The position numbers were made by a program, and so were the translations under genes. Positions 1-64,000 of a stretch of 64,000 nucleotides of DNA are shown one piece after another; the stretch's first letter is position 1; every line of letters begins with the position of its first letter. Source of the stretch: Halanaerobium saccharolyticum (GTDB lineage Bacteria; Bacillota; Halanaerobiia; Halanaerobiales; Halanaerobiaceae); the NCBI RefSeq assembly GCF_004362045.1, contig NZ_SNWX01000002.1:124001-188000 (forward strand), given 5' to 3'. A model generated the notes under the pieces. It saw only the letters and a list, made by a program, of their open reading frames with translations. It did not search any database and was not told where the DNA came from.

Positions 1-609
1 AATGGAAGTGGTAAAACCTCTCTCTTAAATATTCTATGTCTGGTTGATCAGGATTATCAGGGTCATCTGTATTATAAAGGTCAAAAGATAAATAAAGAGC
101 AGCAAAATTTGGAATTGAGACGCAAATTTTCTGTGATCTGGCAGGATCCATATCTCTACCGGGGTGATGTCTTTTATAATATTGCTCTACCGTTAAAACT
201 GAGAAATATTAATCAAAATTTGATCAATAAAAAAGTAAAAGAAATAGCTGCCAGACTGGAGATTCAGAATTTATTAGAACAATCTGCCCACACTCTTTCG
301 GGAGGGGAAAGACAGAAAACTTCAATTGCCCGGGCTTTAATTACAGAGCCGGAGATTTTATTTGTAGATGAAGCGACAACAAATCTGGATGAGGAAAGTA
401 TTCAATTTTTTAATTCACATTTTGCTGATTTAGTAACAGATGAGATGACTGTTGTTATGGTCAGCCATGATCGAAGGCAGATAAAACAGCTGGCAGATCA
501 GATAACTTTACTTAAAAATGGGGAAATAAAAACAACTAAAAAGCTTAATAATTTCAATTTTGAACTATTTGGTGCAGGAATTGAAAGCCCCATAGTAGAA
601 ATAGTTTAA
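1..609 (+). CDS. ABC transporter ATP-binding protein (5' end outside window)
   Basis: The frame is open from base 1, so the N-terminus lies off the left edge and 202 residues remain. They start inside the Walker A loop (NGSGKTS), followed by a Q-loop (WQDPYLYRGDV), the signature LSGGERQK, Walker B ILFVDEATT and the H-loop histidine in VSHDRR. This is one complete ATPase minus its first strands, cytoplasmic, energising an importer or exporter whose membrane subunits must lie to the left. The short form and the LYRGDVFYNIALPLKLR segment recall tungstate/molybdate-type ATPases, but the substrate cannot be assigned. It lies 17 bp before the dihydropyrimidinase gene, so the two are probably co-transcribed. 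Confidence 0.88.
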   Translation, partial: NGSGKTSLLNILCLVDQDYQGHLYYKGQKINKEQQNLELRRKFSVIWQDPYLYRGDVFYNIALPLKLRNINQNLINKKVKEIAARLEIQNLLEQSAHTLSGGERQKTSIARALITEPEILFVDEATTNLDEESIQFFNSHFADLVTDEMTVVMVSHDRRQIKQLADQITLLKNGEIKTTKKLNNFNFELFGAGIESPIVEIV

Positions 610-626
610 TATAGAGGTGAAACAAA

Positions 627-2030
627 ATGAAAAAAATACTATTGAAAAATGCAAAATTAGTTGATGATATAGGTGTCAGAAAATCTGATCTGTTAATTGA
701 AGGAGAAAAAATAGCGGCAGAAGAAAAAAGAGGTTTCTTTGCAGAAGAGGAGTCGAAAAATCAATTTAAAGTTATTGATCTGAAAGGAAAATATATATTT
801 CCGGGGATTATTGATGCTCATACTCATTATCTGCTCCATTCTCGCGGTACTGTAACTGCAGATGATTTTTATCAGGGAAGTATTGCAGCTGCAGCCGGTG
901 GAGTGACCACAGTAATTGATTATATTGATTTTCCCGTAGATGGAGATTTTAAGCGCTCTGTTGCTGAGCGTAAAAAAGAGGCCAGTGATTCCATAATTGA
1001 TTATAATTTTCATCAGGTTGTCCAGGATTTTAATGAAAACATTTCCAAAAACTTAGCTGATTTAAAAGATTTAGGGCTGGCAAGCATCAAACTTTTTACA
1101 ACTTATAAAGATGTTGGTTATATGATAGAGCGGGATCAGTGGTCTGAGCTATTTAAGCGGCTGAAAGAAATTGAAATCCTGCCGCAGGTTCATGCAGAAG
1201 ATGACGCTCTGATTCAGGATTTGAAAGAAGTTTACAGCAGACGAAACTTAACAGCTCCAGAGTTCCATCCAGCTATTAGACCGGGAATTACAGAAGCTTT
1301 AGCTGTTAAAGAGATGGGAGAAGAAGCCCTGCAGGCAGATATGCCGCTGTATATAGTCCATTTATCATCGGCAGAAGGTTTAGAAGCAGTTAGAGATTTA
1401 AGATCTAGAAAGGCACAAATCTATGCCGAAACTGCTCCTCATTATTTACTGCTTGACAGTTCGTATTTAAAAAGAGAAGAGGCCCAGCTTTATTTAATGA
1501 CTCCACCATTGAGAAGTAAATATGACAATCAAAAATTATGGCAGGGAGTCAGCACAGGTGAGTTTCAGGTAGTGGCAACTGATCACTGTGCTTTTAATAA
1601 AGAGCAAAAAATGCAGTCTAACTCCAGTCTGGAAATCCTGCCGGGAATTCCAGGAACCGAAACAATGCTGCCTCTGCTTTATAGTTCAGGAGTTAGAAAT
1701 AATAGGATAACAATTAGAGAAATGGTAGAGATGCTCTCAGTCAATCCTGCTAAAATATTTGGACTTTATCCAGAAAAAGGCTCCCTGGAAGTGGGAACCG
1801 ATGCTGATCTGACAGTTTTTGATCCAAATCTAGAAAAAAAATTAACTGCAGAAAATTTACATTCTGCAGCCGGATACAGTCCTTATAATGATTTTACAGT
1901 TAAAGGTTATCCTGTCATGACATTTAGACGGGGAGAGTTAATTTTTGCTGATAAGCTGAGAGCAGAAAAAGGAAGTGGCAAATTTATTTTTGCTCACAGT
2001 TCAAGTCTTCTGCAGACTCAGAATTATTAA
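627..2030 (+). CDS. dihydropyrimidinase / D-hydantoinase family amidohydrolase
   Basis: A 467-residue cyclic amidohydrolase expected to open dihydropyrimidine or hydantoin rings in the cytoplasm. The binuclear metal ligands are in place: H65/H67 in DAHTH, the probable carboxylated lysine K155 in SIKLFTTY, H189 in QVHAED, H245 in IVHLSS and D319 in ATDHC. Length fits the family (about 460). ATG 627 follows a GAGGTG ribosome site. Relatives include allantoinase and dihydroorotase; the pattern favours dihydropyrimidinase, but the natural substrate is unknown. No other pyrimidine-degradation gene is nearby. The last 47 bp overlap the convergent rex gene tail to tail, which is unusual for two unrelated transcripts. 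Confidence 0.88.
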   Translation: MKKILLKNAKLVDDIGVRKSDLLIEGEKIAAEEKRGFFAEEESKNQFKVIDLKGKYIFPGIIDAHTHYLLHSRGTVTADDFYQGSIAAAAGGVTTVIDYIDFPVDGDFKRSVAERKKEASDSIIDYNFHQVVQDFNENISKNLADLKDLGLASIKLFTTYKDVGYMIERDQWSELFKRLKEIEILPQVHAEDDALIQDLKEVYSRRNLTAPEFHPAIRPGITEALAVKEMGEEALQADMPLYIVHLSSAEGLEAVRDLRSRKAQIYAETAPHYLLLDSSYLKREEAQLYLMTPPLRSKYDNQKLWQGVSTGEFQVVATDHCAFNKEQKMQSNSSLEILPGIPGTETMLPLLYSSGVRNNRITIREMVEMLSVNPAKIFGLYPEKGSLEVGTDADLTVFDPNLEKKLTAENLHSAAGYSPYNDFTVKGYPVMTFRRGELIFADKLRAEKGSGKFIFAHSSSLLQTQNY

Positions 2031-2664
2031 TCCGAATTTGATTCATCTTAACTGATAATTTACAGAGACCTTCATTAATTAATTGTTCCTCCAGTAAAAC
2101 ATCATCGGGCACCTGTAAAGGGACTTCTGTAAAATCCCAGATTGCTTTAATTCCGGCCGCTACCAGGCGGTCGGTTATTTTTTGTGCAGCCCCCCCGGGT
2201 ACTGTTAAAGCTGCTACATTAATCTTGTTATTTTCCATAAATTCTTCCAGATTATTAATACTCCGAATTTCTATATCATTGATTACCAGGCCAATTAATT
2301 TGGGATTTTTATCAAAAATTGAAATCAGTTGATATCCTCGTTCTCTATAGCCTTTATTGTAAGCTAATGCCTGGCCTAAATGACCCGCACCAATGATGAT
2401 GATTTTTTTCTTATAATTAAAGCCCATAATAATACTTAACTGCTGAAAAAGACAGAAAACGTCATAACCATAACTTTTGCGGCCAAAAGTGCCAAAATAG
2501 CTTAAATCTTTGCGAATCAAAGAACTGCTGAAACCTGTTAGTTCTGCCAGTTCTTCCGATGATATATACTCTTTAGTTGAATCCTGCAGTCTTTTTAGAT
2601 ATTGATAATATACCGGCAGCCGACTAATTATTATGTCCGGAATAGAATTTATTTCTTTCCCCAT
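1984..2664 (-). CDS. rex: redox-sensing transcriptional repressor Rex
   Basis: A 226-residue Rex. The N-terminal winged helix (residues 8-75: IPDIIISRLPVYY, SSSLIRKDLSYFG, GYDV) binds DNA, and the Rossmann domain (IIIIGAGHLGQAL, residues 88-100) senses the NADH/NAD+ ratio. A C-terminal swapped helix is expected for dimerisation. Rex represses fermentation and reductive genes when NAD+ is abundant. The start has a good ribosome site (complement of CCTCC just upstream), and a probable Rex operator lies in its own promoter region, suggesting autoregulation. Its 3' end overlaps the convergent dihydropyrimidinase gene. The C-terminus runs slightly past the usual Rex length (about 210). Confidence 0.96.
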   Translation of the reverse strand: MGKEINSIPDIIISRLPVYYQYLKRLQDSTKEYISSEELAELTGFSSSLIRKDLSYFGTFGRKSYGYDVFCLFQQLSIIMGFNYKKKIIIIGAGHLGQALAYNKGYRERGYQLISIFDKNPKLIGLVINDIEIRSINNLEEFMENNKINVAALTVPGGAAQKITDRLVAAGIKAIWDFTEVPLQVPDDVLLEEQLINEGLCKLSVKMNQIRINNSESAEDLNCEQK

Positions 2665-2683
2665 TTTTTAACCTCCAGTGATA

Positions 2684-2701
2684 TTGTTAAAAAAATAACA
2701 T
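2684..2701 (-). promoter_or_regulatory. candidate Rex operator
   Basis: TTGTTAAAAAAATAACAT matches the clostridial Rex operator pattern TTGTTAA-N4-TTAACAA at 12 of 14 defined positions. It sits between the predicted promoter of rex and its ribosome site, overlapping the start of transcription, where binding would block the gene. Confidence 0.65.
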
Positions 2702-2712
2702 ACTCTATTTTC

Positions 2713-2741
2713 ATTTTATATTAATTAGCAAATGTTTTCAA
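2713..2741 (-). promoter_or_regulatory. predicted sigma-A promoter of rex
   Basis: On the reverse strand TTGAAA (2741-2736) and TAAAAT (2718-2713) are separated by 17 bp, placing the transcript start near 2706, just upstream of the candidate Rex operator. Confidence 0.55.
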
Positions 2742-2901
2742 CTATTATTATTATTTTTTCCTGTTCTAAATTATTAAGCAGTATAATTGCAGGCAGGAAA
2801 TATTTACTTTTTGTCGAAAGATATATAGTAAGAGAGAAATCAGAATTTTCTGGGATAATAGAGTTCAAATTCAATAATTGAGAGAAAAAGGAGTGTGTAA
2901 A

Positions 2902-5319
2902 ATGGAAGACTATAAAATTAATATTTCTAATTTAGATTACAATTTTGAGGAAAAAGAACTGGATTTTAACACAACAGAAGAACTTTCGGCAATTGATGAA
3001 GAAATAATCGGTCAGAATAGAGCCGCTGATTCTCTTGATTTTGGAATGAGAGTAAGCAAAAAAGGATATAATATTTTTATGGCAGGAGAATCAGGAACTG
3101 GAAAATCAACTTATGCTGAAAATATGACAGAAGAAAAAGCGGCAGAGATGGAACAGCCGAAAGATATATTATATGTTTTTAATTTTTCTGAGCCGGAAGA
3201 ACCTCGAGTAATGCGGGTGCCGGCTGGAATGGGTAAAGACTTAAAAGATGATATGAAAAAAATTATAGAGGAACTGCAGGAAGAGATTCCCCGGGCATTT
3301 GAAGGGGAAGAATATGAGAAGGAAAGAAAAGAAATTTTAAACCAGTATCAACCTAAATCAAATAAGGTGATGCAGGAATTTGAAGAATCTGCCCGGGAAA
3401 GAGGGTTTATGCTTCAAAACACTTCTCAGGGTATGGTACCAGTGCCAATTGATGAAAATGGTGAACCGATCTCACGCGAAGATTTTCAGGATATGGATGA
3501 GGAAAAGAAGAAAAAGATTCGCAGTGAGAGCCAGGAAATACAGAATGAAATTTCGCAGGTTATGAGGAAGATCCGTTCTATTAAAGAGGAAGCTCAGGAT
3601 GAACTGGCAGCTCTGGAAAAAAAGATAGGAATTTCTGTAGTTCAGCCCATAATCTGTCATCTGCAGGATAAATATGAGGACAGCGAGAAAATAGTTGACT
3701 ATTTAGAAGAGGTTCAGGAAGATATTGTAGATAATATTGATAAATTCCGGAATGATGATCAGAAACCGCAGAATCCTTTAATGGCTATGCAGAAGCAGGA
3801 TGATGGGGATTTCTTTATCCGTTATCAAATAAATCTTTTCGTAAATAATAGTAAAACTGAAGGTGCACCTGTGATTTATGAAAAAAATCCAACTTATTAT
3901 AATCTTTTTGGTAAGATAGAAGGTAAGAGCCAGTTTGGGACAATCACTACCAATTTTACAATGATTAAAAGTGGTTCCCTGCATAAAGCAGATGGTGGAT
4001 TTTTAATAGTCCAGGCCAAAGATGTGCTGACCAATCCATTCTGCTGGGACACTTTAAAAAGGGCTCTGATTAATCAGGAGATTACAGTTGAAAATATAGG
4101 TGAGCAGTACAGAAGAGTACCAATAATCACTCTTAAACCAGAAGAAGTTGAACTTGATCTGAAGGTGATTATGATTGGTTCTCCTTATATTTATTATTTA
4201 CTCTATAATTTTGATGATGAATTTTCAGAGTTATTTAAGATTAAAGCAGATTTTGATACAGAAATGGAAAGAAATAAAGAAAATATAAAGAAGTTTGCTG
4301 ATTTTATTTCTTCAGTAATTAATCGAGAAGAGTTAAAAGAGTTTAGTGCCGGAGCGGTAGCAGCAATGATTGATTTCAGCTCCCGGCTGACACAGGACCG
4401 CGAAAAGCTTTCAACTAAATTTAACGAAATTATAGAAATTTTAATTGAATCAGATGTCTGGTCTGAGAGTTTTGATGAAGATGTGGTCAGTGCCAGTTCA
4501 GTTAAAAAAGCAATTGACGAAAAAGAAAGGCGCTCCAATTTACTGGAAGAAAAAATTCAGGAACAGATTGACCGTGATCACCTATTACTTGATGTTAGTG
4601 GTGAGGAAGTTGGTCAAATTAATGGTCTTTCTGTTTATCAGGCAGGAAATTATACATTTGGGCGTCCGGCCAGAATCACGGCCCGCAGTTATTTAGGTAA
4701 GGAAGGCGTAATCAATATTGAGCGTGAGGCCAAGATGAGCGGCCGGATTCACAGTAAGGGTGTTATGATTTTAACCGGTTATTTAGGTGGTAAATATGCC
4801 CACGATGCTCCCTTAAGTTTAACAGCTTCTATTGCCTTTGAGCAGAGTTATGGTGGGGTTGATGGAGATAGTGCTACCTGTGCTGAAGTAGTAGCTTTAC
4901 TTTCTTCACTGTCTGAGATTCCAGTTCGTCAGGATGTTGCAATCACAGGCTCGATGAATCAAAAAGGTGTTGTCCAGCCAATTGGTGGAGTCAATGAAAA
5001 GATAGAAGGATTCTTTAAGGTCTGTCAGGCCAAAGGTCTTACCGGAGAACAGGGTGTGATTATACCCCGCCGCAACTTAGATAATTTAATGCTGGATCAG
5101 GAAGTTCTTGATGCAGTAGATGAGGGCAAATTTAATCTTTACAGCATTGATGAAATTGATCAGGCCTTAGAAATTATGTTAAAACAGGATGCAGAAGAAG
5201 TTCATTCTGCAGTTAAAGAAAAATTAGAAGAATATGCTGAACTGGAATCCGAAAATTATGCAGAGCTTAATGAGGAAGAAGCGGAATCGGATACAAAAAC
5301 TGATGAAGATGAAGAATAA
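2902..5319 (+). CDS. Lon-like ATP-dependent protease (AAA_32 / S16 family)
   Basis: An 805-residue soluble Lon-B-like protease. An AAA module carries Walker A GESGTGKST (residues 62-70) and a long glutamate-rich helical insertion (about 110-260). The C-terminal S16 domain holds the catalytic dyad: Ser657 in GDSATCAE and Lys700 in GGVNEKIEG. It lacks the N-terminal substrate domain of classical Lon and has no membrane helices. The start is ATG 2902 with AAGGAG 6-9 nt upstream; an in-frame TTG at 2878 lacks a ribosome site. The C-terminal 45 residues are very acidic, as is often seen in halophile proteins. It probably degrades misfolded or regulatory proteins. It is monocistronic by spacing, with nagA 98 bp downstream. 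Confidence 0.9.
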   Translation: MEDYKINISNLDYNFEEKELDFNTTEELSAIDEEIIGQNRAADSLDFGMRVSKKGYNIFMAGESGTGKSTYAENMTEEKAAEMEQPKDILYVFNFSEPEEPRVMRVPAGMGKDLKDDMKKIIEELQEEIPRAFEGEEYEKERKEILNQYQPKSNKVMQEFEESARERGFMLQNTSQGMVPVPIDENGEPISREDFQDMDEEKKKKIRSESQEIQNEISQVMRKIRSIKEEAQDELAALEKKIGISVVQPIICHLQDKYEDSEKIVDYLEEVQEDIVDNIDKFRNDDQKPQNPLMAMQKQDDGDFFIRYQINLFVNNSKTEGAPVIYEKNPTYYNLFGKIEGKSQFGTITTNFTMIKSGSLHKADGGFLIVQAKDVLTNPFCWDTLKRALINQEITVENIGEQYRRVPIITLKPEEVELDLKVIMIGSPYIYYLLYNFDDEFSELFKIKADFDTEMERNKENIKKFADFISSVINREELKEFSAGAVAAMIDFSSRLTQDREKLSTKFNEIIEILIESDVWSESFDEDVVSASSVKKAIDEKERRSNLLEEKIQEQIDRDHLLLDVSGEEVGQINGLSVYQAGNYTFGRPARITARSYLGKEGVINIEREAKMSGRIHSKGVMILTGYLGGKYAHDAPLSLTASIAFEQSYGGVDGDSATCAEVVALLSSLSEIPVRQDVAITGSMNQKGVVQPIGGVNEKIEGFFKVCQAKGLTGEQGVIIPRRNLDNLMLDQEVLDAVDEGKFNLYSIDEIDQALEIMLKQDAEEVHSAVKEKLEEYAELESENYAELNEEEAESDTKTDEDEE

Positions 5320-5329
5320 ATAAGCCAAA

Positions 5330-5401
5330 TATAATTTATCTCAAGCAGGAGAAAATGTAATTAATTTTCTTTAAGTTCAGCCTCAATTAAGATAAATTAT
5401 A
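5330..5401. repeat. nested inverted repeat between the protease gene and nagA
   Basis: Perfect 12-bp arms TATAATTTATCT (5330-5341) and AGATAAATTATA (5390-5401) enclose a second inverted repeat AGAAAAT (5350-5356) / ATTTTCT (5364-5370). The right outer arm ends just before the nagA ribosome site. No T-tract follows, so it is not an obvious terminator; it could be an RNA fold in the nagA leader or a protein-binding site. Confidence 0.5.
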
Positions 5402-5417
5402 AGCAGAGGTGAAAAAA

Positions 5418-6575
5418 ATGAAGAAATTAATAAAAAATGCAAATATAATTCTTGAAAATAAGGTTATAAATAATGGCTCTTTAGTTTTTAACGAAGAAAG
5501 TTCAAAAATAGAAAAGATTGCTTCCTATAAGCTGGAAGCTGAAACAGAAATGGAAGTAATTGATGCTGAAGGTGGTTATCTGGCTCCAGGAATGATTGAT
5601 ACTCACATCCATGGTGGTGGTGGTTTTGATACCATGGATTCTTCACCTGAAGCCCTAAATAAAATTAGTGAGATTTTAGCTGACCATGGAGTGACCTCTT
5701 TTCTGCCAACTACAATGACCATGGCTGAAGCTGATATTCAGGCTGCTTTAAAAAATATAAGGCAGGCTAAGAAAAATGGTACCAGTGGCGCCCGGGTTTT
5801 AGGAACCCATGTAGAAGGACCTTTTATTAGTCCTGAATACATTGGAGCCCAAAATAGTGAGGAATTAGCCAAACCTGAGCCTGAGCTTTTAAGAGATTAT
5901 TATGATGTGGTAGAAATTGTAACTCTGGCCCCTGAGGTAGAGGGAGCAGTTGAGCTAATTAAAGAGCTGCATCAGAATAATATTACAGCTTCGGCCGGCC
6001 ATTCAGCAGCAAGTTATGAAGATTTTCAGCAGGCCTATCAGGCTGGAATGGATCATTTTACCCATTTATATAACGCGATGACTGGCCTGCATCACAGGGA
6101 GCCTGGGCTTGTTGGGGCTGCTTTTGATTCTGAAGCTACAGTTGAATTGATAGTCGATTTAATTCATCATCATCAGGCTGTTGATCGTTTTACCATTCAG
6201 GCTAAAGGTATTGATAAGGTAATTTTAGTTTCAGATGGAATGGAGGCAACCGGACTTGAGGAAGGCGAATATGAGCTGGGCGGCCAGAAAGTTATAGTTA
6301 AAGATGGAGCTGCCAGACTGGAGTCAGGTGTACTTGCAGGTAGTGTTTTAACCCTGGATCAAGCGGTTAGAAATTTAATGGAAGTTACAGAATTATCACT
6401 GCCAGAAATATTTAAGCTGGTTACTTTAAATCCAGCCCGTAAGCTGAATTTAGATCATAAATTGGGCAGAATCAAGCCCGGTTATCAGGCAGATCTGGTT
6501 CTTTTTGACCGCAGTTTTAAAGTGCAAAAGACATTTGTCCAGGGCAGAGAAATCGCTCGAAAAAATAAGAATTAA
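5418..6575 (+). CDS. nagA: N-acetylglucosamine-6-phosphate deacetylase
   Basis: A 385-residue amidohydrolase that removes acetate from GlcNAc-6-phosphate, feeding amino sugars and recycled murein into glycolysis or wall synthesis. Visible family motifs are DTHIHGGGGFDTMD (metal site), GTHVEGPF, ASAGHSAA, HLYNAMTGLHHREPG (substrate loop) and VSDGMEATG with the catalytic aspartate. The start is ATG 5418 after GAGGTG; the in-frame GTG at 5409 is part of the ribosome site itself. nagB (deaminase) and a sugar transporter, its usual partners, are not adjacent. Length and motifs are standard, so the assignment is secure. Confidence 0.95.
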   Translation: MKKLIKNANIILENKVINNGSLVFNEESSKIEKIASYKLEAETEMEVIDAEGGYLAPGMIDTHIHGGGGFDTMDSSPEALNKISEILADHGVTSFLPTTMTMAEADIQAALKNIRQAKKNGTSGARVLGTHVEGPFISPEYIGAQNSEELAKPEPELLRDYYDVVEIVTLAPEVEGAVELIKELHQNNITASAGHSAASYEDFQQAYQAGMDHFTHLYNAMTGLHHREPGLVGAAFDSEATVELIVDLIHHHQAVDRFTIQAKGIDKVILVSDGMEATGLEEGEYELGGQKVIVKDGAARLESGVLAGSVLTLDQAVRNLMEVTELSLPEIFKLVTLNPARKLNLDHKLGRIKPGYQADLVLFDRSFKVQKTFVQGREIARKNKN

Positions 6576-6613
6576 CGAGCTTTAATGAGCTAATTTAAAA
6601 TATAAAACATTAT

Positions 6614-6657
6614 AAAGTCAGGGCCTTCATTTTAGGTTTTTGACCTTCTCTGACTTT
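6614..6657. repeat. inverted repeat overlapping the hsp20 promoter
   Basis: AAAGTCAG (6614-6621) and CTGACTTT (6650-6657) form a perfect 8-bp inverted repeat. The right arm lies inside the spacer of the hsp20 promoter and the -35 box is in the loop. It has no T-tract, so it looks more like an operator or leader fold than a terminator for nagA. Confidence 0.4.
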
Positions 6658-6668
6658 GGTCTTATAAT
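6640..6668 (+). promoter_or_regulatory. predicted sigma-A promoter of hsp20
   Basis: TTGACC (6640-6645), a 17-bp spacer and a perfect TATAAT (6663-6668) lie about 50 bp before the gene. No CIRCE or CtsR repeat is apparent, so heat control may run through the overlapping inverted repeat or another factor. Confidence 0.75.
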
Positions 6669-6720
6669 ATAAGTAGAAAGTGATGAAGACTAAAGTTTAA
6701 AAAAATTCGGAGGTGGTTTT

Positions 6721-7161
6721 ATGTTTGATTTAGTACCATTTAGAAACCGCAGTCGGAGAGATGTCGCTGAAAGAGATGAGGATCCATTTAATAATCTGGT
6801 TTCCGATTTCTTTGGTGATGTGATGGATTTTGCCGGACGCAGTTTCAGAGCTGACATTAAGGAAAGTGATGAGGAATATACCATTGAAGCTGAAATGCCT
6901 GGCATGAAGAAGGAAGATATTAATCTTGAGATTAATGATGATTATCTAACAATTTCTGCCGAGCACCAGGAAGAAAAAGAAGAAAAGAACGAAGACTATA
7001 TACGTCGTGAGAGAAGACAGGGTAGATATGCCCGCAGTTTCTATTTTGAAAATGTAAACCAAGATGATATTAAGGCAGAATATAATGATGGAGTTTTAAA
7101 AGTTCATCTTCCCAAAGAAGAAAAAACTCCTGTTAAAAAGCGTACAATCGATATTGATTAA
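6721..7161 (+). CDS. small heat-shock protein, Hsp20 / alpha-crystallin family
   Basis: A 146-residue chaperone that holds unfolding proteins in large oligomers without ATP. The N-terminal arm (MFDLVPFRNRSRRD) is followed by an alpha-crystallin domain from about residue 40 to 138, with YTIEAEMPGMKKEDI, the family core YARSFYFE and the A-x-Y-x-DGVLKVHLPK strand. It ends in a short lysine-rich tail. ATG 6721 follows GGAGGTGG. It has its own promoter and a strong terminator, so it is a single-gene unit. Confidence 0.95.
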   Translation: MFDLVPFRNRSRRDVAERDEDPFNNLVSDFFGDVMDFAGRSFRADIKESDEEYTIEAEMPGMKKEDINLEINDDYLTISAEHQEEKEEKNEDYIRRERRQGRYARSFYFENVNQDDIKAEYNDGVLKVHLPKEEKTPVKKRTIDID

Positions 7162-7179
7162 ATTTAATAGTTTTTACTT

Positions 7180-7208
7180 CCCGACCACCAGGTCGGGTTA
7201 TTTTTTTT
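7180..7208 (+). terminator. intrinsic terminator after hsp20
   Basis: CCCGACC-acca-GGTCGGG stem, three bases, then eight T residues (7201-7208). Confidence 0.92.
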
Positions 7209-7226
7209 GGAGGAAAAGTCAGTTAA

Positions 7227-7255
7227 TTGAAGAATTAATAATAGTAGAGTATAAT
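7227..7255 (+). promoter_or_regulatory. predicted promoter of the racemase-exporter pair
   Basis: TTGAAG (7227-7232), 17-bp spacer, TATAAT (7250-7255). The 118-nt leader that follows contains an A/T hairpin, AAAAATCT-tgagtt-AGATTTTT (about 7285-7306). It is too short for a lysine riboswitch. Confidence 0.6.
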
Positions 7256-7373
7256 ATAGTTATAGTTTAGAAATAAATTGGAGAAAAATCTTGAGTTAGA
7301 TTTTTAGATAGCTTAAAATTAGAACTTTTTCAATAATTTGTTGGGTTTAATAAACTGATTAGGAGGATCAAAA

Positions 7374-8444
7374 TTGAATTATCCACAGCTTGATATTTAT
7401 CTCAACCGAATAAAGGAAAATGCCAGTAAATTAAGGCAGGAGCTTGATGGTAAAAATATTAAATTAACAGCGGTAGTTAAAGGTTTTGCCGGGAATTTAA
7501 ATGTTTTTAAAGCCTATCAAGAGGCAGCAATAAAAAGTATAGCTGATTCCCGGATTGAAAATATAAAAAAATTTAGAGAAGCCGGATATCAGGACGAGAT
7601 ATTGATGCTTAGAATTCCAATGCCTTCAGAAATTAAAGAGATTGTCCCCTATATCGATGCTTCTTTAGTCACTGAAGCAAAAACTGCAGAGCTGATTTCT
7701 AAAGCAGCAGAAGCGGCTGCTAAAATAATTGATTTAATAATTATGGTTGATATTGGTGATCGGCGGGAAGGAATTTTAGCTCAAAATTTGGCGGAGCTGG
7801 CAGAAAAAATAGAGGCTCTGCCCGGAGTTAAACTCAAAGGAATAGGGACCAACTTAGGCTGTTTTGCCGGAATAATTCCTGATCAGAAAAATACTTTTCA
7901 CCTTATAAATTTAAAGAGGGAATTGGAAAATAAGCTGGGGCGTGAACTTGAAATTCTATCTGCCGGTAATACTGCAACTATCAGGCTCTTAAAAGAACAA
8001 GAGCTGGCCCGGGAGGTTAGTAATTTAAGAGTTGGTGAGGCAATTTTACTGGGAACTGATATTATCAATCAAAGTCTAATAAATGGGTATCATCATTACA
8101 ATTTTCGTCTGCAGGCAGAGATTGTTGAGCTCAAAGAAAAGCCTTCAAATCCGGAAGGAGAAATGGCTTTTGGTGGTCAGGGTAGAGGTCAGATTATTGA
8201 AGATAAAGGTCTGCGGAGGCGGGCGATTCTGGCAGTTGGAAAACAGGATATAGACTATCACGGACTTTATCCAGAACTTGAGGGAGTGGATGTCCTGGGT
8301 GCCAGCAGTGATCATTTGATAACTGATGTTACAGATGCAGCTCAGGATCTGGGAGTTGGAGATATTTTGACTTTTAAAATTAATTATAGTGCTATGCTGA
8401 GAGCAATGACTTCTCAATATGTCAGCAAAAATTATATAGAATAG
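7374..8444 (+). CDS. PLP-dependent alanine/ornithine racemase family protein
   Basis: A 356-residue fold-III PLP enzyme of the alanine racemase N-terminal superfamily. It most resembles the ornithine racemase (Orr)-like branch: N-terminal YPQLDIYLNRIKENA, PLP lysine K36 in TAVVKGFAGN, then SIADSRIENIKKF. Later motifs are MVDIGDRREGI, GIGTNLGCF, LSAGNTATIRLL and LRVGEAILLG. It should interconvert D and L forms of an amino acid, possibly ornithine or lysine, in the cytosol. The start is TTG 7374 behind AGGAGG. The LysO-type exporter gene begins 16 bp downstream, so racemase and exporter form one unit. Exact substrate is not readable. Confidence 0.82.
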   Translation: MNYPQLDIYLNRIKENASKLRQELDGKNIKLTAVVKGFAGNLNVFKAYQEAAIKSIADSRIENIKKFREAGYQDEILMLRIPMPSEIKEIVPYIDASLVTEAKTAELISKAAEAAAKIIDLIIMVDIGDRREGILAQNLAELAEKIEALPGVKLKGIGTNLGCFAGIIPDQKNTFHLINLKRELENKLGRELEILSAGNTATIRLLKEQELAREVSNLRVGEAILLGTDIINQSLINGYHHYNFRLQAEIVELKEKPSNPEGEMAFGGQGRGQIIEDKGLRRRAILAVGKQDIDYHGLYPELEGVDVLGASSDHLITDVTDAAQDLGVGDILTFKINYSAMLRAMTSQYVSKNYIE

Positions 8445-8460
8445 TTCTGGAGGGATACTT

Positions 8461-9414
8461 TTGGACTTTTATTTAATAATTTTCTTTTTATTTGCAGGAA
8501 TCTTACTGGGTTTTAAGCTGGATCAAGAAAATAATTTTGTTAAGTTTGCAGATTTAATTACAAAAGTGGGACTGGTGATTTTGCTGCTGGTAATGGGAGC
8601 CAACCTGGGCAGCAATAATCAGATTGTGCTTCAGCTGGGAGAAATTGGTTTTCAGGCTTTTGCTTTTGCAGCTGCCAGTATTATTTTTAGTCTGCTGGCT
8701 GTAATAATTTTTGTAAAGATCTTCAATTTAAATAATCTGCTTCTGGGTGCTGGCCCGGAAACGGAGGCAGAAATTAAAAATCAAAATCCAGAGAAGACTC
8801 AGAAAGCTGATAATAAGATGAGTATTTTAATTTTTGCTTCAGTTGTAAGCGGTATTTTAGTAGGTTATTTTCTGCTTAACGGAAGCGATTTAGTCTGGCT
8901 GGATTCTCTAACAAATTATTCTCTGGCTGTACTGCTGTTTGGAGTTGGAATTGATATTGGAGCCAGTCGTGAGATTCTTAAGGACTTAAAACTGCTGGGC
9001 TGGAAGCTGGTTCTGATTCCGATACTGATAGCTTCTGGTTCTATCCTGGGAACAGTTTTAACCGGCAGTATTTTTGGTTTTGCAGCCGGCGAATCAGCGG
9101 CAGTAGGTGCCGGTTTTGGCTGGTACAGTTTATCCGGGGTTTTAATTTCTAAATTACATAGTGCTGAGCTGGGCTCACTTGCTTTTTTAACTAATGTTTT
9201 TCGCGAGCTGCTGACTGTAATGATTCTGCCTTTAGTGGCAAAATATTTTGGCAGTCTGGCAGTGATTGCGCCCGGGGGAGCAACTACCATGGATGTAACC
9301 CTGCCCCTGGTTAAAGAGGCCGGGGGAGAGGCGGTTGTGATTCCTGCCTTTGTCAGTGGAGCGGTGCTTTCTAGCCTGGTACCTCTCCTGGTTCCTTTAT
9401 TTTTAAATATTTAA
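8461..9414 (+). CDS. LysO-family (DUF340) amino-acid exporter
   Basis: A 317-residue inner-membrane protein with about eight hydrophobic segments split by a charged loop near residues 98-122 (GPETEAEIKNQNPEK). The C-terminal half (VLLFGVGIDIGASREIL, GFGWYSLSG, LAFLTNVFRELL, GGATTMDVTLP) matches the lysine exporter LysO/DUF340 family, which expels lysine or toxic analogues. Translation starts at TTG 8461 after GGAGGG. The preceding racemase gene in the same unit suggests that a basic amino acid, perhaps a D-isomer, is made and exported. Confidence 0.83.
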   Translation: MDFYLIIFFLFAGILLGFKLDQENNFVKFADLITKVGLVILLLVMGANLGSNNQIVLQLGEIGFQAFAFAAASIIFSLLAVIIFVKIFNLNNLLLGAGPETEAEIKNQNPEKTQKADNKMSILIFASVVSGILVGYFLLNGSDLVWLDSLTNYSLAVLLFGVGIDIGASREILKDLKLLGWKLVLIPILIASGSILGTVLTGSIFGFAAGESAAVGAGFGWYSLSGVLISKLHSAELGSLAFLTNVFRELLTVMILPLVAKYFGSLAVIAPGGATTMDVTLPLVKEAGGEAVVIPAFVSGAVLSSLVPLLVPLFLNI

Positions 9415-9463
9415 AAGACAGTAATTATATTCTTAATAGATAGCAAATTAGAAAGGAATGAGT

Positions 9464-9952
9464 ATGATGAGTAAAAAAGAAGAAAAACTTAAAGAAATGA
9501 ACCGGGCCCTGAAGGCATTGATTGAACCGGAGGGTGACTGGCTGGCCAATATGGCCAATAGCTCAGCTATATTATTTGAGATGATGGATGATCTTAACTG
9601 GGCCGGATTTTATATCTGGAAAAAAGATCAGCTGGTTTTAGGTCCTTTTCAGGGTAAAACTGCCTGTGTCAGAATAGATGAGGATAAAGGTGTCTGTGGA
9701 ACCGCTTATTCGCAGCGCAAGATAATGCTGGTAGAAGATGTGCAGAAATTCCCTGGACATATTGCCTGTGATCCTGACTCCCGTTCCGAAATTGTGCTGC
9801 CCATAATTGTAGGAGGAGAAGTAATTGCTGTTCTGGATATAGACAGTCCTCAAAAGGCACGCTTTGATGAGCTGGATCGCAAGTATCTAAAAGAGTTTGT
9901 TGATATTTTAGTTGATGAGACTAACTTTTTGCAGTTAATGGAAAAGTTCTAA
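9464..9952 (+). CDS. msrC: free methionine-(R)-sulfoxide reductase (GAF domain)
   Basis: A 162-residue single GAF-domain enzyme that reduces free methionine-R-sulfoxide. All three family cysteines are present: C68 (KTACVRI), C78 (GVCGTA) and C102 (HIACDPDSRSEIV). The DSRSEIVLPI strand and VLDIDSP are diagnostic. ATG 9464 (or 9467) is chosen because the AAAGGA site at 9452-9457 abuts the earlier ATG at 9458 with no spacing. It fits the antioxidant theme of the window. The insertion sequence starts 41 bp after its stop, so any native terminator has been displaced or separated. Confidence 0.92.
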   Translation: MMSKKEEKLKEMNRALKALIEPEGDWLANMANSSAILFEMMDDLNWAGFYIWKKDQLVLGPFQGKTACVRIDEDKGVCGTAYSQRKIMLVEDVQKFPGHIACDPDSRSEIVLPIIVGGEVIAVLDIDSPQKARFDELDRKYLKEFVDILVDETNFLQLMEKF

Positions 9953-9984
9953 TTAATTGAGATCTCAAAATTAAAAATAAAAAG

Positions 9985-9993
9985 TAAATAATT
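9985..9993. repeat. target-site duplication, left copy
   Basis: TAAATAATT directly before the IS, repeated exactly at 11553-11561 after it. Confidence 0.93.
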
Positions 9994-10020
9994 CACTAGC
10001 ATTGCATAAAAATATTTAAG
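9994..10020. repeat. IS left terminal inverted repeat (27 bp)
   Basis: Exact reverse complement of 11526-11552; starts CACTAGCATTGCATA and ends ATATTTAAG. Confidence 0.95.
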
Positions 10021-10119
10021 CGTTGTCAAATTTAAGTTATTGATAAAGTATACTATCTACAGAATATTCAGTCACACCCTTATCCTTTTTTAAGAAAAAG
10101 AGATAATGGAGTATTAAGA

Positions 10120-10137
10120 GATAGTCTTTATCCACAT
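10120..10137. repeat. IS subterminal inverted repeat, left copy
   Basis: GATAGTCTTTATCCACAT pairs in inverted orientation with 11439-11456 at 16 of 18 positions. The two copies bracket the transposase gene and may be inner transposase-binding or regulatory sites. Confidence 0.6.
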
Positions 10138-10160
10138 TTTACCATAATATATTTGTTCTT

Positions 10161-11414
10161 TTACAGAATTACTGGATTGAATTCTGTTGAATATAAAAGC
10201 TCTGTTTCTCCTGCCATCACCTGCCTTTCGGTTAACTGATAGATTTTTTCGTAATCTATCACTCTCCGACCTTTAGAAGTGCGTGATGGTGGTCGATTTA
10301 TCTTTCTGATAAAAGCTTTTAGACTCTCAAACTTACAGGCTCTGAAGTATTTAAGCACTTTAAATAAGCTCTTATCTGTATTGGCTTCTCTCTTTAAAAG
10401 AGTAAGTAATACAAAGCTGATTAAAGCAGTAAATATCTGTGATTTAACAGCATTTTCACTGTGTCCATAAAAAACCTTAACATGCAGATGCTGTTTGATC
10501 CACTTAAAAAAGATCTCTATCTGCCAGCGATCTCTGTAGTATCTGCTGATTAATGCTGCAGAATGTTCAAAGTCATTTGTAATTAATCTAATTGTACTGC
10601 CAGGATTTTCTCTGTCAAGTATTTCTAAGATTCTTAAGATGTTATCCATCTGTTTATCCTGTTTTTTGTCACCTAAAAGAACAGTAGAATCTTTAATCTC
10701 CTGGCCATCAATAATTACAGCTTCAGATTTTAGAACTTTAATTTTAGCATTACTCTTAAGCCTTGATAAAAAGAGAATACCAGCATTACAGTAATTATCA
10801 AAGCCTTGATAGTCAACATAAGCTCTATCAAAGACATGGAGAGTATCTGTATACTGAACAATGAGGTTATCCATTTTAGTTTTATCTGCACCTTTAGCTG
10901 GAGTGATCTCAACTTTATCAGGCATAATATCGCCATCATAAATGATGCGGGTATGTATTTTAATTCCTGCTTTTGTTGATCTGAAATCAGCCCAGGGGTA
11001 ATTGCTTAAAGCCATAGAGACAGTTGAAGCATCAATGATGTTTAGCTGGCCGAGATTGTTTCTGTAGAAATTAGAACCTCTTTTTGCCAGAGCCTCCAGT
11101 TTAATCTGATTAAATATTTTTTCAAAGATAACTGGCGGAATATCTCTTAATCTTCTCGAAAGTTGAGAGGCACTAATTGAATCTAAACCAATTTCTTTTT
11201 TAAGATCAAATTTATTACTGACATCTATACTTAAACTGTCAAGAGAGCTAACAGATTCAAGCTGACCATAGAGTAAAATTTGAAATAACTTTTTAGTTGT
11301 AAGTTTTTTAGTATATTTATCCAGTTCAAATTCAGTAACAATTTTTGAAAATAAATTAAAATTTATTGAAACAAGTAGTTGATTAAATGTGGTTTCTGTG
11401 ATATCTTTGTCCAT
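10161..11414 (-). CDS. IS4-family transposase
   Basis: A 417-residue DDE transposase. An N-terminal DUF4372-like DNA-binding region (residues 5-100) precedes the RNase H-like core. First aspartate D128 in NIIDAST; second D196 in VFDRAYVDY; glutamate E300 in the IS4 signature Y293-x2-R296-x3-E300-x6-K307 (YRDRWQIEIFFKWIK). A beta-strand insertion lies between D196 and E300, as is usual in this family. The frame is intact, starting at ATG 11414 with AAGGAG upstream on the reverse strand. No homologous gene is seen elsewhere in the window. Confidence 0.95.
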   Translation of the reverse strand: MDKDITETTFNQLLVSINFNLFSKIVTEFELDKYTKKLTTKKLFQILLYGQLESVSSLDSLSIDVSNKFDLKKEIGLDSISASQLSRRLRDIPPVIFEKIFNQIKLEALAKRGSNFYRNNLGQLNIIDASTVSMALSNYPWADFRSTKAGIKIHTRIIYDGDIMPDKVEITPAKGADKTKMDNLIVQYTDTLHVFDRAYVDYQGFDNYCNAGILFLSRLKSNAKIKVLKSEAVIIDGQEIKDSTVLLGDKKQDKQMDNILRILEILDRENPGSTIRLITNDFEHSAALISRYYRDRWQIEIFFKWIKQHLHVKVFYGHSENAVKSQIFTALISFVLLTLLKREANTDKSLFKVLKYFRACKFESLKAFIRKINRPPSRTSKGRRVIDYEKIYQLTERQVMAGETELLYSTEFNPVIL

Positions 11415-11438
11415 AGTGTATGCTCCTTATTTTTTGGG

Positions 11439-11456
11439 ATTTGGACAAAGACTATC
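11439..11456. repeat. IS subterminal inverted repeat, right copy
   Basis: Inverted partner of 10120-10137. In the transposase mRNA it falls in the loop region of a leader hairpin whose arms read TTGGGATT and AATCCCAA on the reverse strand. It lies between promoter and ribosome site, so it could restrict transposase expression. Confidence 0.55.
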
Positions 11457-11465
11457 CTAATCCCA

Positions 11466-11494
11466 ATTATAAGGAGTTTTTCTATTTTAAGCAA
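11466..11494 (-). promoter_or_regulatory. predicted transposase promoter
   Basis: On the reverse strand TTGCTT (11494-11489), 17-bp spacer, TATAAT (11471-11466), about 52 bp before the transposase start and inside the IS right end. Confidence 0.7.
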
Positions 11495-11525
11495 GTATTT
11501 TCGCTGAAAATAGAACTTGACTTTT

Positions 11526-11552
11526 CTTAAATATTTTTATGCAATGCTAGTG
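11526..11552. repeat. IS right terminal inverted repeat (27 bp)
   Basis: Perfect inverted copy of 9994-10020. Confidence 0.95.
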
Positions 11553-11561
11553 TAAATAATT
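11553..11561. repeat. target-site duplication, right copy
   Basis: TAAATAATT immediately after the IS, identical to 9985-9993. Confidence 0.93.
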
Positions 11562-11594
11562 ATAAATTTAGAATACCACATAGGAGGGAATGTT

Positions 11595-12326
11595 TTGTTT
11601 AAAGATAAAGAAGTTTTTCTTTTTGATTTAGATGGCACTTTATTAAGTATTGAAGCTGAAGAATTCTTGAAATATTATTTTGGAGCTCTTTCTGCTGATT
11701 TTGAAGATTTATGTGCTGATCAGGAGCAGTTTGTTAAACTTTTAATGGCCTCTACCGAAAAAATGATCAGAAATGACGGGAGCTGCAGTAATCAGGAAGC
11801 TTTTATGGAAGATTTTATGGATAAAATGGAAATCAAAAATCAGGCTGAAGCAGAAAAAATAAAAGGGCGTTTTGATCAATTTTATCAGAGTAAATTTACT
11901 GGCCTGGATCAGTATTTTGATCTTGATCGGGAAACTCCAGCTGAAATTATTGAGTATCTCAAAAAACAGGGAAAAAAACTGGTGCTGGCAACAAATCCAC
12001 TTTTCCCAAAAGAAGCTGTAGCAGCCAGACTGAGCTGGATTGGAATTGAAGCTGAAGATTTTGAGCTTTTAACTCACTATGAAAACATGAGCTATGCTAA
12101 ACCAAATCCAAATTATTATCGTGAGATTTTAGAAAAAATAGATGCAGCCCCGGAAAACTGCCTGATGATTGGTAATGATCTAAAAGAAGATGCAGTAGCT
12201 TCTGAGCTGGGAATAAAAACTTTAATTATTTCGGATAAACTAATCGAAAGAGAAGACAGCAGTTATCCTGTGGCCTGGCAGGGAAGTTTAAAAGAATTTA
12301 AGGAATTGATCAAAGAAGAAGTTTAA
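11595..12326 (+). CDS. HAD-superfamily hydrolase
   Basis: A 243-residue HAD phosphatase-type enzyme. Motif I FDLDGTLL supplies D11/D13, motif II is LATNP, the motif III lysine lies in YAKPNP, and motif IV is IGNDLKEDA. A helical C1-type cap lies at residues 17-100. It should hydrolyse a small phosphorylated metabolite in the cytoplasm; the substrate cannot be inferred. It does not look like beta-phosphoglucomutase or KdsC despite the nearby phosphorylase and distant Kdo genes. The start is TTG 11595 after GGAGGG. The IS lies just upstream, so its present promoter is unclear. Confidence 0.8.
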   Translation: MFKDKEVFLFDLDGTLLSIEAEEFLKYYFGALSADFEDLCADQEQFVKLLMASTEKMIRNDGSCSNQEAFMEDFMDKMEIKNQAEAEKIKGRFDQFYQSKFTGLDQYFDLDRETPAEIIEYLKKQGKKLVLATNPLFPKEAVAARLSWIGIEAEDFELLTHYENMSYAKPNPNYYREILEKIDAAPENCLMIGNDLKEDAVASELGIKTLIISDKLIEREDSSYPVAWQGSLKEFKELIKEEV

Positions 12327-12335
12327 TTTTAAAAG

Positions 12336-12370
12336 GCTCCAGCTGGATAATCAATCCTACTGGAGCTTTT
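12336..12370. terminator. intrinsic terminator between convergent genes
   Basis: GCTCCAG (12336-12342) and CTGGAGC (12360-12366) flanked by AAAA and TTTT; it may serve both the HAD gene and the convergent phosphorylase gene. Confidence 0.75.
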
Positions 12371-12430
12371 ATTTATTCTAATAATTTTTCTGAGTCCAAT
12401 CAAGATTAGCAGACTGTTATTGATTAACAA

Positions 12431-14734
12431 TTATTTTTCAACGACAAGCTCATCTGTCTGGTTTAACTCATATTCCTGATCATAAACTTTAATTGTTAAG
12501 TCATTTCCTTCCTCCAGGGACAAGCAAACTTTTTCTGTATTGATCTCAACTTTAATTCTGCGGTCTCTAAAGTTAATCATAAACTCAAATTGATTCCAGG
12601 CTGCTGGTAAAAATGGTCTAAATTCTACCTGGCCGTCTTTAACTTTAAAACCGGCAAAACCTTTTACAATTGACATCCAGGTTCCTGCCATACTAGTAAT
12701 ATGCAGACCATCATCAGTATCAGTATTGTAATTATCCAGGTCCAGTCGGGCTGTTCTTAGATATAATTGATATGCTTTTTCTTCCCTTTCTAAGTCAGCT
12801 GCCAGGAGTGAATAAATACAGGGAGAAAGTGAAGATTCATGTACTGTCCGCGGTTCGTAAAAATCATAGTGGCGGGAAATGCTTTCCTGATCAAAATCTT
12901 CTTTAAAATAATAGATGCCCTGCAGCACATCCGCCTGTTTGATATAGGGTGAGCGTAAAATCCTATCCCAGGACCAATTTTTGTGCAGCGGCAGATCTTC
13001 TTCATTTAGATCGGTGACTAATTTCTGTTCTTTATCCAGATAGCCGTCCTGCTGCGCATAGATATCATATTCTTCCAGATAAGGATAGTACATTTTTTCG
13101 GTCATCTCCTGCCATAATTCTAGCTCAGAGTCTTCAATTTCCAGTTCAGAAATCCACTCTTGATATTTAACTGGATCATTCTCCTTAATCTTTTCTAAAT
13201 TTTCCAGGGTATAGTTGAGAGTCCAGACAGCTATTCGGTTAGTATACCAGTTATTATTAACATTGTTTTCATATTCATTGGGCCCGGTTACTCCAAGGAT
13301 CATATATTTTTCCTGGCGGGGATTAAAGTGAGCCCTATCAGCCCAGAAACGGGAGATTTGAGCCAGCACCGGAATCCCATATTCTTTAATATAATCCTGA
13401 TCTCCGGTATAATCAACATAATCTTTAATGGCATGGGCAATTGCTCCATTGCGGTGGATTTCCTCAAAGGTGATTTCCCATTCGTTGTGGCATTCCTCAC
13501 CATTAATTGTTACCATCGGGTAGAGCGCCCCATCAACTCCCAGTTTATCGGCATTTTCCACAGCTTTTTCCAGGTGGCGGTATCTGTATAATAATAGATT
13601 TTTAGCAACATCCTGACTGTGGGTAGCCAGATAAAATGGAAGACAGTAAGCTTCTGTATCCCAGTAAGTTAAACCACCATATTTTTCGCCTGTAAATCCC
13701 TTGGGTCCAATATTCAGACGGGGATCATGTCCGGTATAGGTCTGATTTAAATGAAAGATATTAAAACGGATTCCCTGCTGTGCTTCCGGATCACCTTCAA
13801 TTTTAATATCACTTTCCTGCCAGATTTTGGCCCAGGTCTCAGTATGTTCAGTAAATAATTCATCATAACCCCGGAAGGCCGCTTCCGCAGCTTTTGTTTT
13901 TGCGTTTTCACTAACCTGATCAGCCTCATAATCACGGCTGGTGCAGACTGCTATATATTTATTTAATTCTATTTTTTTGTCTGGAGCAGCTTCAAATATA
14001 ATTTTATTGCCTACATAATTTTCATCTCCAGGACCGGTTAATAGCTTAACTTCACGCTCTTTTTTATTTAATTCCCAGTTCATAGCGGTGGAAACAACGA
14101 AATCTGACTTTCTGGTTTTCATTGAAAGCATTGCTTTACCCGGTTTGTTTTCCTTTTCCAGTCCCTCCCAGAAAAATTCATCATAATTGGCATCTTCATT
14201 CTTAATATCACCATCCAGATAGGTAATTAATTCGATTTTTGCCGGCTGATCAAGCGGCTGCAGGCTGTATTTCAGGGCAGCAACCTCTTTATTTTTCTGA
14301 CTCAAAAAACGAGTTTCTGTTACTTGAACTCGATTGGCTTCCAGCTGAAGGGTAAAAGATCTCTCTAAATAGGCTTCTTTCATATTTAAAACTCTTTTAA
14401 AGTCACTGAAATTAACCTCTGCCAGGTCAATTTCCTGACCATCTATTTTTAAATCAAGACCAATAAAATTTGCAGCATTAGCAATTTTAGCAAAATACTC
14501 TGGATACCCGTTTTTCCACCAGCCAACAATAGTTTTATCTGGATAGTAAACACCGGCAATATATGTTCCCTGCAGGCTGTCACCACTGTAGCTTTCAGCA
14601 AAATTGCCGCGCAGGCCCATATGACCATTCCCCAGGCTCATAACACTTTCTGTAACTCTGTTATAGTTTTTATCAAAATCATTTTCAATAACTTTCCATT
14701 CATCAACTTCGAAATATTTTTTCAAAATATTCAC
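12431..14734 (-). CDS. GH65 disaccharide phosphorylase, probably maltose phosphorylase
   Basis: A 767-residue cytoplasmic glycoside phosphorylase of family GH65, splitting a glucosyl disaccharide with phosphate into beta-glucose-1-phosphate and glucose. An N-terminal beta-sandwich (1-270) and helical linker precede the (alpha/alpha)6 barrel. The barrel holds the conserved HNEWEITFEEIHRNGA (416-431) and the general acid E487 in VTGPNEYENN, the same number as in Lactobacillus brevis maltose phosphorylase. A C-terminal jelly-roll follows. Maltose is the likeliest substrate; kojibiose or trehalose cannot be excluded. The usual partner beta-phosphoglucomutase gene is not adjacent. The reverse-strand start is followed upstream by a TATAAT box at 14755-14750. 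Confidence 0.86.
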   Translation of the reverse strand: MNILKKYFEVDEWKVIENDFDKNYNRVTESVMSLGNGHMGLRGNFAESYSGDSLQGTYIAGVYYPDKTIVGWWKNGYPEYFAKIANAANFIGLDLKIDGQEIDLAEVNFSDFKRVLNMKEAYLERSFTLQLEANRVQVTETRFLSQKNKEVAALKYSLQPLDQPAKIELITYLDGDIKNEDANYDEFFWEGLEKENKPGKAMLSMKTRKSDFVVSTAMNWELNKKEREVKLLTGPGDENYVGNKIIFEAAPDKKIELNKYIAVCTSRDYEADQVSENAKTKAAEAAFRGYDELFTEHTETWAKIWQESDIKIEGDPEAQQGIRFNIFHLNQTYTGHDPRLNIGPKGFTGEKYGGLTYWDTEAYCLPFYLATHSQDVAKNLLLYRYRHLEKAVENADKLGVDGALYPMVTINGEECHNEWEITFEEIHRNGAIAHAIKDYVDYTGDQDYIKEYGIPVLAQISRFWADRAHFNPRQEKYMILGVTGPNEYENNVNNNWYTNRIAVWTLNYTLENLEKIKENDPVKYQEWISELEIEDSELELWQEMTEKMYYPYLEEYDIYAQQDGYLDKEQKLVTDLNEEDLPLHKNWSWDRILRSPYIKQADVLQGIYYFKEDFDQESISRHYDFYEPRTVHESSLSPCIYSLLAADLEREEKAYQLYLRTARLDLDNYNTDTDDGLHITSMAGTWMSIVKGFAGFKVKDGQVEFRPFLPAAWNQFEFMINFRDRRIKVEINTEKVCLSLEEGNDLTIKVYDQEYELNQTDELVVEK

Positions 14735-14907
14735 CTGCCTTTCAGCTAAATTATATCAGAAACACCCGATTAATGAAAGAGCTTCCATTTTATAAAAAGA
14801 TGATTAATTAGAGTATTAATTTATGTTTTTTACTTAAATTTAGGTATAAATAATTTCTATTTATCCTATTACTTTTAATTTTTAACAATTTGTTATATGA
14901 TAGAATT

Positions 14908-14927
14908 GATAATTGATAATAATTACT
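14908..14927. promoter_or_regulatory. Fur-family-like box upstream of zupT
   Basis: GATAAT (14908-14913), GATAAT (14915-14920) and ATTACT (14922-14927) resemble the three hexamers of a Fur/Zur site with one extra base after the first. The site is in the 288-bp gap between the divergent phosphorylase and zupT genes, 95 bp before zupT. Confidence 0.35.
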
Positions 14928-15022
14928 ATGAGAGATGTATTAGAGCAGATACTGGTTTTTGAGATCTAGATTTTAATGAAATTTTTTGTTTTAATAAAAT
15001 ATTATTCGAAAGGAGAAAGTAG

Positions 15023-15832
15023 ATGGATCCAGTAGTTTCAGCTTTTTTATTGACTCTTTTTGCAGGTCTGGCAACAGGTATTGGTAGTATTCTGGCCTTT
15101 TTCAGTAAAAAAAGAAATGCTTCATTTTTATCTATTTCTTTAGGTTTTTCAGCCGGGGTTATGATCTATGTTTCTTTTGTTGAAATATTTTTTAAAGCAG
15201 AAGAATCTTTGATTGCTTATTATGGGGTAGAAAAAGGTCAGTGGATGACAGTACTTTCATTTTTTGTAGGAATTTTAATTATTGGTTTAATCGATAGATT
15301 GGTACCTGATTATGAAAACCCACATGAACCTCGTTCTGATCAGGATCTTTCTCATTTAAAAGCAGATGATTTTGAGGATAATGAGAATCTGGAAAGAATG
15401 GGTGCTTTTTCCGCTCTGGCAATAGCGATTCACAACTTTCCGGAGGGTCTGGCTACTTTTGCAGCTGCCTTAAGTGATCCAGCTTTAGGTGTTTCTATTG
15501 CAATTGCAATAGCGATTCATAATATTCCGGAAGGTATTTCTGTTTCTGTTCCTATTTATTATGCTACAGGAAGTAAAAAGAAAGCCTTAGTCTATTCATT
15601 TCTTTCTGGTTTAGCAGAGCCATTTGGTGCCTTAGTAGGTTATTTTATTTTTCGTTCCTTCTTTAATGATATGGTTTTTGGATTCCTGTTTGGTACAGTA
15701 GCAGGGATTATGGTTTATATTTCTATTGATGAACTCTTACCAACTTCCAGGAAATATGGTAAAGAGCATCAGGAAATCTATGGATTTGTAGCGGGGATGG
15801 GAGTAATGGCAGTTAGTTTATTATTGTTTTAA
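15023..15832 (+). CDS. zupT: ZIP-family zinc/divalent metal transporter ZupT
   Basis: A 269-residue inner-membrane importer with eight predicted helices. The two metal-binding helices contain [16 protein letters not shown] and [14 protein letters not shown], the HNxPEG signature pair of ZIP carriers. A His/Asp/Glu-rich loop (about 95-135, [15 protein letters not shown]) lies between helices 3 and 4. ZupT takes up zinc and also iron, manganese or cobalt. ATG 15023 follows AAAGGAG. It is a single-gene unit with a strong terminator; a Fur-like box upstream suggests metal control. A second, different ZIP gene is at 17098. Confidence 0.93.
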
Positions 15833-15860
15833 AGTCTGCTTTAGTTATAAACATAGAAAA

Positions 15861-15892
15861 GGTCCGGATAAAAAGCCGGACCCTTTATTTTA
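15861..15892 (+). terminator. intrinsic terminator after zupT
   Basis: GGTCCGG (15861-15867) / CCGGACC (15876-15882) with A-rich left and CTTTATTTT right flanks, so possibly bidirectional for the convergent NmrA-like gene. Confidence 0.85.
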
Positions 15893-15912
15893 ATCTGATT
15901 TTTTATTCTGAA

Positions 15913-16782
15913 TTAAATTAAATCTTCTTCCTGCATTAATTCTTCTAACGCTTTTTTGATCGGAGTTGCAGGGCGTCCCAGCAGTTTCTCGAAATCATTA
16001 CTTTTAACATTAAGTTCTCCCTCTCGAATTCCGCGCTGGATTGCAAGTATCATTGGCAGCGAAGACTCGGGCATTCCACTTTCCTTCATTATCTGCTTAT
16101 ATTCTTCATCATCTACTCTTTTAATTGTAATTTCTTGATCTATAATGTCCGCAACTGCATTTACAAGTTCTGCCTGAGTCCGGGGTTGAGCCGAGAGTTC
16201 ATAGATAGTATTTTCATGGCCTGATTCGGATAACACTTTAGCTGCAGCCTCTGCATAATCTTTCTGCAGGGCCCAGCCAACCTTTCCTTCTTCAGCGGCG
16301 GTTACCCAGGGTTGACCTGAGATTGCTGCTTTAATACTGGGAAGTTCATTGCGTAAATACCAGTTGTTACGTAAAAAAGAATAAGGAATTCCGGTAGCTT
16401 TAATAGCTTTCTCTGTTTTTCTGTGGACAGGAGCCAGAAATAAAGAACTATTTTCGGCATCTGCCAGGCTGGTATAGGCAATAAAATTAACTCCCGCTTC
16501 TGCTGCGGCATGAACCGCATTTTGATGTTCTCTAATTCTTGTCTCGTTATCACCAGTTGTAGAGATAATCAGGATCTTATCTACATTTCTAAAAGCTGTG
16601 CTTAAAGTTTCGGGCTGCTCAAAATCTCCCTGACGCACCTCAACCCCTCGGTTTTTTAAAGCTTCAGCTTTGGCTGGATCACGAACACTCACCGCCAGCT
16701 GTTCAGCCGGAACTTCTTTCATTAAAAAATCCATTACTTTAGAACCAAGTTTTCCAGTTGCACCAGTTACTAAGGTTTTCAT
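15913..16782 (-). CDS. NmrA/QorB-like NAD(P)-binding oxidoreductase
   Basis: A 289-residue atypical short-chain dehydrogenase starting MKTLVTGATGKLGSKV, a Rossmann glycine motif, followed by VSVRDPAKAEAL (cofactor 2'-phosphate discrimination region) and FIAYTSLADAENS. It lacks a clear catalytic Tyr-x3-Lys, as is usual for the NmrA group; the closest known role is quinone or flavin reduction (QorB/YtfG). The ATG at 16782 has an AGGAGG site 7 nt upstream, so the longer reading from 16824 is rejected. A Fur/PerR-like operator lies about 55 bp upstream, suggesting oxidative or metal-stress control. Confidence 0.8.
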   Translation of the reverse strand: MKTLVTGATGKLGSKVMDFLMKEVPAEQLAVSVRDPAKAEALKNRGVEVRQGDFEQPETLSTAFRNVDKILIISTTGDNETRIREHQNAVHAAAEAGVNFIAYTSLADAENSSLFLAPVHRKTEKAIKATGIPYSFLRNNWYLRNELPSIKAAISGQPWVTAAEEGKVGWALQKDYAEAAAKVLSESGHENTIYELSAQPRTQAELVNAVADIIDQEITIKRVDDEEYKQIMKESGMPESSLPMILAIQRGIREGELNVKSNDFEKLLGRPATPIKKALEELMQEEDLI

Positions 16783-16836
16783 AAACGATTCCTCCTTTAG
16801 AATTTGAAGTCTTAAATTTAACACCGTCAGGATTAA

Positions 16837-16862
16837 TCATAATGATTCTAAAATGATTCTAA
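16837..16862 (-). promoter_or_regulatory. overlapping PerR/Fur-like boxes
   Basis: Read on the reverse strand, TTAGAATCATTATGA (16851-16837) matches the PerR box TTATAATNATTATAA at 13 of 15 positions. A second copy shifted 11 bp (16862-16848) matches 12 of 15. The direct repeat ATGATTCTAA (16842-16851, 16853-16862) underlies both. Placement is upstream of the NmrA-like gene in a 315-bp divergent gap shared with the second ZIP gene. Confidence 0.5.
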
Positions 16863-16954
16863 GTTATATTTTTATTATCAAAACTCATCTAAATATTATA
16901 ATAACAAAAAAGAAGGGAAAACAATGTTGTCATTTTACATTTAATAATTTTTCA

Positions 16955-17007
16955 AGTTTAAAATATACTTAACTTTAAACTGACGTTAATTTATTGTATG
17001 ATATAAG
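16955..17007 (+). promoter_or_regulatory. inverted repeat and predicted promoter of the second ZIP gene
   Basis: AGTTTAAA (16955-16962) and TTTAAACT (16974-16981) form a perfect 8-bp inverted repeat that runs into the -35 region. ACTGAC (16979-16984), a 17-bp spacer and TATAAG (17002-17007) make a plausible weak promoter. Apart from this and the Fur-like boxes, the 16783-17097 gap holds nothing I recognise. Confidence 0.4.
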
Positions 17008-17097
17008 ATAAGTAATTGATAACAAGTTGTGGAAATAGAATTATGAGTAATTTTTATAAGTATTAACAAATATAAGTATGAAATAGGAGGCTATAAA

Positions 17098-17913
17098 ATG
17101 ATTATTGATTTTTTGATTGAATTATCACCTATCACCCAGGCCTTATTGGCAACATTATTTACCTGGTTTGTTACAGCTCTGGGGGCTGGAGTTGTTTTCT
17201 TTTTTAAAGATGTTGATCGAAGACTTCTTGATAGTATGCTGGGGTTTGCTGCTGGAATAATGATAGCAGCCAGTTTCTGGTCTTTACTCGCTCCTGCAAT
17301 AGAAATTTCCGAAAATCAGGGAGTAGCAGGTTGGATTCCGGCTGTAATTGGCTTTTTAATGGGAGGAATATTTTTGCGTCTGGTTGACATGGTTTTGCCT
17401 CATTTACATCCCGCATTAGCTAATAGTGAACCTGAAGGGATCAAAACCAACTGGCAGAGAAGTGTTTTATTGGTTCTGGCAGTTACCTTACATAATTTTC
17501 CCGAAGGTCTGGCAGTTGGAGTAGCCTTTGGGGCAGCTGCAGCAGGTATTCCGTCTGCTACTATTGCTGGGGCTGTTGCACTGGCGGTGGGGATTGGACT
17601 GCAGAACTTTCCTGAAGGAGCAGCCGTATCTATTCCTTTAAAAAGAGAGGGCCTTTCTGCAAAAAAAAGTTTTATGTATGGTCAGTTTTCAGGTGCTGTG
17701 GAACCAATAGCAGGTGTTTTAGGGGCTGCAGGTGTCTATTATATGAGACCTATACTTCCTTATGCTTTAGCTTTTGCTGCAGGCGCAATGATTTTTGTGG
17801 TAGGAGAAGAGCTAATACCAGAGGCTAACTCAGAAGGTAACAGTCATTTAGCAACTACAGGTTTAATGTTGGGATTTGCAGTTATGATGTTTTTAGATGT
17901 TTCTCTGGGTTAA
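17098..17913 (+). CDS. ZIP-family metal transporter (GufA type)
   Basis: A 271-residue membrane protein with eight predicted helices. ZIP motifs are [16 protein letters not shown] and [14 protein letters not shown]; the second site has Gln in place of the His seen in ZupT. The loop between helices 3 and 4 is short, with HLHPAL as its only histidines. This is the GufA-like branch, less hydrophilic than ZupT. It probably imports zinc or another divalent metal. ATG 17098 follows AGGAGG. It is unrelated at fine scale to the ZupT gene 1.3 kb upstream, so it is not a recent duplicate. Confidence 0.9.
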
Positions 17914-17972
17914 TTTAAATGCTATTTTAATAATGAGATTAAGTTACCAGTGGTAAAATTAAAACTATTTTC

Positions 17973-18001
17973 TTGACTTATTTAGAGAATTCAGTTATAA
18001 T
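17973..18001 (+). promoter_or_regulatory. trp operon promoter
   Basis: TTGACT (17973-17978), 17-bp spacer, perfect TATAAT (17996-18001). Transcription would start near 18008, so the RNA begins almost directly with the TRAP triplets. A small palindrome TTACCAGTGGTAA (17944-17956) lies 16 bp upstream. Confidence 0.85.
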
Positions 18002-18012
18002 TAAAAAAATTC

Positions 18013-18065
18013 GAGATTAGAAGAGCCCAGATTAGTAGAGAAGAGTAGAGATGAGATCAGTAGAG
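18013..18065 (+). promoter_or_regulatory. TRAP (MtrB) binding site: 11 NAG triplets
   Basis: Triplets start at 18013, 18018, 18023, 18028, 18033, 18038, 18043, 18048, 18053, 18058 and 18063: GAG, TAG, GAG, CAG, TAG, GAG, GAG, GAG, GAG, CAG, GAG. All 11 are spaced by exactly two bases. TRAP is an 11-subunit ring that binds one (G/U)AG per subunit when loaded with tryptophan. The site is at the 5' end of the predicted trp transcript and 20 nt before an intrinsic terminator, the arrangement used for tryptophan-dependent attenuation. Confidence 0.93.
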
Positions 18066-18085
18066 CAAATATGTGTAATTAACGG

Positions 18086-18125
18086 GCCAGATTTATATCT
18101 AATTTATATAAATGTGGCTTTTTTT
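18086..18125 (+). terminator. trp leader attenuator terminator
   Basis: GCCA-g-ATTTATAT (18086-18098) pairs with ATATAAAT-g-TGGC (18106-18118), followed by seven T residues (18119-18125). A competing pairing such as AGATTAG in the TRAP region (18029-18035) with CTAATTT in the terminator loop (18099-18105) could act as antiterminator. Confidence 0.85.
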
Positions 18126-18154
18126 AATTAATTATTTAAATTAGCTATGAATTA

Positions 18155-18377
18155 TCAAAAGTTAATTTTAAAATTTGAGCACCGTGACTTTTTAAATTTA
18201 TTAGAACAGCTTGATAAAGGCTAAGTTAAATTAATCTTCAGGGCAGGATGCCCTGAACTGACCGGTCAGCAGGACGCTGGCATCGGGAAGATAGATTAAT
18301 TTAACTTGAAAACTGAAGCTTAGCTGTTCTTAAATTTAAAGTGGAACTAGCTTAAAATTTAAAAATTCAACTTTTGA
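18155..18377 (+). ncRNA. large nested foldback (223 nt) in the trp leader, function unknown
   Basis: Three concentric inverted repeats are visible: CAAAAGTT (18156-18163) / AACTTTTG (18369-18376); AGAACAGCT (18203-18211) / AGCTGTTCT (18322-18330); and a perfect 15-bp pair at 18223-18237 / 18293-18307. The inner 55 nt are GC-richer and fold further: TCAGGGC-aggat-GCCCTGA (18238-18256), the palindrome TGACCGGTCA (18259-18268 region) and CAGC-aggac-GCTG. GATGCC (18247-18252) and GGCATC (18279-18284) offer an alternative pairing. It has no ORF and no T-box or known riboswitch core that I can recognise. It may be a structured leader RNA, a processed small RNA, or a foldback mobile repeat. Confidence 0.6.
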
Positions 18378-18395
18378 AATCTCTTACTAATAACT

Positions 18396-18449
18396 ACGGT
18401 CAGGCTTTTAACCAAGCTCTGGCCGTTTTCTGGTTTTAGAGCAGAAAAC
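18396..18449 (+). terminator. second terminator-like hairpin and overlapping hairpin before trpE
   Basis: ACGGTCAGGCTT (18396-18407) pairs with AAGCTCTGGCCGT (18414-18426, one bulged T), followed by TTTT. A second perfect stem, GTTTTCTG (18425-18432) / CAGAAAAC (18442-18449), overlaps it by two bases and would remove its T-tract. The trpE ribosome site AGGAGG follows at 18463. The pair could form a second attenuation or translation switch. Confidence 0.55.
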
Positions 18450-18474
18450 TGAAATAAGTTAAAGGAGGAGAGAG

Positions 18475-19983
18475 ATGAAAAACAAAAATGAATTTTTAGA
18501 ATTAACAGCAGAATATAATTTGATACCAGTTTACGAAGAATTTATTGCAGATATTGAGACTCCAATTTCTTTATATAAAAAATTAGCTTTAAATGAAGAT
18601 TATACCTATCTATTAGAGAGTTCGGAAAATGACCGCTATTCTTTTATCGGTTTAAGACCAGCAGCTGTTCTTAAAAATTATGATGATTATTTGGAAGTAA
18701 TTAGAGGGGAAAAAAAAGAGAAGTTGGAAAATCAGGAGATAGTTCCCTATCTGCAGCAGCAGCTGGCTGAGCTTAAAGTCTATGAAAATGAAAAATTACC
18801 TCCTTTTTCTGGAGGTTTTGTTGGCTACTTTAACTATGAGATGATCGAAAAATGGGAGGATATTTATCACCTGGAAGCAGATAAAGAATTGAAGAAGGAT
18901 AATACGCCGCTCAGTCTGCTGGTGATGAGCAGGATTATTATTGCCTATGATCATCTGCATAATACAGTTAAAATTATCAATAATCTCAAAGTAGAAGCGG
19001 AGTTAAGCCGGGAAGAAAAAGCAGAAATTTATCAGCAGGCTAAAGAAGAAATCAAAAAGATTAAAACTGAAATTGAAAATAATAATTCAAAATTAAAGCC
19101 GGCTGCAGTCAATTTAGATTCAAAAGAAGGTAAAAAGTTAAAATCAAATACTACAAAAGAAGAATATAAAAAGATGGTGGAAAAAGCGAAGGAACATATC
19201 AGGGCAGGAGATATTTTTCAGATTGTACTCTCCCAGAAATTTTCAATAGAAAATGATCTGCCACCTTTTAAAATTTATAGAGCCTTAAGGTCGGTTAATC
19301 CGTCTCCTTATTCTTTCTATCTTAATTTTCCCGAGATAAGAATTATTGGTTCATCGCCTGAGGTGCTGGTCAGAGTTAGAGATCAGAGGGTAATGACCAG
19401 ACCGCTGGCAGGAACCAGACGCAGAGGCAAAGACAGCAAAGAAGATCAGGAACTAAAAATGGATCTCTTAAATGATGAAAAAGAAAAGGCAGAACATACA
19501 ATGCTTCTGGATCTGGGCCGCAATGATTTAAGCCGAATTGCAGCTCCCGGCAGTGTTGAAGTTACTGAATTAATGGAAGTTGAGTTTTATTCGAGAGTAA
19601 TGCACATTGTTTCTCAGGTGGAAGCTGATCTGAAAGAGGGGCTGGACAGCCTGGATGTTTTAAAATCAGTTTTTCCGGCCGGTACAGTATCCGGTGCTCC
19701 CAAAATTAAGGCAGTTGAATTGATTGATGGACTGGAAAAAGAAGCGCGGGGAGTGTATGCAGGTACAGTAGCATATTTGAGTTTTAATGGTAATTTAGAC
19801 AGCTGTATTACAATCAGGACCTTTTCTTTAGTTCAGGGAAGACTTAACTTACAGGTTGGAGCCGGAATTGTTGCCGATTCTGATCCTGTCAAAGAATATG
19901 AAGAGACACTTAACAAAGGGCGGGCTCTATTTGAGGCTCTAGAAGTGGTAAGGGAGGATGGTATCCGTGATTTTAGTAATTGA
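18475..19983 (+). CDS. trpE: anthranilate synthase component I
   Basis: A 502-residue chorismate-using enzyme that with TrpG makes anthranilate, the first step of tryptophan synthesis. The N-terminal regulatory region keeps the tryptophan feedback motif LLESSENDRYSF. The catalytic domain shows GDIFQIVLSQKF, PSPYSFYLNF, GSSPEVLVRV, RPLAGTRRRG, EHTMLLDLGRNDLSR, FPAGTVSGAPKIKA and GAGIVADSDP. ATG 18475 follows AGGAGGAG. It is the first gene of a seven-gene trp operon controlled by the TRAP leader; its 3' end overlaps trpG, the usual arrangement for coupled subunit synthesis. Confidence 0.97.
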   Translation: MKNKNEFLELTAEYNLIPVYEEFIADIETPISLYKKLALNEDYTYLLESSENDRYSFIGLRPAAVLKNYDDYLEVIRGEKKEKLENQEIVPYLQQQLAELKVYENEKLPPFSGGFVGYFNYEMIEKWEDIYHLEADKELKKDNTPLSLLVMSRIIIAYDHLHNTVKIINNLKVEAELSREEKAEIYQQAKEEIKKIKTEIENNNSKLKPAAVNLDSKEGKKLKSNTTKEEYKKMVEKAKEHIRAGDIFQIVLSQKFSIENDLPPFKIYRALRSVNPSPYSFYLNFPEIRIIGSSPEVLVRVRDQRVMTRPLAGTRRRGKDSKEDQELKMDLLNDEKEKAEHTMLLDLGRNDLSRIAAPGSVEVTELMEVEFYSRVMHIVSQVEADLKEGLDSLDVLKSVFPAGTVSGAPKIKAVELIDGLEKEARGVYAGTVAYLSFNGNLDSCITIRTFSLVQGRLNLQVGAGIVADSDPVKEYEETLNKGRALFEALEVVREDGIRDFSN

Positions 19984-20530
19984 TAATTATGATTCCTTTA
20001 CCTATAATTTAGTTCATCTACTGGAGGAATTTGATCAGGTAGAGGTAAGGCGCAATGATAAGCTGACGGTTGATGATATAGCAATTATGGCTCCGGAGAA
20101 GATTGTTATTTCTCCAGGCCCCGGTCGCCCGGAGGATGCAGGGATTTCTAAAGAATTAATTTTATACTTTAAAGATAAAATTGATATTCTGGGAGTCTGT
20201 CTTGGACATCAATGTATTGGAGAGGTTTTTGGATCCAGGGTAGTTGAGGCAGACAGAGTTGTTCACGGCAAGGTATCTGCAATCAAAAAAGTTAAAGATA
20301 GCAGTCTTTTTGCCGGAATTGACGATGGTTTTGCCGCTACCCGCTATCATTCCTTGATAGTTGAGCGAGAAAGTTTGAGTCCAGAACTTGAGGTGCTGGC
20401 AGAAAACGATGAAGGTGAAATTATGGCCTTAAAACATAAAAAATATCCAGTCTATGGAGTCCAGTTTCATCCAGAATCAATTCTGACTGAAGCCGGCAGA
20501 AAGCTGATCAAGAATTTTCTGGAATTATAA
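19967..20530 (+). CDS. trpG: anthranilate synthase component II (glutamine amidotransferase)
   Basis: A 187-residue class I glutamine amidotransferase supplying ammonia to TrpE. It starts (M)ILVIDNYDSFTYNLV; the oxyanion loop is SPGPGRPEDAG, the nucleophile C78 is in GVCLGHQ, and the His/Glu pair is in FHPESILT. GTG 19967 is preferred: it lies 9 nt after AGGGAGG and gives the normal N-terminus, whereas ATG 19958 abuts that ribosome site. It overlaps trpE by 17 bp. In many Firmicutes this protein is shared with folate synthesis (PabA); a TRAP-regulated trp operon containing it implies a trp-dedicated copy here. Confidence 0.96.
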   Translation: MILVIDNYDSFTYNLVHLLEEFDQVEVRRNDKLTVDDIAIMAPEKIVISPGPGRPEDAGISKELILYFKDKIDILGVCLGHQCIGEVFGSRVVEADRVVHGKVSAIKKVKDSSLFAGIDDGFAATRYHSLIVERESLSPELEVLAENDEGEIMALKHKKYPVYGVQFHPESILTEAGRKLIKNFLEL

Positions 20531-20628
20531 TTTAGAATAAAGGCGAAGAAAATAAATTTGAGTTTTGATTTGAATTATTTAAAAAAAGACTAGCTGAGAT
20601 GAGTAGAAATTTTAGAGGAGGAGAGAGT

Positions 20629-21681
20629 ATGTTTAATAAACATTTAGATAAAGTGGTGAGTGGAAAAGATTTAAGTCTGGCAGAAATGGAAGAGGCAATG
20701 TCAATGGTAATGGAAGGCAAGACAACAGACAGTCAGCTGGCTGGATTTCTGGTTGGACTGCGGATGAAGGGTGAAACAATAGATGAAATAACCGGAGCGG
20801 CAAGTGTAATGAGGAATAAAGCAGCAGAAGTTAAAACTGAAGCCCGGGATTTGATTGACAGCTGTGGAACCGGGGGAGATGAAAAAGGAACTTTTAATAT
20901 TTCTACTACTACTGCTCTTGTTATGGCAGCTGGGGGCTTAAATGTTGCCAAACACGGGAACCGTTCCGTCTCTTCTAAAAGCGGGAGTGCTGATCTGCTG
21001 GAAGCTCTGGGGGTCAAAATTGATTTAAGTCCGGAGTCAGCAGGCAGATGTCTGGACGAGATTGGGATTTCCTTTCTTTTCGCTCCCCATTTTCATCAGG
21101 CAATGAAATATGCAGTTGGCCCTCGGAAAGAGCTTGGTTTAAGAACTATCTTTAATATTTTAGGTCCCCTGACCAATCCGGCAAAGGCTGACTATCAGGT
21201 GCTGGGAGTTTATAAAGAAGAACTGGTACTGCCTCTGGCCCATGTACTCAAAAACTTAGGTTTAAAATCAGCAATGGTTGTTCACGGAGCTGGTGGGGTT
21301 GATGAACTGTCTCTAGCTGGAGAAAATAAAACTGCATATTTAAAAGATGGAGAAGTTAGAGAATATAATTTTAGTGCTGAAGACGCCGGTCTTGAGGCTG
21401 CACCACTGGAGTCGATTTTAGGTGGAGAGCCGGAAGTGAATAAGGAAATAACCCTGGATATTTTAAAAGGTAAAAAGGGGCCCAAAAGAGATGTGATTTT
21501 ACTCAATTCGGCAGCAGCTTTTTTAGTAGAGGATAAAGTTAAAACACTGCAGGAAGGTGTTAAACTGGCAGCCGAACTGATTGACAGCGGGAAAGCAATG
21601 CAGAAACTGGAAGAGCTTATTCAGTGCAGCAACTCATTAGATAATAGTTCTAGTGATAATAATTCCAGGGCGGTGTCTTAA
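20629..21681 (+). CDS. trpD: anthranilate phosphoribosyltransferase
   Basis: A 350-residue enzyme transferring phosphoribose from PRPP to anthranilate. The PRPP loop CGTGGDEKGT (79-88), KHGNRSVSSKSGSADLLE, and the anthranilate-binding segment GPRKELGLRTIFNILGPLTNP are all present. ATG 20629 has AGGAGGAG 8 nt upstream; the earlier in-frame ATG at 20599 has none. The last 20 residues form a Ser/Asn-rich tail (SNSLDNSSSDNNS) beyond the usual end. The stop overlaps the trpC start as TAATG. Confidence 0.96.
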   Translation: MFNKHLDKVVSGKDLSLAEMEEAMSMVMEGKTTDSQLAGFLVGLRMKGETIDEITGAASVMRNKAAEVKTEARDLIDSCGTGGDEKGTFNISTTTALVMAAGGLNVAKHGNRSVSSKSGSADLLEALGVKIDLSPESAGRCLDEIGISFLFAPHFHQAMKYAVGPRKELGLRTIFNILGPLTNPAKADYQVLGVYKEELVLPLAHVLKNLGLKSAMVVHGAGGVDELSLAGENKTAYLKDGEVREYNFSAEDAGLEAAPLESILGGEPEVNKEITLDILKGKKGPKRDVILLNSAAAFLVEDKVKTLQEGVKLAAELIDSGKAMQKLEELIQCSNSLDNSSSDNNSRAVS

Positions 21682-22424
21682 TGATTTTAGATAAAATTGT
21701 AGAGCATAAAAGAAAAGAAGTTAAAAAACTTAAACAGCAGAGAAGGTCTCTGAAAGAAAAACTGGCAGCAGACAAAATTTCCCTGCTGGCAGAAATCAAA
21801 AAAGCTTCGCCGAGTAAAGGCCTTATACAGCCGAACTTTAATCCAGCTGCTCAGCTTAAAGCCTATGAGCAGGTAGGAGCTGCAGGAATTTCGATTTTAA
21901 CTGATCAGAAATTTTTTCAGGGCAGTAATCAGATATTAAGGGAAATGAGAGAACTGACTGAACTGCCAATTTTACGCAAGGAATTTATTATTGACCCACT
22001 TCAGATTTATGAGAGCTTTTTTATCGGAGCTGATGTAATCCTTTTAATAGCTGCAATTTTAGATGACCGGCAGCTGGAAAGTTTTCTGGCTCTGGCCAGA
22101 GAGTTAAAGCTGGAGGCAGTAGTTGAGGTGCACAGTCGGGAAGAATTAAAACGGGTTTTAAAAACTGAAGCAGAGATAATCGGAATTAATAACCGTGACC
22201 TAAATGATTTCAGTGTTGATCTGAAAACAACAGCCGATTTAAATGCTGAACTGGAGAAGCTGGACCAGCGGGATAATCACTATCTGATTGCTGAAAGTGG
22301 TATTAAAACTAAAGCAGATATAGATTTTTTAAGAGAAATTGGAGTAGATGGAGTTTTGATCGGGGAGACTTTAATGAAAGCAGAATCTCCAGCAGCAAAA
22401 GTTAAGGAGCTGGGGCTAAACTAA
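21681..22424 (+). CDS. trpC: indole-3-glycerol phosphate synthase
   Basis: A 247-residue TIM barrel that closes the indole ring from CdRP. It shows LLAEIKKASPSKGLI with the catalytic lysine, ISILTDQKFFQGS, PILRKEFIIDPLQIYES, GINNRDLNDF, IAESGIKT and VLIGETLM at the phosphate end. It is a monofunctional enzyme, separate from TrpF. Translation is coupled to trpD by a one-base TAATG overlap. Confidence 0.97.
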   Translation: MILDKIVEHKRKEVKKLKQQRRSLKEKLAADKISLLAEIKKASPSKGLIQPNFNPAAQLKAYEQVGAAGISILTDQKFFQGSNQILREMRELTELPILRKEFIIDPLQIYESFFIGADVILLIAAILDDRQLESFLALARELKLEAVVEVHSREELKRVLKTEAEIIGINNRDLNDFSVDLKTTADLNAELEKLDQRDNHYLIAESGIKTKADIDFLREIGVDGVLIGETLMKAESPAAKVKELGLN

Positions 22425-22484
22425 AGACAAAAGAAGGGCACTCAGACAGAAGATGATTTATTTAAATATTCGGAGGTGGATAAT

Positions 22485-23144
22485 TTGTTAGAAAATAGAA
22501 CTATGATCAAGCTCTGTGGAATGACCCGGAGAGAAGATATTGTATATGCAGTTAATATAGGAGTTGACGCACTGGGCTTTATTCTGGCAAAAAGTCCCCG
22601 GCAGATCAGTCTGGAAAAAGTAAGAGAACTTACTCATAATCTACCACCATTTATTAACCGGGTAGCGGTTGTGGTAAATCCTGAAGCAGAAGAAGTGGCA
22701 GAAATAGAAAAAAGCGGATTATTTGATTATATTCAGTTTCATGGTAGTGAGGAGCCAAAGCTGCTTGCAAGTTCAGTCTTAAAAAGCATTAAAGCTATCT
22801 CAATTGCCGGAAAAAAAGACATGGATGAGGTTAAAAAATATAAAGGAAGTGCAGATTATCTCTTATTTGATACTAAAATTGGCAGTCAGACTGGTGGTAC
22901 AGGAGAGAGTTTTGACTGGTCCTTAATTAGTGAGCTAAAGCTGCCCTATATCCTGGCCGGGGGTCTGGGACCAGATAATATTGAGGCGGCTCTTAAGAAA
23001 TTAAATCCCCTGGCGGTTGATCTCAACAGTCAGGTAGAAAGTGAACCAGGACAGAAAAATAGGCGTCTGGTTAAAAAGACAGTGGAGAAAATAAAAAGTT
23101 TTAAGCCAAAAAGTGAAACCAAAATCAAATTAAAATTTATTTAA
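22485..23144 (+). CDS. trpF: phosphoribosylanthranilate isomerase
   Basis: A 219-residue TIM barrel carrying out the Amadori rearrangement of PRA to CdRP. The catalytic cysteine is in KLCGMTRREDI and the catalytic aspartate in LLFDT; ALGFILAKSPRQI, DYIQFHGSE and ILAGGLGPDNI complete the pattern. The phosphate-binding end reads AVDLNSQVESEPGQKN where most TrpF proteins have VDVSSGVE, a visible departure. TTG 22485 is chosen because it is 7 nt after GGAGGT; ATG 22503 would give the shortest family-like N-terminus but has no ribosome site. Confidence 0.93.
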   Translation: MLENRTMIKLCGMTRREDIVYAVNIGVDALGFILAKSPRQISLEKVRELTHNLPPFINRVAVVVNPEAEEVAEIEKSGLFDYIQFHGSEEPKLLASSVLKSIKAISIAGKKDMDEVKKYKGSADYLLFDTKIGSQTGGTGESFDWSLISELKLPYILAGGLGPDNIEAALKKLNPLAVDLNSQVESEPGQKNRRLVKKTVEKIKSFKPKSETKIKLKFI

Positions 23145-23259
23145 ATTTTGATAAATCGAAGTATAGCAGGGCAGAGAATCACTGATTTAAAAATAAAAAT
23201 TTGGTTCGAAAATAAAAATCGGGATCAATTATTTTCAAAAAATGAAAGGAGTAGAGAAG

Positions 23260-24444
23260 ATGAGCAGAGGCTATTTTGAAGAATTTGGGGGACGTTTTGT
23301 TCCAGAAACTCTAATGCCGGCTCTGGATGAGCTGGAAGAAGTATATTTAGAGCTGAAAGATGATCCGAAATTTATTAATAAATTAAAGTCACTGCTTGCT
23401 GATTACAGCGGCAGACCGACTTCCTTATATTTTGCTGAACAGCTGACTAAATACTACGGGGGAGCAAAAATTTATCTAAAACGGGAGGATTTAAATCACA
23501 CCGGAGCTCATAAAATTAATAATACATTGGGGCAGATTCTGCTGGCCAAAAAAATGGGCAAAAAAAGAATTATTGCAGAAACTGGAGCCGGTCAGCACGG
23601 TGTAGCCACTGCAACAGTAGCAGCCCGCTTTAACTTAGACTGCGAAATCTATATGGGTGCTGAAGATATAGAGCGGCAGGCACTTAATGTCTATAAGATG
23701 GAGATGCTGGGGGCAGAGGTTATTCCGGTAACCAGTGGGACCCAGACTTTAAAAGATGCTACAAACGAAGCAATTCGTGACTGGGTGACAAATGTTGAAG
23801 ATACCCACTACATTATTGGTTCTGTAGTTGGCCCTCATCCCTATCCGGAGATGGTTCGAGATTTTCAGCGAATTATCGGTGATGAAACCAGAAAGCAGAT
23901 CCAGGAAAAAGAGGGCAGATTACCGGACTATATTTTAGCCTGTGTTGGAGGCGGCAGTAATGCGATGGGGATTTTTTATCCTTTTGTGGAAGATAAAGAA
24001 GTTAAGTTAGTTGGGATTGAGGCTTCTGGTAAGGGAATAGACAGCGGCCAGCATGCAGCGACTTTAACTGCCGGTCGGGTTGGAGTTTTACACGGAAGTA
24101 AATCTTATCTGCTGCAGGATGATGATGGACAGATTATCCCAGCATATTCAATTTCTGCCGGGCTTGATTACCCGGGAGTAGGGCCAGAACACAGCTATTT
24201 AAAATCAATTGAGCGGGTGGATTACCAGTCTGCAACTGATATGGAAGCTGTAGCAGCATTCAAATTATTGAGTGAAAAAGAAGGGATTATTCCTGCCTTA
24301 GAGAGCTCCCATGCTCTTTCTTATTTAGAAAAACTGGCTCCAGAACTTGATCAGAATCAGCTAATAGTCGTCAATCTGTCCGGTCGGGGCGATAAAGATA
24401 TCAATAATTTTAAAAAGATCAGGGAGGCAGAAGAGAATGAATAA
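23260..24444 (+). CDS. trpB: tryptophan synthase beta chain
   Basis: A 394-residue PLP enzyme joining indole and serine. The PLP lysine K85 is in [23 protein letters not shown]-type phosphate loop GGGSNAMG, and the C-terminal NLSGRGDKD are diagnostic of the main TrpB1 type that works with TrpA. ATG 23260 follows AAAGGAG by 8 nt; the longer reading starts inside the ribosome site. It overlaps trpA by 8 bp, in keeping with an alpha2-beta2 complex. Confidence 0.97.
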
Positions 24445-25231
24445 AATAACAGCACAATTTGAGGATAAAAAACCTTTAGTTACCTATATCAGTGGTGGTG
24501 ATCCCAGTCTGGAGATGACCGAAAAATTAATATATAAACTGCAGGCTGAAGGTGTAGATATTATTGAGTTGGGGATTCCCTTTTCTGATCCCCTGGCTGA
24601 TGGCCCGGTGATTCAGGAGGCCTCTCAAAGAGCTTTAAAGGCGGGAACAACTTTAAAAAAGCTAATTGCAAAAATTAATGAGATTCAGGATAGAGTTGAG
24701 GTGCCGCTGGTTTTAATGGGGTATTATAACTCAGTTTTAAATTACGGCGAAAAAGAATTTGCCCGAGATATATCAGCAGCAGGAATCTCAGGTGTAATTA
24801 TTCCCGATCTGCCAGTTGATGAAAAAGCAGAGCTTTCAGTCCACCTGGCTGAGTATGGGATTTCTCAGATTATGCTGGTAACTCCCAATACATCCGATCA
24901 GCGTCTAAAAGAAATTATCGTTAAAAGTTCAGGTTTTCTTTACTGTGTTGCTCATCTGGGAACTACGGGAGATGATCAGCAGGGAGTCTATCCTGGTTTA
25001 GAAAAGTATCTGCAGCGGGTCCGCAAAACTGCTGGAGATTTACCGCTGGGGCTTGGTTTTGGGATTGACGGCCCGGAAAAAGTTAAAAAGATAATTGATT
25101 ATCCTGATGGAATTATTATTGGAAGTGCCCTGATTAAAGCTATTCAGGCCGGGAATACAGAGGCAGAAATGCTGGCTAATGCCGGAGAATTTGTAAAAAA
25201 AATTAAAAATGCCATAATTGAAGAAAATTAA
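24437..25231 (+). CDS. trpA: tryptophan synthase alpha chain
   Basis: A 264-residue TIM barrel cleaving indole-glycerol phosphate and channelling indole to TrpB. Catalytic glutamate lies in [18 protein letters not shown] and catalytic aspartate in [14 protein letters not shown] and [13 protein letters not shown] form the phosphate site. It is the last gene of trpEGDCFBA and is followed by a strong terminator, so aromatic genes are not appended as they are in Bacillus. Confidence 0.97.
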
Positions 25232-25294
25232 GTTAATGAAATCTATAAAATTTAAATTTATATAAACTTTTTTTCTTGATAAACCCTCCTTAAT

Positions 25295-25325
25295 AAAGGC
25301 CAGATTAATCTGGCCTTTTCTGTTC
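25295..25325 (+). terminator. terminator of the trp operon
   Basis: Perfect 10-bp stem AAAGGCCAGA-ttaa-TCTGGCCTTT (25295-25318) followed by TTCTGTTCTTCT. Confidence 0.93.
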
Positions 25326-25374
25326 TTCTGAAGAAATTATAACTTTTCGAGTCTGTGCAGCAAAGAAAAATCAT

Positions 25375-25403
25375 TTTACAATATATAATAAATATAATAT
25401 ACT
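25375..25403 (+). promoter_or_regulatory. predicted promoter of the PH-like gene
   Basis: TTTACA (25375-25380), 17-bp spacer, TATACT (25398-25403), 82 bp upstream of the start codon. Confidence 0.6.
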
Positions 25404-25484
25404 TTATTTAATCAAATAAACAAATGACTAAAAGATTACTTTAAATTTTTAAAAATTTAAATAAAACAATTGAGGAGAGATAAT

Positions 25485-25955
25485 ATGGAAGATTATATGG
25501 AAAATCTTAAAGAACGAGTAGATAAGAAGATAATAGACATTTTTTCTGCCGGTTATGAAGCTCATTATATGTTGAAAAAGGTTTTGAAAGATGATACCTT
25601 ATTTGTGGCAAATAAAGATATCATCGATGTTATTTTTATAGAAAGAGAAGAAGTTAGTGGTGGTTCAGCAAATCCATATGAGCCAGCTAAAGTAATAATT
25701 GCAACTACTTATGGTATTATTTTTTTAGAAGAGGGTTTTAGAGAAATAAATGATAATTTACTTGGGTACAGGTTAAAAAAGACTTATTATAATAAAATTG
25801 ATAGTGTGGAATTGGATATTTGTCTTCTAAATGGTAGTTTTAGAGTTTATAGTGGTGGCAATGTGAGTTCGGAAGTTGAATTCTCTACTGCAAAATATTT
25901 TAAAGAGTTTGAGGAATTCATGAGCATTATTCACGAAAATATTATGGAAAACTAA
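25485..25955 (+). CDS. bacterial PH-like domain protein
   Basis: A 156-residue soluble protein. After a charged helix (residues 1-30) the sequence alternates short beta-strands (VIFIEREEV, AKVIIATTYGIIFLEEG, YNKIDSVELDICLLNGSFRVYSGG) and ends in a helix (FKEFEEFMSIIHENI). This is the layout of bacterial PH / YokE-like domains, where the phrase 'ATTYGIIFLEEG' corresponds to the usual T-x-R-x-hhh strand. Function is unknown for most members. The start is ATG 25485 after GAGGAGA. It is a single-gene unit with its own promoter and terminator. Confidence 0.6.
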   Translation: MEDYMENLKERVDKKIIDIFSAGYEAHYMLKKVLKDDTLFVANKDIIDVIFIEREEVSGGSANPYEPAKVIIATTYGIIFLEEGFREINDNLLGYRLKKTYYNKIDSVELDICLLNGSFRVYSGGNVSSEVEFSTAKYFKEFEEFMSIIHENIMEN

Positions 25956-25987
25956 ATATTATATTAAGACATCAATTTTAACTTCAG

Positions 25988-26024
25988 GTCTGTCAAATGT
26001 ATCTATATTTGGCAGGCTTTTTTA
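25988..26024 (+). terminator. intrinsic terminator
   Basis: GTCTGTCAAAT (25988-25998) / ATTTGGCAGGC (26007-26017), 11 bp with two G-U pairs, followed by TTTTTT. Confidence 0.88.
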
Positions 26025-26146
26025 TTTTGGCTACTAAATAGTGGGCCAGGCAGGGAAAAAAGAAAGTAGAGCTAATTATAGAGATATAGTCTAAAAGTTT
26101 TTATTTAATATTCAAATAATTTTGATTAAGAAGAGAGGTTGAGAAA

Positions 26147-26686
26147 ATGAAAATTTTGGTTGTTTACTGGTCTAAAACTGGGTTTGTTAAAAAATATGCT
26201 GAGTGGCTGGGTGAAGAGTTGGAAGCAGATATTATTTCTGGTAAAGAGGTAACTAAAGATAAGCTAAAAGAATATGATGCTTATATTTTTGGGGGCAGCC
26301 TTTATGCTGTCGGAATTAATGGAACAGATTTTATTAAAGATAATATTAAACAGCTGGAAGCTAAAAAAACTGCTGTTTTTGCAACCGGAGCTTCTCCGGC
26401 AAAAAAAGAAATTATTGAAGAAGTAAAAAATAAAAACTTTAGTTCTGAAGAACAGAAATATTTTAAATTTTTCTATCTCCGCGGCGGTTTTGATTATAGT
26501 AAATTAGGATTTAAGGATAAAGTATTAATGAGTATTATGAAGTGGAAATTAAATAGTAAAAAGAAAAAAGGTGAAGAAATGACAGAAGAGGAAAAGGGAA
26601 TGCTGGCTTCTTTTGACAATCCGGTAGATTTTACAGATAAAGAGAATATAAAAAAAATAGTGTCTTATTTTAAAAAAGGAAGTTAA
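26147..26686 (+). CDS. flavodoxin-domain protein (HemG-like fold)
   Basis: A 179-residue flavodoxin_5-type protein. The FMN phosphate loop is near VVYWSKTGFVKKYAEWL, followed by DAYIFGGSLYAVGIN and TAVFATGASPA. The C-terminal half (YFKFFYLRGGFDYSKLGFKDKVLMSIMKWKL) matches the region that in HemG protoporphyrinogen oxidases forms the long insert, but no haem genes are near and no membrane helix is evident. A general FMN-dependent electron-transfer role is the safer reading. Confidence 0.75.
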   Translation: MKILVVYWSKTGFVKKYAEWLGEELEADIISGKEVTKDKLKEYDAYIFGGSLYAVGINGTDFIKDNIKQLEAKKTAVFATGASPAKKEIIEEVKNKNFSSEEQKYFKFFYLRGGFDYSKLGFKDKVLMSIMKWKLNSKKKKGEEMTEEEKGMLASFDNPVDFTDKENIKKIVSYFKKGS

Positions 26687-26857
26687 TAAATTAAAAGATA
26701 TTATCTGTAATTACCAAATACTTATTTAGTTAAATACTCCTGATAAAAAAGAGAAAGAAAAATGATTTTAAAAAATTTGAACTTTTTTAGATGTTTAAAT
26801 ATTATAATAGATATAAATAGCTATAACTTAAACTTGAAAAACAAGGAGGAAATAAAA

Positions 26858-27055
26858 ATGAATGAAGACTTATTAAAAGGCAAATGGAATCAGCTTAAAG
26901 GTAAGATGAAATCTAAATGGGGTAAGTTAACTGATGATGATCTTAAACAGGCGGAAGGAAATCGCGAAAAAATCATTGGAAAGATTCAAGAAAAATATGG
27001 TAAAGATAAAGAAGAAGCAAAAAAAGAATTCAATGAATGGATTGATAATATGTAA
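26858..27055 (+). CDS. CsbD-family stress protein
   Basis: A 65-residue, highly charged protein: NEDLLKGKWNQLKGKMKSKWGKLTDDDL, EGNREKIIGKIQEKYG. This is the CsbD fold, a small helical bundle of general-stress proteins with unknown mechanism. ATG 26858 lies 7 nt after AAGGAGG; the longer open frame from 26762 is untranslated leader. A candidate promoter is TTGAAC (26777-26782) with TATTAT (26800-26805). It is followed 32 bp later by a DUF1328 membrane peptide gene, a pairing common for stress loci in other phyla. Confidence 0.9.
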   Translation: MNEDLLKGKWNQLKGKMKSKWGKLTDDDLKQAEGNREKIIGKIQEKYGKDKEEAKKEFNEWIDNM

Positions 27056-27087
27056 TTTTTTTCAATTTAATTTGAGGAGAGATAAAA

Positions 27088-27249
27088 ATGTTACAATATG
27101 CTATTATATTTTTCGTGATTTCAGTTATTGCAGGTATTTTTGGTTTTAGAGGTGTGGCAGGTACTACTCAATCAATCGCTAAATTTCTTTTTGTTTTATT
27201 TCTTATCCTTTTTGTTTTAACACTTTTATTTGGCAGTGCTATAATTTGA
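27088..27249 (+). CDS. DUF1328-family small membrane protein
   Basis: A 53-residue protein with two hydrophobic helices (AIIFFVISVIAGIFGF and FLFVLFLILFVLTLLFG) joined by the family-typical RGVAGTTQSIAK loop. DUF1328 (YtjA) members are widespread, uncharacterised, and often sit with csbD-like stress genes. ATG 27088 follows GAGGAGA. It is probably co-transcribed with the CsbD gene. Confidence 0.85.
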   Translation: MLQYAIIFFVISVIAGIFGFRGVAGTTQSIAKFLFVLFLILFVLTLLFGSAII

Positions 27250-27270
27250 TATAAGTTAATGTATAGGTAC

Positions 27271-27299
27271 CGGGTACCGAAGAACTTCTTTGGTACCCG
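27271..27299. terminator. strong hairpin between convergent genes
   Basis: CGGGTACCGAAGAA (27271-27284) pairs with TTCTTTGGTACCCG (27286-27299), 14 bp with one G-U and a one-base loop. There is no T-tract, but its place between convergent genes suggests a bidirectional transcription barrier. GTAT (27261) and ATAC (27300) can extend the stem. Confidence 0.6.
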
Positions 27300-27333
27300 A
27301 TACTTATATTTAAATATTAGCTTATTCTTTTCT

Positions 27334-29355
27334 TTAAATCCTGAACTTGTTTACTGCATTGGAGAGTTCCTGAGCCATCTCGGCAAGATCCTGAGCTGAA
27401 TTTACAATTTCTTCTGTGGAAGAACTCTGCTCTTGAGTTGCTGCGGCAACTTCTTCTGCATTACTTGCCGCTGTCTGGCTGACTTCTGCAATCTGTTTTA
27501 CTGCAGATTCTACTTCATTACTGTTGACTTTCATTTTTTCGCTCTGGCTGCCTATATTTTCTATTATATTAGTCAGCACAGATGCTGCCTTTCTGATATC
27601 ATTAAATGTCTTACCACTTTCTTCTATTGAGCTCACACTTGTATCTACTGCCTGTTCTGTTTGCTTCATATTTTTAACTGAAACCTCTACATCTTTTTGA
27701 ATTCCACCAATTAATTCTGATATTTCATCTGTAGCCTCACCTGACTGTTCAGCCAGTTCTCTTATTTCATCTGCAACAACACTGAAGCCTCTCCCAGCTT
27801 CTCCTGCTCTTGCTGCCTCAATGGCCGCATTTAAAGCAAGAAGATTTGTCTGAGCAGAGATATCTTTAATTAGCTGTACTATCTCATCAATTCGTTGTGA
27901 TGATTCTGCAAGAGAACCTATGGCCTCAGATACATTATTGGAATTGTTTTTAAGTTTATTAACTTCTGCCACAGAATTTTCTATAGATCTGTCTCCGACC
28001 TCAATATTTTCGGTTACTTCATTTGCTTTATTGTTCATGGCCTCAGAGGAGGAATTTACCATATTGATTTGTTCTGTCAGCTCATCAAGCAGGGCATTAG
28101 TTTCCTGTGCCTGTGCGGACTGTTCTTCAGCTCCAGATGCAACATCCTGAATTGCTGTTCCAACATGTTTCGCAGAAGCTGATACTTCTTCCCCAGATGC
28201 TGAAAGTTCTTCACTTGAAGCCGAGAGATTGGCCGATATATCTATTACCTGGCCGACAAGTGATTTCAGATTTTTGAGCATATTATTCAGTGCTTCTGAG
28301 AGTTCTCCCACTTCATCCTTAGTTTTAACTTTTAACTTTGCCACAGAAAGATTACCGTTTGCTATTTCTTCTGCAAATCCTATTGCATTTTTAAGCGGAT
28401 TTACTACAGAAGAAGTTACCATAAAGACTATAATTGAAGCTAAAATAATAGCTATCAAGATTGTAATGAATATTTTGTTTCTGTATTCATTCAGGGCTGA
28501 CTGATATTCAGAAGTTGGCAGGGCCGTGACTATTATATACTGATCATAGGGCATATAATGCTGGAGCAGTTCTTCTCCCTCTAGATTGATAATGTCACTA
28601 CCTTCCTGTTGATTTAATATCTTTTCACCCCAGCTGTAATCTTTTATACTGCTGCCTATGAGTTGACTGTCCGGATGACTTATTATCTCACCGTTTTTAT
28701 TTGTGATATATACATATCCATTGCTGCCGTATTTGGTTGTTCCCGCGATTCGGGTGATATCTATTTTTGATAAAATTTCCTGTAGCTCTGCTGGCTGAAC
28801 ACCAATCTGTACAATTCCAGATTCATCTGTTCTTCCGACTCCTATATATTTAAATAATTCACCATCTGTTCCTCTCTCCTGAGGAGCCTGGGATAGCTCA
28901 AATTCTTCATTTTCCAGCCCTTCCAGAAAAGGTTGTGTCTGTTCTGATTCACTAAAATCAAAGCCAATAAAATCGCTGACACTGGACCATCTGATAACAC
29001 CTTCTCCATCAGTTACATGTATTTCTTCAACATTTAACTCTTCCATTAGAACATTTACCTCTTCCTGGATCATAGAATCAGGTACTTCTGTTAAATATTG
29101 ATCTATTGTTCTGGTGATTGTGATTAGATATTTATCCATTGCCTGTTCAGTAAGTTGAGCATTTTCTCTTCTGTCATCTATTATAGTTGTAATTTCTTCC
29201 ATTTTAGAAGTTGCTGTTTCTTCAGTCTGCTCCATTATATAATCTTTCTGTGTATCATAACCGATATATCCTATTGCTGCCATCCCTGCAATTAGCACTA
29301 TAAGTGTTGGTATTAAAAATTTTGCTCGTATCGACTTGAATTTTAATAATTTCAT
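27334..29355 (-). CDS. methyl-accepting chemotaxis protein with Cache-type sensor
   Basis: A 673-residue chemoreceptor. TM1 spans about residues 12-32, followed by an extracytoplasmic dCache-like sensor (35-285; [16 protein letters not shown] is a typical Cache strand pair). TM2 is at 293-318, then HAMP, then a long coiled-coil signalling domain with the conserved tip [20 protein letters not shown] and [13 protein letters not shown]. It should sense a small ligand and control CheA. No CheR-tether pentapeptide is at the C-terminus (NAVNKFRI). No che or fla genes are in the window. A GGGGAG ribosome site precedes the ATG at 29355. Confidence 0.95.
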
Positions 29356-29700
29356 TTTTCTTAATTACTCCCCTTTTTCCTGAAAATTTTATTTGAACAT
29401 ATTTATCTTAAGTCATTTTTAGTCCTGACATTTCTTTATTATCGCACATAATTAATATAGGTAATCTTCTTTTTAAAGTTAAGTATCTTGAATAATGATT
29501 AAAGTCTTTCTCCATTAATTAAAATTAATATTCTCAGAAATGGTCCCTGTTTCAACCATAATATTTTTTTGCAGAAGAATTATAAGGTTTAGATTTTGAT
29601 AATGCAGATTAGAGGATGTATTTTATTATTTAAAAAAGGAGAAATTAAATTTACCAATAAATATATGGTTAAGATAGAACTAAAATTGGAGGTTAAGATA
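29356..29700. other. 345-bp divergent gap, no gene
   Basis: Between the chemoreceptor gene (reverse) and the DUF1349 gene. On the reverse strand TTACCT-N17-TAATAA near 29461-29433 is a weak promoter candidate, and TGCGATAA there partly resembles a sigma-D -10 box without a matching TAAA. The forward reading frame continuing upstream of 29701 lacks a ribosome site. I see no conserved structure. Confidence 0.3.
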
Positions 29701-30297
29701 ATGAGAAAAATTAAATTAGATAAAAGTATTTTTAATGATTTTTACTGGTTAAATGAACCCGAAAAATATTATTTTGAAAATGAACTGGTAATAAAAACTG
29801 AGCCGCAAACAGATTTCTGGCAGCGAACCCACTATGGTTTTAGAAATGATAATGCACCTGCTCTGCTGACTGATCTCGAAGCTGACTTTTCTTTTGCTGC
29901 TAAATTTAAATTTGAACCTCAAACTAAATATGATCAGTGTGGTATTATGCTGAGGCTTGACAGTGAAAACTGGATTAAAATCTCTACAGAATATGAGAAT
30001 GAAGAAATAAGTAGGCTGGGAGCAGTTGTTACCAATCTCGGTTATTCTGACTGGGCAACAGAAGATATAAGCTCGGAAATTAATTCAGTCTGGTACAGAG
30101 TTAGCAAAAGAGGGAATGATTTTTTAATTGAAAATTCTTTTGACGGCACTAACTGGTCCCAGATGCGAATTACTCATCTGCATCAGGATTTTGAAGAAAT
30201 TAAAGTTGGAGTTTATGCCTGCAGCCCAAAAAACAGCAGTTTTAAAGCCAAAATTGTGGAAATGAATATTGATGAGAATCACTGGGAAGCAAAATAA
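29701..30297 (+). CDS. DUF1349 family protein (concanavalin A-like fold)
   Basis: A 198-residue cytosolic beta-sandwich protein: FYWLNEPEKYYFENELVIKTEPQTDFWQRTHYG, QCGIMLRLDSENWIKIS, SDWATEDI, WYRVSKRGNDFLIENSFDGTNWSQMRI and VGVYACSP. These match the DUF1349 / YgaC-like family, lectin-like folds annotated as regulators of enolase on thin evidence. The carbohydrate-binding look suggests a sugar ligand, but this is inference. ATG 29701 lies after GGAGG. It may share a transcript with the two hydrolase genes downstream (40-77 bp gaps). Confidence 0.8.
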   Translation: MRKIKLDKSIFNDFYWLNEPEKYYFENELVIKTEPQTDFWQRTHYGFRNDNAPALLTDLEADFSFAAKFKFEPQTKYDQCGIMLRLDSENWIKISTEYENEEISRLGAVVTNLGYSDWATEDISSEINSVWYRVSKRGNDFLIENSFDGTNWSQMRITHLHQDFEEIKVGVYACSPKNSSFKAKIVEMNIDENHWEAK

Positions 30298-30337
30298 ATA
30301 TTATAGATAATAAGAAAATAAAATGAGGTGAGATAAA

Positions 30338-31528
30338 ATGAGAGTTTATTTATTAGTAGCTATTCTGGTTTTTTCCTTATTAATTTCTACGACGGTGATG
30401 GCAGCTTCGGAAGCAGAAGTATTGCAGAAAATTTTCAGAATTGAAACGGAAAACTTAGAATCGCTTTTTGCAGCTTCTTTTTTAGAACAGGTTTCGGTAG
30501 AACAGATAGAAGCAATTGTTAATCAGTACGGTAGTGCTCTGGGGGCGGTCCAATCGATAGAAAAAACTGACGATGGATATAGTTTGCAGTTTGAAAAGGG
30601 AACTGCTCCGGCTAAGATAAGTTTAAATCAAGAGGATCAGATAATTGGGCTCTGGTTTGGTAACTACACTCTGGCAGAAGATAATCTGGATGCAATCTTA
30701 GCTGATCTTAAGGAACTTCCCGGTGAGCTTTCAATTTCGGTAATTAAAAATAATCAGGAAAAAGTGTTTAGCTTTAATGATCAAAAAAAGTTGGCAGTTG
30801 GATCGACTTTCAAATTACATGTTTTAAATAAACTATATCAGAAACTTAAAGCAGCTGATAAAAACTGGAGTGATGTTATAAAATTAGAGAAGCAGAATAT
30901 GTCACTACCTTCTGGAATTTTACAGAACTGGCCTGCCGGTACACCGCTGACTTTGAGGAGTTTAAGTAATTTAATGATTTCTCAAAGTGATAATACAGCT
31001 ACAGATCATTTAATAGATTATCTAGGTAGAGAAAAAATAGAAAGCGGTCTTAGTGACCTCAATCTTCCTTTTTTAAAGACCAGAGAATTTTTTATTCTAA
31101 AATTTTCTAAGGATGATCAGTTGAGGCAAAAATATTTAAATGCAAATTTAAAGAAAAAAAGAGAAATCCTGGCGGAACTTTCCGGGCAGGACCTTAAAAA
31201 TATTTCAGTTGGAAATGAACCAGTTTTGATTGAAGATCTGGAATGGTATTTTAGTACAGAAGAGTTAGCCAGATTAATCTATGATTTAAAAGAGGCACCC
31301 GAAATTAAAATTAATCCTGGTCTGGTTGATAAAGATAATTATTATTTAGCAGGCTATAAAGGAGGCTCAGAACCAGGGGTACTGCAGTTTACCCATCTAC
31401 TTCAGAAAACAGAGACTGCTGCTATTTATGCTATTTCGCTGACAATTAACAGCAGCGAGCAAGCGGTTGACAGTCAAAAAGCAGCTCAGCTGACATCAAG
31501 ATTAATTTCTGCTGTGGTTGGTCTATAA
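30338..31528 (+). CDS. secreted class A beta-lactamase-related serine hydrolase
   Basis: A 396-residue exported enzyme. The signal peptide (1-23, LLVAILVFSLLISTTVMA) ends at a signal peptidase I site. An N-terminal NTF2/Cpe-like domain (25-120) precedes the serine-hydrolase domain. That domain has the S-x-x-K motif in VGSTFKLHV, SDN in SQSDNTATDHL and KGG in GYKGGSEPG, replacing KTG. The set is that of class A beta-lactamases and related D,D-peptidases. An omega-loop E166-type residue is not obvious, so antibiotic hydrolysis is unproven; a murein or ester substrate is equally possible. Confidence 0.82.
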   Translation: MRVYLLVAILVFSLLISTTVMAASEAEVLQKIFRIETENLESLFAASFLEQVSVEQIEAIVNQYGSALGAVQSIEKTDDGYSLQFEKGTAPAKISLNQEDQIIGLWFGNYTLAEDNLDAILADLKELPGELSISVIKNNQEKVFSFNDQKKLAVGSTFKLHVLNKLYQKLKAADKNWSDVIKLEKQNMSLPSGILQNWPAGTPLTLRSLSNLMISQSDNTATDHLIDYLGREKIESGLSDLNLPFLKTREFFILKFSKDDQLRQKYLNANLKKKREILAELSGQDLKNISVGNEPVLIEDLEWYFSTEELARLIYDLKEAPEIKINPGLVDKDNYYLAGYKGGSEPGVLQFTHLLQKTETAAIYAISLTINSSEQAVDSQKAAQLTSRLISAVVGL

Positions 31529-31604
31529 AAATATTAATTATCAGCAGCAGTCAGTCTGGCAACTTATTTTATTAATTATGAAAGTTAAACTGGGGGCAGC
31601 AGTG

Positions 31605-32453
31605 ATGAAAAGTGAGATAGTTAAACTGAAAAAAGGAACTATGGAATATACATTTAGAGGTAGGGGTCCAGTTGTGCTTAATCTCCACGGTGGCCACTCT
31701 AACTGTCAGGAAACATTTGGTATTCAGCCACTGCTGGAAGCTGGCTACAGTATTTTGACTCCTTCTCGACCGGGTTATGGTAAAACAGATATAGAAGCAA
31801 AAACTCCTGCAGAGTCTGCTTTTATCTTAATCGAACTTTTAGATCATTTAGATATTGATAAAGTCAATTTAATTGCTGTTTCTGCAGGGGGACCAACTGC
31901 TATTTATCTGGCAGCAAATTATTCAGCGAGAGTTAAAAAGTTAGTTCTAGAATCTGCAGCTTCCAGGTCCTGGGTAACTAAAAAGGATTTAGATTATAAT
32001 GTAGGGAAAATTATTTTCAACCCTAAATCCCAAAAAATAATCTGGTTAATACTGCGTAAAATCGCCAATAATTTTCCGAGTTTTTTTGCAAAAATATTTT
32101 TACCGCAATTTTCCACTCTTACCAGGAGTGAAGTGATGGCCAGAATGAATAGTAACGATCTTGAAGCAGTAGTTAAAATGGTAAACCGCTACTCTTCAGA
32201 TAAAGGGTTTATGTATGACCTGGAGCACCAGACTGAAAAAGAGGTGCTGCAGAAAATAGAGGTCCCGACTTTAATCCTTCACAGTAAATTTGATAAATCA
32301 GTTTCTTTTAAACATGCAGAATATGCCTCAGAGAATATAAAAAACTCAGAAATATATGCTGATGATTTTTGGGGCCATTTAATCTGGATCGGAAAATCTA
32401 AAAAAAATAGAGATAATAAATTACTGGAGTTTTTAGCTTCAAATCATTGCTAA
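31605..32453 (+). CDS. alpha/beta hydrolase
   Basis: A 282-residue alpha/beta hydrolase. The oxyanion strand is VLNLHGGHSNCQETF; the nucleophile elbow reads AVSAGGP, with Ala replacing the first Gly of G-x-S-x-G; the acid is in LHSKFDKSV and the base in WGHLIWIG. A helical lid of about 60 residues lies between. It resembles lactone or carboxyester hydrolases, but the substrate is not evident. The start is uncertain: GTG 31602 or ATG 31605 follow GGGGGCAG, while ATG 31578 has no ribosome site. Confidence 0.8.
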   Translation: MKSEIVKLKKGTMEYTFRGRGPVVLNLHGGHSNCQETFGIQPLLEAGYSILTPSRPGYGKTDIEAKTPAESAFILIELLDHLDIDKVNLIAVSAGGPTAIYLAANYSARVKKLVLESAASRSWVTKKDLDYNVGKIIFNPKSQKIIWLILRKIANNFPSFFAKIFLPQFSTLTRSEVMARMNSNDLEAVVKMVNRYSSDKGFMYDLEHQTEKEVLQKIEVPTLILHSKFDKSVSFKHAEYASENIKNSEIYADDFWGHLIWIGKSKKNRDNKLLEFLASNHC

Positions 32454-32551
32454 AGTCAATCATAGTATAGACTTGCTCTCTGTATATAGCTTTAAAATCA
32501 GAAGAAAAAGAGAGAAAAAAAGAGAAATAGCAAAATAATTTTAAATAATCC

Positions 32552-32580
32552 TTGACAGTGACATATCAGAATGCTATACT
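32552..32580 (+). promoter_or_regulatory. cold-shock gene 1 promoter
   Basis: Perfect TTGACA (32552-32557), 17-bp spacer ending AATGC, TATACT (32575-32580). Confidence 0.88.
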
Positions 32581-32586
32581 ATGGGA

Positions 32587-32616
32587 GATGGAGAAAAAAC
32601 AAGTAAGAGTTCCATC
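32587..32616 (+). promoter_or_regulatory. cold-shock gene 1 leader element
   Basis: GATGGA (32587-32592) / TCCATC (32611-32616) hairpin with an A-rich loop containing ACAAGTAA. The same element recurs before the second csp gene (33070-33102), so it is a conserved leader, probably a cold-responsive RNA switch. Confidence 0.6.
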
Positions 32617-32642
32617 GTTAAAAACTAGGAGGAATTTATTTA

Positions 32643-32846
32643 ATGATTTACACAGGAACAGTTAAGTGGTTTGATGGGAAAAAAGGTTTTGGCTTTATTG
32701 AAAGAGAAGACGGAGACGACGTGTTCGCACACTTCTCAGCTATTGAAGAAGAAGGTTTCAAAAACCTTGACGAAGGTCAAGAAGTAGAATTTGAAATCGT
32801 AGAAGGCGACCGCGGCCCACAAGCTGCTAACATCGTTAAATTATAA
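32643..32846 (+). CDS. cold-shock protein, copy 1
   Basis: A 67-residue single cold-shock domain: [15 protein letters not shown] (RNP1) and DVFAHFSAI (RNP2) are intact. It binds single-stranded RNA/DNA and melts mRNA structure. It differs from the second copy at one residue only (D versus E in NLDEGQ). ATG 32643 follows AGGAGG. Promoter, structured leader and terminator are all its own. Confidence 0.97.
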
Positions 32847-32872
32847 AGCATAGATAGTTTTATGAATTTAAG

Positions 32873-32903
32873 GCTCTGTTCATTTACTTGGACAGAGCTT
32901 TTC
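32873..32903 (+). terminator. terminator after cold-shock gene 1
   Basis: GCTCTGT (32873-32879) / ACAGAGC (32892-32898) then TTTTC. Confidence 0.82.
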
Positions 32904-33034
32904 TAAACAATCTGCTTTATATTAATCGAAGTTAAAAATCGGATTCAAAATTGTAATTTAGAATACAAAATGTGTTTGAGCGGCTAAACGCCGGTCTATA
33001 AAAGAGAAAATTAATGATTTTAAAAAAATAATGG

Positions 33035-33063
33035 TTGACAGGAGCATTTAATAATGCTAAACT
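33035..33063 (+). promoter_or_regulatory. cold-shock gene 2 promoter
   Basis: TTGACA (33035-33040), 17-bp spacer ending AATGC as in copy 1, TAAACT (33058-33063). Confidence 0.85.
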
Positions 33064-33069
33064 GTAAAA

Positions 33070-33102
33070 GATGGAAAACAAAAAACAAGTAACACTTCCA
33101 TC
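33070..33102 (+). promoter_or_regulatory. cold-shock gene 2 leader element
   Basis: GATGGA (33070-33075) / TCCATC (33097-33102) with the shared AACAAGTAA loop sequence; counterpart of 32587-32616. Confidence 0.6.
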
Positions 33103-33126
33103 GTTAATAATAGGAGGAATAATTTA

Positions 33127-33330
33127 ATGATTTATACAGGAACAGTTAAGTGGTTTGATGGGAAAAAAGGTTTTGGCTTTATTGAAAGAGAAGACGGAGA
33201 CGACGTGTTCGCACACTTCTCAGCTATCGAAGAAGAAGGTTTCAAAAACCTTGAAGAAGGTCAGGAAGTAGAATTTGAAATCGTAGAAGGCGATCGCGGC
33301 CCACAAGCTGCTAATATCGTTAAGTTATAA
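33127..33330 (+). CDS. cold-shock protein, copy 2
   Basis: A 67-residue cold-shock domain protein, 66 of 67 residues identical to copy 1 located 280 bp upstream (E for D in NLEEGQ). Most nucleotide differences are silent. The genes, their promoters and leaders have duplicated in tandem, while the terminators differ. ATG 33127 follows AGGAGG. The two may be expressed under different temperatures, but nothing in the coding sequence separates them. Confidence 0.97.
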
Positions 33331-33360
33331 AGCAAATAAAAGTTTTATAATAGAATTGAA

Positions 33361-33397
33361 AGCCCTGATTGCTTTTTTAAGTGGTCAGGGCTTTTTT
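33361..33397 (+). terminator. terminator after cold-shock gene 2
   Basis: AGCCCTGA (33361-33368) / TCAGGGCT (33385-33392) preceded by AA and followed by TTTTT. Confidence 0.9.
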
Positions 33398-33460
33398 GAT
33401 TATAATAGCAAATGTATTTGTTTAAAATAATCGCATATAAATAAAAAGATTTAAATATTT

Positions 33461-33489
33461 TTGATTGATAGCGAGTAAATTTATAGTAT
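33461..33489 (+). promoter_or_regulatory. predicted typA promoter
   Basis: TTGATT (33461-33466), 17-bp spacer, TAGTAT (33484-33489). Confidence 0.55.
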
Positions 33490-33538
33490 AAAAAATAAGG
33501 AAGTTTAATATAACTTTATAAGAGAAAGGGTTTTTAGT

Positions 33539-35344
33539 GTGGATAAAAGAGAAATAATTAATTTAGCGGTTATTGCCCATGTTGATGCTGGTAAATCAAC
33601 CCTTGTTGATGCTTTTTTAAATCAGAGTGGAGTTTTTAGAGAAAACGAAGAAGTTGTAGATTGTATAATGGACAGCAATGATCTTGAGCGGGAGCGCGGT
33701 ATCACAATTTATTCCAAAAACTGTGCCATTGAGCATAATGGAGTTAAAATCAATATTGTTGATACTCCGGGACACGCGGACTTTTCTTCTGAGGTAGAGC
33801 GGGTCATCAAAGCAGTAGACTCTGCAATTTTAATTGTGGATGCTTCTGAAGGACCAATGCCGCAGACTAGATTTGTTCTCAAAAAATCTTTAGAAAAAGG
33901 AATTAAACCGATTGTCTTTATTAATAAAATAGATAAAAATAATCAGCGGGCAGAGGAAGTACATGATGAGATCATTGATCTTTTTATCGAACTTTCGGCA
34001 GATGATGAGCAGCTGGAATTCCCTGTGATCTATGGTATAGCAGTAGAAGGGAAGGCTTTTTTCGAACTGGATCATGAAAGCGAAAACCTGGATCCACTAT
34101 TTGAAACAATTATTAATAGTGTTGATAGTTATCCAGATTTAGATGATCAGCCGCTGCAGATGCAAATTTATGATCTTGCTTATGACGATTATCTGGGTCG
34201 AATGGGCATTGGGCGAGTTTATAAAGGCACACTCAAAGATGGACAGCAGGTAGAAGTCTACAAGCGTGACGGTTCAACTAAAAAGGGTAAAATCACAAAA
34301 TTATCCGTATATGAAGGTTTAAAACAAAACGCAGTTGAGGAAACTCACAGTGGAGAAATCGTATCGATTGCCGGACTGCCGGATATCTCAATTGGGGAAA
34401 CCGTTTGTGAGGTAGGTAAAGTTGATCCGCTGCCGATGATAGAAATTGCTGAGCCAACTCTGGCCATGTATTTTCTGGTCAATGATTCTCCATTTGCCGG
34501 TCTAGAAGGTGACTATCTAACTACCCGCCATCTTAAAGCAAGATTGGAAAGAGAATTGGAAGTTAATGTAGGACTGCGGGTTGAGAAAGCTGAAAACACC
34601 GAAGCTTTTAAAGTTTCGGGTCGTGGTGAACTGCACCTTTCAATTTTGTTAGAAAATATGCGTCGTGAGGGTTATGAAGTTTCTGTTTCCAAGCCTGAGG
34701 TTTTAATGAAAGAAATTGACGGCAAAAAACATGAGCCAATTGAAAAAGTAATGGTTGAACTACCGGAAAAATATTCTGGAACTGTAATTAATAAGCTAAA
34801 TCAACGTAAAGGAATTATGCATTCTATGATGCCCGAAGGTGATTATGTACATCTAGAGTATCTGGTCCCGACCAGAGGTTTGATTGGTTTTAGAAGTGAA
34901 TTTATCAATGACACCAGTGGTGAAGGTACTCTGATTCGTTCCTTCGAAAAATATGAACCATTTAAAGGAAAAGTTCCAAAACGTAAAAATGGAGTTTTGA
35001 TTTCTAATCAGCAGGGAACTGCCATGGGATATGCACTTTCTAACCTGGAAGATAGAGGTCAAATGTTCATTGAACCAGGAACCAAAGTTTATGAAGGAAT
35101 GATCATTGGTTTACACAGTCGTGATAATGACCTGACAGTTAATGCCTGTAAGAACAAAAAATTGACAAATGTTAGAGCTTCCGGGTCTGATGACTCTATT
35201 AACCTGGCACCTGCTAAAAAATTCACCTTAGAGCAGGCCTTAGAGTTTATAGAAGATGATGAACTGGTAGAAATTACACCGGATGCTATTCGTCTGCGCA
35301 AAAAGATTTTAGATGAAAAAACAAGATTAAGAAATAACAAATAA
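33539..35344 (+). CDS. typA: translational GTPase TypA/BipA
   Basis: A 601-residue EF-G-like GTPase that binds the ribosome under stress and cold and helps 50S assembly. The G domain has AHVDAGKST (13-21), [19 protein letters not shown] and NKID. Domains II, III and V follow, with the TypA-specific C-terminal region ([14 protein letters not shown]) in place of EF-G domain IV. The start is GTG 33539 after AGAAAGGG. Being next to the two cold-shock genes fits its cold role, though it has its own promoter and terminator. Confidence 0.97.
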
Positions 35345-35387
35345 AAACAGAAAAAAAGAATAAAAATAGAAAAATAATTGTAAAATG

Positions 35388-35419
35388 AATCCGACTGGAG
35401 TTACTTCTGGTCGGATTTT
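35388..35419 (+). terminator. terminator after typA
   Basis: AATCCGAC (35388-35395) / GTCGGATT (35410-35417) then TTC TTTATT. Confidence 0.85.
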
Positions 35420-35462
35420 CTTTATTATTTTTTTGATTAGTGATTAAGCACCAATTCAAATT

Positions 35463-35491
35463 TTGACATTTAATTTTAAATATGATAATTT
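35463..35491 (+). promoter_or_regulatory. predicted promoter of the MDR oxidoreductase gene
   Basis: TTGACA (35463-35468), 17-bp spacer, TAATTT (35486-35491). Confidence 0.6.
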
Positions 35492-35569
35492 TATAGTTGG
35501 TAATAGTAATCAATCTTACAAAAATTTTAAGGGGATGGAACAGCAAATAACTGAAAGAAGGTGTTAATA

Positions 35570-36508
35570 ATGAAAGCTATTGTTATTGATCAATATGGTG
35601 ATAAAGACGAACTAAAAGAAAAAGAATTACCAAAACCAGAACCTGGAGCGGATGAGCTATTAATTGAAGTCCATGCAGCAGCCGTTAATCCTATCGACTG
35701 GAAGCTAAGATATGGTTATCTAAAAGAAAAATTACCTTTTGATTTCCCTATTGTTCTGGGGTGGGATGCAAGCGGAATAGTTAAAGAAACTGGCAAAGAT
35801 GTATCTTCTTTTGAGAAAGGAGATCGAGTTTTTGTTAGACCTGAACTCACAAATCGGGGCACCTATGCTGAATATACGACTGCCAGGGAAGATCTGGTAG
35901 CCAGAATGCCGGATAACATTGATTTTAAAGAAGCAGCTGCAGTACCCCTTGCCGGGCTAACTGCTTATCAATGTCTGGCAGATGTTGGGAAACTAGTTTC
36001 AGGCAGCAAAGTATTGATTCACGCTGGTGCTGGTGGTGTTGGTAGTTTTGCTATTCAAATAGCCAAAAATCTGGGTGCTTATGTTGCAACTACAGGCAGC
36101 ACCAAAAATGTAGAATTTTTAAAATCCCTGGGAGCTGATGAGGTCATTGATTATACAAAAGATGACTTTTCTGAGGTATTAGAGGATTATGACTTTGTTC
36201 TTGATTCTCTTGGAGGAGAAATACAGGAAAAAAGCTTCAATATTCTCAAACAGGGTGGAATGCTGGTTTCAATTGTTGAAGAACCTGATCAGGAAAAAGC
36301 CGACAAAATGGGTGTTACCGCTGAGCTGCACTGGCTAATACCTGATGGAGAAGAACTTGCTGCTCTGGCTGGAATGATGAAAAATGAAACTTTAAAACCT
36401 GTTGTAGGATCAGTTTTTCCTTTTTCAGAACAGGGGCTTAAAGATGCGCATGAGTTAAGTGAAACTCATCATGCCAGAGGAAAAATCATTATTGAAATTC
36501 GGACCTGA
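35570..36508 (+). CDS. NADP-dependent MDR-family oxidoreductase (quinone oxidoreductase-like)
   Basis: A 312-residue zinc-independent medium-chain dehydrogenase. The GroES-like N-terminal domain (MKAIVIDQYGDKDEL, AAAVNPIDWKLRYG, GWDASGIV) and the Rossmann domain with AGAGGVGSFAIQIAKNLGA are clear; no zinc-ligand cysteines are seen. It resembles quinone or enone reductases. The C-terminal HHARGKIIIEI is a family ending. ATG 35570 lies after AGAAGG; the ORF's upstream GTG is part of the ribosome site. The natural electron acceptor is unknown; proximity to rubrerythrin and superoxide reductase hints at a stress role. Confidence 0.87.
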   Translation: MKAIVIDQYGDKDELKEKELPKPEPGADELLIEVHAAAVNPIDWKLRYGYLKEKLPFDFPIVLGWDASGIVKETGKDVSSFEKGDRVFVRPELTNRGTYAEYTTAREDLVARMPDNIDFKEAAAVPLAGLTAYQCLADVGKLVSGSKVLIHAGAGGVGSFAIQIAKNLGAYVATTGSTKNVEFLKSLGADEVIDYTKDDFSEVLEDYDFVLDSLGGEIQEKSFNILKQGGMLVSIVEEPDQEKADKMGVTAELHWLIPDGEELAALAGMMKNETLKPVVGSVFPFSEQGLKDAHELSETHHARGKIIIEIRT

Positions 36509-36661
36509 CTTTAGTTGAAAATTTTCTTTGCCGGCTCTAGCAAGTTGAGAATAATAATTAAAAAAAGATTAAAATTAAGTTAAAATTTAGCTTTTTTAAA
36601 TTTTAAAGCAGGAAAATTGCTTTTTAAATAGAAAGAATATATATAAGAGAAAGTATTCTGT

Positions 36662-36683
36662 TTTACTGAAATTTGTCAGTAAA
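36662..36683. promoter_or_regulatory. palindrome directly upstream of the rubrerythrin promoter
   Basis: TTTACTGA-aatttg-TCAGTAAA, perfect 8-bp arms, ending 5 bp before the -35 box. Position and symmetry suggest a regulator-binding site; it does not match the PerR consensus. Confidence 0.5.
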
Positions 36684-36688
36684 TGTTC

Positions 36689-36718
36689 TTGACAGGGCTT
36701 ATTTTAGAATGATATACT
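36689..36718 (+). promoter_or_regulatory. rubrerythrin promoter
   Basis: TTGACA (36689-36694), 18-bp spacer, TATACT (36713-36718). Confidence 0.8.
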
Positions 36719-36759
36719 GTTAATAGTAATAATTATTAATAATTGGAGGTATGCAAAAA

Positions 36760-37332
36760 ATGGTAAAGAATGATCAAACAGCTCAAAATTTACGTTCTGC
36801 ATATGCTGGAGAAAGTATGGCTTATCAGCGCTACATAGCCTGGGGCAGAAAAGCAAAAGAAGAAGGTTTCGAAAATGTAGCTTTACTTTTTAAAGCGATC
36901 GCGAATGCTGAACAGGTTCATGCTGGAAATCACTTTGAAGCACATGGAAATGTTGATGGTGGCTTTTTAGTTGCTGGTGGTGGAGAATTTGGTTATGGAA
37001 CAACCTCCGAAAATCTTGTTGGAGCTATTGCGGGTGAAGAAGGCGAAATTGAGCAGATGTATCCTTCCTATAGTTTAGTTGCTAAAGATCAGGGAGAGTC
37101 TGATGCAGTGCGTTCATTCCATTATTCATTAGAGGCAGAGCAGATCCATGCTAAACTTTTCAGAAATGCTAAAGAACATGTTGATAATGGTGAAGACATT
37201 GAATTAGAATATGTTAGTATCTGTCAGGTTTGTGGCCACACAGTTGTTGATGATGTACCGGATAAATGTCCAGTTTGTGGAGAGCCTAAGTCTAAATTTA
37301 GAAAGTTTACCAAACAAATAGTTGCTGAGTAA
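36760..37332 (+). CDS. rbr: rubrerythrin
   Basis: A 190-residue peroxidase of anaerobes reducing hydrogen peroxide with electrons from rubredoxin. The ferritin-like di-iron domain has E-x6-Y patterns (AYAGESMAYQRY, NAEQVHAGNH, IAGEEGEIEQMY, LEAEQIHAKLF). The C-terminal rubredoxin domain has two C-x2-C pairs (ICQVCGH, KCPVCGE). ATG 36760 is 9 nt after GGAGGT; ATG 36751 abuts that site. The superoxide reductase gene follows by 87 bp with an imperfect hairpin (AAATCACTTTC/GAAAGTTGATTT) between, so the two form an oxygen-defence unit. Confidence 0.97.
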   Translation: MVKNDQTAQNLRSAYAGESMAYQRYIAWGRKAKEEGFENVALLFKAIANAEQVHAGNHFEAHGNVDGGFLVAGGGEFGYGTTSENLVGAIAGEEGEIEQMYPSYSLVAKDQGESDAVRSFHYSLEAEQIHAKLFRNAKEHVDNGEDIELEYVSICQVCGHTVVDDVPDKCPVCGEPKSKFRKFTKQIVAE

Positions 37333-37419
37333 TTAATTTGGGTTTCTTAAATCACTTTCAGTTGAGAAAGTTGATTTGTTTAATTAAATAATCATCAAAA
37401 CTATAAGGAGGAATTTTTA

Positions 37420-37776
37420 ATGGGTTACTATGATCTTAAAAAGTTGGAAAACACTGGTGAAGACAAGACAGCCTTAGAGAAAAAACATGTTCCTTATATT
37501 CAATGTCCTGATAAAGTTCAAAAAGGCGAATATTTTGAAGTAACAGTTACTTTTGGTAAGGAAATTACTCATCCAATGGGACCAGATCACTATATTCAGT
37601 ATTTTGATCTTTATGCTGATTATGCAAGTCTTGCAAGAGTTGACTTTACACCTGAAATGAAGGCGGAAGCTACCTTAACTCTTAAGCTAGAGGAATCCTG
37701 TGATTTAAATGTATATGCATTCTGTAATTTACATGATCACTGGGAAGGTTCCAAATCAATTGAAGTTGTAGAGTAA
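37420..37776 (+). CDS. superoxide reductase (neelaredoxin / class II desulfoferrodoxin)
   Basis: A 118-residue single-iron superoxide reductase, converting superoxide to hydrogen peroxide without releasing oxygen. Iron ligands are visible: His in EKKHVPYIQ, two His in THPMGPDHYIQ, and Cys and His in CNLHDHW; the catalytic Glu/Lys is in LEKKHVP. The N-terminal desulforedoxin domain is absent, so this is the short class. Its product is the substrate of the upstream rubrerythrin. AGGAGG precedes ATG 37420. Confidence 0.96.
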   Translation: MGYYDLKKLENTGEDKTALEKKHVPYIQCPDKVQKGEYFEVTVTFGKEITHPMGPDHYIQYFDLYADYASLARVDFTPEMKAEATLTLKLEESCDLNVYAFCNLHDHWEGSKSIEVVE

Positions 37777-37804
37777 AAGCAAAATAAAATTTAAGTACTT
37801 AATC

Positions 37805-37828
37805 ACCGCCCCCAGTGGGCGGTTTTTT
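37805..37828 (+). terminator. terminator after the superoxide reductase gene
   Basis: ACCGCCC-ccagt-GGGCGGT then TTTTT. Confidence 0.92.
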
Positions 37829-37857
37829 CTATTTCTAAAGAAAATTTTAAAAAAAGA

Positions 37858-37886
37858 TTTACAAAGCAGAGCTGATCTGTTATAAT
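37858..37886 (+). promoter_or_regulatory. psuK-psuG promoter
   Basis: TTTACA (37858-37863), 17-bp spacer, perfect TATAAT (37881-37886). Confidence 0.75.
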
Positions 37887-37928
37887 TAACCTAAACTAAA
37901 ATTTAGATAAGTAAATAAATATTTAAAA

Positions 37929-39077
37929 ATGGAGGTGCTGGCAATAGAAAACTTAACTGAAAGGGAAAAGGAAGTTCTGGGGCTAATCAAAAAAGATGCC
38001 ACAGTCAGCAGAGAAGAGATAGCAGATCAGCTTGCTATTTCCGAATCGGCTGTAGGCACCTATATTCATCATTTGAGCAGTAAAGGCTATCTTCTGGGCC
38101 GGGGATATATAACTGCTCCCGAAAAAAAGGTAGTTGTTATTGGGGGGGCCAATCTTGATATCAAAGGTTACAGCCCCAATTATATCAGGGGAAGCTCCAG
38201 TCCGGGCTGGATAGAAGAAAGTTCTGGTGGAGTTGGGCGAAATATTGCAGAAGATCTGGCACTCTTGGGACAGGACGTGGTTCTCCTGACCACAATCAGC
38301 AGTGATCACTTTGGGCAAAAATTAAAAGACGAAACAAAAGATGTTGGGGTTGATATTTCACACTTCAAAATCACCTCAGCTCAGGATTATAAGACAGGAG
38401 TTTATCTTGCTCATCTTGATCAAAATGGAGATTTAATCGGAGCTGTAAATGATATGCGGATTTTAAAGGAAATTGACCGTAATTATCTGCAGGAAAAGAG
38501 AAAAATTATTGAAACTTCGGCTATGATAATTTTTGATACAAATTTAGAGCAGAGTACTATTGATTTTTTAGTTGAGCTGTGTTCAGAAAAAAAGATGATA
38601 AAAATTGCTGATGCGGTTTCAGTCGAAAAGGCGCTTAAATTAAAAGATAGGTTAGAATCTCTTGATTATCTAAGAGGGAATCTGGATGAAATCGAAGTAG
38701 CAATGAATATTGTTAAAATTGAAGAAACTGAGAAAGCTCAAAAACTAAAGCTAACTGATAGAATTGACCGGATTAAGAATTATTACGAAAAGAATGAATA
38801 TCTACCGGAGCTTGTGATTAGTACTGGTAAAGATGGTGCCTATCATCTCAGCCATCAGGAGGGTAATGTTACATTAAAGCATTTTAAGGCAGTAGAAATT
38901 GACAGTGAAGAAATTGTCGAAACAACTGGTGCGGGAGATGCACTTACAGCAGGCCTGGCAGCAGGACTAATGAATAAATTTGCTGTGGCCGAAGCTATAG
39001 AACTGGGAATTAAAGCCTCTGCCCTGACGGTGAAATCCGAATTGACCTGTAATCCTGACCTGGCAGAGTTAAAATAA
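37929..39077 (+). CDS. psuK: pseudouridine kinase with N-terminal HTH (PfkB family)
   Basis: A 382-residue two-domain protein. Residues 5-58 form a winged HTH (LTEREKEVLGLIKKDATVSREEIADQL, SAVGTYIHHLSSKGYL). The rest is a PfkB kinase: VVIGGANLDIKGYS, SSGGVGRNIAEDLALLG and the catalytic TTGAGDALTAGLAAG. It phosphorylates pseudouridine to pseudouridine-5'-phosphate for PsuG, encoded 39 bp later; the HTH may regulate the operon. The start is ambiguous: ATG 37929 shares its G with the GGAGGTG ribosome site, so initiation might instead occur at ATA 37944, 7 nt after that site. Confidence 0.92.
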   Translation: MEVLAIENLTEREKEVLGLIKKDATVSREEIADQLAISESAVGTYIHHLSSKGYLLGRGYITAPEKKVVVIGGANLDIKGYSPNYIRGSSSPGWIEESSGGVGRNIAEDLALLGQDVVLLTTISSDHFGQKLKDETKDVGVDISHFKITSAQDYKTGVYLAHLDQNGDLIGAVNDMRILKEIDRNYLQEKRKIIETSAMIIFDTNLEQSTIDFLVELCSEKKMIKIADAVSVEKALKLKDRLESLDYLRGNLDEIEVAMNIVKIEETEKAQKLKLTDRIDRIKNYYEKNEYLPELVISTGKDGAYHLSHQEGNVTLKHFKAVEIDSEEIVETTGAGDALTAGLAAGLMNKFAVAEAIELGIKASALTVKSELTCNPDLAELK

Positions 39078-39116
39078 GCTACAGATAATGTCAATTAAAA
39101 AAATGGAGGTAATATA

Positions 39117-40034
39117 ATGAAAAGTTTAGAAAACTATTTAGAAATCAAAGGTGAAGTAAGAGAGGCACTTAAAGCAGGTAGACCTGTTGTGGCCCTGGAG
39201 TCAACAATTATTGCTCATGGAATGCCTTATCCGCAGAATATAGAAACAGCTTTAGAAATTGAAGAGATTATTAGAGCCAATGGTGCGCTTCCCGCAACAA
39301 TTGGAATTATAGATGGTAAAATTAAAATTGGTTTAACCAAAGAAGAGGTAGAATTTTTAGGAGAGTCGGACGAAATTGTAAAGGTCAGCCGTCGGGATCT
39401 ACCGGTAGTATTGGCCGAAAAAAAACATGGTGCAACTACAGTTGCTGGAACAATGATTGCGGCCGAACTGGCTGGAATTAAGATTTTTGTGACCGGTGGG
39501 GTCGGAGGTGTACATCGGGGTGCTGAAGAGAGCTTTGATATTTCTGCTGACTTAGAGGAATTGAAAAAAACTTCCGTTGCTGTAATTGCAGCAGGAGCTA
39601 AATCAATACTTGATCTTGGTTTAACCCTGGAGAAATTGGAAACCTTTGGAGTGCCAGTTCTTGGCTATCAAACTAAAGAACTGCCGGCATTTTACAGCCG
39701 TCACAGCGGATTTGATTGTGATTACAAATTGGATAGCCCGGAACAGGCAGCAGATGTCTTAAAAGCAAAGTGGGAACTCGGATTAGACGGTGGAGTTTTA
39801 ATTGCTAATCCAGTTCCAGAAGCAGATGAGATTGAATACTCAGTAATCAATGAAAAAATTGAACAGGCTTTAGCAGAAGCTGAAGATCAGGAAATTAGTG
39901 GTAAGGAATTGACTCCTTTTTTACTGGATAGAATTAAAGAAATTACAGATGGTCAGAGTTTAGTAACCAATATTGCCCTGGTTAGAAATAATGCGGTAGT
40001 TGGTGCAAAAATAGCAAAAGCTTTTTCCAGCTAA
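39117..40034 (+). CDS. psuG: pseudouridine-5'-phosphate glycosidase
   Basis: A 305-residue enzyme splitting pseudouridine-5'-phosphate into uracil and ribose-5-phosphate. Family motifs: ALESTIIAHGMPYPQN, PATIGIIDGKIKIGL, KHGATTVAGTMIAAELAGI, FVTGGVGGVHRGAE and LIANPVPE. It works with the kinase encoded just upstream in salvage of modified RNA nucleosides. ATG 39117 follows GGAGGT. A terminator nested in a larger foldback ends the unit. Confidence 0.96.
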   Translation: MKSLENYLEIKGEVREALKAGRPVVALESTIIAHGMPYPQNIETALEIEEIIRANGALPATIGIIDGKIKIGLTKEEVEFLGESDEIVKVSRRDLPVVLAEKKHGATTVAGTMIAAELAGIKIFVTGGVGGVHRGAEESFDISADLEELKKTSVAVIAAGAKSILDLGLTLEKLETFGVPVLGYQTKELPAFYSRHSGFDCDYKLDSPEQAADVLKAKWELGLDGGVLIANPVPEADEIEYSVINEKIEQALAEAEDQEISGKELTPFLLDRIKEITDGQSLVTNIALVRNNAVVGAKIAKAFSS

Positions 40035-40041
40035 TCTACAT

Positions 40042-40157
40042 GCCGAGCACCACTTGATTTATGTCAATGATTGTCGAAAACCACCGTTAATCCGGTGGTT
40101 TTAATTAATTTAAGGACTTTATTGACAAAAGTCGACATAAATCGGGTGGTACACGGT
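40042..40157. repeat. 116-bp foldback element enclosing the psuG terminator
   Basis: Outer arms 40050-40065 and 40134-40149 pair over 16 positions (14 Watson-Crick, two G-U). They extend outwards imperfectly to TGCCGAGCACCAC and GTGGTACACGGTA (10 of 13 inverted matches). Inside are the terminator hairpin and a second small stem, GACTTT (40115-40120) / AAAGTC. The form recalls a MITE-like foldback or a structured RNA; I see no clear target duplication. Confidence 0.45.
40077..40102 (+). terminator. terminator after psuG
   Basis: AAAACCACCG-ttaatc-CGGTGGTTTT, perfect 10-bp stem ending in a T-run. Confidence 0.87.
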
Positions 40158-40200
40158 AGGAGTAAGTAGTGCTAAATTTATAATTTGTAAATTTACTTAA

Positions 40201-40229
40201 TTGATATAAAAAGTCTGTTGTGATAATAT
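40201..40229 (+). promoter_or_regulatory. predicted promoter of the peptide-transporter genes
   Basis: TTGATA (40201-40206), 17-bp spacer, TAATAT (40224-40229). Confidence 0.6.
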
Positions 40230-40272
40230 AAGTTAAAAGATAAAATGAGATTTATAATCAGGAAGTGAAAAA

Positions 40273-41217
40273 ATGCGAAATTATATAATAAAAAGGTTAC
40301 TGCTCTTGATTCCAATAATATTTATTGTAGCTGTAATTGCCTTTTTTATAACTAATTTAATGCCTGGTGATCCAGTTAGGGTTATTCTGGGTAATATGGC
40401 CACCGAGTCAGAAGTTGCCAGGTTGGAACAGAGTCTTGGTCTGGATCAGCCGCTAATTGTAAGGTTTTTTAAATGGCTGTCTAATATAATGAGAGGAAAC
40501 TTTGGGGAGTCATTTTATCTGCATGCTCCAGTTTCAGAAGTGCTACTTCAGCGGATTCAGCCGACTTTTTTAATTGCTGTTCTGGCTGAAATTTTAGGAA
40601 TCACTGGAGGTATGCTCCTGGGAATCCTGGCAGCAGCTAAACACAGAAAATTTTTAGATCAATTTTCAATAACTATTTCACTTTTTGGAATCTCTGTCCC
40701 CAGTTTCTGGCTGGCTTTAATTTTGATGTATCTTTTTTCAGTAAGGCTGGGTTGGTTTCCTGTTAGCGGTTATGAATCTTTTGCAGAAGCTGGATTGGGA
40801 ACCTTTCGCTATATAATTTTACCGGCTGTAACCCTTGCGTTTATGCAGGCTGGTTTGATAGCGAGAATGACCAGAAGTGCAATGCTGGACACACTTAAAC
40901 AGGATTATATTCGGACTGCAAAAAGTAAAGGGTTATCAACTAAAAGTATAGTTTTTAAACACGCACTTAAAAATTCTATGATGCCGGTGATTACAGTAAT
41001 TGGTCACAACTTTGCAGTGCTGCTGGGTGGAACCTGGATTGTAGAAACTATTTTTGTAATTCCAGGGACAGGTTTTATGGCAATTAATGCAATTATGCGC
41101 CGCGATATACCTATAATTCAGGCTTCAATTATTTTTGTAGCGGTAATTTATGTAATCTTAAATTTATTTGTAGATTTAAGTTATGCCTTTTTAAACCCAA
41201 AAATTCGTTATAATTAA
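40273..41217 (+). CDS. peptide/nickel-type ABC transporter permease (DppB/OppB family)
   Basis: A 314-residue inner-membrane protein with six predicted helices. It begins MRNYIIKRLLLLIPIIFIVAV and has the family segment NLMPGDPVRVILG, the EAA-loop region DYIRTAKSKGLSTKSIVFKHALKNS and the ending GTGFMAINAI. It forms the translocation pore with the permease encoded 13 bp downstream. Substrates of this family include peptides, nickel, and sugars; the binding protein does not settle which. ATPase genes that usually complete the operon are missing. Confidence 0.93.
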   Translation: MRNYIIKRLLLLIPIIFIVAVIAFFITNLMPGDPVRVILGNMATESEVARLEQSLGLDQPLIVRFFKWLSNIMRGNFGESFYLHAPVSEVLLQRIQPTFLIAVLAEILGITGGMLLGILAAAKHRKFLDQFSITISLFGISVPSFWLALILMYLFSVRLGWFPVSGYESFAEAGLGTFRYIILPAVTLAFMQAGLIARMTRSAMLDTLKQDYIRTAKSKGLSTKSIVFKHALKNSMMPVITVIGHNFAVLLGGTWIVETIFVIPGTGFMAINAIMRRDIPIIQASIIFVAVIYVILNLFVDLSYAFLNPKIRYN

Positions 41218-41230
41218 GGGGTAATAAAAA

Positions 41231-42073
41231 TTGCTTTTTCTAAAAAAATATAACAAATATAAGCACCCATATATTACCACATCGATAATCATTTTAATTA
41301 TTTTAATTTTTTTAAGTCTTTTTGCTCCGGTAATTACAGACTATAGTCCTGTCAGAAACCATCCCCGGGACAGACTTCAGCCACCTTCCAGGAAACATCT
41401 TCTGGGGACAGATCAATTTGGACGTGATGTTTTCACCAGGATTTTGTATGGTATTCGGGCTTCAATGCAGGTTGGTCTGGCAGTTGTAATATTAACTATG
41501 ATTACTGGTGGAATTGTTGGGATTGCAGCTGGATTTTATCCCCGAATTGATAAAGTAGTTATGCGATTTCTGGATGCAATGATGGCTTTTCCTGGCATAA
41601 TTATTGCAATTTCTCTGGCTGCTATTTGGGGGGCTGGTAAATTTAATATCATTCTGGCTTTGTCGTTTGCCTATTTTCCCAGGATGGCAAGAATTGTCCG
41701 CAGTTCAGTAATTTCGATTAAGGACCTGGACTATGTAGAATCTGCCCGGGCAGCAGGAGCTAGAGATTCAAGAATCATTTTAAAGCATATTCTAAAAAAT
41801 TCGGCATCTCCAATCATGGTTCAGGCTACTTTTAATTTTGCTTTAGCTATTTTGGATGAGGCGGCACTCAGCTTTTTGGGGGTCGGTATTATGCCGCCCA
41901 CTCCAAGTTTAGGAGCCATGGTAACAGATGCCAGATCATATATGGTAGTTGCACCCTGGATGATTTTAGCTCCAGGAATTATGATCATCCTTGCAGTTCT
42001 GTCTTTAAATTTATTGGGAGATGGACTGCGTGATCTGTTGGATCCGCATTTAAAAAATACAATCAAAAATTAA
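41231..42073 (+). CDS. peptide/nickel-type ABC transporter permease (DppC/OppC family)
   Basis: A 280-residue partner permease with six predicted helices. The family N-terminus is visible (PVRNHPRDRLQPPSRKHLLGTDQFGRDVFTRI in two parts), with the EAA loop DYVESARAAGARDSRIILKHILKNS and LDEAALSFLGVGIMPP. The start is TTG 41231 behind AAGGGG. It lies between the DppB-like gene and the binding-protein gene, all three within 3.4 kb and on one transcript. Confidence 0.93.
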   Translation: MLFLKKYNKYKHPYITTSIIILIILIFLSLFAPVITDYSPVRNHPRDRLQPPSRKHLLGTDQFGRDVFTRILYGIRASMQVGLAVVILTMITGGIVGIAAGFYPRIDKVVMRFLDAMMAFPGIIIAISLAAIWGAGKFNIILALSFAYFPRMARIVRSSVISIKDLDYVESARAAGARDSRIILKHILKNSASPIMVQATFNFALAILDEAALSFLGVGIMPPTPSLGAMVTDARSYMVVAPWMILAPGIMIILAVLSLNLLGDGLRDLLDPHLKNTIKN

Positions 42074-42085
42074 AGAGGTGGAAAA

Positions 42086-43666
42086 ATGAGAAAAGAAATA
42101 AAAATTACTTCAGTTGTTTTGTTGGTATTAATGTTTTCACTATTATTAAGTGGCAGTGTGCTGGCTCAGGAAGAAGAACGTTATGGTGGGACTCTCAATG
42201 CTGCTCTGCAGATGTCGGTAGCTCACCTTGACAGTGACAATTCTACTGATTCAATGATTACAGCTATGATGAATCATGTCTATGAGGGACTTTTTGAATT
42301 TGATAAAAATTTAAAGGTGCATCCCTACCTGGCTAAAAGCTATCAGGTAAGTGAGGGTGGCCTGGTTTATGAAGTTAAGTTAAGAGAAAATGTAATGATG
42401 CATAATGGACAGACTATGAATGCAGATGATGTCATTGCTTCCTTTAGAAGATGGCTGGAGATTAATAATGGGGGTAAGCTGGTTGCTCCCCACTTTGATC
42501 AGGTAGAAAAAATTGATCAATATAATATTAGATTTACATTTAAAGATCCATATGCTCCATTTTTGAATATTCTGGCCTCACCTGTATCCAATCAAAAATT
42601 TGTGGTGAGAGCAGAAGAGGTGGTAAAAGAATTTGGGACTGATATTATTGAGCGTCATGTTGGTACTGGACCTTACAAATATGAAGAATGGGTACCAGAT
42701 CAAAAACTTGTCTTAACCCGCTTTGAAGATTATACACCCAGTTCACGGGAAAGCTCATTTTTTGCGGGTGAGCGAATTCCATATTTAGATAAAATAGTGT
42801 TCAACTTTATTCCTGATGCTCAGGTTAGAGTTTCTGGAGTTCGAACAGGACAGTTCCAATTTGCAGAAGAGGTTCCACGAGAACAGTATCAGATCTTTAA
42901 GAGAAATGAGAATATAAAAAATGAAATTATTTATCCGGACCGGATGTCAATGTTGATTTTTAATAGTTCAGAAGCACCTTTTGACAATAAATATGCTCGC
43001 CGTGCGATTGCCTATGCACTTGATTTTGAGGAATTGGGATATGCAATGATTGGTGATACTCAGTTCTGGCGTCTGGAATCTGCTCTGCACGAAGAAGGAA
43101 ATCCCTGGCATGTTCCTGATGCAGGCGAAGGTATTTACGGAGTTTACGATCCAGAAAAGGCAAAACAACTGCTTGAGCAGGCAGGTTACAATGGTCAGCC
43201 GCTTGTTATTTTAAGTGGTCAGGATAATCAGATGGAAAGACAGGGAGCAATTGCAATTCAGGATCAGTTAGAGAAGATTGGTATTGAGGTTGAGCTGCAG
43301 CTGTTTGATCGTCCGACTGTGGTAGAAAAAAGATCGAAGCCTGATGGATGGCATATGCACCTTTCTCCATTCATTAAAGTAGTTCCCGATCCTCAGATTC
43401 ATCAGGGCTGGACAGGTACTAATAAATGGATTACCAACTGGGACAGTAAAGATTCCCGGCAGATGGATCAGATCTTTGCAGAAATGCTGAGAGAGGTTGA
43501 TTATGAGCAGAGATACAAAATTGTAGAAAGAATGCAGGCTGAACTCTGGGATTCTGTTCCCTATTTCAACATTTTAGATTACAGCCGTCTTCATATCAGG
43601 AGAACAGAACTTAAAAACTTCAAATCAGGCTGGCAGCCATTTTTCTGGAACACCTATCTGGAGTAA
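42086..43666 (+). CDS. extracellular solute-binding protein, family 5 (peptide type)
   Basis: A 526-residue periplasmic binding protein (SBP_bac_5). The signal peptide (about residues 1-27, VLLVLMFSLLLSGSVLA) ends in a type I cleavage site with no lipobox cysteine, consistent with a free periplasmic protein in a diderm cell. Core motifs: LDSDNSTDSMITAMMNHVYEGLFEFDKN, LAKSYQVSEGGLVYEVKLRENVMMHNG, NADDVIASFRRW, HVGTGPYKYEEW. It delivers its ligand to the two permeases upstream. Ligand unknown: peptides, opines and oligosaccharides are all possible in this family. Confidence 0.93.
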   Translation: MRKEIKITSVVLLVLMFSLLLSGSVLAQEEERYGGTLNAALQMSVAHLDSDNSTDSMITAMMNHVYEGLFEFDKNLKVHPYLAKSYQVSEGGLVYEVKLRENVMMHNGQTMNADDVIASFRRWLEINNGGKLVAPHFDQVEKIDQYNIRFTFKDPYAPFLNILASPVSNQKFVVRAEEVVKEFGTDIIERHVGTGPYKYEEWVPDQKLVLTRFEDYTPSSRESSFFAGERIPYLDKIVFNFIPDAQVRVSGVRTGQFQFAEEVPREQYQIFKRNENIKNEIIYPDRMSMLIFNSSEAPFDNKYARRAIAYALDFEELGYAMIGDTQFWRLESALHEEGNPWHVPDAGEGIYGVYDPEKAKQLLEQAGYNGQPLVILSGQDNQMERQGAIAIQDQLEKIGIEVELQLFDRPTVVEKRSKPDGWHMHLSPFIKVVPDPQIHQGWTGTNKWITNWDSKDSRQMDQIFAEMLREVDYEQRYKIVERMQAELWDSVPYFNILDYSRLHIRRTELKNFKSGWQPFFWNTYLE

Positions 43667-43724
43667 AATTTTTGTACCGGGTACTTGTAAATTATTGGGA
43701 ATAATTAAAATTGCATAAATAATA

Positions 43725-43770
43725 AAAGCAGCAGTCTTGAGGCTAGTTAAATTCCCCGGACTGCTGCTTT
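43725..43770. terminator. bidirectional terminator between convergent units
   Basis: AAAGCAGCAGTC (43725-43736) / GACTGCTGCTTT (43759-43770), perfect 12-bp stem with A-rich left and TTTAATATTTT right flanks. Confidence 0.88.
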
Positions 43771-43795
43771 AATATTTTATTTAAAAAAATGGACT

Positions 43796-43811
43796 CGCAA
43801 ACGGCAGCTGC
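43796..43811. repeat. short intergenic repeat, copy 1
   Basis: CGCAAACGGCAGCTGCAC resembles TCGGTAAACGGTAGGTGCAG at 45956-45975; both share AAACGG-Y-AG-S-TGCA and both lie next to terminators. Confidence 0.3.
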
Positions 43812-43814
43812 ACG

Positions 43815-44351
43815 CTATTCCGCTTTCGGTATTTTATAATCTATTCTGGTGAAGAAATTTCCGAGCAAAATAGAGCTGATAATGACAAGTGGAAGCGAAA
43901 CCCCGATTCTGATTGCAGTAAACTTAACTCCAAGTATTGAAGCTTCCATAATGCTCATCGGGATCATGACCAGTGAGGCAGCGGTAACATAGGTAAAAAT
44001 GGAAGAATAATTAGCTCCTTTATGATAGAGTGTATTTGCTACCGGGAAGGCAACAAAGGTTCCCCCCACAGTAGTGGCTGCCAGTAAAATAGCATAAATA
44101 TATTTTTTGAAGCCAGAAGTATGGCCAAAGTTTTTTTCAATACTTTTTCTGCTGACCCAGACATCAAATAAACCGATCAGTATAAAAGCGGGTGGTAAAA
44201 TCGAAATCATATCCCGGGCAAAAATCATAAAGTTAGAACCGATTCTAGATCCGAGATCAAAATTCAAAAAATAAGATCCGATTATAAAGGCTACAAAAAC
44301 TGTAAATATAATATAATTCCACTTATTTGTCTTCTTTTTGTTTTTAGCCAT
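43815..44351 (-). CDS. half-size permease, second subunit (DUF318/YraQ-like)
   Basis: A 178-residue membrane protein with about five helices after a lysine-rich start (MAKNKKKTNKW). Segments RDMISILPPAFILIGLFDVWVS, YIYAILLAATTVGGTFVAFPVANTLYHKG and IFTYVTAASLVMIPMSIMEASILG repeat the pattern of the gene upstream, so the two look like the separated halves of a COG0701-type permease. Members of that family are linked to export of arsenicals or sulfur compounds, though most are uncharacterised. It begins in a TAATG overlap with the first-half gene, implying one-to-one synthesis. Confidence 0.65.
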   Translation of the reverse strand: MAKNKKKTNKWNYIIFTVFVAFIIGSYFLNFDLGSRIGSNFMIFARDMISILPPAFILIGLFDVWVSRKSIEKNFGHTSGFKKYIYAILLAATTVGGTFVAFPVANTLYHKGANYSSIFTYVTAASLVMIPMSIMEASILGVKFTAIRIGVSLPLVIISSILLGNFFTRIDYKIPKAE

Positions 44352-44833
44352 TAGACTAACACCTCTCCGTATAAGACTCCTGTAACAACAGCGATTAAGG
44401 CCGAAATGATAAAGCCAGCAATATTACGCCAGATAGTTGCTTTAATTCCGAAATATTCTTTTTCAACTGGATAAGTTGCAACTCCAACAAGCATTAAAGT
44501 TGTAATAAAGGCAGCAACAACCATGTAATTAACTCCCCTGGAAACTAAAATTCCGGCCAGTGGATAGGCAATAAAACCGGGCATCATAGTTATGGACCCG
44601 ATGATAAGCCCCATGATAAGGCCGACAAAGGGAGCCTGTCCTCCAAGATAGTTAATGATAAACTGATCCGAAATTAATAAAATAAATGATAAAATAATCA
44701 ACAACTTAAGATAAGTTCCCAAAATTTTAGAAAATTTCTTCCAGCCAATCTTTAAGCCTTTAATAGTTTTTTCGCGATCTGCGAAAAATGAAATCAAGAC
44801 TGCAATACCTGCAATGTAGTAAAGTGTGTACAT
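44351..44833 (-). CDS. half-size permease, first subunit (DUF318/YraQ-like)
   Basis: A 160-residue membrane protein with about five helices. YIAGIAVLISFFADREKTIKGLKIGWKKF is followed by LLIILSFILLISDQFI and the family-typical GLIMGLIIGSITMMPGFIAYPLAGILVSRG. It ends at a one-base overlap with the second half-permease gene. Translation starts at ATG 44833 after AAGGAGGG. A perfect ATACCC-N5-GGGTAT palindrome overlaps its -10 region, suggesting control by a CsoR/CstR-type repressor that senses copper or sulfane sulfur. Confidence 0.65.
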   Translation of the reverse strand: MYTLYYIAGIAVLISFFADREKTIKGLKIGWKKFSKILGTYLKLLIILSFILLISDQFIINYLGGQAPFVGLIMGLIIGSITMMPGFIAYPLAGILVSRGVNYMVVAAFITTLMLVGVATYPVEKEYFGIKATIWRNIAGFIISALIAVVTGVLYGEVLV

Positions 44834-44850
44834 TATTTCCCTCCTTGATT

Positions 44851-44867
44851 ATACCCTTGTGGGGTAT
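44851..44867 (-). promoter_or_regulatory. CsoR/CstR-like operator overlapping a -10 box
   Basis: ATACCC-TTGTG-GGGTAT is a perfect 6-5-6 palindrome. On the reverse strand it overlaps TATAAT (44853-44848), and the gene starts 18 bp further. GC-rich TACCC/GGGTA palindromes are typical of CsoR, CstR and FrmR family repressors. Confidence 0.6.
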
Positions 44868-44978
44868 CTTTATATTTATCATATGTTTAAAACAGCAGAA
44901 AAAAAGTAAAACAGCTAACAATTTTGTAAATTATATTTAAAAAATACGATATTATTATCGGGATGACCCCTTAAGAGC

Positions 44979-45007
44979 TTGTTTAAACACCAGAAGTGTA
45001 TTATAAT
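44979..45007 (+). promoter_or_regulatory. predicted promoter of the secreted-protein gene
   Basis: TTGTTT (44979-44984), 17-bp spacer, TATAAT (45002-45007). Confidence 0.65.
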
Positions 45008-45041
45008 TGGAGTTAGAATAGCAAATAGGGGGTAACAAAAA

Positions 45042-45875
45042 ATGAAGAAAAAATTAAGTATCTTATTGATCATAACAGTAATGTTTTTTGCCTTTATGCC
45101 GGTCTTGACTTTGGCTCAGGATGAAGAAACAGCAGTAGAAGAAGAACAGGAAACAGTGGTTGAAGAGGGAACTGAGCAAATTTCTGAAGAATTAGAAGGA
45201 ATTTTAGCAGCAGATTATCAAACTGTAGAAGAATTTCTGAGCGCTTTAGAAGAAAATGACCTGCTTTCGACTGTTGAAAAAATAACTTTAGAGAGAAATT
45301 TAAGCTCATATGAGGAAAATTTAAGTATGGAGAGCATAACTTCAGTTGTTGATAAAGTATTATCTGAAGAAATTGGTTTAGGGCAGAGCTTTGTGATTTT
45401 AAATAACCTGGAAGAAAGTGTAGCAAATGGTTATGATGAAGAAAAGACTTTAGCATTGATAAATAGTTATCAGAATCAGGAAAACTCAGGCCAGTTGGCT
45501 TTCCAGACCGCTCTGGAGCTGCGCAAGTTGAGCCGTGAAGATCTATCTGGGGAAAAAACAGATGCTTTTGCTGAGGAGCTTGCTGCTATTATTGAAGAAA
45601 ACGGAGAAATCGAAACTTCTGAATTAAAACAGCTGGCAGCCGAATATAGAAAAGAAGCCAGAGAAGAAGAAAGAGAGCAGAGAAAAATTGCAAACGCTGG
45701 AAAGGGGAATTCGGCTTCCGAAAATGCTTTAGAAAATGGAAAACCCGATAATGCAGCAGATCAAGCTCAAAACAACGGAAATAATGGTAAGGGCAATTCC
45801 AATAACTCAAAAACAAAAGATAAGGGTAATGGCAGCTCTTCAGGAAAATCTTCAAATTCTAATGCAAATAATTAG
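45042..45875 (+). CDS. secreted acidic protein with Asn/Gly/Ser/Lys-rich tail
   Basis: A 277-residue exported protein of unknown function. The signal peptide (1-25, ILLIITVMFFAFMPVLTLA) has a type I site. An acidic stretch (26-55, EETAVEEEQETVVEEG) leads into a helical region (56-215) rich in Leu and Glu, then a low-complexity tail (216-277) of N, G, S and K (NGNNGKGNSNNSKTKDKG). The tail resembles flexible surface or matrix-binding linkers. I recognise no enzyme motif. It is a single-gene unit with its own promoter and terminator. Confidence 0.75.
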   Translation: MKKKLSILLIITVMFFAFMPVLTLAQDEETAVEEEQETVVEEGTEQISEELEGILAADYQTVEEFLSALEENDLLSTVEKITLERNLSSYEENLSMESITSVVDKVLSEEIGLGQSFVILNNLEESVANGYDEEKTLALINSYQNQENSGQLAFQTALELRKLSREDLSGEKTDAFAEELAAIIEENGEIETSELKQLAAEYRKEAREEEREQRKIANAGKGNSASENALENGKPDNAADQAQNNGNNGKGNSNNSKTKDKGNGSSSGKSSNSNANN

Positions 45876-45885
45876 ATAAATTCAA

Positions 45886-45919
45886 TCCCCACTTTAATCG
45901 GTGGGGAATTTTATTTTTA
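45886..45919 (+). terminator. terminator after the secreted-protein gene
   Basis: TCCCCAC (45886-45892) / GTGGGGA (45901-45907) then ATTTTATTTTT. Confidence 0.88.
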
Positions 45920-45955
45920 GAAAGATTTTATAAAAAATGATTGGAAAAAATTGGG

Positions 45956-45975
45956 TCGGTAAACGGTAGGTGCAG
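45956..45975. repeat. short intergenic repeat, copy 2
   Basis: TCGGTAAACGGTAGGTGCAG; related to 43796-43811, and ACGGTAGG also occurs at 40153-40160. Confidence 0.3.
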
Positions 45976-45985
45976 ACAAAAAATC

Positions 45986-46014
45986 TTGCAAAATTGTGCT
46001 GAAAAATATATACT
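45986..46014 (+). promoter_or_regulatory. predicted pgi promoter
   Basis: TTGCAA (45986-45991), 17-bp spacer, TATACT (46009-46014). Confidence 0.65.
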
Positions 46015-46068
46015 TGTGATAGTATTATTAATCTAAGCTGCAATATAAGAATATAAGGAGGAATTACG

Positions 46069-47505
46069 ATGTCTGCAGAGAAAAAAGTTAAGTCAGAAGA
46101 TGAATTGAGACTAAAACTGGACATTAATAATGTTTTTGCGGAAATGATTGGCCAGGAACATGGAATGACAGTAGAAGAATTAGAGGAAGCAAAGGATAAA
46201 GCAATGAAGGCACATCAGAATATTCTTGAGGCAGAAGCTGAAGGAAAGATGGGTTTTATGGAACTTCCATACAAGCAGAAGGAAGTTGTGGAAGAACTGA
46301 AGCAGACTGCTGAAGAGTTAAAGGACAAATTTGATAATTTTGTGGTTCTGGGAATTGGAGGTTCTGCACTGGGTAATATTGCAGTTCAGACTGCAATCAA
46401 TCACCCCCACTATAATTTATTTGAAGAAGAACGGAATGGATATCCACGTCTTTTTGTCAGTGATAATGTTGATCCAGAAGGAGTTAAAGCTCTGCTGGAT
46501 AAACTAGATCCCGAAAAGACTCTTTTTAATGTAATTTCTAAATCGGGAAGTACACCTGAGACAATGAGTCAGTTTCTGGTGGCCCGTAAATTTGTGGCCG
46601 ATGCTGTAGGAGAAGAAAATGTCGGTGAGCATTTTATTGCTACCACAAGTAAAGATTCTGGATATTTAATTGAAATTGCTAAGCGTGAAGGAATGAAGAA
46701 ATTCTTTATTCCGGATAATGTAGGAGGAAGATTCTCTGTTTTAACACCGGTAGGTCTTCTTTCAGCTGCAATGACAGGAGTAGATATTGATCAACTGCTT
46801 GAAGGAGCAGCTTATATGGATCAGATCTGCCGCAAAAGTGATTTCTGGGAAAATCCAGCTTTAGTTAATGGATTAATTCAGTATCTGGCCTACGAAAAAG
46901 GTAAGGTTATGTCTGTCATGATGCCTTATTCTGACCGCCTGCGTGATGTAGCGGACTGGTACAGACAGTTATGGGCAGAATCTTTAGGTAAGGAAGTTGA
47001 TCTGCAGGGTAATACGGTAAATGTAGGTCCAACTCCAATTAAAGCTTTAGGTGCCACTGATCAGCATTCACAGGCCCAGCTTTATATGGAAGGACCATTT
47101 GATAAAATTATTACCTTCCTTGAAGTAGAAAATTTTGCGGAAGAGCTTGAGATTCCTGCAGCTTATGAGGATTTAAATGGCCTTGGCTATTTAGGAGGAC
47201 ACAGCTTCGCAGAGTTAATTAATACCGAAAAGTGGGCGACAGAACTTGCTCTAAATAAGAGAGAGAGAATGAACCAGACTGTTAAGGTACCGGAAGTTAA
47301 TGAATTTACTTTAGGACAGTTATTCTACTTCTTTGAATTCCAGACAGCTGTGACCGGTGAATTACTAAATATTAATACCTTTAATCAGCCTGGAGTTGAA
47401 CTCGGTAAAAATTATACCTATGGAATTTTTGGCCGTGATGGTTATCAGGAGAAAAAGGAAGAATTTGAGAATGCTGTCGATCATAAAGATGATTTGATTC
47501 TCTAA
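46069..47505 (+). CDS. pgi: glucose-6-phosphate isomerase
   Basis: A 478-residue sugar isomerase interconverting glucose-6- and fructose-6-phosphate. Two SIS domains carry GIGGSALGNIAVQTA, SKSGSTPETMSQF, GGRFSVLTPVGLLSA (PGI signature 1), the base region ATDQHSQAQLYMEGP and the C-terminal GVELGKNYTYGIFGR. The length suits the Gram-positive type. Glucose from the GH65 phosphorylase and fructose-6-phosphate for amino-sugar and Kdo precursors pass through this step. AAGGAGG precedes ATG 46069. Confidence 0.96.
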   Translation: MSAEKKVKSEDELRLKLDINNVFAEMIGQEHGMTVEELEEAKDKAMKAHQNILEAEAEGKMGFMELPYKQKEVVEELKQTAEELKDKFDNFVVLGIGGSALGNIAVQTAINHPHYNLFEEERNGYPRLFVSDNVDPEGVKALLDKLDPEKTLFNVISKSGSTPETMSQFLVARKFVADAVGEENVGEHFIATTSKDSGYLIEIAKREGMKKFFIPDNVGGRFSVLTPVGLLSAAMTGVDIDQLLEGAAYMDQICRKSDFWENPALVNGLIQYLAYEKGKVMSVMMPYSDRLRDVADWYRQLWAESLGKEVDLQGNTVNVGPTPIKALGATDQHSQAQLYMEGPFDKIITFLEVENFAEELEIPAAYEDLNGLGYLGGHSFAELINTEKWATELALNKRERMNQTVKVPEVNEFTLGQLFYFFEFQTAVTGELLNINTFNQPGVELGKNYTYGIFGRDGYQEKKEEFENAVDHKDDLIL

Positions 47506-47542
47506 TTGAAATAGATAATTAGTTGTAAAGAAATTATTTTGA

Positions 47543-47572
47543 ATGGATGGCAGTTTGTTTTCATCTATTTTT
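47543..47572 (+). terminator. weak terminator after pgi
   Basis: ATGGATG (47543-47549) / CATCTAT (47562-47568) with one G-U pair, followed by TTTTT. Confidence 0.45.
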
Positions 47573-47609
47573 AATAATTATTTGTTATAATTATAATAAG
47601 TAGAGAAGT

Positions 47610-47640
47610 TTATCCACCCGGAGTAATTTTGGGTGGATAA
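47610..47640 (+). other. hairpin in the leader of the pseudokinase-to-LPS gene run
   Basis: TTATCCACCC (47610-47619) / GGGTGGATAA (47631-47640), a perfect 10-bp stem. A TATAAT (47586-47591 region) lies just upstream, so the hairpin would be at the 5' end of the transcript. No T-run follows. It could stabilise the mRNA or bind a regulator. Confidence 0.5.
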
Positions 47641-47680
47641 CTTTGCTTATTCTAATTTAATTAAGGCCGGAGGAATTACT

Positions 47681-49039
47681 ATGAGTAGTCAAAAATCGGA
47701 AGAGAAAAAACTGCATAAAGAAAAGTTGTTCAAAGATATTGTACCCCGTTCGCGGGTCCAGCTTGATATTGTAAAAAGAGTAAGAAAAGCAATAGAAAAT
47801 TTACCAGCAGAACTCCCTGCCAAGATAATTTCTTATCAGGATGTTATTAGAGAAAATGGGGAATATTATCTGCTCTATCGGGGTAGTGAAAATTTACAGC
47901 CGCTGGCAGAGTATTTAAATAAAAATTCAGCTAATTCTCAAAAAATCATCAAAGAATTTAAAGAAACATTGGAGCTGCTGAAAGATGTTGAACTGATAAG
48001 CAAACTCTTTCCAGTCGGTATCAATGCAGCCAACTTCTGGATCGATGATCAGCAAAATGTTTATTTGATGCCCGAAGAAATGCTGCGCAGCAAGAGAAAT
48101 TATAAGGAGTTTGAGCTGGAAATTCCGGCAGCAGAATATTTTATGCCGCCTGAGGTAATTGCAGGAGAGGAATGGCAGCTTAAATCATATATTTTTAACA
48201 CTGCAGCGGTTTTTTATTATTTCCTGAGTGGAGAAACGATTTTTAGTGATCAGGATAATGCAAAAGTTTTAAACAAAATCCAGAACGAAAAAATTCTGAA
48301 CATTAAAGCTTTAGTTCCGGAGTTAAGTGACAGTTTAAATGGGCTGATCATGAAAATGCTGGCTAAAGAGCAGTCAGAACGTCCGGATTTGAATTTTGCT
48401 GTGGGAGAGCTTAAAGAAAACACAGGCGAAAATGATTTTAAGTTGGATTCTTTTTTAGAACGGGAGAGTATTATTGACAGCAAAATAATTAAAAAGAAAA
48501 GGCGAAATGAAAATGTTAAGCTGTTTTTTCGACAGAGTTGGAAGGTTATCCTCTTTTTTGCTATTATAGGTGGAGGATTTATCTGGGGTCTGAGTTCGGG
48601 TTCACCGACTACTATTACACCTGACCACACAGCGAGGGAAGTTGTCAACTATTTTTATGAAGGAATTGCAACCAAAAATATTAATCTGGCAAATGAAGCT
48701 GTAACCTTTGACCTGGGTGAGATGGAAAGGATGATTTCTGAAACTCATGTTATAGAAAAAATGCAGCAGGCCTATGGTGGTGGTCTAGAGCAGGGGGAAG
48801 AAATTAACAAGGTCTACAGTCTGGAAAAGCTTAAAATTGAGGAAATTTCTGTCTCAGATGATAAATATAGATTTAGAGCTACCTATGAGTTTAACTATAG
48901 ATCTCGGGAAAGTCAATACAGTAATCAGATTGTGGATCAACTTGTAGTGGAAAAGGTTGAGGGAGTCTGGAGAATTACAGCAATTGAAGGTGATTTTAAG
49001 AAAATGATTAACGGAGAATATCCCTGGAGGGAAGAATAA
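47681..49039 (+). CDS. membrane-anchored pseudokinase-like protein with outer NTF2-like domain
   Basis: A 452-residue protein. Residues 50-240 follow the layout of a Ser/Thr kinase: NGEYYLLYRGSENLQPLAEYL as hinge, PVGINAANFWIDDQQNVYLM where HRD-x4-N ... DFG belongs, YFMPPEVIAG as APE segment, and SERP near the end. The catalytic HRD aspartate and DFG are missing (MPEE at DFG), so it is probably inactive. A basic stretch (270-286) and one helix (287-305) lead to an extracytoplasmic NTF2-like domain (318-452). ATG 47681 follows GGAGG. It overlaps nadE (TAATG) and may act as a sensor or scaffold. Confidence 0.65.
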   Translation: MSSQKSEEKKLHKEKLFKDIVPRSRVQLDIVKRVRKAIENLPAELPAKIISYQDVIRENGEYYLLYRGSENLQPLAEYLNKNSANSQKIIKEFKETLELLKDVELISKLFPVGINAANFWIDDQQNVYLMPEEMLRSKRNYKEFELEIPAAEYFMPPEVIAGEEWQLKSYIFNTAAVFYYFLSGETIFSDQDNAKVLNKIQNEKILNIKALVPELSDSLNGLIMKMLAKEQSERPDLNFAVGELKENTGENDFKLDSFLERESIIDSKIIKKKRRNENVKLFFRQSWKVILFFAIIGGGFIWGLSSGSPTTITPDHTAREVVNYFYEGIATKNINLANEAVTFDLGEMERMISETHVIEKMQQAYGGGLEQGEEINKVYSLEKLKIEEISVSDDKYRFRATYEFNYRSRESQYSNQIVDQLVVEKVEGVWRITAIEGDFKKMINGEYPWREE

Positions 49040-49800
49040 TGGATAAAAATATTATTGCAGAAAATGATTATACTAAAATTAAAGATAATTTAGTTAGCTG
49101 GCTGCAGAACAGGGTTCAAGAGGCCGGCTTAAAGGGTGCAGTTGTTGGCTTGAGTGGAGGAATTGACTCTTCTGTTACCGCTCGACTTTTGCAGCTGGCA
49201 TTTGGCGAGGAGGTACTGGCAGTAATTATGCCCTGTCACTCCAGTGCTCAGGATAGAGAAGATGCACTAAAGGTAGCTAATATATTTGGACTGCAGGTAG
49301 TAGAAAATGACTTAAGTGAAATTTATGACCATTTTTTAGCTAATTTAAAAGAAAGCGGAATTGAAGGTGGAAAACTGGCTGCAGCAAATATTAAACCCCG
49401 TCTGCGGATGACAGCTCTGTATTATTATGCTCAGGCCAAAAATTACCTGGTTGTTGGAACAGACAACCGAAGTGAATTGAAGATTGGCTATTTTACCAAA
49501 CACGGTGATGGTGGAATAGATCTTGCACCACTGGGTTCTCTGGTCAAACATGAGGTTAAGGAACTGGCAAAGGTACTTGAAATCCCAGCTGAGATTATTG
49601 AGAAAAAACCTTCTGCCGGTCTCTGGGACGGACAGACAGACGAATCAGAGATGGGCTTTAGTTATCAGGAATTGGATCAATATATCCTGACAGGTGAGGC
49701 TGAACCTGAGGTTAAAGAAAAAATTGAAACTCTGGCCTCCAGAAACAGCCATAAAGTTGCACCAATTCCAATTCCAGCCAGAGACGAGATAGTCAAGTAG
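49039..49800 (+). CDS. nadE: NH3-dependent NAD+ synthetase
   Basis: A 253-residue enzyme amidating deamido-NAD. The ATP-PP loop SGGIDSS (39-45), GTDNRSELKIGYFTKHGDGG and KKPSAGLWDGQTDESEMGFSY are the full family set. It lacks the N-terminal glutaminase domain, so it uses free ammonia. It starts in a TAATG overlap with the pseudokinase-like gene and ends 16 bp before the BtuF-like gene, within the long co-directional run. Confidence 0.96.
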   Translation: MDKNIIAENDYTKIKDNLVSWLQNRVQEAGLKGAVVGLSGGIDSSVTARLLQLAFGEEVLAVIMPCHSSAQDREDALKVANIFGLQVVENDLSEIYDHFLANLKESGIEGGKLAAANIKPRLRMTALYYYAQAKNYLVVGTDNRSELKIGYFTKHGDGGIDLAPLGSLVKHEVKELAKVLEIPAEIIEKKPSAGLWDGQTDESEMGFSYQELDQYILTGEAEPEVKEKIETLASRNSHKVAPIPIPARDEIVK

Positions 49801-49816
49801 AGGTGGGTAGATATTA

Positions 49817-50740
49817 ATGAAAAGTAAGAAGTTAATATTTTTTTTGCTTGTATTATTTGTTTTTGTGGTTTCAACTCCCTTACTGGCTCAGAATTTTCCG
49901 ATTAAGTATACTGATGACCTGGGCAGAGAGATTACAATTGAAAAAGAGGTCGAAAGGATTATTTCTCTGGCCCCGGGAATAACCGAAGCAATTTATGCTC
50001 TGGGGCTGGAGGATAAACTGCTGGCAGTAAGTTCGGCCTGTGATTATCCAGAAGAGGCACTGGCTAAAGAAGATGTGGGGAGAATCGATGAACCCAATTT
50101 AGAAAAGATAGTTGCTCTGGAGCCAGACCTTGTGCTTGCGGCCTCGATAACTAAAGTTGAGAGCCTGGACAGGTTAACCGAATTAGGAATTAAAAATATT
50201 GGTTTTAATCCTGCCTCAATTAATGATACAATAGATATGATTGAAGATATTGCATATTTAAGTTCTGCCAGCAGACAGGGAAATGAATTAACTTCACAAA
50301 TGCAGGCAGAATATAAGCGGCTTAAAAAGTTAGTTGAGCAGAAACTGGAAAATAAGGAGCGAAAAAAAGTTTTTTACGAAATTTGGTCAGATCCTTTATA
50401 TACAGCAGGTCAAGGGACTTTTATTGATAATTTGATTCAGGCTGCTGGTGGCTACAATATTGCGCGAGAAGCAGAGGGAAGCTGGCCAACTTACAGTCTG
50501 GAGAGTCTGATTGCTGCTGATCCGGAAGTATATATCAGCAGTGCACATAGTACTCCAGATGGTTTAACTCTGGCTGAGCTCCGCCAGCGAGAAATTTTTA
50601 GAGAAATTTCTGCTTTTAAAAATGACCGTTTATATTTAGTAAATCAGGATTTAGTCAACAGGCCTTCACCCAGAATTATTGAAGGTTATCAGGAATTTAT
50701 CAAAGCTATTTTTCCAGAACTAAAAGAGGAGATCAATTAG
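49817..50740 (+). CDS. BtuF-like periplasmic binding protein
   Basis: A 307-residue class III binding protein for cobalamin or a metal chelate. The signal peptide (1-25, IFFLLVLFVFVVSTPLLA) ends in a type I site; there is no lipobox. The mature part has ERIISLAPGITEAIYALGLEDKLLAVS, DVGRIDEPNLEKIVALEPDLVLA and a long backbone helix between lobes (residues 140-185), then AAGGYNIARE. No permease or ATPase gene is adjacent, so it must use a transporter encoded elsewhere. Vitamin B12 is the likeliest ligand; haem or siderophore is possible. Confidence 0.85.
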   Translation: MKSKKLIFFLLVLFVFVVSTPLLAQNFPIKYTDDLGREITIEKEVERIISLAPGITEAIYALGLEDKLLAVSSACDYPEEALAKEDVGRIDEPNLEKIVALEPDLVLAASITKVESLDRLTELGIKNIGFNPASINDTIDMIEDIAYLSSASRQGNELTSQMQAEYKRLKKLVEQKLENKERKKVFYEIWSDPLYTAGQGTFIDNLIQAAGGYNIAREAEGSWPTYSLESLIAADPEVYISSAHSTPDGLTLAELRQREIFREISAFKNDRLYLVNQDLVNRPSPRIIEGYQEFIKAIFPELKEEIN

Positions 50741-50750
50741 TTTTGTTGAA

Positions 50751-50796
50751 TAGCAGATAGTGGCAGGTAAAGTTTAGGCGTTTTCAAGCCTTTTTT
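50751..50796 (+). promoter_or_regulatory. NAG-triplet stretch followed by a terminator-like hairpin
   Basis: TAG 50751, CAG 50754, TAG 50758, CAG 50764, AAG 50770, TAG 50775. Overlapping the last triplet is AGGC (50776-50779) -gttttcaa- GCCT (50788-50791) followed by TTTTT. It lies between the BtuF-like gene and the HutP-family gene. NAG triplets before a terminator are the kind of target HutP recognises, so autogenous antitermination is possible. Confidence 0.4.
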
Positions 50797-50837
50797 AAAA
50801 GGACATAAGTAAGAAAATAAGACTAAGAGGTGATTTG

Positions 50838-51305
50838 ATGAATTTATCAGATTTTACAATTGATGATTTTACAGAAATTGATGGTGGACAGTCAATCGGG
50901 AAGGTGGCTGTACTGCTTTCTATGGTTAATGACGAATATGACGGCAAGATTATTGATGCCTATAAAAATGAAGGCTATAAGGCAGTAATTACCAGAGCGG
51001 GAGGTAAAGGTTCTAAATTGAAAGATAAAGTTTTACGCAACTGTCTGGGAGCTGCAATCAAAGGTGATGTAATTACCGAATCCGTTCAGGATCAGCGTAT
51101 TTTAACCCGCTGTGTGGAGAGAGCAATGATTGACTTTGATAAACCTCTTTCCGGAATCTCAGGTGCAGGAATTAAAATTGGGATCGTCAGTAAGGAGCCT
51201 CATTTAGCAGTAGCTCTTTATGGAAAACTTGGTATCCCTGGTTTAGATGTTGATCACGAAATCTCAGGAATGGGGATTCACTACTATGGACTCAGCAAAA
51301 GATAG
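50838..51305 (+). CDS. HutP-family RNA-binding protein
   Basis: A 155-residue protein matching HutP across its length: IGKVAVLLSMVND, VITRAGGKGSKLKDKVLRNCLGAAIKGDVI, KIGIVSKEPHLAVALYGKLGIPGLDVDHEISGMGIHYYG in successive strands. HutP is a hexamer that binds UAG-rich mRNA with histidine and metal and prevents termination. H140 corresponds to the C-terminal metal histidine (HETFG in Bacillus). The region holding the other two metal histidines (ESHALYHA) reads DQRILTRC here, so ligand chemistry may differ. No hut genes are near. ATG 50838 follows AGAGGTG, and it overlaps msbA by 20 bp. Confidence 0.85.
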   Translation: MNLSDFTIDDFTEIDGGQSIGKVAVLLSMVNDEYDGKIIDAYKNEGYKAVITRAGGKGSKLKDKVLRNCLGAAIKGDVITESVQDQRILTRCVERAMIDFDKPLSGISGAGIKIGIVSKEPHLAVALYGKLGIPGLDVDHEISGMGIHYYGLSKR

Positions 51306-53064
51306 TAACCAAATTGAGTTATTAAAAAGAGTATTTAAATATGTTTTACCATATAAAGGCAGGCTGGCAGGGGGAGTAATCTCCATGCTGGTTCATGCCT
51401 TTTTAACAGTTTTTTTCGTCAGGGTTTTTCAGGGACTTCTGGAAACAATTATCTCAGATATTAATATGGGCAGAGAAGGGATGGTTCAGCTGTCTCTGGT
51501 TGCAGGAATGATGATTGTAGTTTATTTTCTCAAAGGGGTTTCCTATTATGGGAAAACCTATCTCGTTTCTTATGTTTCCCAGAAGTCAATTAGAGATATC
51601 AGAGATGACCTTTATTCTCATCTCCACAATCTGTCGCTGAGTTTTTACAGTAAAAATAAAACTGGTGATATTTTATCAAGAGTGACCAATGATGTGCAGC
51701 AGTTGGAAAGTTCGATAATTAATACTACTGTAGGAACCATAGATAAAGTATTCACTCTGATTGGAGGAATAATTTATCTAATTTATTTAAACTATCGACT
51801 TACAATCTTTTTGATTATAATTTTACCATTCATCACCTATGTAATAACAAAATTTAATTATAAGTTAAAGAAGGTCAGCCGCAGGGTACAAATTAAGATT
51901 GCAGATGTTTCAGATGTACTGCAGGAGACACTTTCGGCGGTCAGGGTTGTTAAGTCATTTGGCCGAGAAGAATACGAGTTTGACCGTTTTAGCAATGAAA
52001 ACCAGGCTAATTTTAGAGCCAAAATGAAAAAAACTCAATATGGAGCGATTTTAACTCCACTGGTCGAGTTTCTGGCCGCTATTTCCTTTACAGCTATTCT
52101 CTGGTATGGTGGTTATGAGGTAATGCAGGGCCGGATGACAGCCTCTGAGCTGATTGCCTTTTTCACTCTACTTTTAACTATCAGTGAGCCACTGAGGTCA
52201 CTTACCAAATTAAGCAAAAGACTGCAGAACTTATTTGCTTCTGCTGAGCGAGTCTTTGAGATTATGGACACCGAAAGTGAGCTGCGGGAAGATGATGAGA
52301 ACAAAATTGAATTAGAAGAGGTAGAGGGTGAGGTTGTTTATGATAATGTTACTTTTGCCTATAATAGAGATGAAGTAGTCCTGAAAGATATTAACTTAAC
52401 TGCTAAACCGGGTGAGGTTGTGGCACTTGTTGGTCACAGTGGTGCCGGAAAAACAACAATGGTTGACTTGATCCCCCGCTTTTTTGACCCGATCGAGGGA
52501 CGGATGCGGCTGGATGGTCATGATCTCAAAGATTTAAAAATAGACAGCCTGCGTGATTTTATTGGTATAGTACCCCAGGAGACAATTTTATTCAGCGGTA
52601 CTTTAAGAAATAATATAGCTTATGGTGACTTAGATGCTGATGACGAAGCTATCCAGAAGGCAGCTCAGGCAGCCAATGCGCATGAGTTTATTATGAATTT
52701 TCCTGACGGCTATGATACAATGGTTGGAGAAAGAGGAGTTGGTCTCTCCGGTGGTCAGAAACAGCGGATTTCTATTGCCAGAGCGATTCTTAAAAATCCA
52801 AGGATTTTGATTTTAGATGAGGCTACTTCTTCGCTTGACTCGGAGTCTGAAGCTCTGGTTCAGGAAGCCTTAGAACATTTAATGGAAAATAGGACAACCT
52901 TTATTATTGCCCATCGACTTTCTACTATCAAAAATGCAGATAAGATTGTGGTCGTAGAACAGGGTGAGATTATGGAAATGGGAAGTCATCAGGAACTGCT
53001 TGCAAAACAGGGGAAATATGCTTCCCTGTATCAGGGTCAGTTTATTGAAGACCCCAATGCTTAA
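51286..53064 (+). CDS. msbA: lipid A exporter-type ABC transporter (MsbA family)
   Basis: A 592-residue half-transporter: six-helix membrane domain (about 20-320) and an ATPase with Walker A GHSGAGKTT (383-391), Q-loop IVPQETILFSGTLRNNIAYG, signature LSGGQKQR (487-494), Walker B ILILDEATSSLD and H-loop AHRLST. It should work as a homodimer flipping lipid A-core across the inner membrane. The next genes are for lipid A and Kdo, supporting MsbA over other exporters. ATG 51286 is preceded by GGGGA; the longer reading from 51247 has no site. Confidence 0.9.
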   Translation: MDSAKDSNQIELLKRVFKYVLPYKGRLAGGVISMLVHAFLTVFFVRVFQGLLETIISDINMGREGMVQLSLVAGMMIVVYFLKGVSYYGKTYLVSYVSQKSIRDIRDDLYSHLHNLSLSFYSKNKTGDILSRVTNDVQQLESSIINTTVGTIDKVFTLIGGIIYLIYLNYRLTIFLIIILPFITYVITKFNYKLKKVSRRVQIKIADVSDVLQETLSAVRVVKSFGREEYEFDRFSNENQANFRAKMKKTQYGAILTPLVEFLAAISFTAILWYGGYEVMQGRMTASELIAFFTLLLTISEPLRSLTKLSKRLQNLFASAERVFEIMDTESELREDDENKIELEEVEGEVVYDNVTFAYNRDEVVLKDINLTAKPGEVVALVGHSGAGKTTMVDLIPRFFDPIEGRMRLDGHDLKDLKIDSLRDFIGIVPQETILFSGTLRNNIAYGDLDADDEAIQKAAQAANAHEFIMNFPDGYDTMVGERGVGLSGGQKQRISIARAILKNPRILILDEATSSLDSESEALVQEALEHLMENRTTFIIAHRLSTIKNADKIVVVEQGEIMEMGSHQELLAKQGKYASLYQGQFIEDPNA

Positions 53065-53120
53065 TAAATAATGCTCAAACAAATAATAAGTAGTGCTCAA
53101 ATAAAGAAGGAGGGAGACGA

Positions 53121-53771
53121 TTGTCAGCAGGAAAAAAAGTTTTAAAAGATAAGATGATTCCTCCTTTTGCCTATAACCTGATTAAATTAACAAATCAGAG
53201 TTATCGGCTGGAAGTTGCAGGTTGGGAGCCGGTAAAGAAGGCCCTGGAAGCAGGGGATTCTCTGGTTTTTTCCAGCTGGCACGGTAAAAGCTGGGTTCCC
53301 GCCTATTTTTTAAGAGACCTGGGAATTTATGCGCTGACCAGTTTAAGCCGGGATGGTAGTTATATGACCGAGATTCTGCATAAACTGGGCTGGAAAACAG
53401 TTCGCGGCTCCAGCAGCAGAGGCGCAAGTCGTTCACTGCTGGCTCTCTATCGCAAGTTAAAAACAGGGGCCAGTACTGCCTTAACTCCGGATGGCCCAAC
53501 CGGACCAATCTATCAGGTTAAACCGGGCATTATTTTTCTTCAGGAGAAGGCCGATTCTCTGCTGGTTCCAATGGGGGTAGATGCCCGCTGGAAAAAGAAT
53601 TTTAACAGCTGGGATCAGTATCTGCTGCCGCTTCCTTTTAGTAAAACTGCTCTGGTTTTCGGTGAGCCCTTTTCTTTTGAGGCTGACCTGGAAATGGAAG
53701 CAAAACAGAAAATATTAAAAGAGAAAATGGAAGCAGTTAATTTAAGAGCAGCCGAAATAGTCAAAAAGTAA
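53121..53771 (+). CDS. DUF374 lysophospholipid acyltransferase-like protein
   Basis: A 216-residue protein with the DUF374 pattern: FSSWHGKSWVPAYFL (HxK-type active site region), TSLSRDGSYMTEIL, GWKTVRGSSSRGASRSLL, TPDGPTGPIYQVKPGI and FGEPFSF. The fold is that of glycerolipid acyltransferases, where the first His and the following residue act in catalysis. In diderm genomes it is frequently encoded with LPS genes and may acylate a lipid A or sugar-lipid intermediate. Start TTG 53121 after GGAGGG. Two imperfect 12-bp direct repeats (TGCTCAAAYAAA, 53072 and 53094) precede it. Confidence 0.8.
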   Translation: MSAGKKVLKDKMIPPFAYNLIKLTNQSYRLEVAGWEPVKKALEAGDSLVFSSWHGKSWVPAYFLRDLGIYALTSLSRDGSYMTEILHKLGWKTVRGSSSRGASRSLLALYRKLKTGASTALTPDGPTGPIYQVKPGIIFLQEKADSLLVPMGVDARWKKNFNSWDQYLLPLPFSKTALVFGEPFSFEADLEMEAKQKILKEKMEAVNLRAAEIVKK

Positions 53772-53787
53772 TGGTGGTATTAATTAT

Positions 53788-54912
53788 ATGGATAAACTGC
53801 AGAGGTATTTAGAAAAAATAATAAGTGGTTCAAAAAAAGGAAAAGTGGCAGCTGTAATTCGCTTTATTTTATTTCTGCTTTCCCTTGTATATTCCCAGCT
53901 GGCCAAAATTAGGTCAGTCCTCTATCAAAATAATATTTTAAAGAAAAAAGAAGCCGGGGTACCGGTAATTAGTATTGGTAATATTACTACCGGGGGAACT
54001 GGGAAAACCCCTTTTACAGCTTTTTTGGCTGAAGAATTAAAATCAGAATATAAGATAGCTATTATCAGCCGCGGTTATGGGGCTTCGCGAGATGTAGAAG
54101 AACCATTTTTAATTAAGAATGATGATCAACTCTATGCCAATGCCGCAGAGGCCGGAGATGAACTTTTTATGCTGGCCCGCAGCAGTGATCAGCTAATTTT
54201 TATCCGATCTGCTAACAGATATCAGGGGACAAAACTTGCTGAAGAATGTGGAGCAGAGCTAATTTTGCTGGATGATGGATTTCAGCATTACCAATTAAAG
54301 CGGAATGTAGATATAGTCTTAATTGATGCCGAAGAACCCTTTTCTAATAATCGAGTGCTGCCAGCAGGTTTGTTAAGAGAACCTTTTACTGCTTTAAAAA
54401 GAGCCGATCTTTTTCTTTTAAACAGGAGTGAAAATGTTGATTTAAGCCGAATTAAGGAGCTGAAAAAATCTCTAAATACTCTCAACCCTTTCAATAAAGG
54501 TATTTTCAGGGCAGAAACCAGATTAGATAACTGTGTTTCTGTTGCTTCACAGGAAAAAGAATCTCTTGACTTTTTAAAGGAGAAAAAGGTTTTTGCTTTT
54601 TCCGGAATTGGAAGTCCGGAAGCTTTCAAAAAAAGTATAGAAACTGCCGGAGCAAAACTGGTAAGTTATAGAATCTTTAAAGATCATTATAATTATCAAA
54701 AAGAGGATTTATTGACTCTGCTTGATCAGTATTCTGCTTCCCAGGCTGATTTGATTTTGACTACAGAAAAGGATGCGGTTAAATTATTTGATTTTGCAGA
54801 GATGATTGGAGAACTGCCCTTTTATTATCTCAAGATTTCTCTGGCGATTGAGAAGAGGGAAGAATTGCTGGAGATTGTTAAAGACAGAATTAAAAATGAA
54901 AGAGCGAAATAA
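53788..54912 (+). CDS. lpxK: tetraacyldisaccharide 4'-kinase
   Basis: A 374-residue inner-membrane-associated kinase adding the 4'-phosphate of lipid A. One N-terminal hydrophobic segment (VIRFILFLLSLVYSQL, 24-39) precedes the P-loop SIGNITTGGTGKTPF, then ISRGYGA, DDGFQHYQLKRNVDIVLID and RVLPAGLLREP, all LpxK hallmarks. It is slightly longer than the enterobacterial enzyme (about 330). It stands 16 bp after the DUF374 gene and 20 bp before kdsB. Confidence 0.94.
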   Translation: MDKLQRYLEKIISGSKKGKVAAVIRFILFLLSLVYSQLAKIRSVLYQNNILKKKEAGVPVISIGNITTGGTGKTPFTAFLAEELKSEYKIAIISRGYGASRDVEEPFLIKNDDQLYANAAEAGDELFMLARSSDQLIFIRSANRYQGTKLAEECGAELILLDDGFQHYQLKRNVDIVLIDAEEPFSNNRVLPAGLLREPFTALKRADLFLLNRSENVDLSRIKELKKSLNTLNPFNKGIFRAETRLDNCVSVASQEKESLDFLKEKKVFAFSGIGSPEAFKKSIETAGAKLVSYRIFKDHYNYQKEDLLTLLDQYSASQADLILTTEKDAVKLFDFAEMIGELPFYYLKISLAIEKREELLEIVKDRIKNERAK

Positions 54913-54932
54913 AGATTTGAGGTGGATTTTGA

Positions 54933-55682
54933 ATGTCTAAACTTAAAACTGCTGCTGTAATTCCTGCCCGCTATGCTTCCAGCCGTTTTCCGGGTAAAGC
55001 TCTGGCAGAAATTATGGGTCAGCCAATGATTGTGCGGGTGCTGAAAGCAGCAGAAAAATGTAAGTTAATTGATGAGGTTTATGTAGCTACAGATGATGTG
55101 AGAATCAAAAGTCGGGTGGAAGAAGCTGGAGGCAGCGCAATTATGACTTCAGCCCAGCATCAGAGTGGAACTGATAGAATTGCTGAGGCTGCTGCTGAAA
55201 TTGAAGCTGATTTAATTGTGAATATTCAGGGGGATGAACCTCTAATTAAAGCAGAGAGTATTGCCCGGGCTTTAAAACCTTTTGCCAAAGAAGCTGAGCT
55301 TAAAATGAGTACTTTAAAAAGAAAAATTACAGCTGAGGAAGCAAAAAATCCAGATCTGGTTAAGGTTATCACTGATCAAAATGACTATGCTTTATATTTT
55401 TCTCGCTCGCCAGTTCCCTATTATCGAAGTGCTGAACCAGAGGCTCAGAATTATTATCAGCATATTGGACTTTATGTTTACCGTAAAGACTTTCTGCTGC
55501 AGTATGCCGGGATGGAGCAGACTCCTTTAGAAAAGGCGGAGTCTTTAGAACAGCTGCGGGCCCTGGAGAATGGTTTTCAGATAAAGGTTCTGGAAACAGA
55601 GTCGAAGTTAATCGGGGTTGACCGCAGAGAAGATATTGAGCTGGTTGAAGCAGAGATTAAGGCCAGAAGATTTGATAGTTAA
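54933..55682 (+). CDS. kdsB: 3-deoxy-manno-octulosonate cytidylyltransferase (CMP-Kdo synthetase)
   Basis: A 249-residue nucleotidyltransferase activating Kdo with CTP. Motifs: AVIPARYASSRFPGKALAEI, VYVATDDVRI, MTSAQHQSGTDRIAEA, VNIQGDEPLI and YYQHIGLYVYRKDFL. GGTGG precedes ATG 54933. It supplies the donor for WaaA encoded 3 kb downstream in the same run. Confidence 0.96.
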   Translation: MSKLKTAAVIPARYASSRFPGKALAEIMGQPMIVRVLKAAEKCKLIDEVYVATDDVRIKSRVEEAGGSAIMTSAQHQSGTDRIAEAAAEIEADLIVNIQGDEPLIKAESIARALKPFAKEAELKMSTLKRKITAEEAKNPDLVKVITDQNDYALYFSRSPVPYYRSAEPEAQNYYQHIGLYVYRKDFLLQYAGMEQTPLEKAESLEQLRALENGFQIKVLETESKLIGVDRREDIELVEAEIKARRFDS

Positions 55683-55772
55683 TTTTGATTCAGTCAGATA
55701 TTTGTTCTTTTTACTATTGATTAGCAAAAAACCTGGTTTAAGAGAAATTTAAATTTGAGATGGAGGTAAATA

Positions 55773-56618
55773 ATGCAAAAAAAGGTCAAATTAAATGATG
55801 ATATTATATTTGGTGATCAGGAAAGACCATTTGTACTTTTAGCAGGTCCCTGTGCAATTGAAGAAGAAGATAGAGTGCTGAGAATTGCAGAAGGAATCAA
55901 AAAGATTACAGAAAAGCTGGGAATTCCCTATGTTTTTAAGGCTTCTTTTGATAAGGCCAACCGTTCTTCTATAGAATCCTACCGGGGACCGGGACTGGAA
56001 GCGGGTTTAAGAATTTTAGAGAAGGTTAAAAAAGAATTTGACTTAGCTGTGATTTCGGATATTCATTTACCAGAGCAGGCAGCAGCAGCGGCTGAAGTTT
56101 TAGATATCATGCAGATTCCTGCCTTTTTGTCCAGACAGACAGATATGCTGACCGCAGCAGGTAAAACAGGCAGTATAATCAATGTTAAAAAGGGCCAGTT
56201 TCTGGCACCCTGGGATATTGATCAGGTTATAAATAAAATTGAGAGCACAAATAATGAGCGGATTCTGCTGACCGAAAGAGGAGTTTCTTTTGGTTATAAT
56301 AATTTAGTGGTAGATATGCGTTCACTGCCCCGGATGCGCAAAACTGGTTATCCGGTTGTTTTTGATGCCACTCACGCTGTCCAGCTTCCCGGAGGCGCTG
56401 GAGATAAATCAGGTGGAGAAAAAGAATATGTCCCTTATTTAATGAGGGCTGCACTGGCGGCCGGGATTGATTCTTTATTTATGGAAGTTCACGATAATCC
56501 CGCTGTTGCTAAAAGTGATGGTGCCAATATGATTCCCTTAGAACAGCTGGAAGGAATTTTAAAGCAGGGTCTGGCAATTGATTCAGCGATGAAAAACTGT
56601 GAGGAAATAAATTATTAA
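55773..56618 (+). CDS. kdsA: 3-deoxy-8-phosphooctulonate synthase
   Basis: A 281-residue TIM barrel condensing arabinose-5-phosphate and phosphoenolpyruvate. [82 protein letters not shown] and [12 protein letters not shown] are characteristic. The AGPCAIE start indicates the metal-type variant with a cysteine at the ligand position, to be tested biochemically. AGGT precedes ATG 55773, 91 bp after kdsB. The A5P it needs comes from KdsD, the next gene. Confidence 0.96.
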
Positions 56619-56633
56619 ATACGGGTGAATAAA

Positions 56634-57623
56634 ATGACAAAAACCAGTAGAGATGATAAATTAAGAAAAGGAATTGAAGAAGCAAAAAATGCCCTGCAGA
56701 TAGAGGCAGAGGCAGTCTTAAAATTAAAAGAAGAATTGGACGGCAGCTTTAAACGGGCAATGGAACTGATTATTGATGCAAAAGGGAGAGTCGTTTTCAC
56801 TGGAGTTGGCAAAACAGGACTGGTGGCCAAAAAGCTGGCTGCAACATTTTCCAGCACGGGTACTTCAGCCTTTTTTGTCCATGCAGGAGAAGGCTTACAC
56901 GGTGATCTGGGGATGATTCGAGAAGGTGATGTAGTAATTGCTGTTTCCAATAGTGGGGAAACAGATGAGGTGATTTCCTTAATCCCTTCTTTGAGGAGAA
57001 TTGGGGTAACTCTAATTGCTCTGACAGGTAATGGTGATTCAACCCTGGCTGAACATGCCGATTTAATTTTGAAGGCAGATGTAATTACAGAGGCCTGTCC
57101 TCATAACCTGGCACCTACTGCCAGTACAACTGCTGCTATTGCACTGGGAGATGCCCTGGCAATTGCACTCTCAACTTACCATGGTTTTACCCCCGAAGAT
57201 TTTGCGCTTTATCATCCTGGAGGTTCTCTGGGGAGAAAACTGCTGACCAAAGTTAGAGATGTAATTAAAATCAGAGAGCAGAACCCGGTGGTAAAGATTG
57301 AGACTTCAGTCAGGGAAGCCTTATTTAAAATGACCAAAAGCCGGATGGGTTCAACCTCTATTGTTGATCAGGAAGGTAAGCTGAAGGGAATAATCACTGA
57401 TGGTGATATCCGCCGACTTTTAGAAAAATCATCAGATTTTATTGATCGTCCGGTTAAAGACTACATGACTGTCGATCCAATTTCTATTGCACCGGACAGA
57501 CTGGCAGCAGAGGCCTTACAGATTATGGAGGCCAAAGAAATTAATGATTTACCTGTTGTAGAAGATCAGAAGCCGGTAGCTATGCTCAATTTCCAGGACT
57601 TATTGCGCGCAAAAGTTTTTTAG
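56634..57623 (+). CDS. kdsD: arabinose-5-phosphate isomerase (SIS + two CBS domains)
   Basis: A 329-residue enzyme converting ribulose-5-phosphate to arabinose-5-phosphate. The SIS domain (residues 45-185) shows GRVVFTGVGKTGLVAKKLAATFSSTGT, FVHAGEGLHGDLGMI, SNSGETDEV and ALGDALAIAL; two CBS domains fill 205-329 (MGSTSIVDQEGKLKGIITDGDIRR, EINDLPVVEDQKPVAM). ATG 56634 lies 6 nt after GGGTG. kdsC, which normally follows to dephosphorylate Kdo-8-phosphate, is absent; lpxL comes next. Confidence 0.95.
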   Translation: MTKTSRDDKLRKGIEEAKNALQIEAEAVLKLKEELDGSFKRAMELIIDAKGRVVFTGVGKTGLVAKKLAATFSSTGTSAFFVHAGEGLHGDLGMIREGDVVIAVSNSGETDEVISLIPSLRRIGVTLIALTGNGDSTLAEHADLILKADVITEACPHNLAPTASTTAAIALGDALAIALSTYHGFTPEDFALYHPGGSLGRKLLTKVRDVIKIREQNPVVKIETSVREALFKMTKSRMGSTSIVDQEGKLKGIITDGDIRRLLEKSSDFIDRPVKDYMTVDPISIAPDRLAAEALQIMEAKEINDLPVVEDQKPVAMLNFQDLLRAKVF

Positions 57624-57668
57624 AAATAAATTTTATTTTGAAATTATGAAAGTTAAAAGAGGTTAAAA

Positions 57669-58535
57669 ATGAAGGATAAACTCAGTATTTTTTTATATAA
57701 TATTTTCAGATTTGTTTTAAAAAAACTTCCTGATCAGGCCGGTCGTTATTTAGGAAAGTTAATTGCTTTTTTAGCTTATTTTATTACACCGGAGCGGCGG
57801 GAACATTCTCGTTTAAATTTAAAGAGAGCTTTAAATACAAATGATCAAGAAGCGAAAAGATTAATAAAAAAAGTTTATAGAAATCTGGGATACGATTTTA
57901 CTGAATTTTTAATGGAAGATAAATTTACAGAGAACGATATAGATGAAATGGTTAATTTTGAGGGTTTAGAATATCTTGAACAGGCTTTAAAAGAAGAAAG
58001 AGGAGTTATTATATACACAGCCCACCTTGGTAACTGGGAGCTGATGGGAGCTGTTTTAGCACTTAAAGGGTATAGAGTTCATTCAATTGCTCAGGAACAA
58101 AACAATTCTCTTTTTGATGAGAAGATAAATGCAATCAGAAGTAATGTTGGTGTGGGAATTATTCCAAAAGGTCTTTCAATTAGAAAGGCATTTAAAGTTT
58201 TAAAAGCTAATGAAATTTTAGCTATTTTAGGAGATCAGCATGCGAGAAAGGATGGCTGGGAACTTAACTTTTTTGATCGGCCTGCTTTGACATTTCCTGG
58301 TGCTGTAAAATTTGCTCAGAGAACCGGTGCTCTAATTGTTCCAGCTTTTTTTCACCGTCAGGATTGGCTAAAACATAAACTTAAATGTTATCCACCCCGG
58401 AGAATTGATAAAGATGCTCCGGAAACAGAACTGAAAGCAGAACTGCAGTCTCTGCTTGAACTGACCGAAGAAGAAATCAAAAAAGAGCCTGCTGATTGGA
58501 TGTGGCTTCACAAACGCTGGAAGACATACAGTTAA
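57669..58535 (+). CDS. lpxL: lipid A biosynthesis (lauroyl-type) acyltransferase
   Basis: A 288-residue LpxL/HtrB-family acyltransferase adding a secondary acyl chain to Kdo-lipid IVA. The catalytic H-x4-E lies in YTAHLGNWELMG; ILGDQHARKDGWELNFFDRPA and PGAVKFAQRTGALIVPAF match the acceptor region. The N-terminus has a hydrophobic segment (KLIAFLAYFIT) for membrane binding. Only one such gene is present here, so a penta-acyl lipid A is possible, unless DUF374 supplies the other step. Confidence 0.92.
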   Translation: MKDKLSIFLYNIFRFVLKKLPDQAGRYLGKLIAFLAYFITPERREHSRLNLKRALNTNDQEAKRLIKKVYRNLGYDFTEFLMEDKFTENDIDEMVNFEGLEYLEQALKEERGVIIYTAHLGNWELMGAVLALKGYRVHSIAQEQNNSLFDEKINAIRSNVGVGIIPKGLSIRKAFKVLKANEILAILGDQHARKDGWELNFFDRPALTFPGAVKFAQRTGALIVPAFFHRQDWLKHKLKCYPPRRIDKDAPETELKAELQSLLELTEEEIKKEPADWMWLHKRWKTYS

Positions 58536-58578
58536 ATTTTGAGGAATAAATTTTTTAGTATTCTGGAGGGGGAGAAAT

Positions 58579-59895
58579 ATGTATTTTGTTTATAATTCAT
58601 TATTGTCTATTTTGACAGTTTTTTTACTTCCCTATTATTTTTTTAAGAGCAAAAAGAGTGGAGAAAAACTTAATTTAAGAGAGCGTTTTGCTTTTTATGA
58701 TCAAAATTTAGACCTTTTATTTCCAGCACCACGGGTGATCTGGATTCAGGCTGCTTCTGCAGGAGAAACTCTTGCAGCTCAAAAATTAACGGCTGAGATT
58801 AGGGAAAAGCATCCGGAAGCAAGGATCATTTTTTCTACAATGACTGCCAGCGGTAAGAATCTGGCTAAAAAGAAAATTAAGGGTGCTGACTTAATTATTT
58901 ATCTACCCTTTGATTTAAACTGGGTTGTTAAAAAGTCAGTTAAGATTTTTCAGCCGGATCTATTTATTATGATTGAGACTGAACTCTGGCCCAATTTAAT
59001 CAGGGCCCTGGATAAACAGGGTGCACAGATTATGCTGGCCAGCGGCCGAATCAGTGATGATTCTTTTGGACAGTATAAATATCTGGGTTCACTTTTGGAA
59101 GATATGTTAGAGCGAGTTGATATATTTAGTATGCAGCATCAGGAAGCGGCGGAGAAAATCAAAGAACTTGGAGCAGCAGAAGATCATGTCTGTATCAATG
59201 GAAATTTAAAATATGATATTGATTTGAACCTACCAACCAAAGAAGAATATTTTCAAAAACGAAAACTTTTCCAAATCAAGGATCAGACAAAAGTACTGGT
59301 TGCCGGAAGTACTCATCAGGGTGAAGAAGAGATGATTATAGACCTTTACCAGCAGCTTAAACCAGATTTTGAGAAGCTGAAGGTTTTACTTGCTCCCCGC
59401 TATGTTGAACGCAGGGAAGACCTTTTAGATCTCTGTCGGGAAAAGGGAACTGCAGCGGTGCTCTATTCGGAACTTAAAAGAAATGAGATTCAGCTGGCAG
59501 AGGATACAGATGTAATTATTATTGACACTATGGGGGAGCTGGCTCAACTTTATTTTTATGCTGATTTAGTTTTCATTGGCGGTTCTCTAATTGATCGTGG
59601 CGGTCATAATGTAATTGAGGCTGCTGCCAGAGCAAAAGTTGTGTTATTTGGTCAGAGTATGTATAATTTTAAAGAGGAAAGAGATTTTCTTTTAGAAAAT
59701 GAAGTAGCCTTTGAAATAGAAAATGCTGATGATTTTTTTGAAAAATGCTATCAGCTGCTGGCTAACGATCAATATCGAAAGCAGAGAGCAGAAAAAGCTG
59801 CGGAATTAATTGATCAAAATCGTGGTTCAGTTAGAAAACAGCTGCAGCTTGTTGATGTGCTGTTAAAGCAGGGAGAAGATTATAATGGTGGATAA
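58579..59895 (+). CDS. waaA: 3-deoxy-D-manno-octulosonic acid transferase
   Basis: A 438-residue inner-membrane glycosyltransferase (GT30) attaching Kdo to lipid IVA. An N-terminal anchor (FVYNSLLSILTVFLLPYYFF) precedes the catalytic region WIQAASAGETLAAQKL with its glutamate. FSTMTASGKNLAKKK, YLPFDLNWVV, MIETELWPNLI, AGSTHQGEEEMI, LAPRYVERRE and FIGGSLIDRGGHNVIEAA follow. The number of Kdo residues added cannot be read. GGAGGG precedes ATG 58579. It overlaps the next gene by 11 bp. Confidence 0.95.
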   Translation: MYFVYNSLLSILTVFLLPYYFFKSKKSGEKLNLRERFAFYDQNLDLLFPAPRVIWIQAASAGETLAAQKLTAEIREKHPEARIIFSTMTASGKNLAKKKIKGADLIIYLPFDLNWVVKKSVKIFQPDLFIMIETELWPNLIRALDKQGAQIMLASGRISDDSFGQYKYLGSLLEDMLERVDIFSMQHQEAAEKIKELGAAEDHVCINGNLKYDIDLNLPTKEEYFQKRKLFQIKDQTKVLVAGSTHQGEEEMIIDLYQQLKPDFEKLKVLLAPRYVERREDLLDLCREKGTAAVLYSELKRNEIQLAEDTDVIIIDTMGELAQLYFYADLVFIGGSLIDRGGHNVIEAAARAKVVLFGQSMYNFKEERDFLLENEVAFEIENADDFFEKCYQLLANDQYRKQRAEKAAELIDQNRGSVRKQLQLVDVLLKQGEDYNGG

Positions 59896-60940
59896 TGATG
59901 TGGAGAAAATATTAATTGTAAGATTGAGTGCTATTGGGGATGTAATTCATTCTTTACCTACTGCTTATGCTTTACGTCAGAAATATCCAGATGCTCAGAT
60001 TGACTGGCTTGTTGAAGAGCAGTCTTATCCCCTGGTTGATTTGAATCCGTATTTAGATAATGTAATTATTCTACCTCGTGATCGCTGGAAAGAATTAATA
60101 AAAAAAGATGTTATCAAAGGTCTTAGGTCATTTTTTTCATTTTTTAAAGATTTGAGAGCTGAAAATTATGATATTGGTTTAGATTTGCAGGGTCTTTTTA
60201 AGAGCTCTATAAGTTCCTTTTTGGTTAATCCTGATTTGCGTATGGGACCGGCTGACGGAAGAGAGTTGAGCACTTTATTTTATCAGGCAAAAATAGATGT
60301 TCCAGAAAACAAAGTTCATAGAATAAAGAAATATCTTCATTTTGCTGGAGCTCTTGCTGCTGAGATGAATAAAATAAATTATGGACTTAAAATGACTCCG
60401 ATTATTAAAAGTAGAGTAAGCCGGCTCTTTGAAGAACATAAAATTGTTACTAATAAAAAAAATATTATCATCAACCCCTTTACAAATTGGGAGTCTAAAA
60501 ATTGGTTTTTGGAACGTTATTTTAGTCTGGCCAATGAACTTATTAAAAACGGTTATTATGTTATATTTACTGGAAGCAGAGATGATAAAGAAGCTATTGA
60601 TAATTTTATTGCTATTAATGAAGAGAGTTATAGCAATCTAGCTGGAAAAACTGATCTGCAGGAATTAGCAGAGGTCTATAATCGGGCAGATTTATATATT
60701 GGTGGGGATACCGGGCCTACTCATCTTGCAGCAGCAGTAGGGACACCTGTAGTAGCTTTAATGGGACCTACTGACCCAGAAACCAATGGTCCCTTTGGTG
60801 AGGGGCATACTGTGATTCAGGATAATAGTTTAGAATGTATTCGCTGCTGGGACAGGCACTGCAGCCGGAAGATGCAGTGTATGAAGTCGATAAGTGTTGA
60901 ACAGGTGCTCAGGATAGCTAAAAAGAAATTAAATGATTAG
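59885..60940 (+). CDS. GT9 heptosyltransferase, first copy
   Basis: A 351-residue GT9 enzyme adding heptose to the LPS core. It begins ILIVRLSAIGDVIHSLPTAYALRQKYPDAQIDWLVEE (in segments), contains DIGLDLQGLFKSS, INPFTNWESKNWFLERY and the ADP-heptose site YIGGDTGPTHLAAAVGTPVVALMGPTDPE. A cluster of cysteines and basic residues (CIRCWDRHCSRKMQCM) ends the fold. It resembles WaaC/WaaF; which position it fills is not clear. It overlaps waaA by 11 bp. Its last 50 bp are repeated in inverted form just downstream. Confidence 0.92.
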   Translation: MVDNDVEKILIVRLSAIGDVIHSLPTAYALRQKYPDAQIDWLVEEQSYPLVDLNPYLDNVIILPRDRWKELIKKDVIKGLRSFFSFFKDLRAENYDIGLDLQGLFKSSISSFLVNPDLRMGPADGRELSTLFYQAKIDVPENKVHRIKKYLHFAGALAAEMNKINYGLKMTPIIKSRVSRLFEEHKIVTNKKNIIINPFTNWESKNWFLERYFSLANELIKNGYYVIFTGSRDDKEAIDNFIAINEESYSNLAGKTDLQELAEVYNRADLYIGGDTGPTHLAAAVGTPVVALMGPTDPETNGPFGEGHTVIQDNSLECIRCWDRHCSRKMQCMKSISVEQVLRIAKKKLND

Positions 60941-61012
60941 CCTAAAACATTCAGTTAATATGAAAATCATTTAATTTCTTTTAACATTAATTTAACCTGT
61001 TCAATTCTTATC
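60889..61012. repeat. quasi-palindrome: inverted duplication of the heptosyltransferase gene 3' end
   Basis: AAAAGAAATTAAATGATT (60921-60938, coding for the C-terminus) is perfectly inverted at 60965-60982. Further out, GATAAGTGTTGAACAGGT (60889-60906) matches the inverted copy at 60995-61012 at 16 of 18 positions. The arms total about 50 bp around a 26-bp centre, giving a very long hairpin between two GT9 genes. Confidence 0.85.
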
Positions 61013-61052
61013 TCAAAGTTGGATGGTCTATTTTATATGGGGAATGGTTATT

Positions 61053-62114
61053 ATGAAAACTATCAAAAGAATAATAGTGGTTGATCTTTTATATCTGGGA
61101 GATTTGTTATTTGCGCATCCATTTTTTGCAGGTTTAAGGGAGCTTTTTCCTGAGGCCAGGATTGATCTGGCGGCAAATAGTAATTTCGCAGAAATTATGA
61201 GAGCTAATCTCAATTTAGATCATGTTTACAGCTATAATAAAGATTGGACTCCTGCCCGATCTTATAAGTTTGCTAAAAAGCTGAAAATGAATAATTATCA
61301 ACTGGGAATTAATATTCAGGGAAACTGGAGAACTGCTCTGCTTTTAAAACTAATTTCGGCTGATAAAAGTATAGGTTATGGAGGTAAGGGCAGAGGATTA
61401 TTTTTAGATGAGGAAGTTGAAAAAGATATATCTTCTCATATGATAGAATTTTACCTTGAATTTTTAAATCAAATGCAGCAGAGTCGACTGCTGAAAAATT
61501 ATTTTAAAGATAAGAAAAAAGATTTCAGTTTTGAAGAAGATGCTTTTCCAGTTTTAAGTGTTGGTCAAGCTTATCAGCAGAGTGCAGAAAGAAAGCTGAA
61601 GAAAATTGGACTAAAAGATGAGTTTGTTGTTTTAAATACAGGTGGCAGCTGGAAAACAAAACGCTGGCCGGAAGAATATTTTGCAGAAGTTGCCAATCAG
61701 CTGATGGAGAGAGGATATAAAATTCTTTTTGTCGGCGGCCCCTCTGATACTGAAAGAGTAAGTTATATTTTAAATAAAATTGGGAATAAAAAGATGCTCT
61801 ATAATCTAAGCGGTAAAACTTCTTTATTAGAGCTAGCTGCTGTTTTAAAAAAAGCCAGGTTAGTAATTAGTGGTGATACAGGACCGGTTCATGTGGCTGC
61901 TGCAGTTGGAACTAATACAGCCGCTATATTTGGACCTTCTGATGAAAAAAAGTATGCTCCCAGAGGAAGCGGCAAAAATATTGTGATTAAAAATGCCGGC
62001 CTGGAATGTCGTCCCTGTGGTGAGCACGAATGTCCTCTTGAGCATTTTAAGTGCATGCGGGAGCTGAGCCCTGAGATAATGGTCGAAAGAATTGAAAATG
62101 GGGGAATGATATGA
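61053..62114 (+). CDS. GT9 heptosyltransferase, second copy
   Basis: A 353-residue GT9 enzyme: RIIVVDLLYLGDLLFAHPFFAGLRELFPEA in two segments, LGINIQGNWRTALLLK, VLNTGGSWKTKRWPEEYFAEVANQL, GPSDTERV and VISGDTGPVHVAAAVGTNTAAIFGPSDEKKYAP. It has the same terminal cysteine cluster (CRPCGEHECPLEHFKCM) as the first copy, suggesting a bound metal or disulfides. It is only distantly similar to that copy, so the two probably add successive heptoses. ATG 61053 is 8 nt after GGGGAA; ATG 61023 lacks a site. Confidence 0.9.
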   Translation: MKTIKRIIVVDLLYLGDLLFAHPFFAGLRELFPEARIDLAANSNFAEIMRANLNLDHVYSYNKDWTPARSYKFAKKLKMNNYQLGINIQGNWRTALLLKLISADKSIGYGGKGRGLFLDEEVEKDISSHMIEFYLEFLNQMQQSRLLKNYFKDKKKDFSFEEDAFPVLSVGQAYQQSAERKLKKIGLKDEFVVLNTGGSWKTKRWPEEYFAEVANQLMERGYKILFVGGPSDTERVSYILNKIGNKKMLYNLSGKTSLLELAAVLKKARLVISGDTGPVHVAAAVGTNTAAIFGPSDEKKYAPRGSGKNIVIKNAGLECRPCGEHECPLEHFKCMRELSPEIMVERIENGGMI

Positions 62115-62869
62115 TGAAAAACCTTACAGCTTTAGTATTAACTTATAATGAGGAGGATAATATAGCTGACTGCCTGGACAGCATTAACTGGATCGAAAGG
62201 GTTGTTGTAATTGATTCTTATAGTGATGATCGAACAGAGAAAATTTGTCAGCAGTATGATAAAGTAGATTTTTATGAAAATGAATTTAACGATTTTGCCT
62301 CTCAAAGAAATTTTGGACTGGATAAAATTGAAACAGAATGGGTCTTTGTTATTGATGCTGATGAAAGAGTAACTGAGGAATTAAGAGATGAAATAAAAGA
62401 TGTTTTAAATAAGCCTGAGGTAGAAGGTTATGAAATTTCCCGCAAAAATTATTTTTTAGGTAAATGGATTAAATACTGCGGCTGGTATCCTGATTATACT
62501 TTAAGATTATTTAGGAGCAAATATAAATACAAGGGTTTAGTACACGAGTCACCTCAAATAAATGGAAGAATTGATAGGTTAAAAAATGACTTTATTCATT
62601 ATACATATAAAGATTTGGAAAGTTATGTATCTAAAATGAATCAATATACTACTCTTGATGCTGAGAAGAAATATAGTGCTGGCAAAACAGTTGGAATCAG
62701 TTATATTTTAAGTAGACCTTTTCTAGAATTTGTTAAAAAGTATATATTAAAAAGAGGATTTTTGCTTGGAAGCCAGGGTTTGATTTTATCTATTTTATCA
62801 GCATATTATCAATTTCTTAAAAGTGTTAAACTATGGGAACTAAATAAATTTGGAGATGGGAATTTATGA
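62111..62869 (+). CDS. GT2 glycosyltransferase, WaaE/KdtX-like
   Basis: A 252-residue family 2 glycosyltransferase. TALVLTYNEEDNIADCLDSI, VVIDSYSDDRTEKI, DFASQRNFGLD and FVIDADERVTEEL supply the nucleotide-sugar and metal sites; the C-terminal part has a YFLGKWIKYCGWYPDYTLRLF segment. This is the WaaE-like group that adds glucose to inner-core heptose or modifies it. It begins in an overlap with the previous stop (ATG 62111 or 62114) and ends in an ATGA overlap with the next gene. Confidence 0.87.
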   Translation: MMKNLTALVLTYNEEDNIADCLDSINWIERVVVIDSYSDDRTEKICQQYDKVDFYENEFNDFASQRNFGLDKIETEWVFVIDADERVTEELRDEIKDVLNKPEVEGYEISRKNYFLGKWIKYCGWYPDYTLRLFRSKYKYKGLVHESPQINGRIDRLKNDFIHYTYKDLESYVSKMNQYTTLDAEKKYSAGKTVGISYILSRPFLEFVKKYILKRGFLLGSQGLILSILSAYYQFLKSVKLWELNKFGDGNL

Positions 62870-63963
62870 AAAGTATAGTATTTTTAAATACCTGTCCTGT
62901 TTGGGGTGGTGGCGAAAAATGGACTTTTACAACTGCTAAAATTTTAAATGAAGATCCAGAATTTAATGTTTATATTGCTACAGGAAGTGATACTGAATTA
63001 TTTAAGAGAGCAGAAAAAGCAGGAATTAAAACTAAAGAAGTTAAAGTTAAAAGCGGAATAACAGTTTTAAACTTGTTTAAAGTTTTCAGATTTAAAAATT
63101 TTTTGAAAGAAAAAGATATTGATATATTGTTTTTGAATATGTCCCAGGATTTGAAATTTGGTGGGATTACCGGTAAATTAGCTAGTTTGGATAGAATAAT
63201 TTATAGGCGTGGTAGTGCAATCCCGATTAAAGATAGATTTTATAATAAATATTTGTTAACTAAGTGTGTGACAGATATTATTGCTAATTCTAAAGCTACT
63301 AAAGAAACAATATTAAGGAACACATCACATTGGTTAAATGAAGATAAAATTGAGTTAATTTATAATGGGATTGATTTGGCTAAGATTGATAAGGCATTAG
63401 AAAACCCGGTTGATATAGGACAGGAATTTGGAATTGCTGATAATAAGATGATTATAGGAAATATTGGGCGCCTCAGTTATCAAAAAGGGCATGAATTTTT
63501 AATTGAAGCTGTAGAATTATTAAAGCAAGAAAGAAATGACTTTGTTGTTTTAATAATTGGTGATGGAGAAAGAGAAGAAGAATTAAAGAATTTAGTTAGT
63601 GCGAAAGAATTAGATGATTATATAATTTTTACTGGTTTTAGAGATGATGTTTATAATATTTTACCAGGTCTTGATTTTTTAGTACATACTGCAAGATGGG
63701 AAGGTTTTGGTTTTGTAATTGCAGAAGCAATGGCAGCAGGGATACCTGTTGTTAGTACTGATGTTAGTAATATCTCGGAGATAGTTGTTGATGGTGAAAG
63801 TGGTTATTTAGCTGAAGCTAGGAATGTTGAAGATATAGCTTTTAATGTATTGAAAATGATAGATCATAAAAATAAAGATTATTTTGGAAAAAACGGAAGG
63901 AAAATTATAGAAAATAATTACAAAATTAGTATTATGATGGATAAATTTAAAAAAATTATTTAG
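62866..63963 (+). CDS. GT4 glycosyltransferase
   Basis: A 365-residue GT-B fold enzyme. The N-terminal lobe starts IVFLNTCPVWGGGEKWTFTTAK, and the GT4 lobe has IIGNIGRLSYQKGHEFLIEA, FTGFRDDVYNILPGLDFLVHTARWEGFGFVIAEAMA in segments and AAGIPVVSTDVSNISEIV. The E-x7-E motif lies in EGFGFVIAEAM. It is a retaining sugar transferase, probably extending the LPS core. It is lower in GC and runs richer in A and T codons than the Kdo genes, perhaps marking the start of a more variable core region. Confidence 0.88.
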   Translation: MKSIVFLNTCPVWGGGEKWTFTTAKILNEDPEFNVYIATGSDTELFKRAEKAGIKTKEVKVKSGITVLNLFKVFRFKNFLKEKDIDILFLNMSQDLKFGGITGKLASLDRIIYRRGSAIPIKDRFYNKYLLTKCVTDIIANSKATKETILRNTSHWLNEDKIELIYNGIDLAKIDKALENPVDIGQEFGIADNKMIIGNIGRLSYQKGHEFLIEAVELLKQERNDFVVLIIGDGEREEELKNLVSAKELDDYIIFTGFRDDVYNILPGLDFLVHTARWEGFGFVIAEAMAAGIPVVSTDVSNISEIVVDGESGYLAEARNVEDIAFNVLKMIDHKNKDYFGKNGRKIIENNYKISIMMDKFKKII

Positions 63964-63987
63964 CATTAAAATTAAGGAGGGAAATTA

Positions 63988-64000
63988 TTGTCAATTAATA
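63988..64000 (+). CDS. start of a further gene, cut by the window edge
   Basis: GGAGGG at 63977-63982 followed 5 nt later by TTG TCA ATT AAT (residues MSIN) suggests the next gene of the LPS run; nothing can be said about its product. Confidence 0.4.

Follow-up and report, generated by a model that had tools for sequence, protein, structure and literature searches.

Here we describe a trp operon leader which, on the evidence of its own sequence and of the genomes around it, is almost certainly under TRAP control. It lies in a window of 64,000 nucleotides, i.e., the whole stretch of DNA that was analyzed (contig NZ_SNWX01000002.1 of Halanaerobium saccharolyticum). In the reading that we favor, with a probability of about 0.7, the leader would act as a TRAP attenuator with two terminators in tandem: the second of them, T2, would be guarded by a long-range antiterminator, AT2, and the first, T1, would probably be stimulated by bound TRAP. 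To our knowledge, TRAP is a textbook regulator that has been studied almost only in Bacillus; here, it is predicted to control both trp and trpP in a Firmicute that has an outer membrane, with neither anti-TRAP nor a 5′ stem-loop.

The putative binding site is a run of NAG triplets (seven GAG, two TAG and two CAG) that follow one another in exact 5-nt steps, downstream of a predicted promoter:

17973..18001, forward strand: sigma-70-type promoter, TTGACT at 17973-17978, a 17-nt spacer and TATAAT at 17996-18001 (11 of 12 consensus matches)
18013..18065, forward strand: predicted TRAP binding site, 11 NAG triplets starting at 18013 (GAG), 18018 (TAG), 18023 (GAG), 18028 (CAG), 18033 (TAG), 18038, 18043, 18048 and 18053 (all GAG), 18058 (CAG) and 18063 (GAG) (count, Markov simulations, trpE leaders of relatives)

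The transcript is predicted to start near 18008, so that the first triplet falls at about +6, and genus relatives carry a similar promoter at a near-constant distance from their first triplet. The array agrees with the description of a TRAP site as about eleven (G/U)AG triplets, 2-3 nt apart, in a trp leader, nine of the 11 being GAG or TAG and the remaining two CAG. Across the trpE leaders of relatives the GAGCC within it is strongly conserved, and the other spacers are variable. When the whole window was simulated with order-3 Markov models (n = 100), the longest exact 5-nt NAG run was of 3-5 and never longer than 5; in the real window, the second-longest such run is of 4. Runs of 11 were thus never approached, which leaves very little room for the idea that the array is a chance product or a simple repeat devoid of TRAP function. 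It is true that AG-every-5-nt runs turn up in many unrelated genomes, scattered among the matches listed from a scan over 84,980 genomes, but triplet chains are kept at the same place 5′ of trpE in much of the order despite differing spacers, and the genome has both mtrB and a site at trpP (see below). As a map of TRAP sites, that scan was discarded for the noise among the matches listed.

Downstream of the array lies a complete set of trp genes, identified by their Pfam matches:

18462..18474, forward strand: trpE Shine-Dalgarno region, AAGGAGGAGAGAG (sequence reading, accessibility prediction)
18475..19983, forward strand: trpE (PF04715 and PF00425)
19958..20530, forward strand: trpG, glutamine amidotransferase (PF00117)
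20599..21681, forward strand: trpD (PF02885 and PF00591)
21681..22424, forward strand: trpC (PF00218)
22476..23144, forward strand: trpF (PF00697)
23242..24444, forward strand: trpB (PF00291 and place in the operon)
24437..25231, forward strand: trpA (PF00290)

An earlier note on this DNA had described eleven triplets at 5-nt steps, beginning some 6 nt after the transcript start and standing ahead of trpEGDCFBA. These statements are borne out by the recount and the simulations, by the start predicted from the promoter and by the Pfam matches, respectively.

The genome also encodes the protein. A genome search returned a single mtrB (G000:C27:29688-29891, E 7.3e-38), scoring above the NCBIfam equivalog cut-off and flanked by dnaE-like and pfkA-like frames, with one small frame between (names by inspection). 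Aligned to B. subtilis TRAP, its product is identical at 42 of 75 positions and retains T25, T30, Q47, T49 and S53, which we take to be the tryptophan-pocket residues. Also retained are F32, E36, K37, D39, K56 and R58, the RNA-contact residues of TRAP (PMC3184956). The search for mtrB that the earlier note had proposed has therefore found the gene, with contact and pocket residues kept, and the objection that the note had foreseen, a genome with no mtrB, falls away. This TRAP (L001:1471-1713), like that of most genus members, has Leu at position 11, and the V11L mutant of B. subtilis TRAP is a 12-mer (PMC3184956); at position 72 the present protein has the Ser of 11-mers. To judge from these positions, a ring of 11 subunits and one of 12 are both possible.

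Across the order, mtrB was detected in 28 of 29 good genomes, and in 200 of 398 genomes sampled phylum-wide; among 14 control genomes, it was present in B. subtilis only. The claim that TRAP control extends beyond Bacillus to an LPS-bearing Firmicute thus holds as regards the presence of TRAP, but this is no isolated case, given its occurrence in half of the phylum sample. An LpxC match (E 4e-98) supports the diderm, LPS-bearing nature of the host that had been proposed. As for anti-TRAP (rtpA), whose search had also been suggested, PF15777 matched in this genome only inside a 379-residue frame, which we read as DnaJ-type from its length and zinc-finger type; the search returned no dedicated small anti-TRAP, only DnaJ-type frames. 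Anti-TRAP is also missing from some Bacilli (PMC11255114).

Between the array and trpE, two intrinsic terminators are predicted:

18084..18126, forward strand: T1, AU-rich hairpin (18084-18120) plus T tract (folding z -5.45, relatives' leaders)
18396..18429, forward strand: T2, GC-richer hairpin (18396-18426) plus TTTT (folding z -5.63, homologous hairpins)

T1 starts 19 nt after the last triplet, and none of 200 shuffles of the stretch 18075-18132 folds as well as the real sequence (z = -5.45). A simple terminator scan of the window picks up neither T1 nor T2; the T1 stem has an internal mismatch. When trpE leaders were compared, both terminators were found in most of the genus, and homologues of T2 in genus relatives and in the sister family; T2 occurs without T1 in G018 and in the sister-family genomes G024, G025 and G026. 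The earlier note was right to expect an intrinsic terminator after the array, as predicted for T1, but it overlooked the second one at 18396-18426. It had moreover taken termination at about 18125 to be the regulated event; the best-supported antiterminator belongs to T2. This antiterminator is made of two distant strands:

18021..18053, forward strand: AT2 5′ strand, within triplets 3-9, including GAGCC (duplex prediction, alignment, folding)
18379..18409, forward strand: AT2 3′ strand, ATCTCTTACTAATAACTACGGTCAGGCTTTT, including the 5′ arm of T2 (duplex prediction, alignment, folding)

In the leader of H. saccharolyticum, the 5′ arm of T2 together with 17 nt upstream is predicted to pair with triplets 3-9 at -25.7 kcal/mol, a value equaled by 2 of 300 spacer scrambles; for a shorter target it is equaled by none of 500 spacer scrambles and by 3 of 416 coding windows, and under the stricter control of dinucleotide shuffles of the target by 27 of 500. 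The pairing is conserved across the genus and partly in the sister family having T2 only: in 11 of the 13 genomes with this type of T2 at most 25 of 500 scrambles equal it, whereas it is weak in G018 (52/500) and absent in G024 (422/500). In an alignment of 11 genomes, standard pairs make up 83.8% of the cells, a percentage that 172 of 500 column shuffles reach; sliding the partner lowers it to 23-46%. Covariation is modest, with four pairs changed on both sides, as many as in 38 of 500 column shuffles, so that it could have arisen by chance. In the three genomes for which the nascent RNA was folded up to the 3′ arm of T2 (G000, which is the present genome, G016 and G012), the minimum-energy fold is AT2, inside which T1 stays intact and the spacer folds on itself. 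These predictions make T2, with AT2, the probable regulated terminator.

A classical attenuator, in which T1 alone would be regulated, T2 would be either a remnant or simply an additional terminator and AT2 would be incidental, is the main competitor, though an unlikely one in our judgment. The position of T1, 19 nt past the last triplet, and its AU-rich stem resemble the B. subtilis attenuator (PMC3913778), and another genus, g5 (G002-G004), has a hairpin of the T1 type whose pairing with the triplets is good, 5 and 18 of 500 spacer scrambles equaling it in two of the three genomes (G002 and G003). In the present genus, however, the pairing of T1 stays at background: 82 of 500 scrambles equal it in the leader under study, and in the nine genomes with both terminators the corresponding figures are 26-176 of 500 for T1 and 0-25 of 500 for T2. 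Besides, T2 stands alone in the four genomes named above, and the operon would be shut off if T2 were constitutive. A terminator with a competing antiterminator drawn from the triplet region is thus predicted for T2, not for T1 in this genus. An antiterminator for T1 built on a GCCC/GGGC match was considered and dropped, as in this genus it is matched by spacer scrambles and coding windows.

The likeliest role for T1 would be that of a terminator stimulated by TRAP itself, which we consider probable from the foregoing comparison; for the AU-rich attenuator of B. subtilis, there is evidence that bound TRAP promotes termination (PMC3913778). As T1-triplet pairing is at chance level, the model leaves read-through of T1 without TRAP unexplained.

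Another proposal moves the control to translation: TRAP would mainly act on RNA from read-through, by freeing the AT2 3′ strand, which would sequester the trpE Shine-Dalgarno region, as the trpE hairpin of B. subtilis does, termination being secondary. When the site is held unpaired, the predicted accessibility of the Shine-Dalgarno region drops in 10 of 13 genomes (from 0.49 to 0.41 in the present one, from 0.80 to 0.42 in G016 and from 0.88 to 0.25 in G011), and G006, G008 and G009 carry triplets right over the trpE start or ribosome site. Nevertheless, the effect is small in the present leader, G024 does not show it, and in G015 and G020 it goes the other way; most of the genus conserves two terminators, and this genome has no triplets over the trpE start. 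As the principal mechanism, translational control therefore seems improbable to us, more so than the classical attenuator, while sequestration of the ribosome site by the freed strand, as modeled, is possible as an additional effect. In L064, L065 and L071, triplets at the trpE start are found besides the leader array or, in L071, in its place, and there direct translational control of trpE is possible.

In the preferred reading, with AT2 guarding T2, tryptophan-loaded TRAP would wrap the 11 triplets at the extreme 5′ end of the RNA. When tryptophan is lacking, the free triplets would pair with the AT2 3′ strand, T2 would be blocked and the polymerase would enter trpE; with TRAP bound, that pairing would be prevented, T2 would form and transcription would stop. 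At T1, the weaker, AU-rich terminator, bound TRAP would stimulate early termination. We infer the dependence on tryptophan, the termination in the cell and the part played by T1. Every defining feature of TRAP attenuation open to a sequence check is present, the antiterminator as a prediction. More tentatively, and with less than even odds, a single 5′ TRAP site might govern T1 through bound TRAP, T2 through AT2, within which T1 is enclosed, and the trpE ribosome site once there is read-through; if so, one protein-RNA contact would operate a triple lock. A leader of this kind offers a clean case in which to separate TRAP-stimulated termination from antiterminator competition.

The two terminators are here set apart by an insertion:

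18150..18376, forward strand: palindromic repeat insert between T1 and T2, ends approximate (this genome only, leader comparison)

The insert, of about 230 nt, is absent from the corresponding position in the relatives that were compared, and it accounts for the AT2 span of about 330 nt. Since it folds on itself, the predicted AT2 should survive its presence. It is an intergenic REP-like palindromic repeat with a core like CTTCAGGGCAGGATGCCCTGAACTGACCGGTCAG, of which partial copies lie at G000:C2:223280-223428, G000:C2:51879-51976 and G000:C14:67315-67413.

A sequence model built from the triplet sites was run over the genomes of the order. In the genome of H. saccharolyticum it gave a second candidate, weak (E 0.02), on contig 3 (L253:1190-1290, G000:C3), where NAG triplets extend across the Shine-Dalgarno region and start codon of a gene for TrpP, the tryptophan transporter (PF17099, E 1.4e-44). 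In B. subtilis, trpP is a known translational target of TRAP (PMC11255114), and it is predicted to be the second target here. In relatives, sites are predicted 5′ of trpD (G006, G008 and G009) and 5′ of trpB (G001 and G005), and in G024 and G025 (loci L004 and L006) a triplet array lies between mtrB and a downstream trpB, gene names being by inspection in all these cases. A DAHP synthase gene of G005 likewise has NAG triplets overlapping its start (L098, about 1500-1530), and arrays of this kind stand before DAHP-synthase-like frames in L260, L261 and L264; TRAP may on this account extend to the shikimate pathway.

In sister orders, mtrB, a triplet site downstream of it and trpE lie together in one stretch (names by inspection). 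In L074 and L075 (G029 and G028), it lies just 5′ of trpE or trpB with the array between, and L004 and L006 (G024 and G025) are arranged likewise; TRAP is there grouped with its own targets. Some genomes keep mtrB with no trpE found (G014, G021, G022, G001, G031 and G032); G014 has a site at a trpP-like gene, and the array of G021 (L245) precedes an unrelated-looking gene. The occurrence of mtrB in one half of the genomes sampled phylum-wide, together with sites at trpE, trpD, trpB, DAHP synthase and trpP, makes the ancestry of TRAP and the minimal parts of the system amenable to testing.

Our literature searches did not find TRAP, mtrB and Halanaerobium together, although the comparative surveys of Gutierrez-Preciado and colleagues (2005 and 2007) may list such genomes; publications joining Halanaerobi, tryptophan and attenuation concerned other subjects, by their titles and abstracts. 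Among known systems, the Trp T-box leaders of other Firmicutes share with this one the control, predicted here, of an intrinsic terminator by the 5′ leader of a trp operon. At gathering score the window matched none of the Rfam families, the T-box among them, and a permissive covariance-model scan gave no T-box either. The TRAP of Bacillus halodurans, with its 12-subunit ring, belongs to the same protein family, and the Leu11 seen here is the substitution that makes a 12-mer of B. subtilis TRAP (PMC3184956); however, the B. halodurans site has 19 triplets and the present one 11, with Ser at residue 72 as in 11-mers.

The closest parallel is the trp attenuator of B. subtilis, from which the present leader departs in several respects. 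Its triplets are in exact 5-nt steps, against 2-3 nt spacers in Bacillus. The B. subtilis leader has a 5′ stem-loop before the triplets, whereas here only about 5 nt separate the predicted start from the first triplet, leaving no room for one; we take that stem-loop as a trait of B. subtilis and not as a requirement of the family. T2, some 270 nt further on with a long-range antiterminator of its own, the lack of anti-TRAP, the location of trpG inside the operon and that of mtrB between dnaE-like and pfkA-like genes are likewise unlike B. subtilis. Common to both are the RNA-contact residues of TRAP, a trp leader bearing 11 NAG triplets, an AU-rich terminator soon after the site and, here by prediction, an antiterminator formed from part of the triplet region and a trpP that is also targeted over its start.
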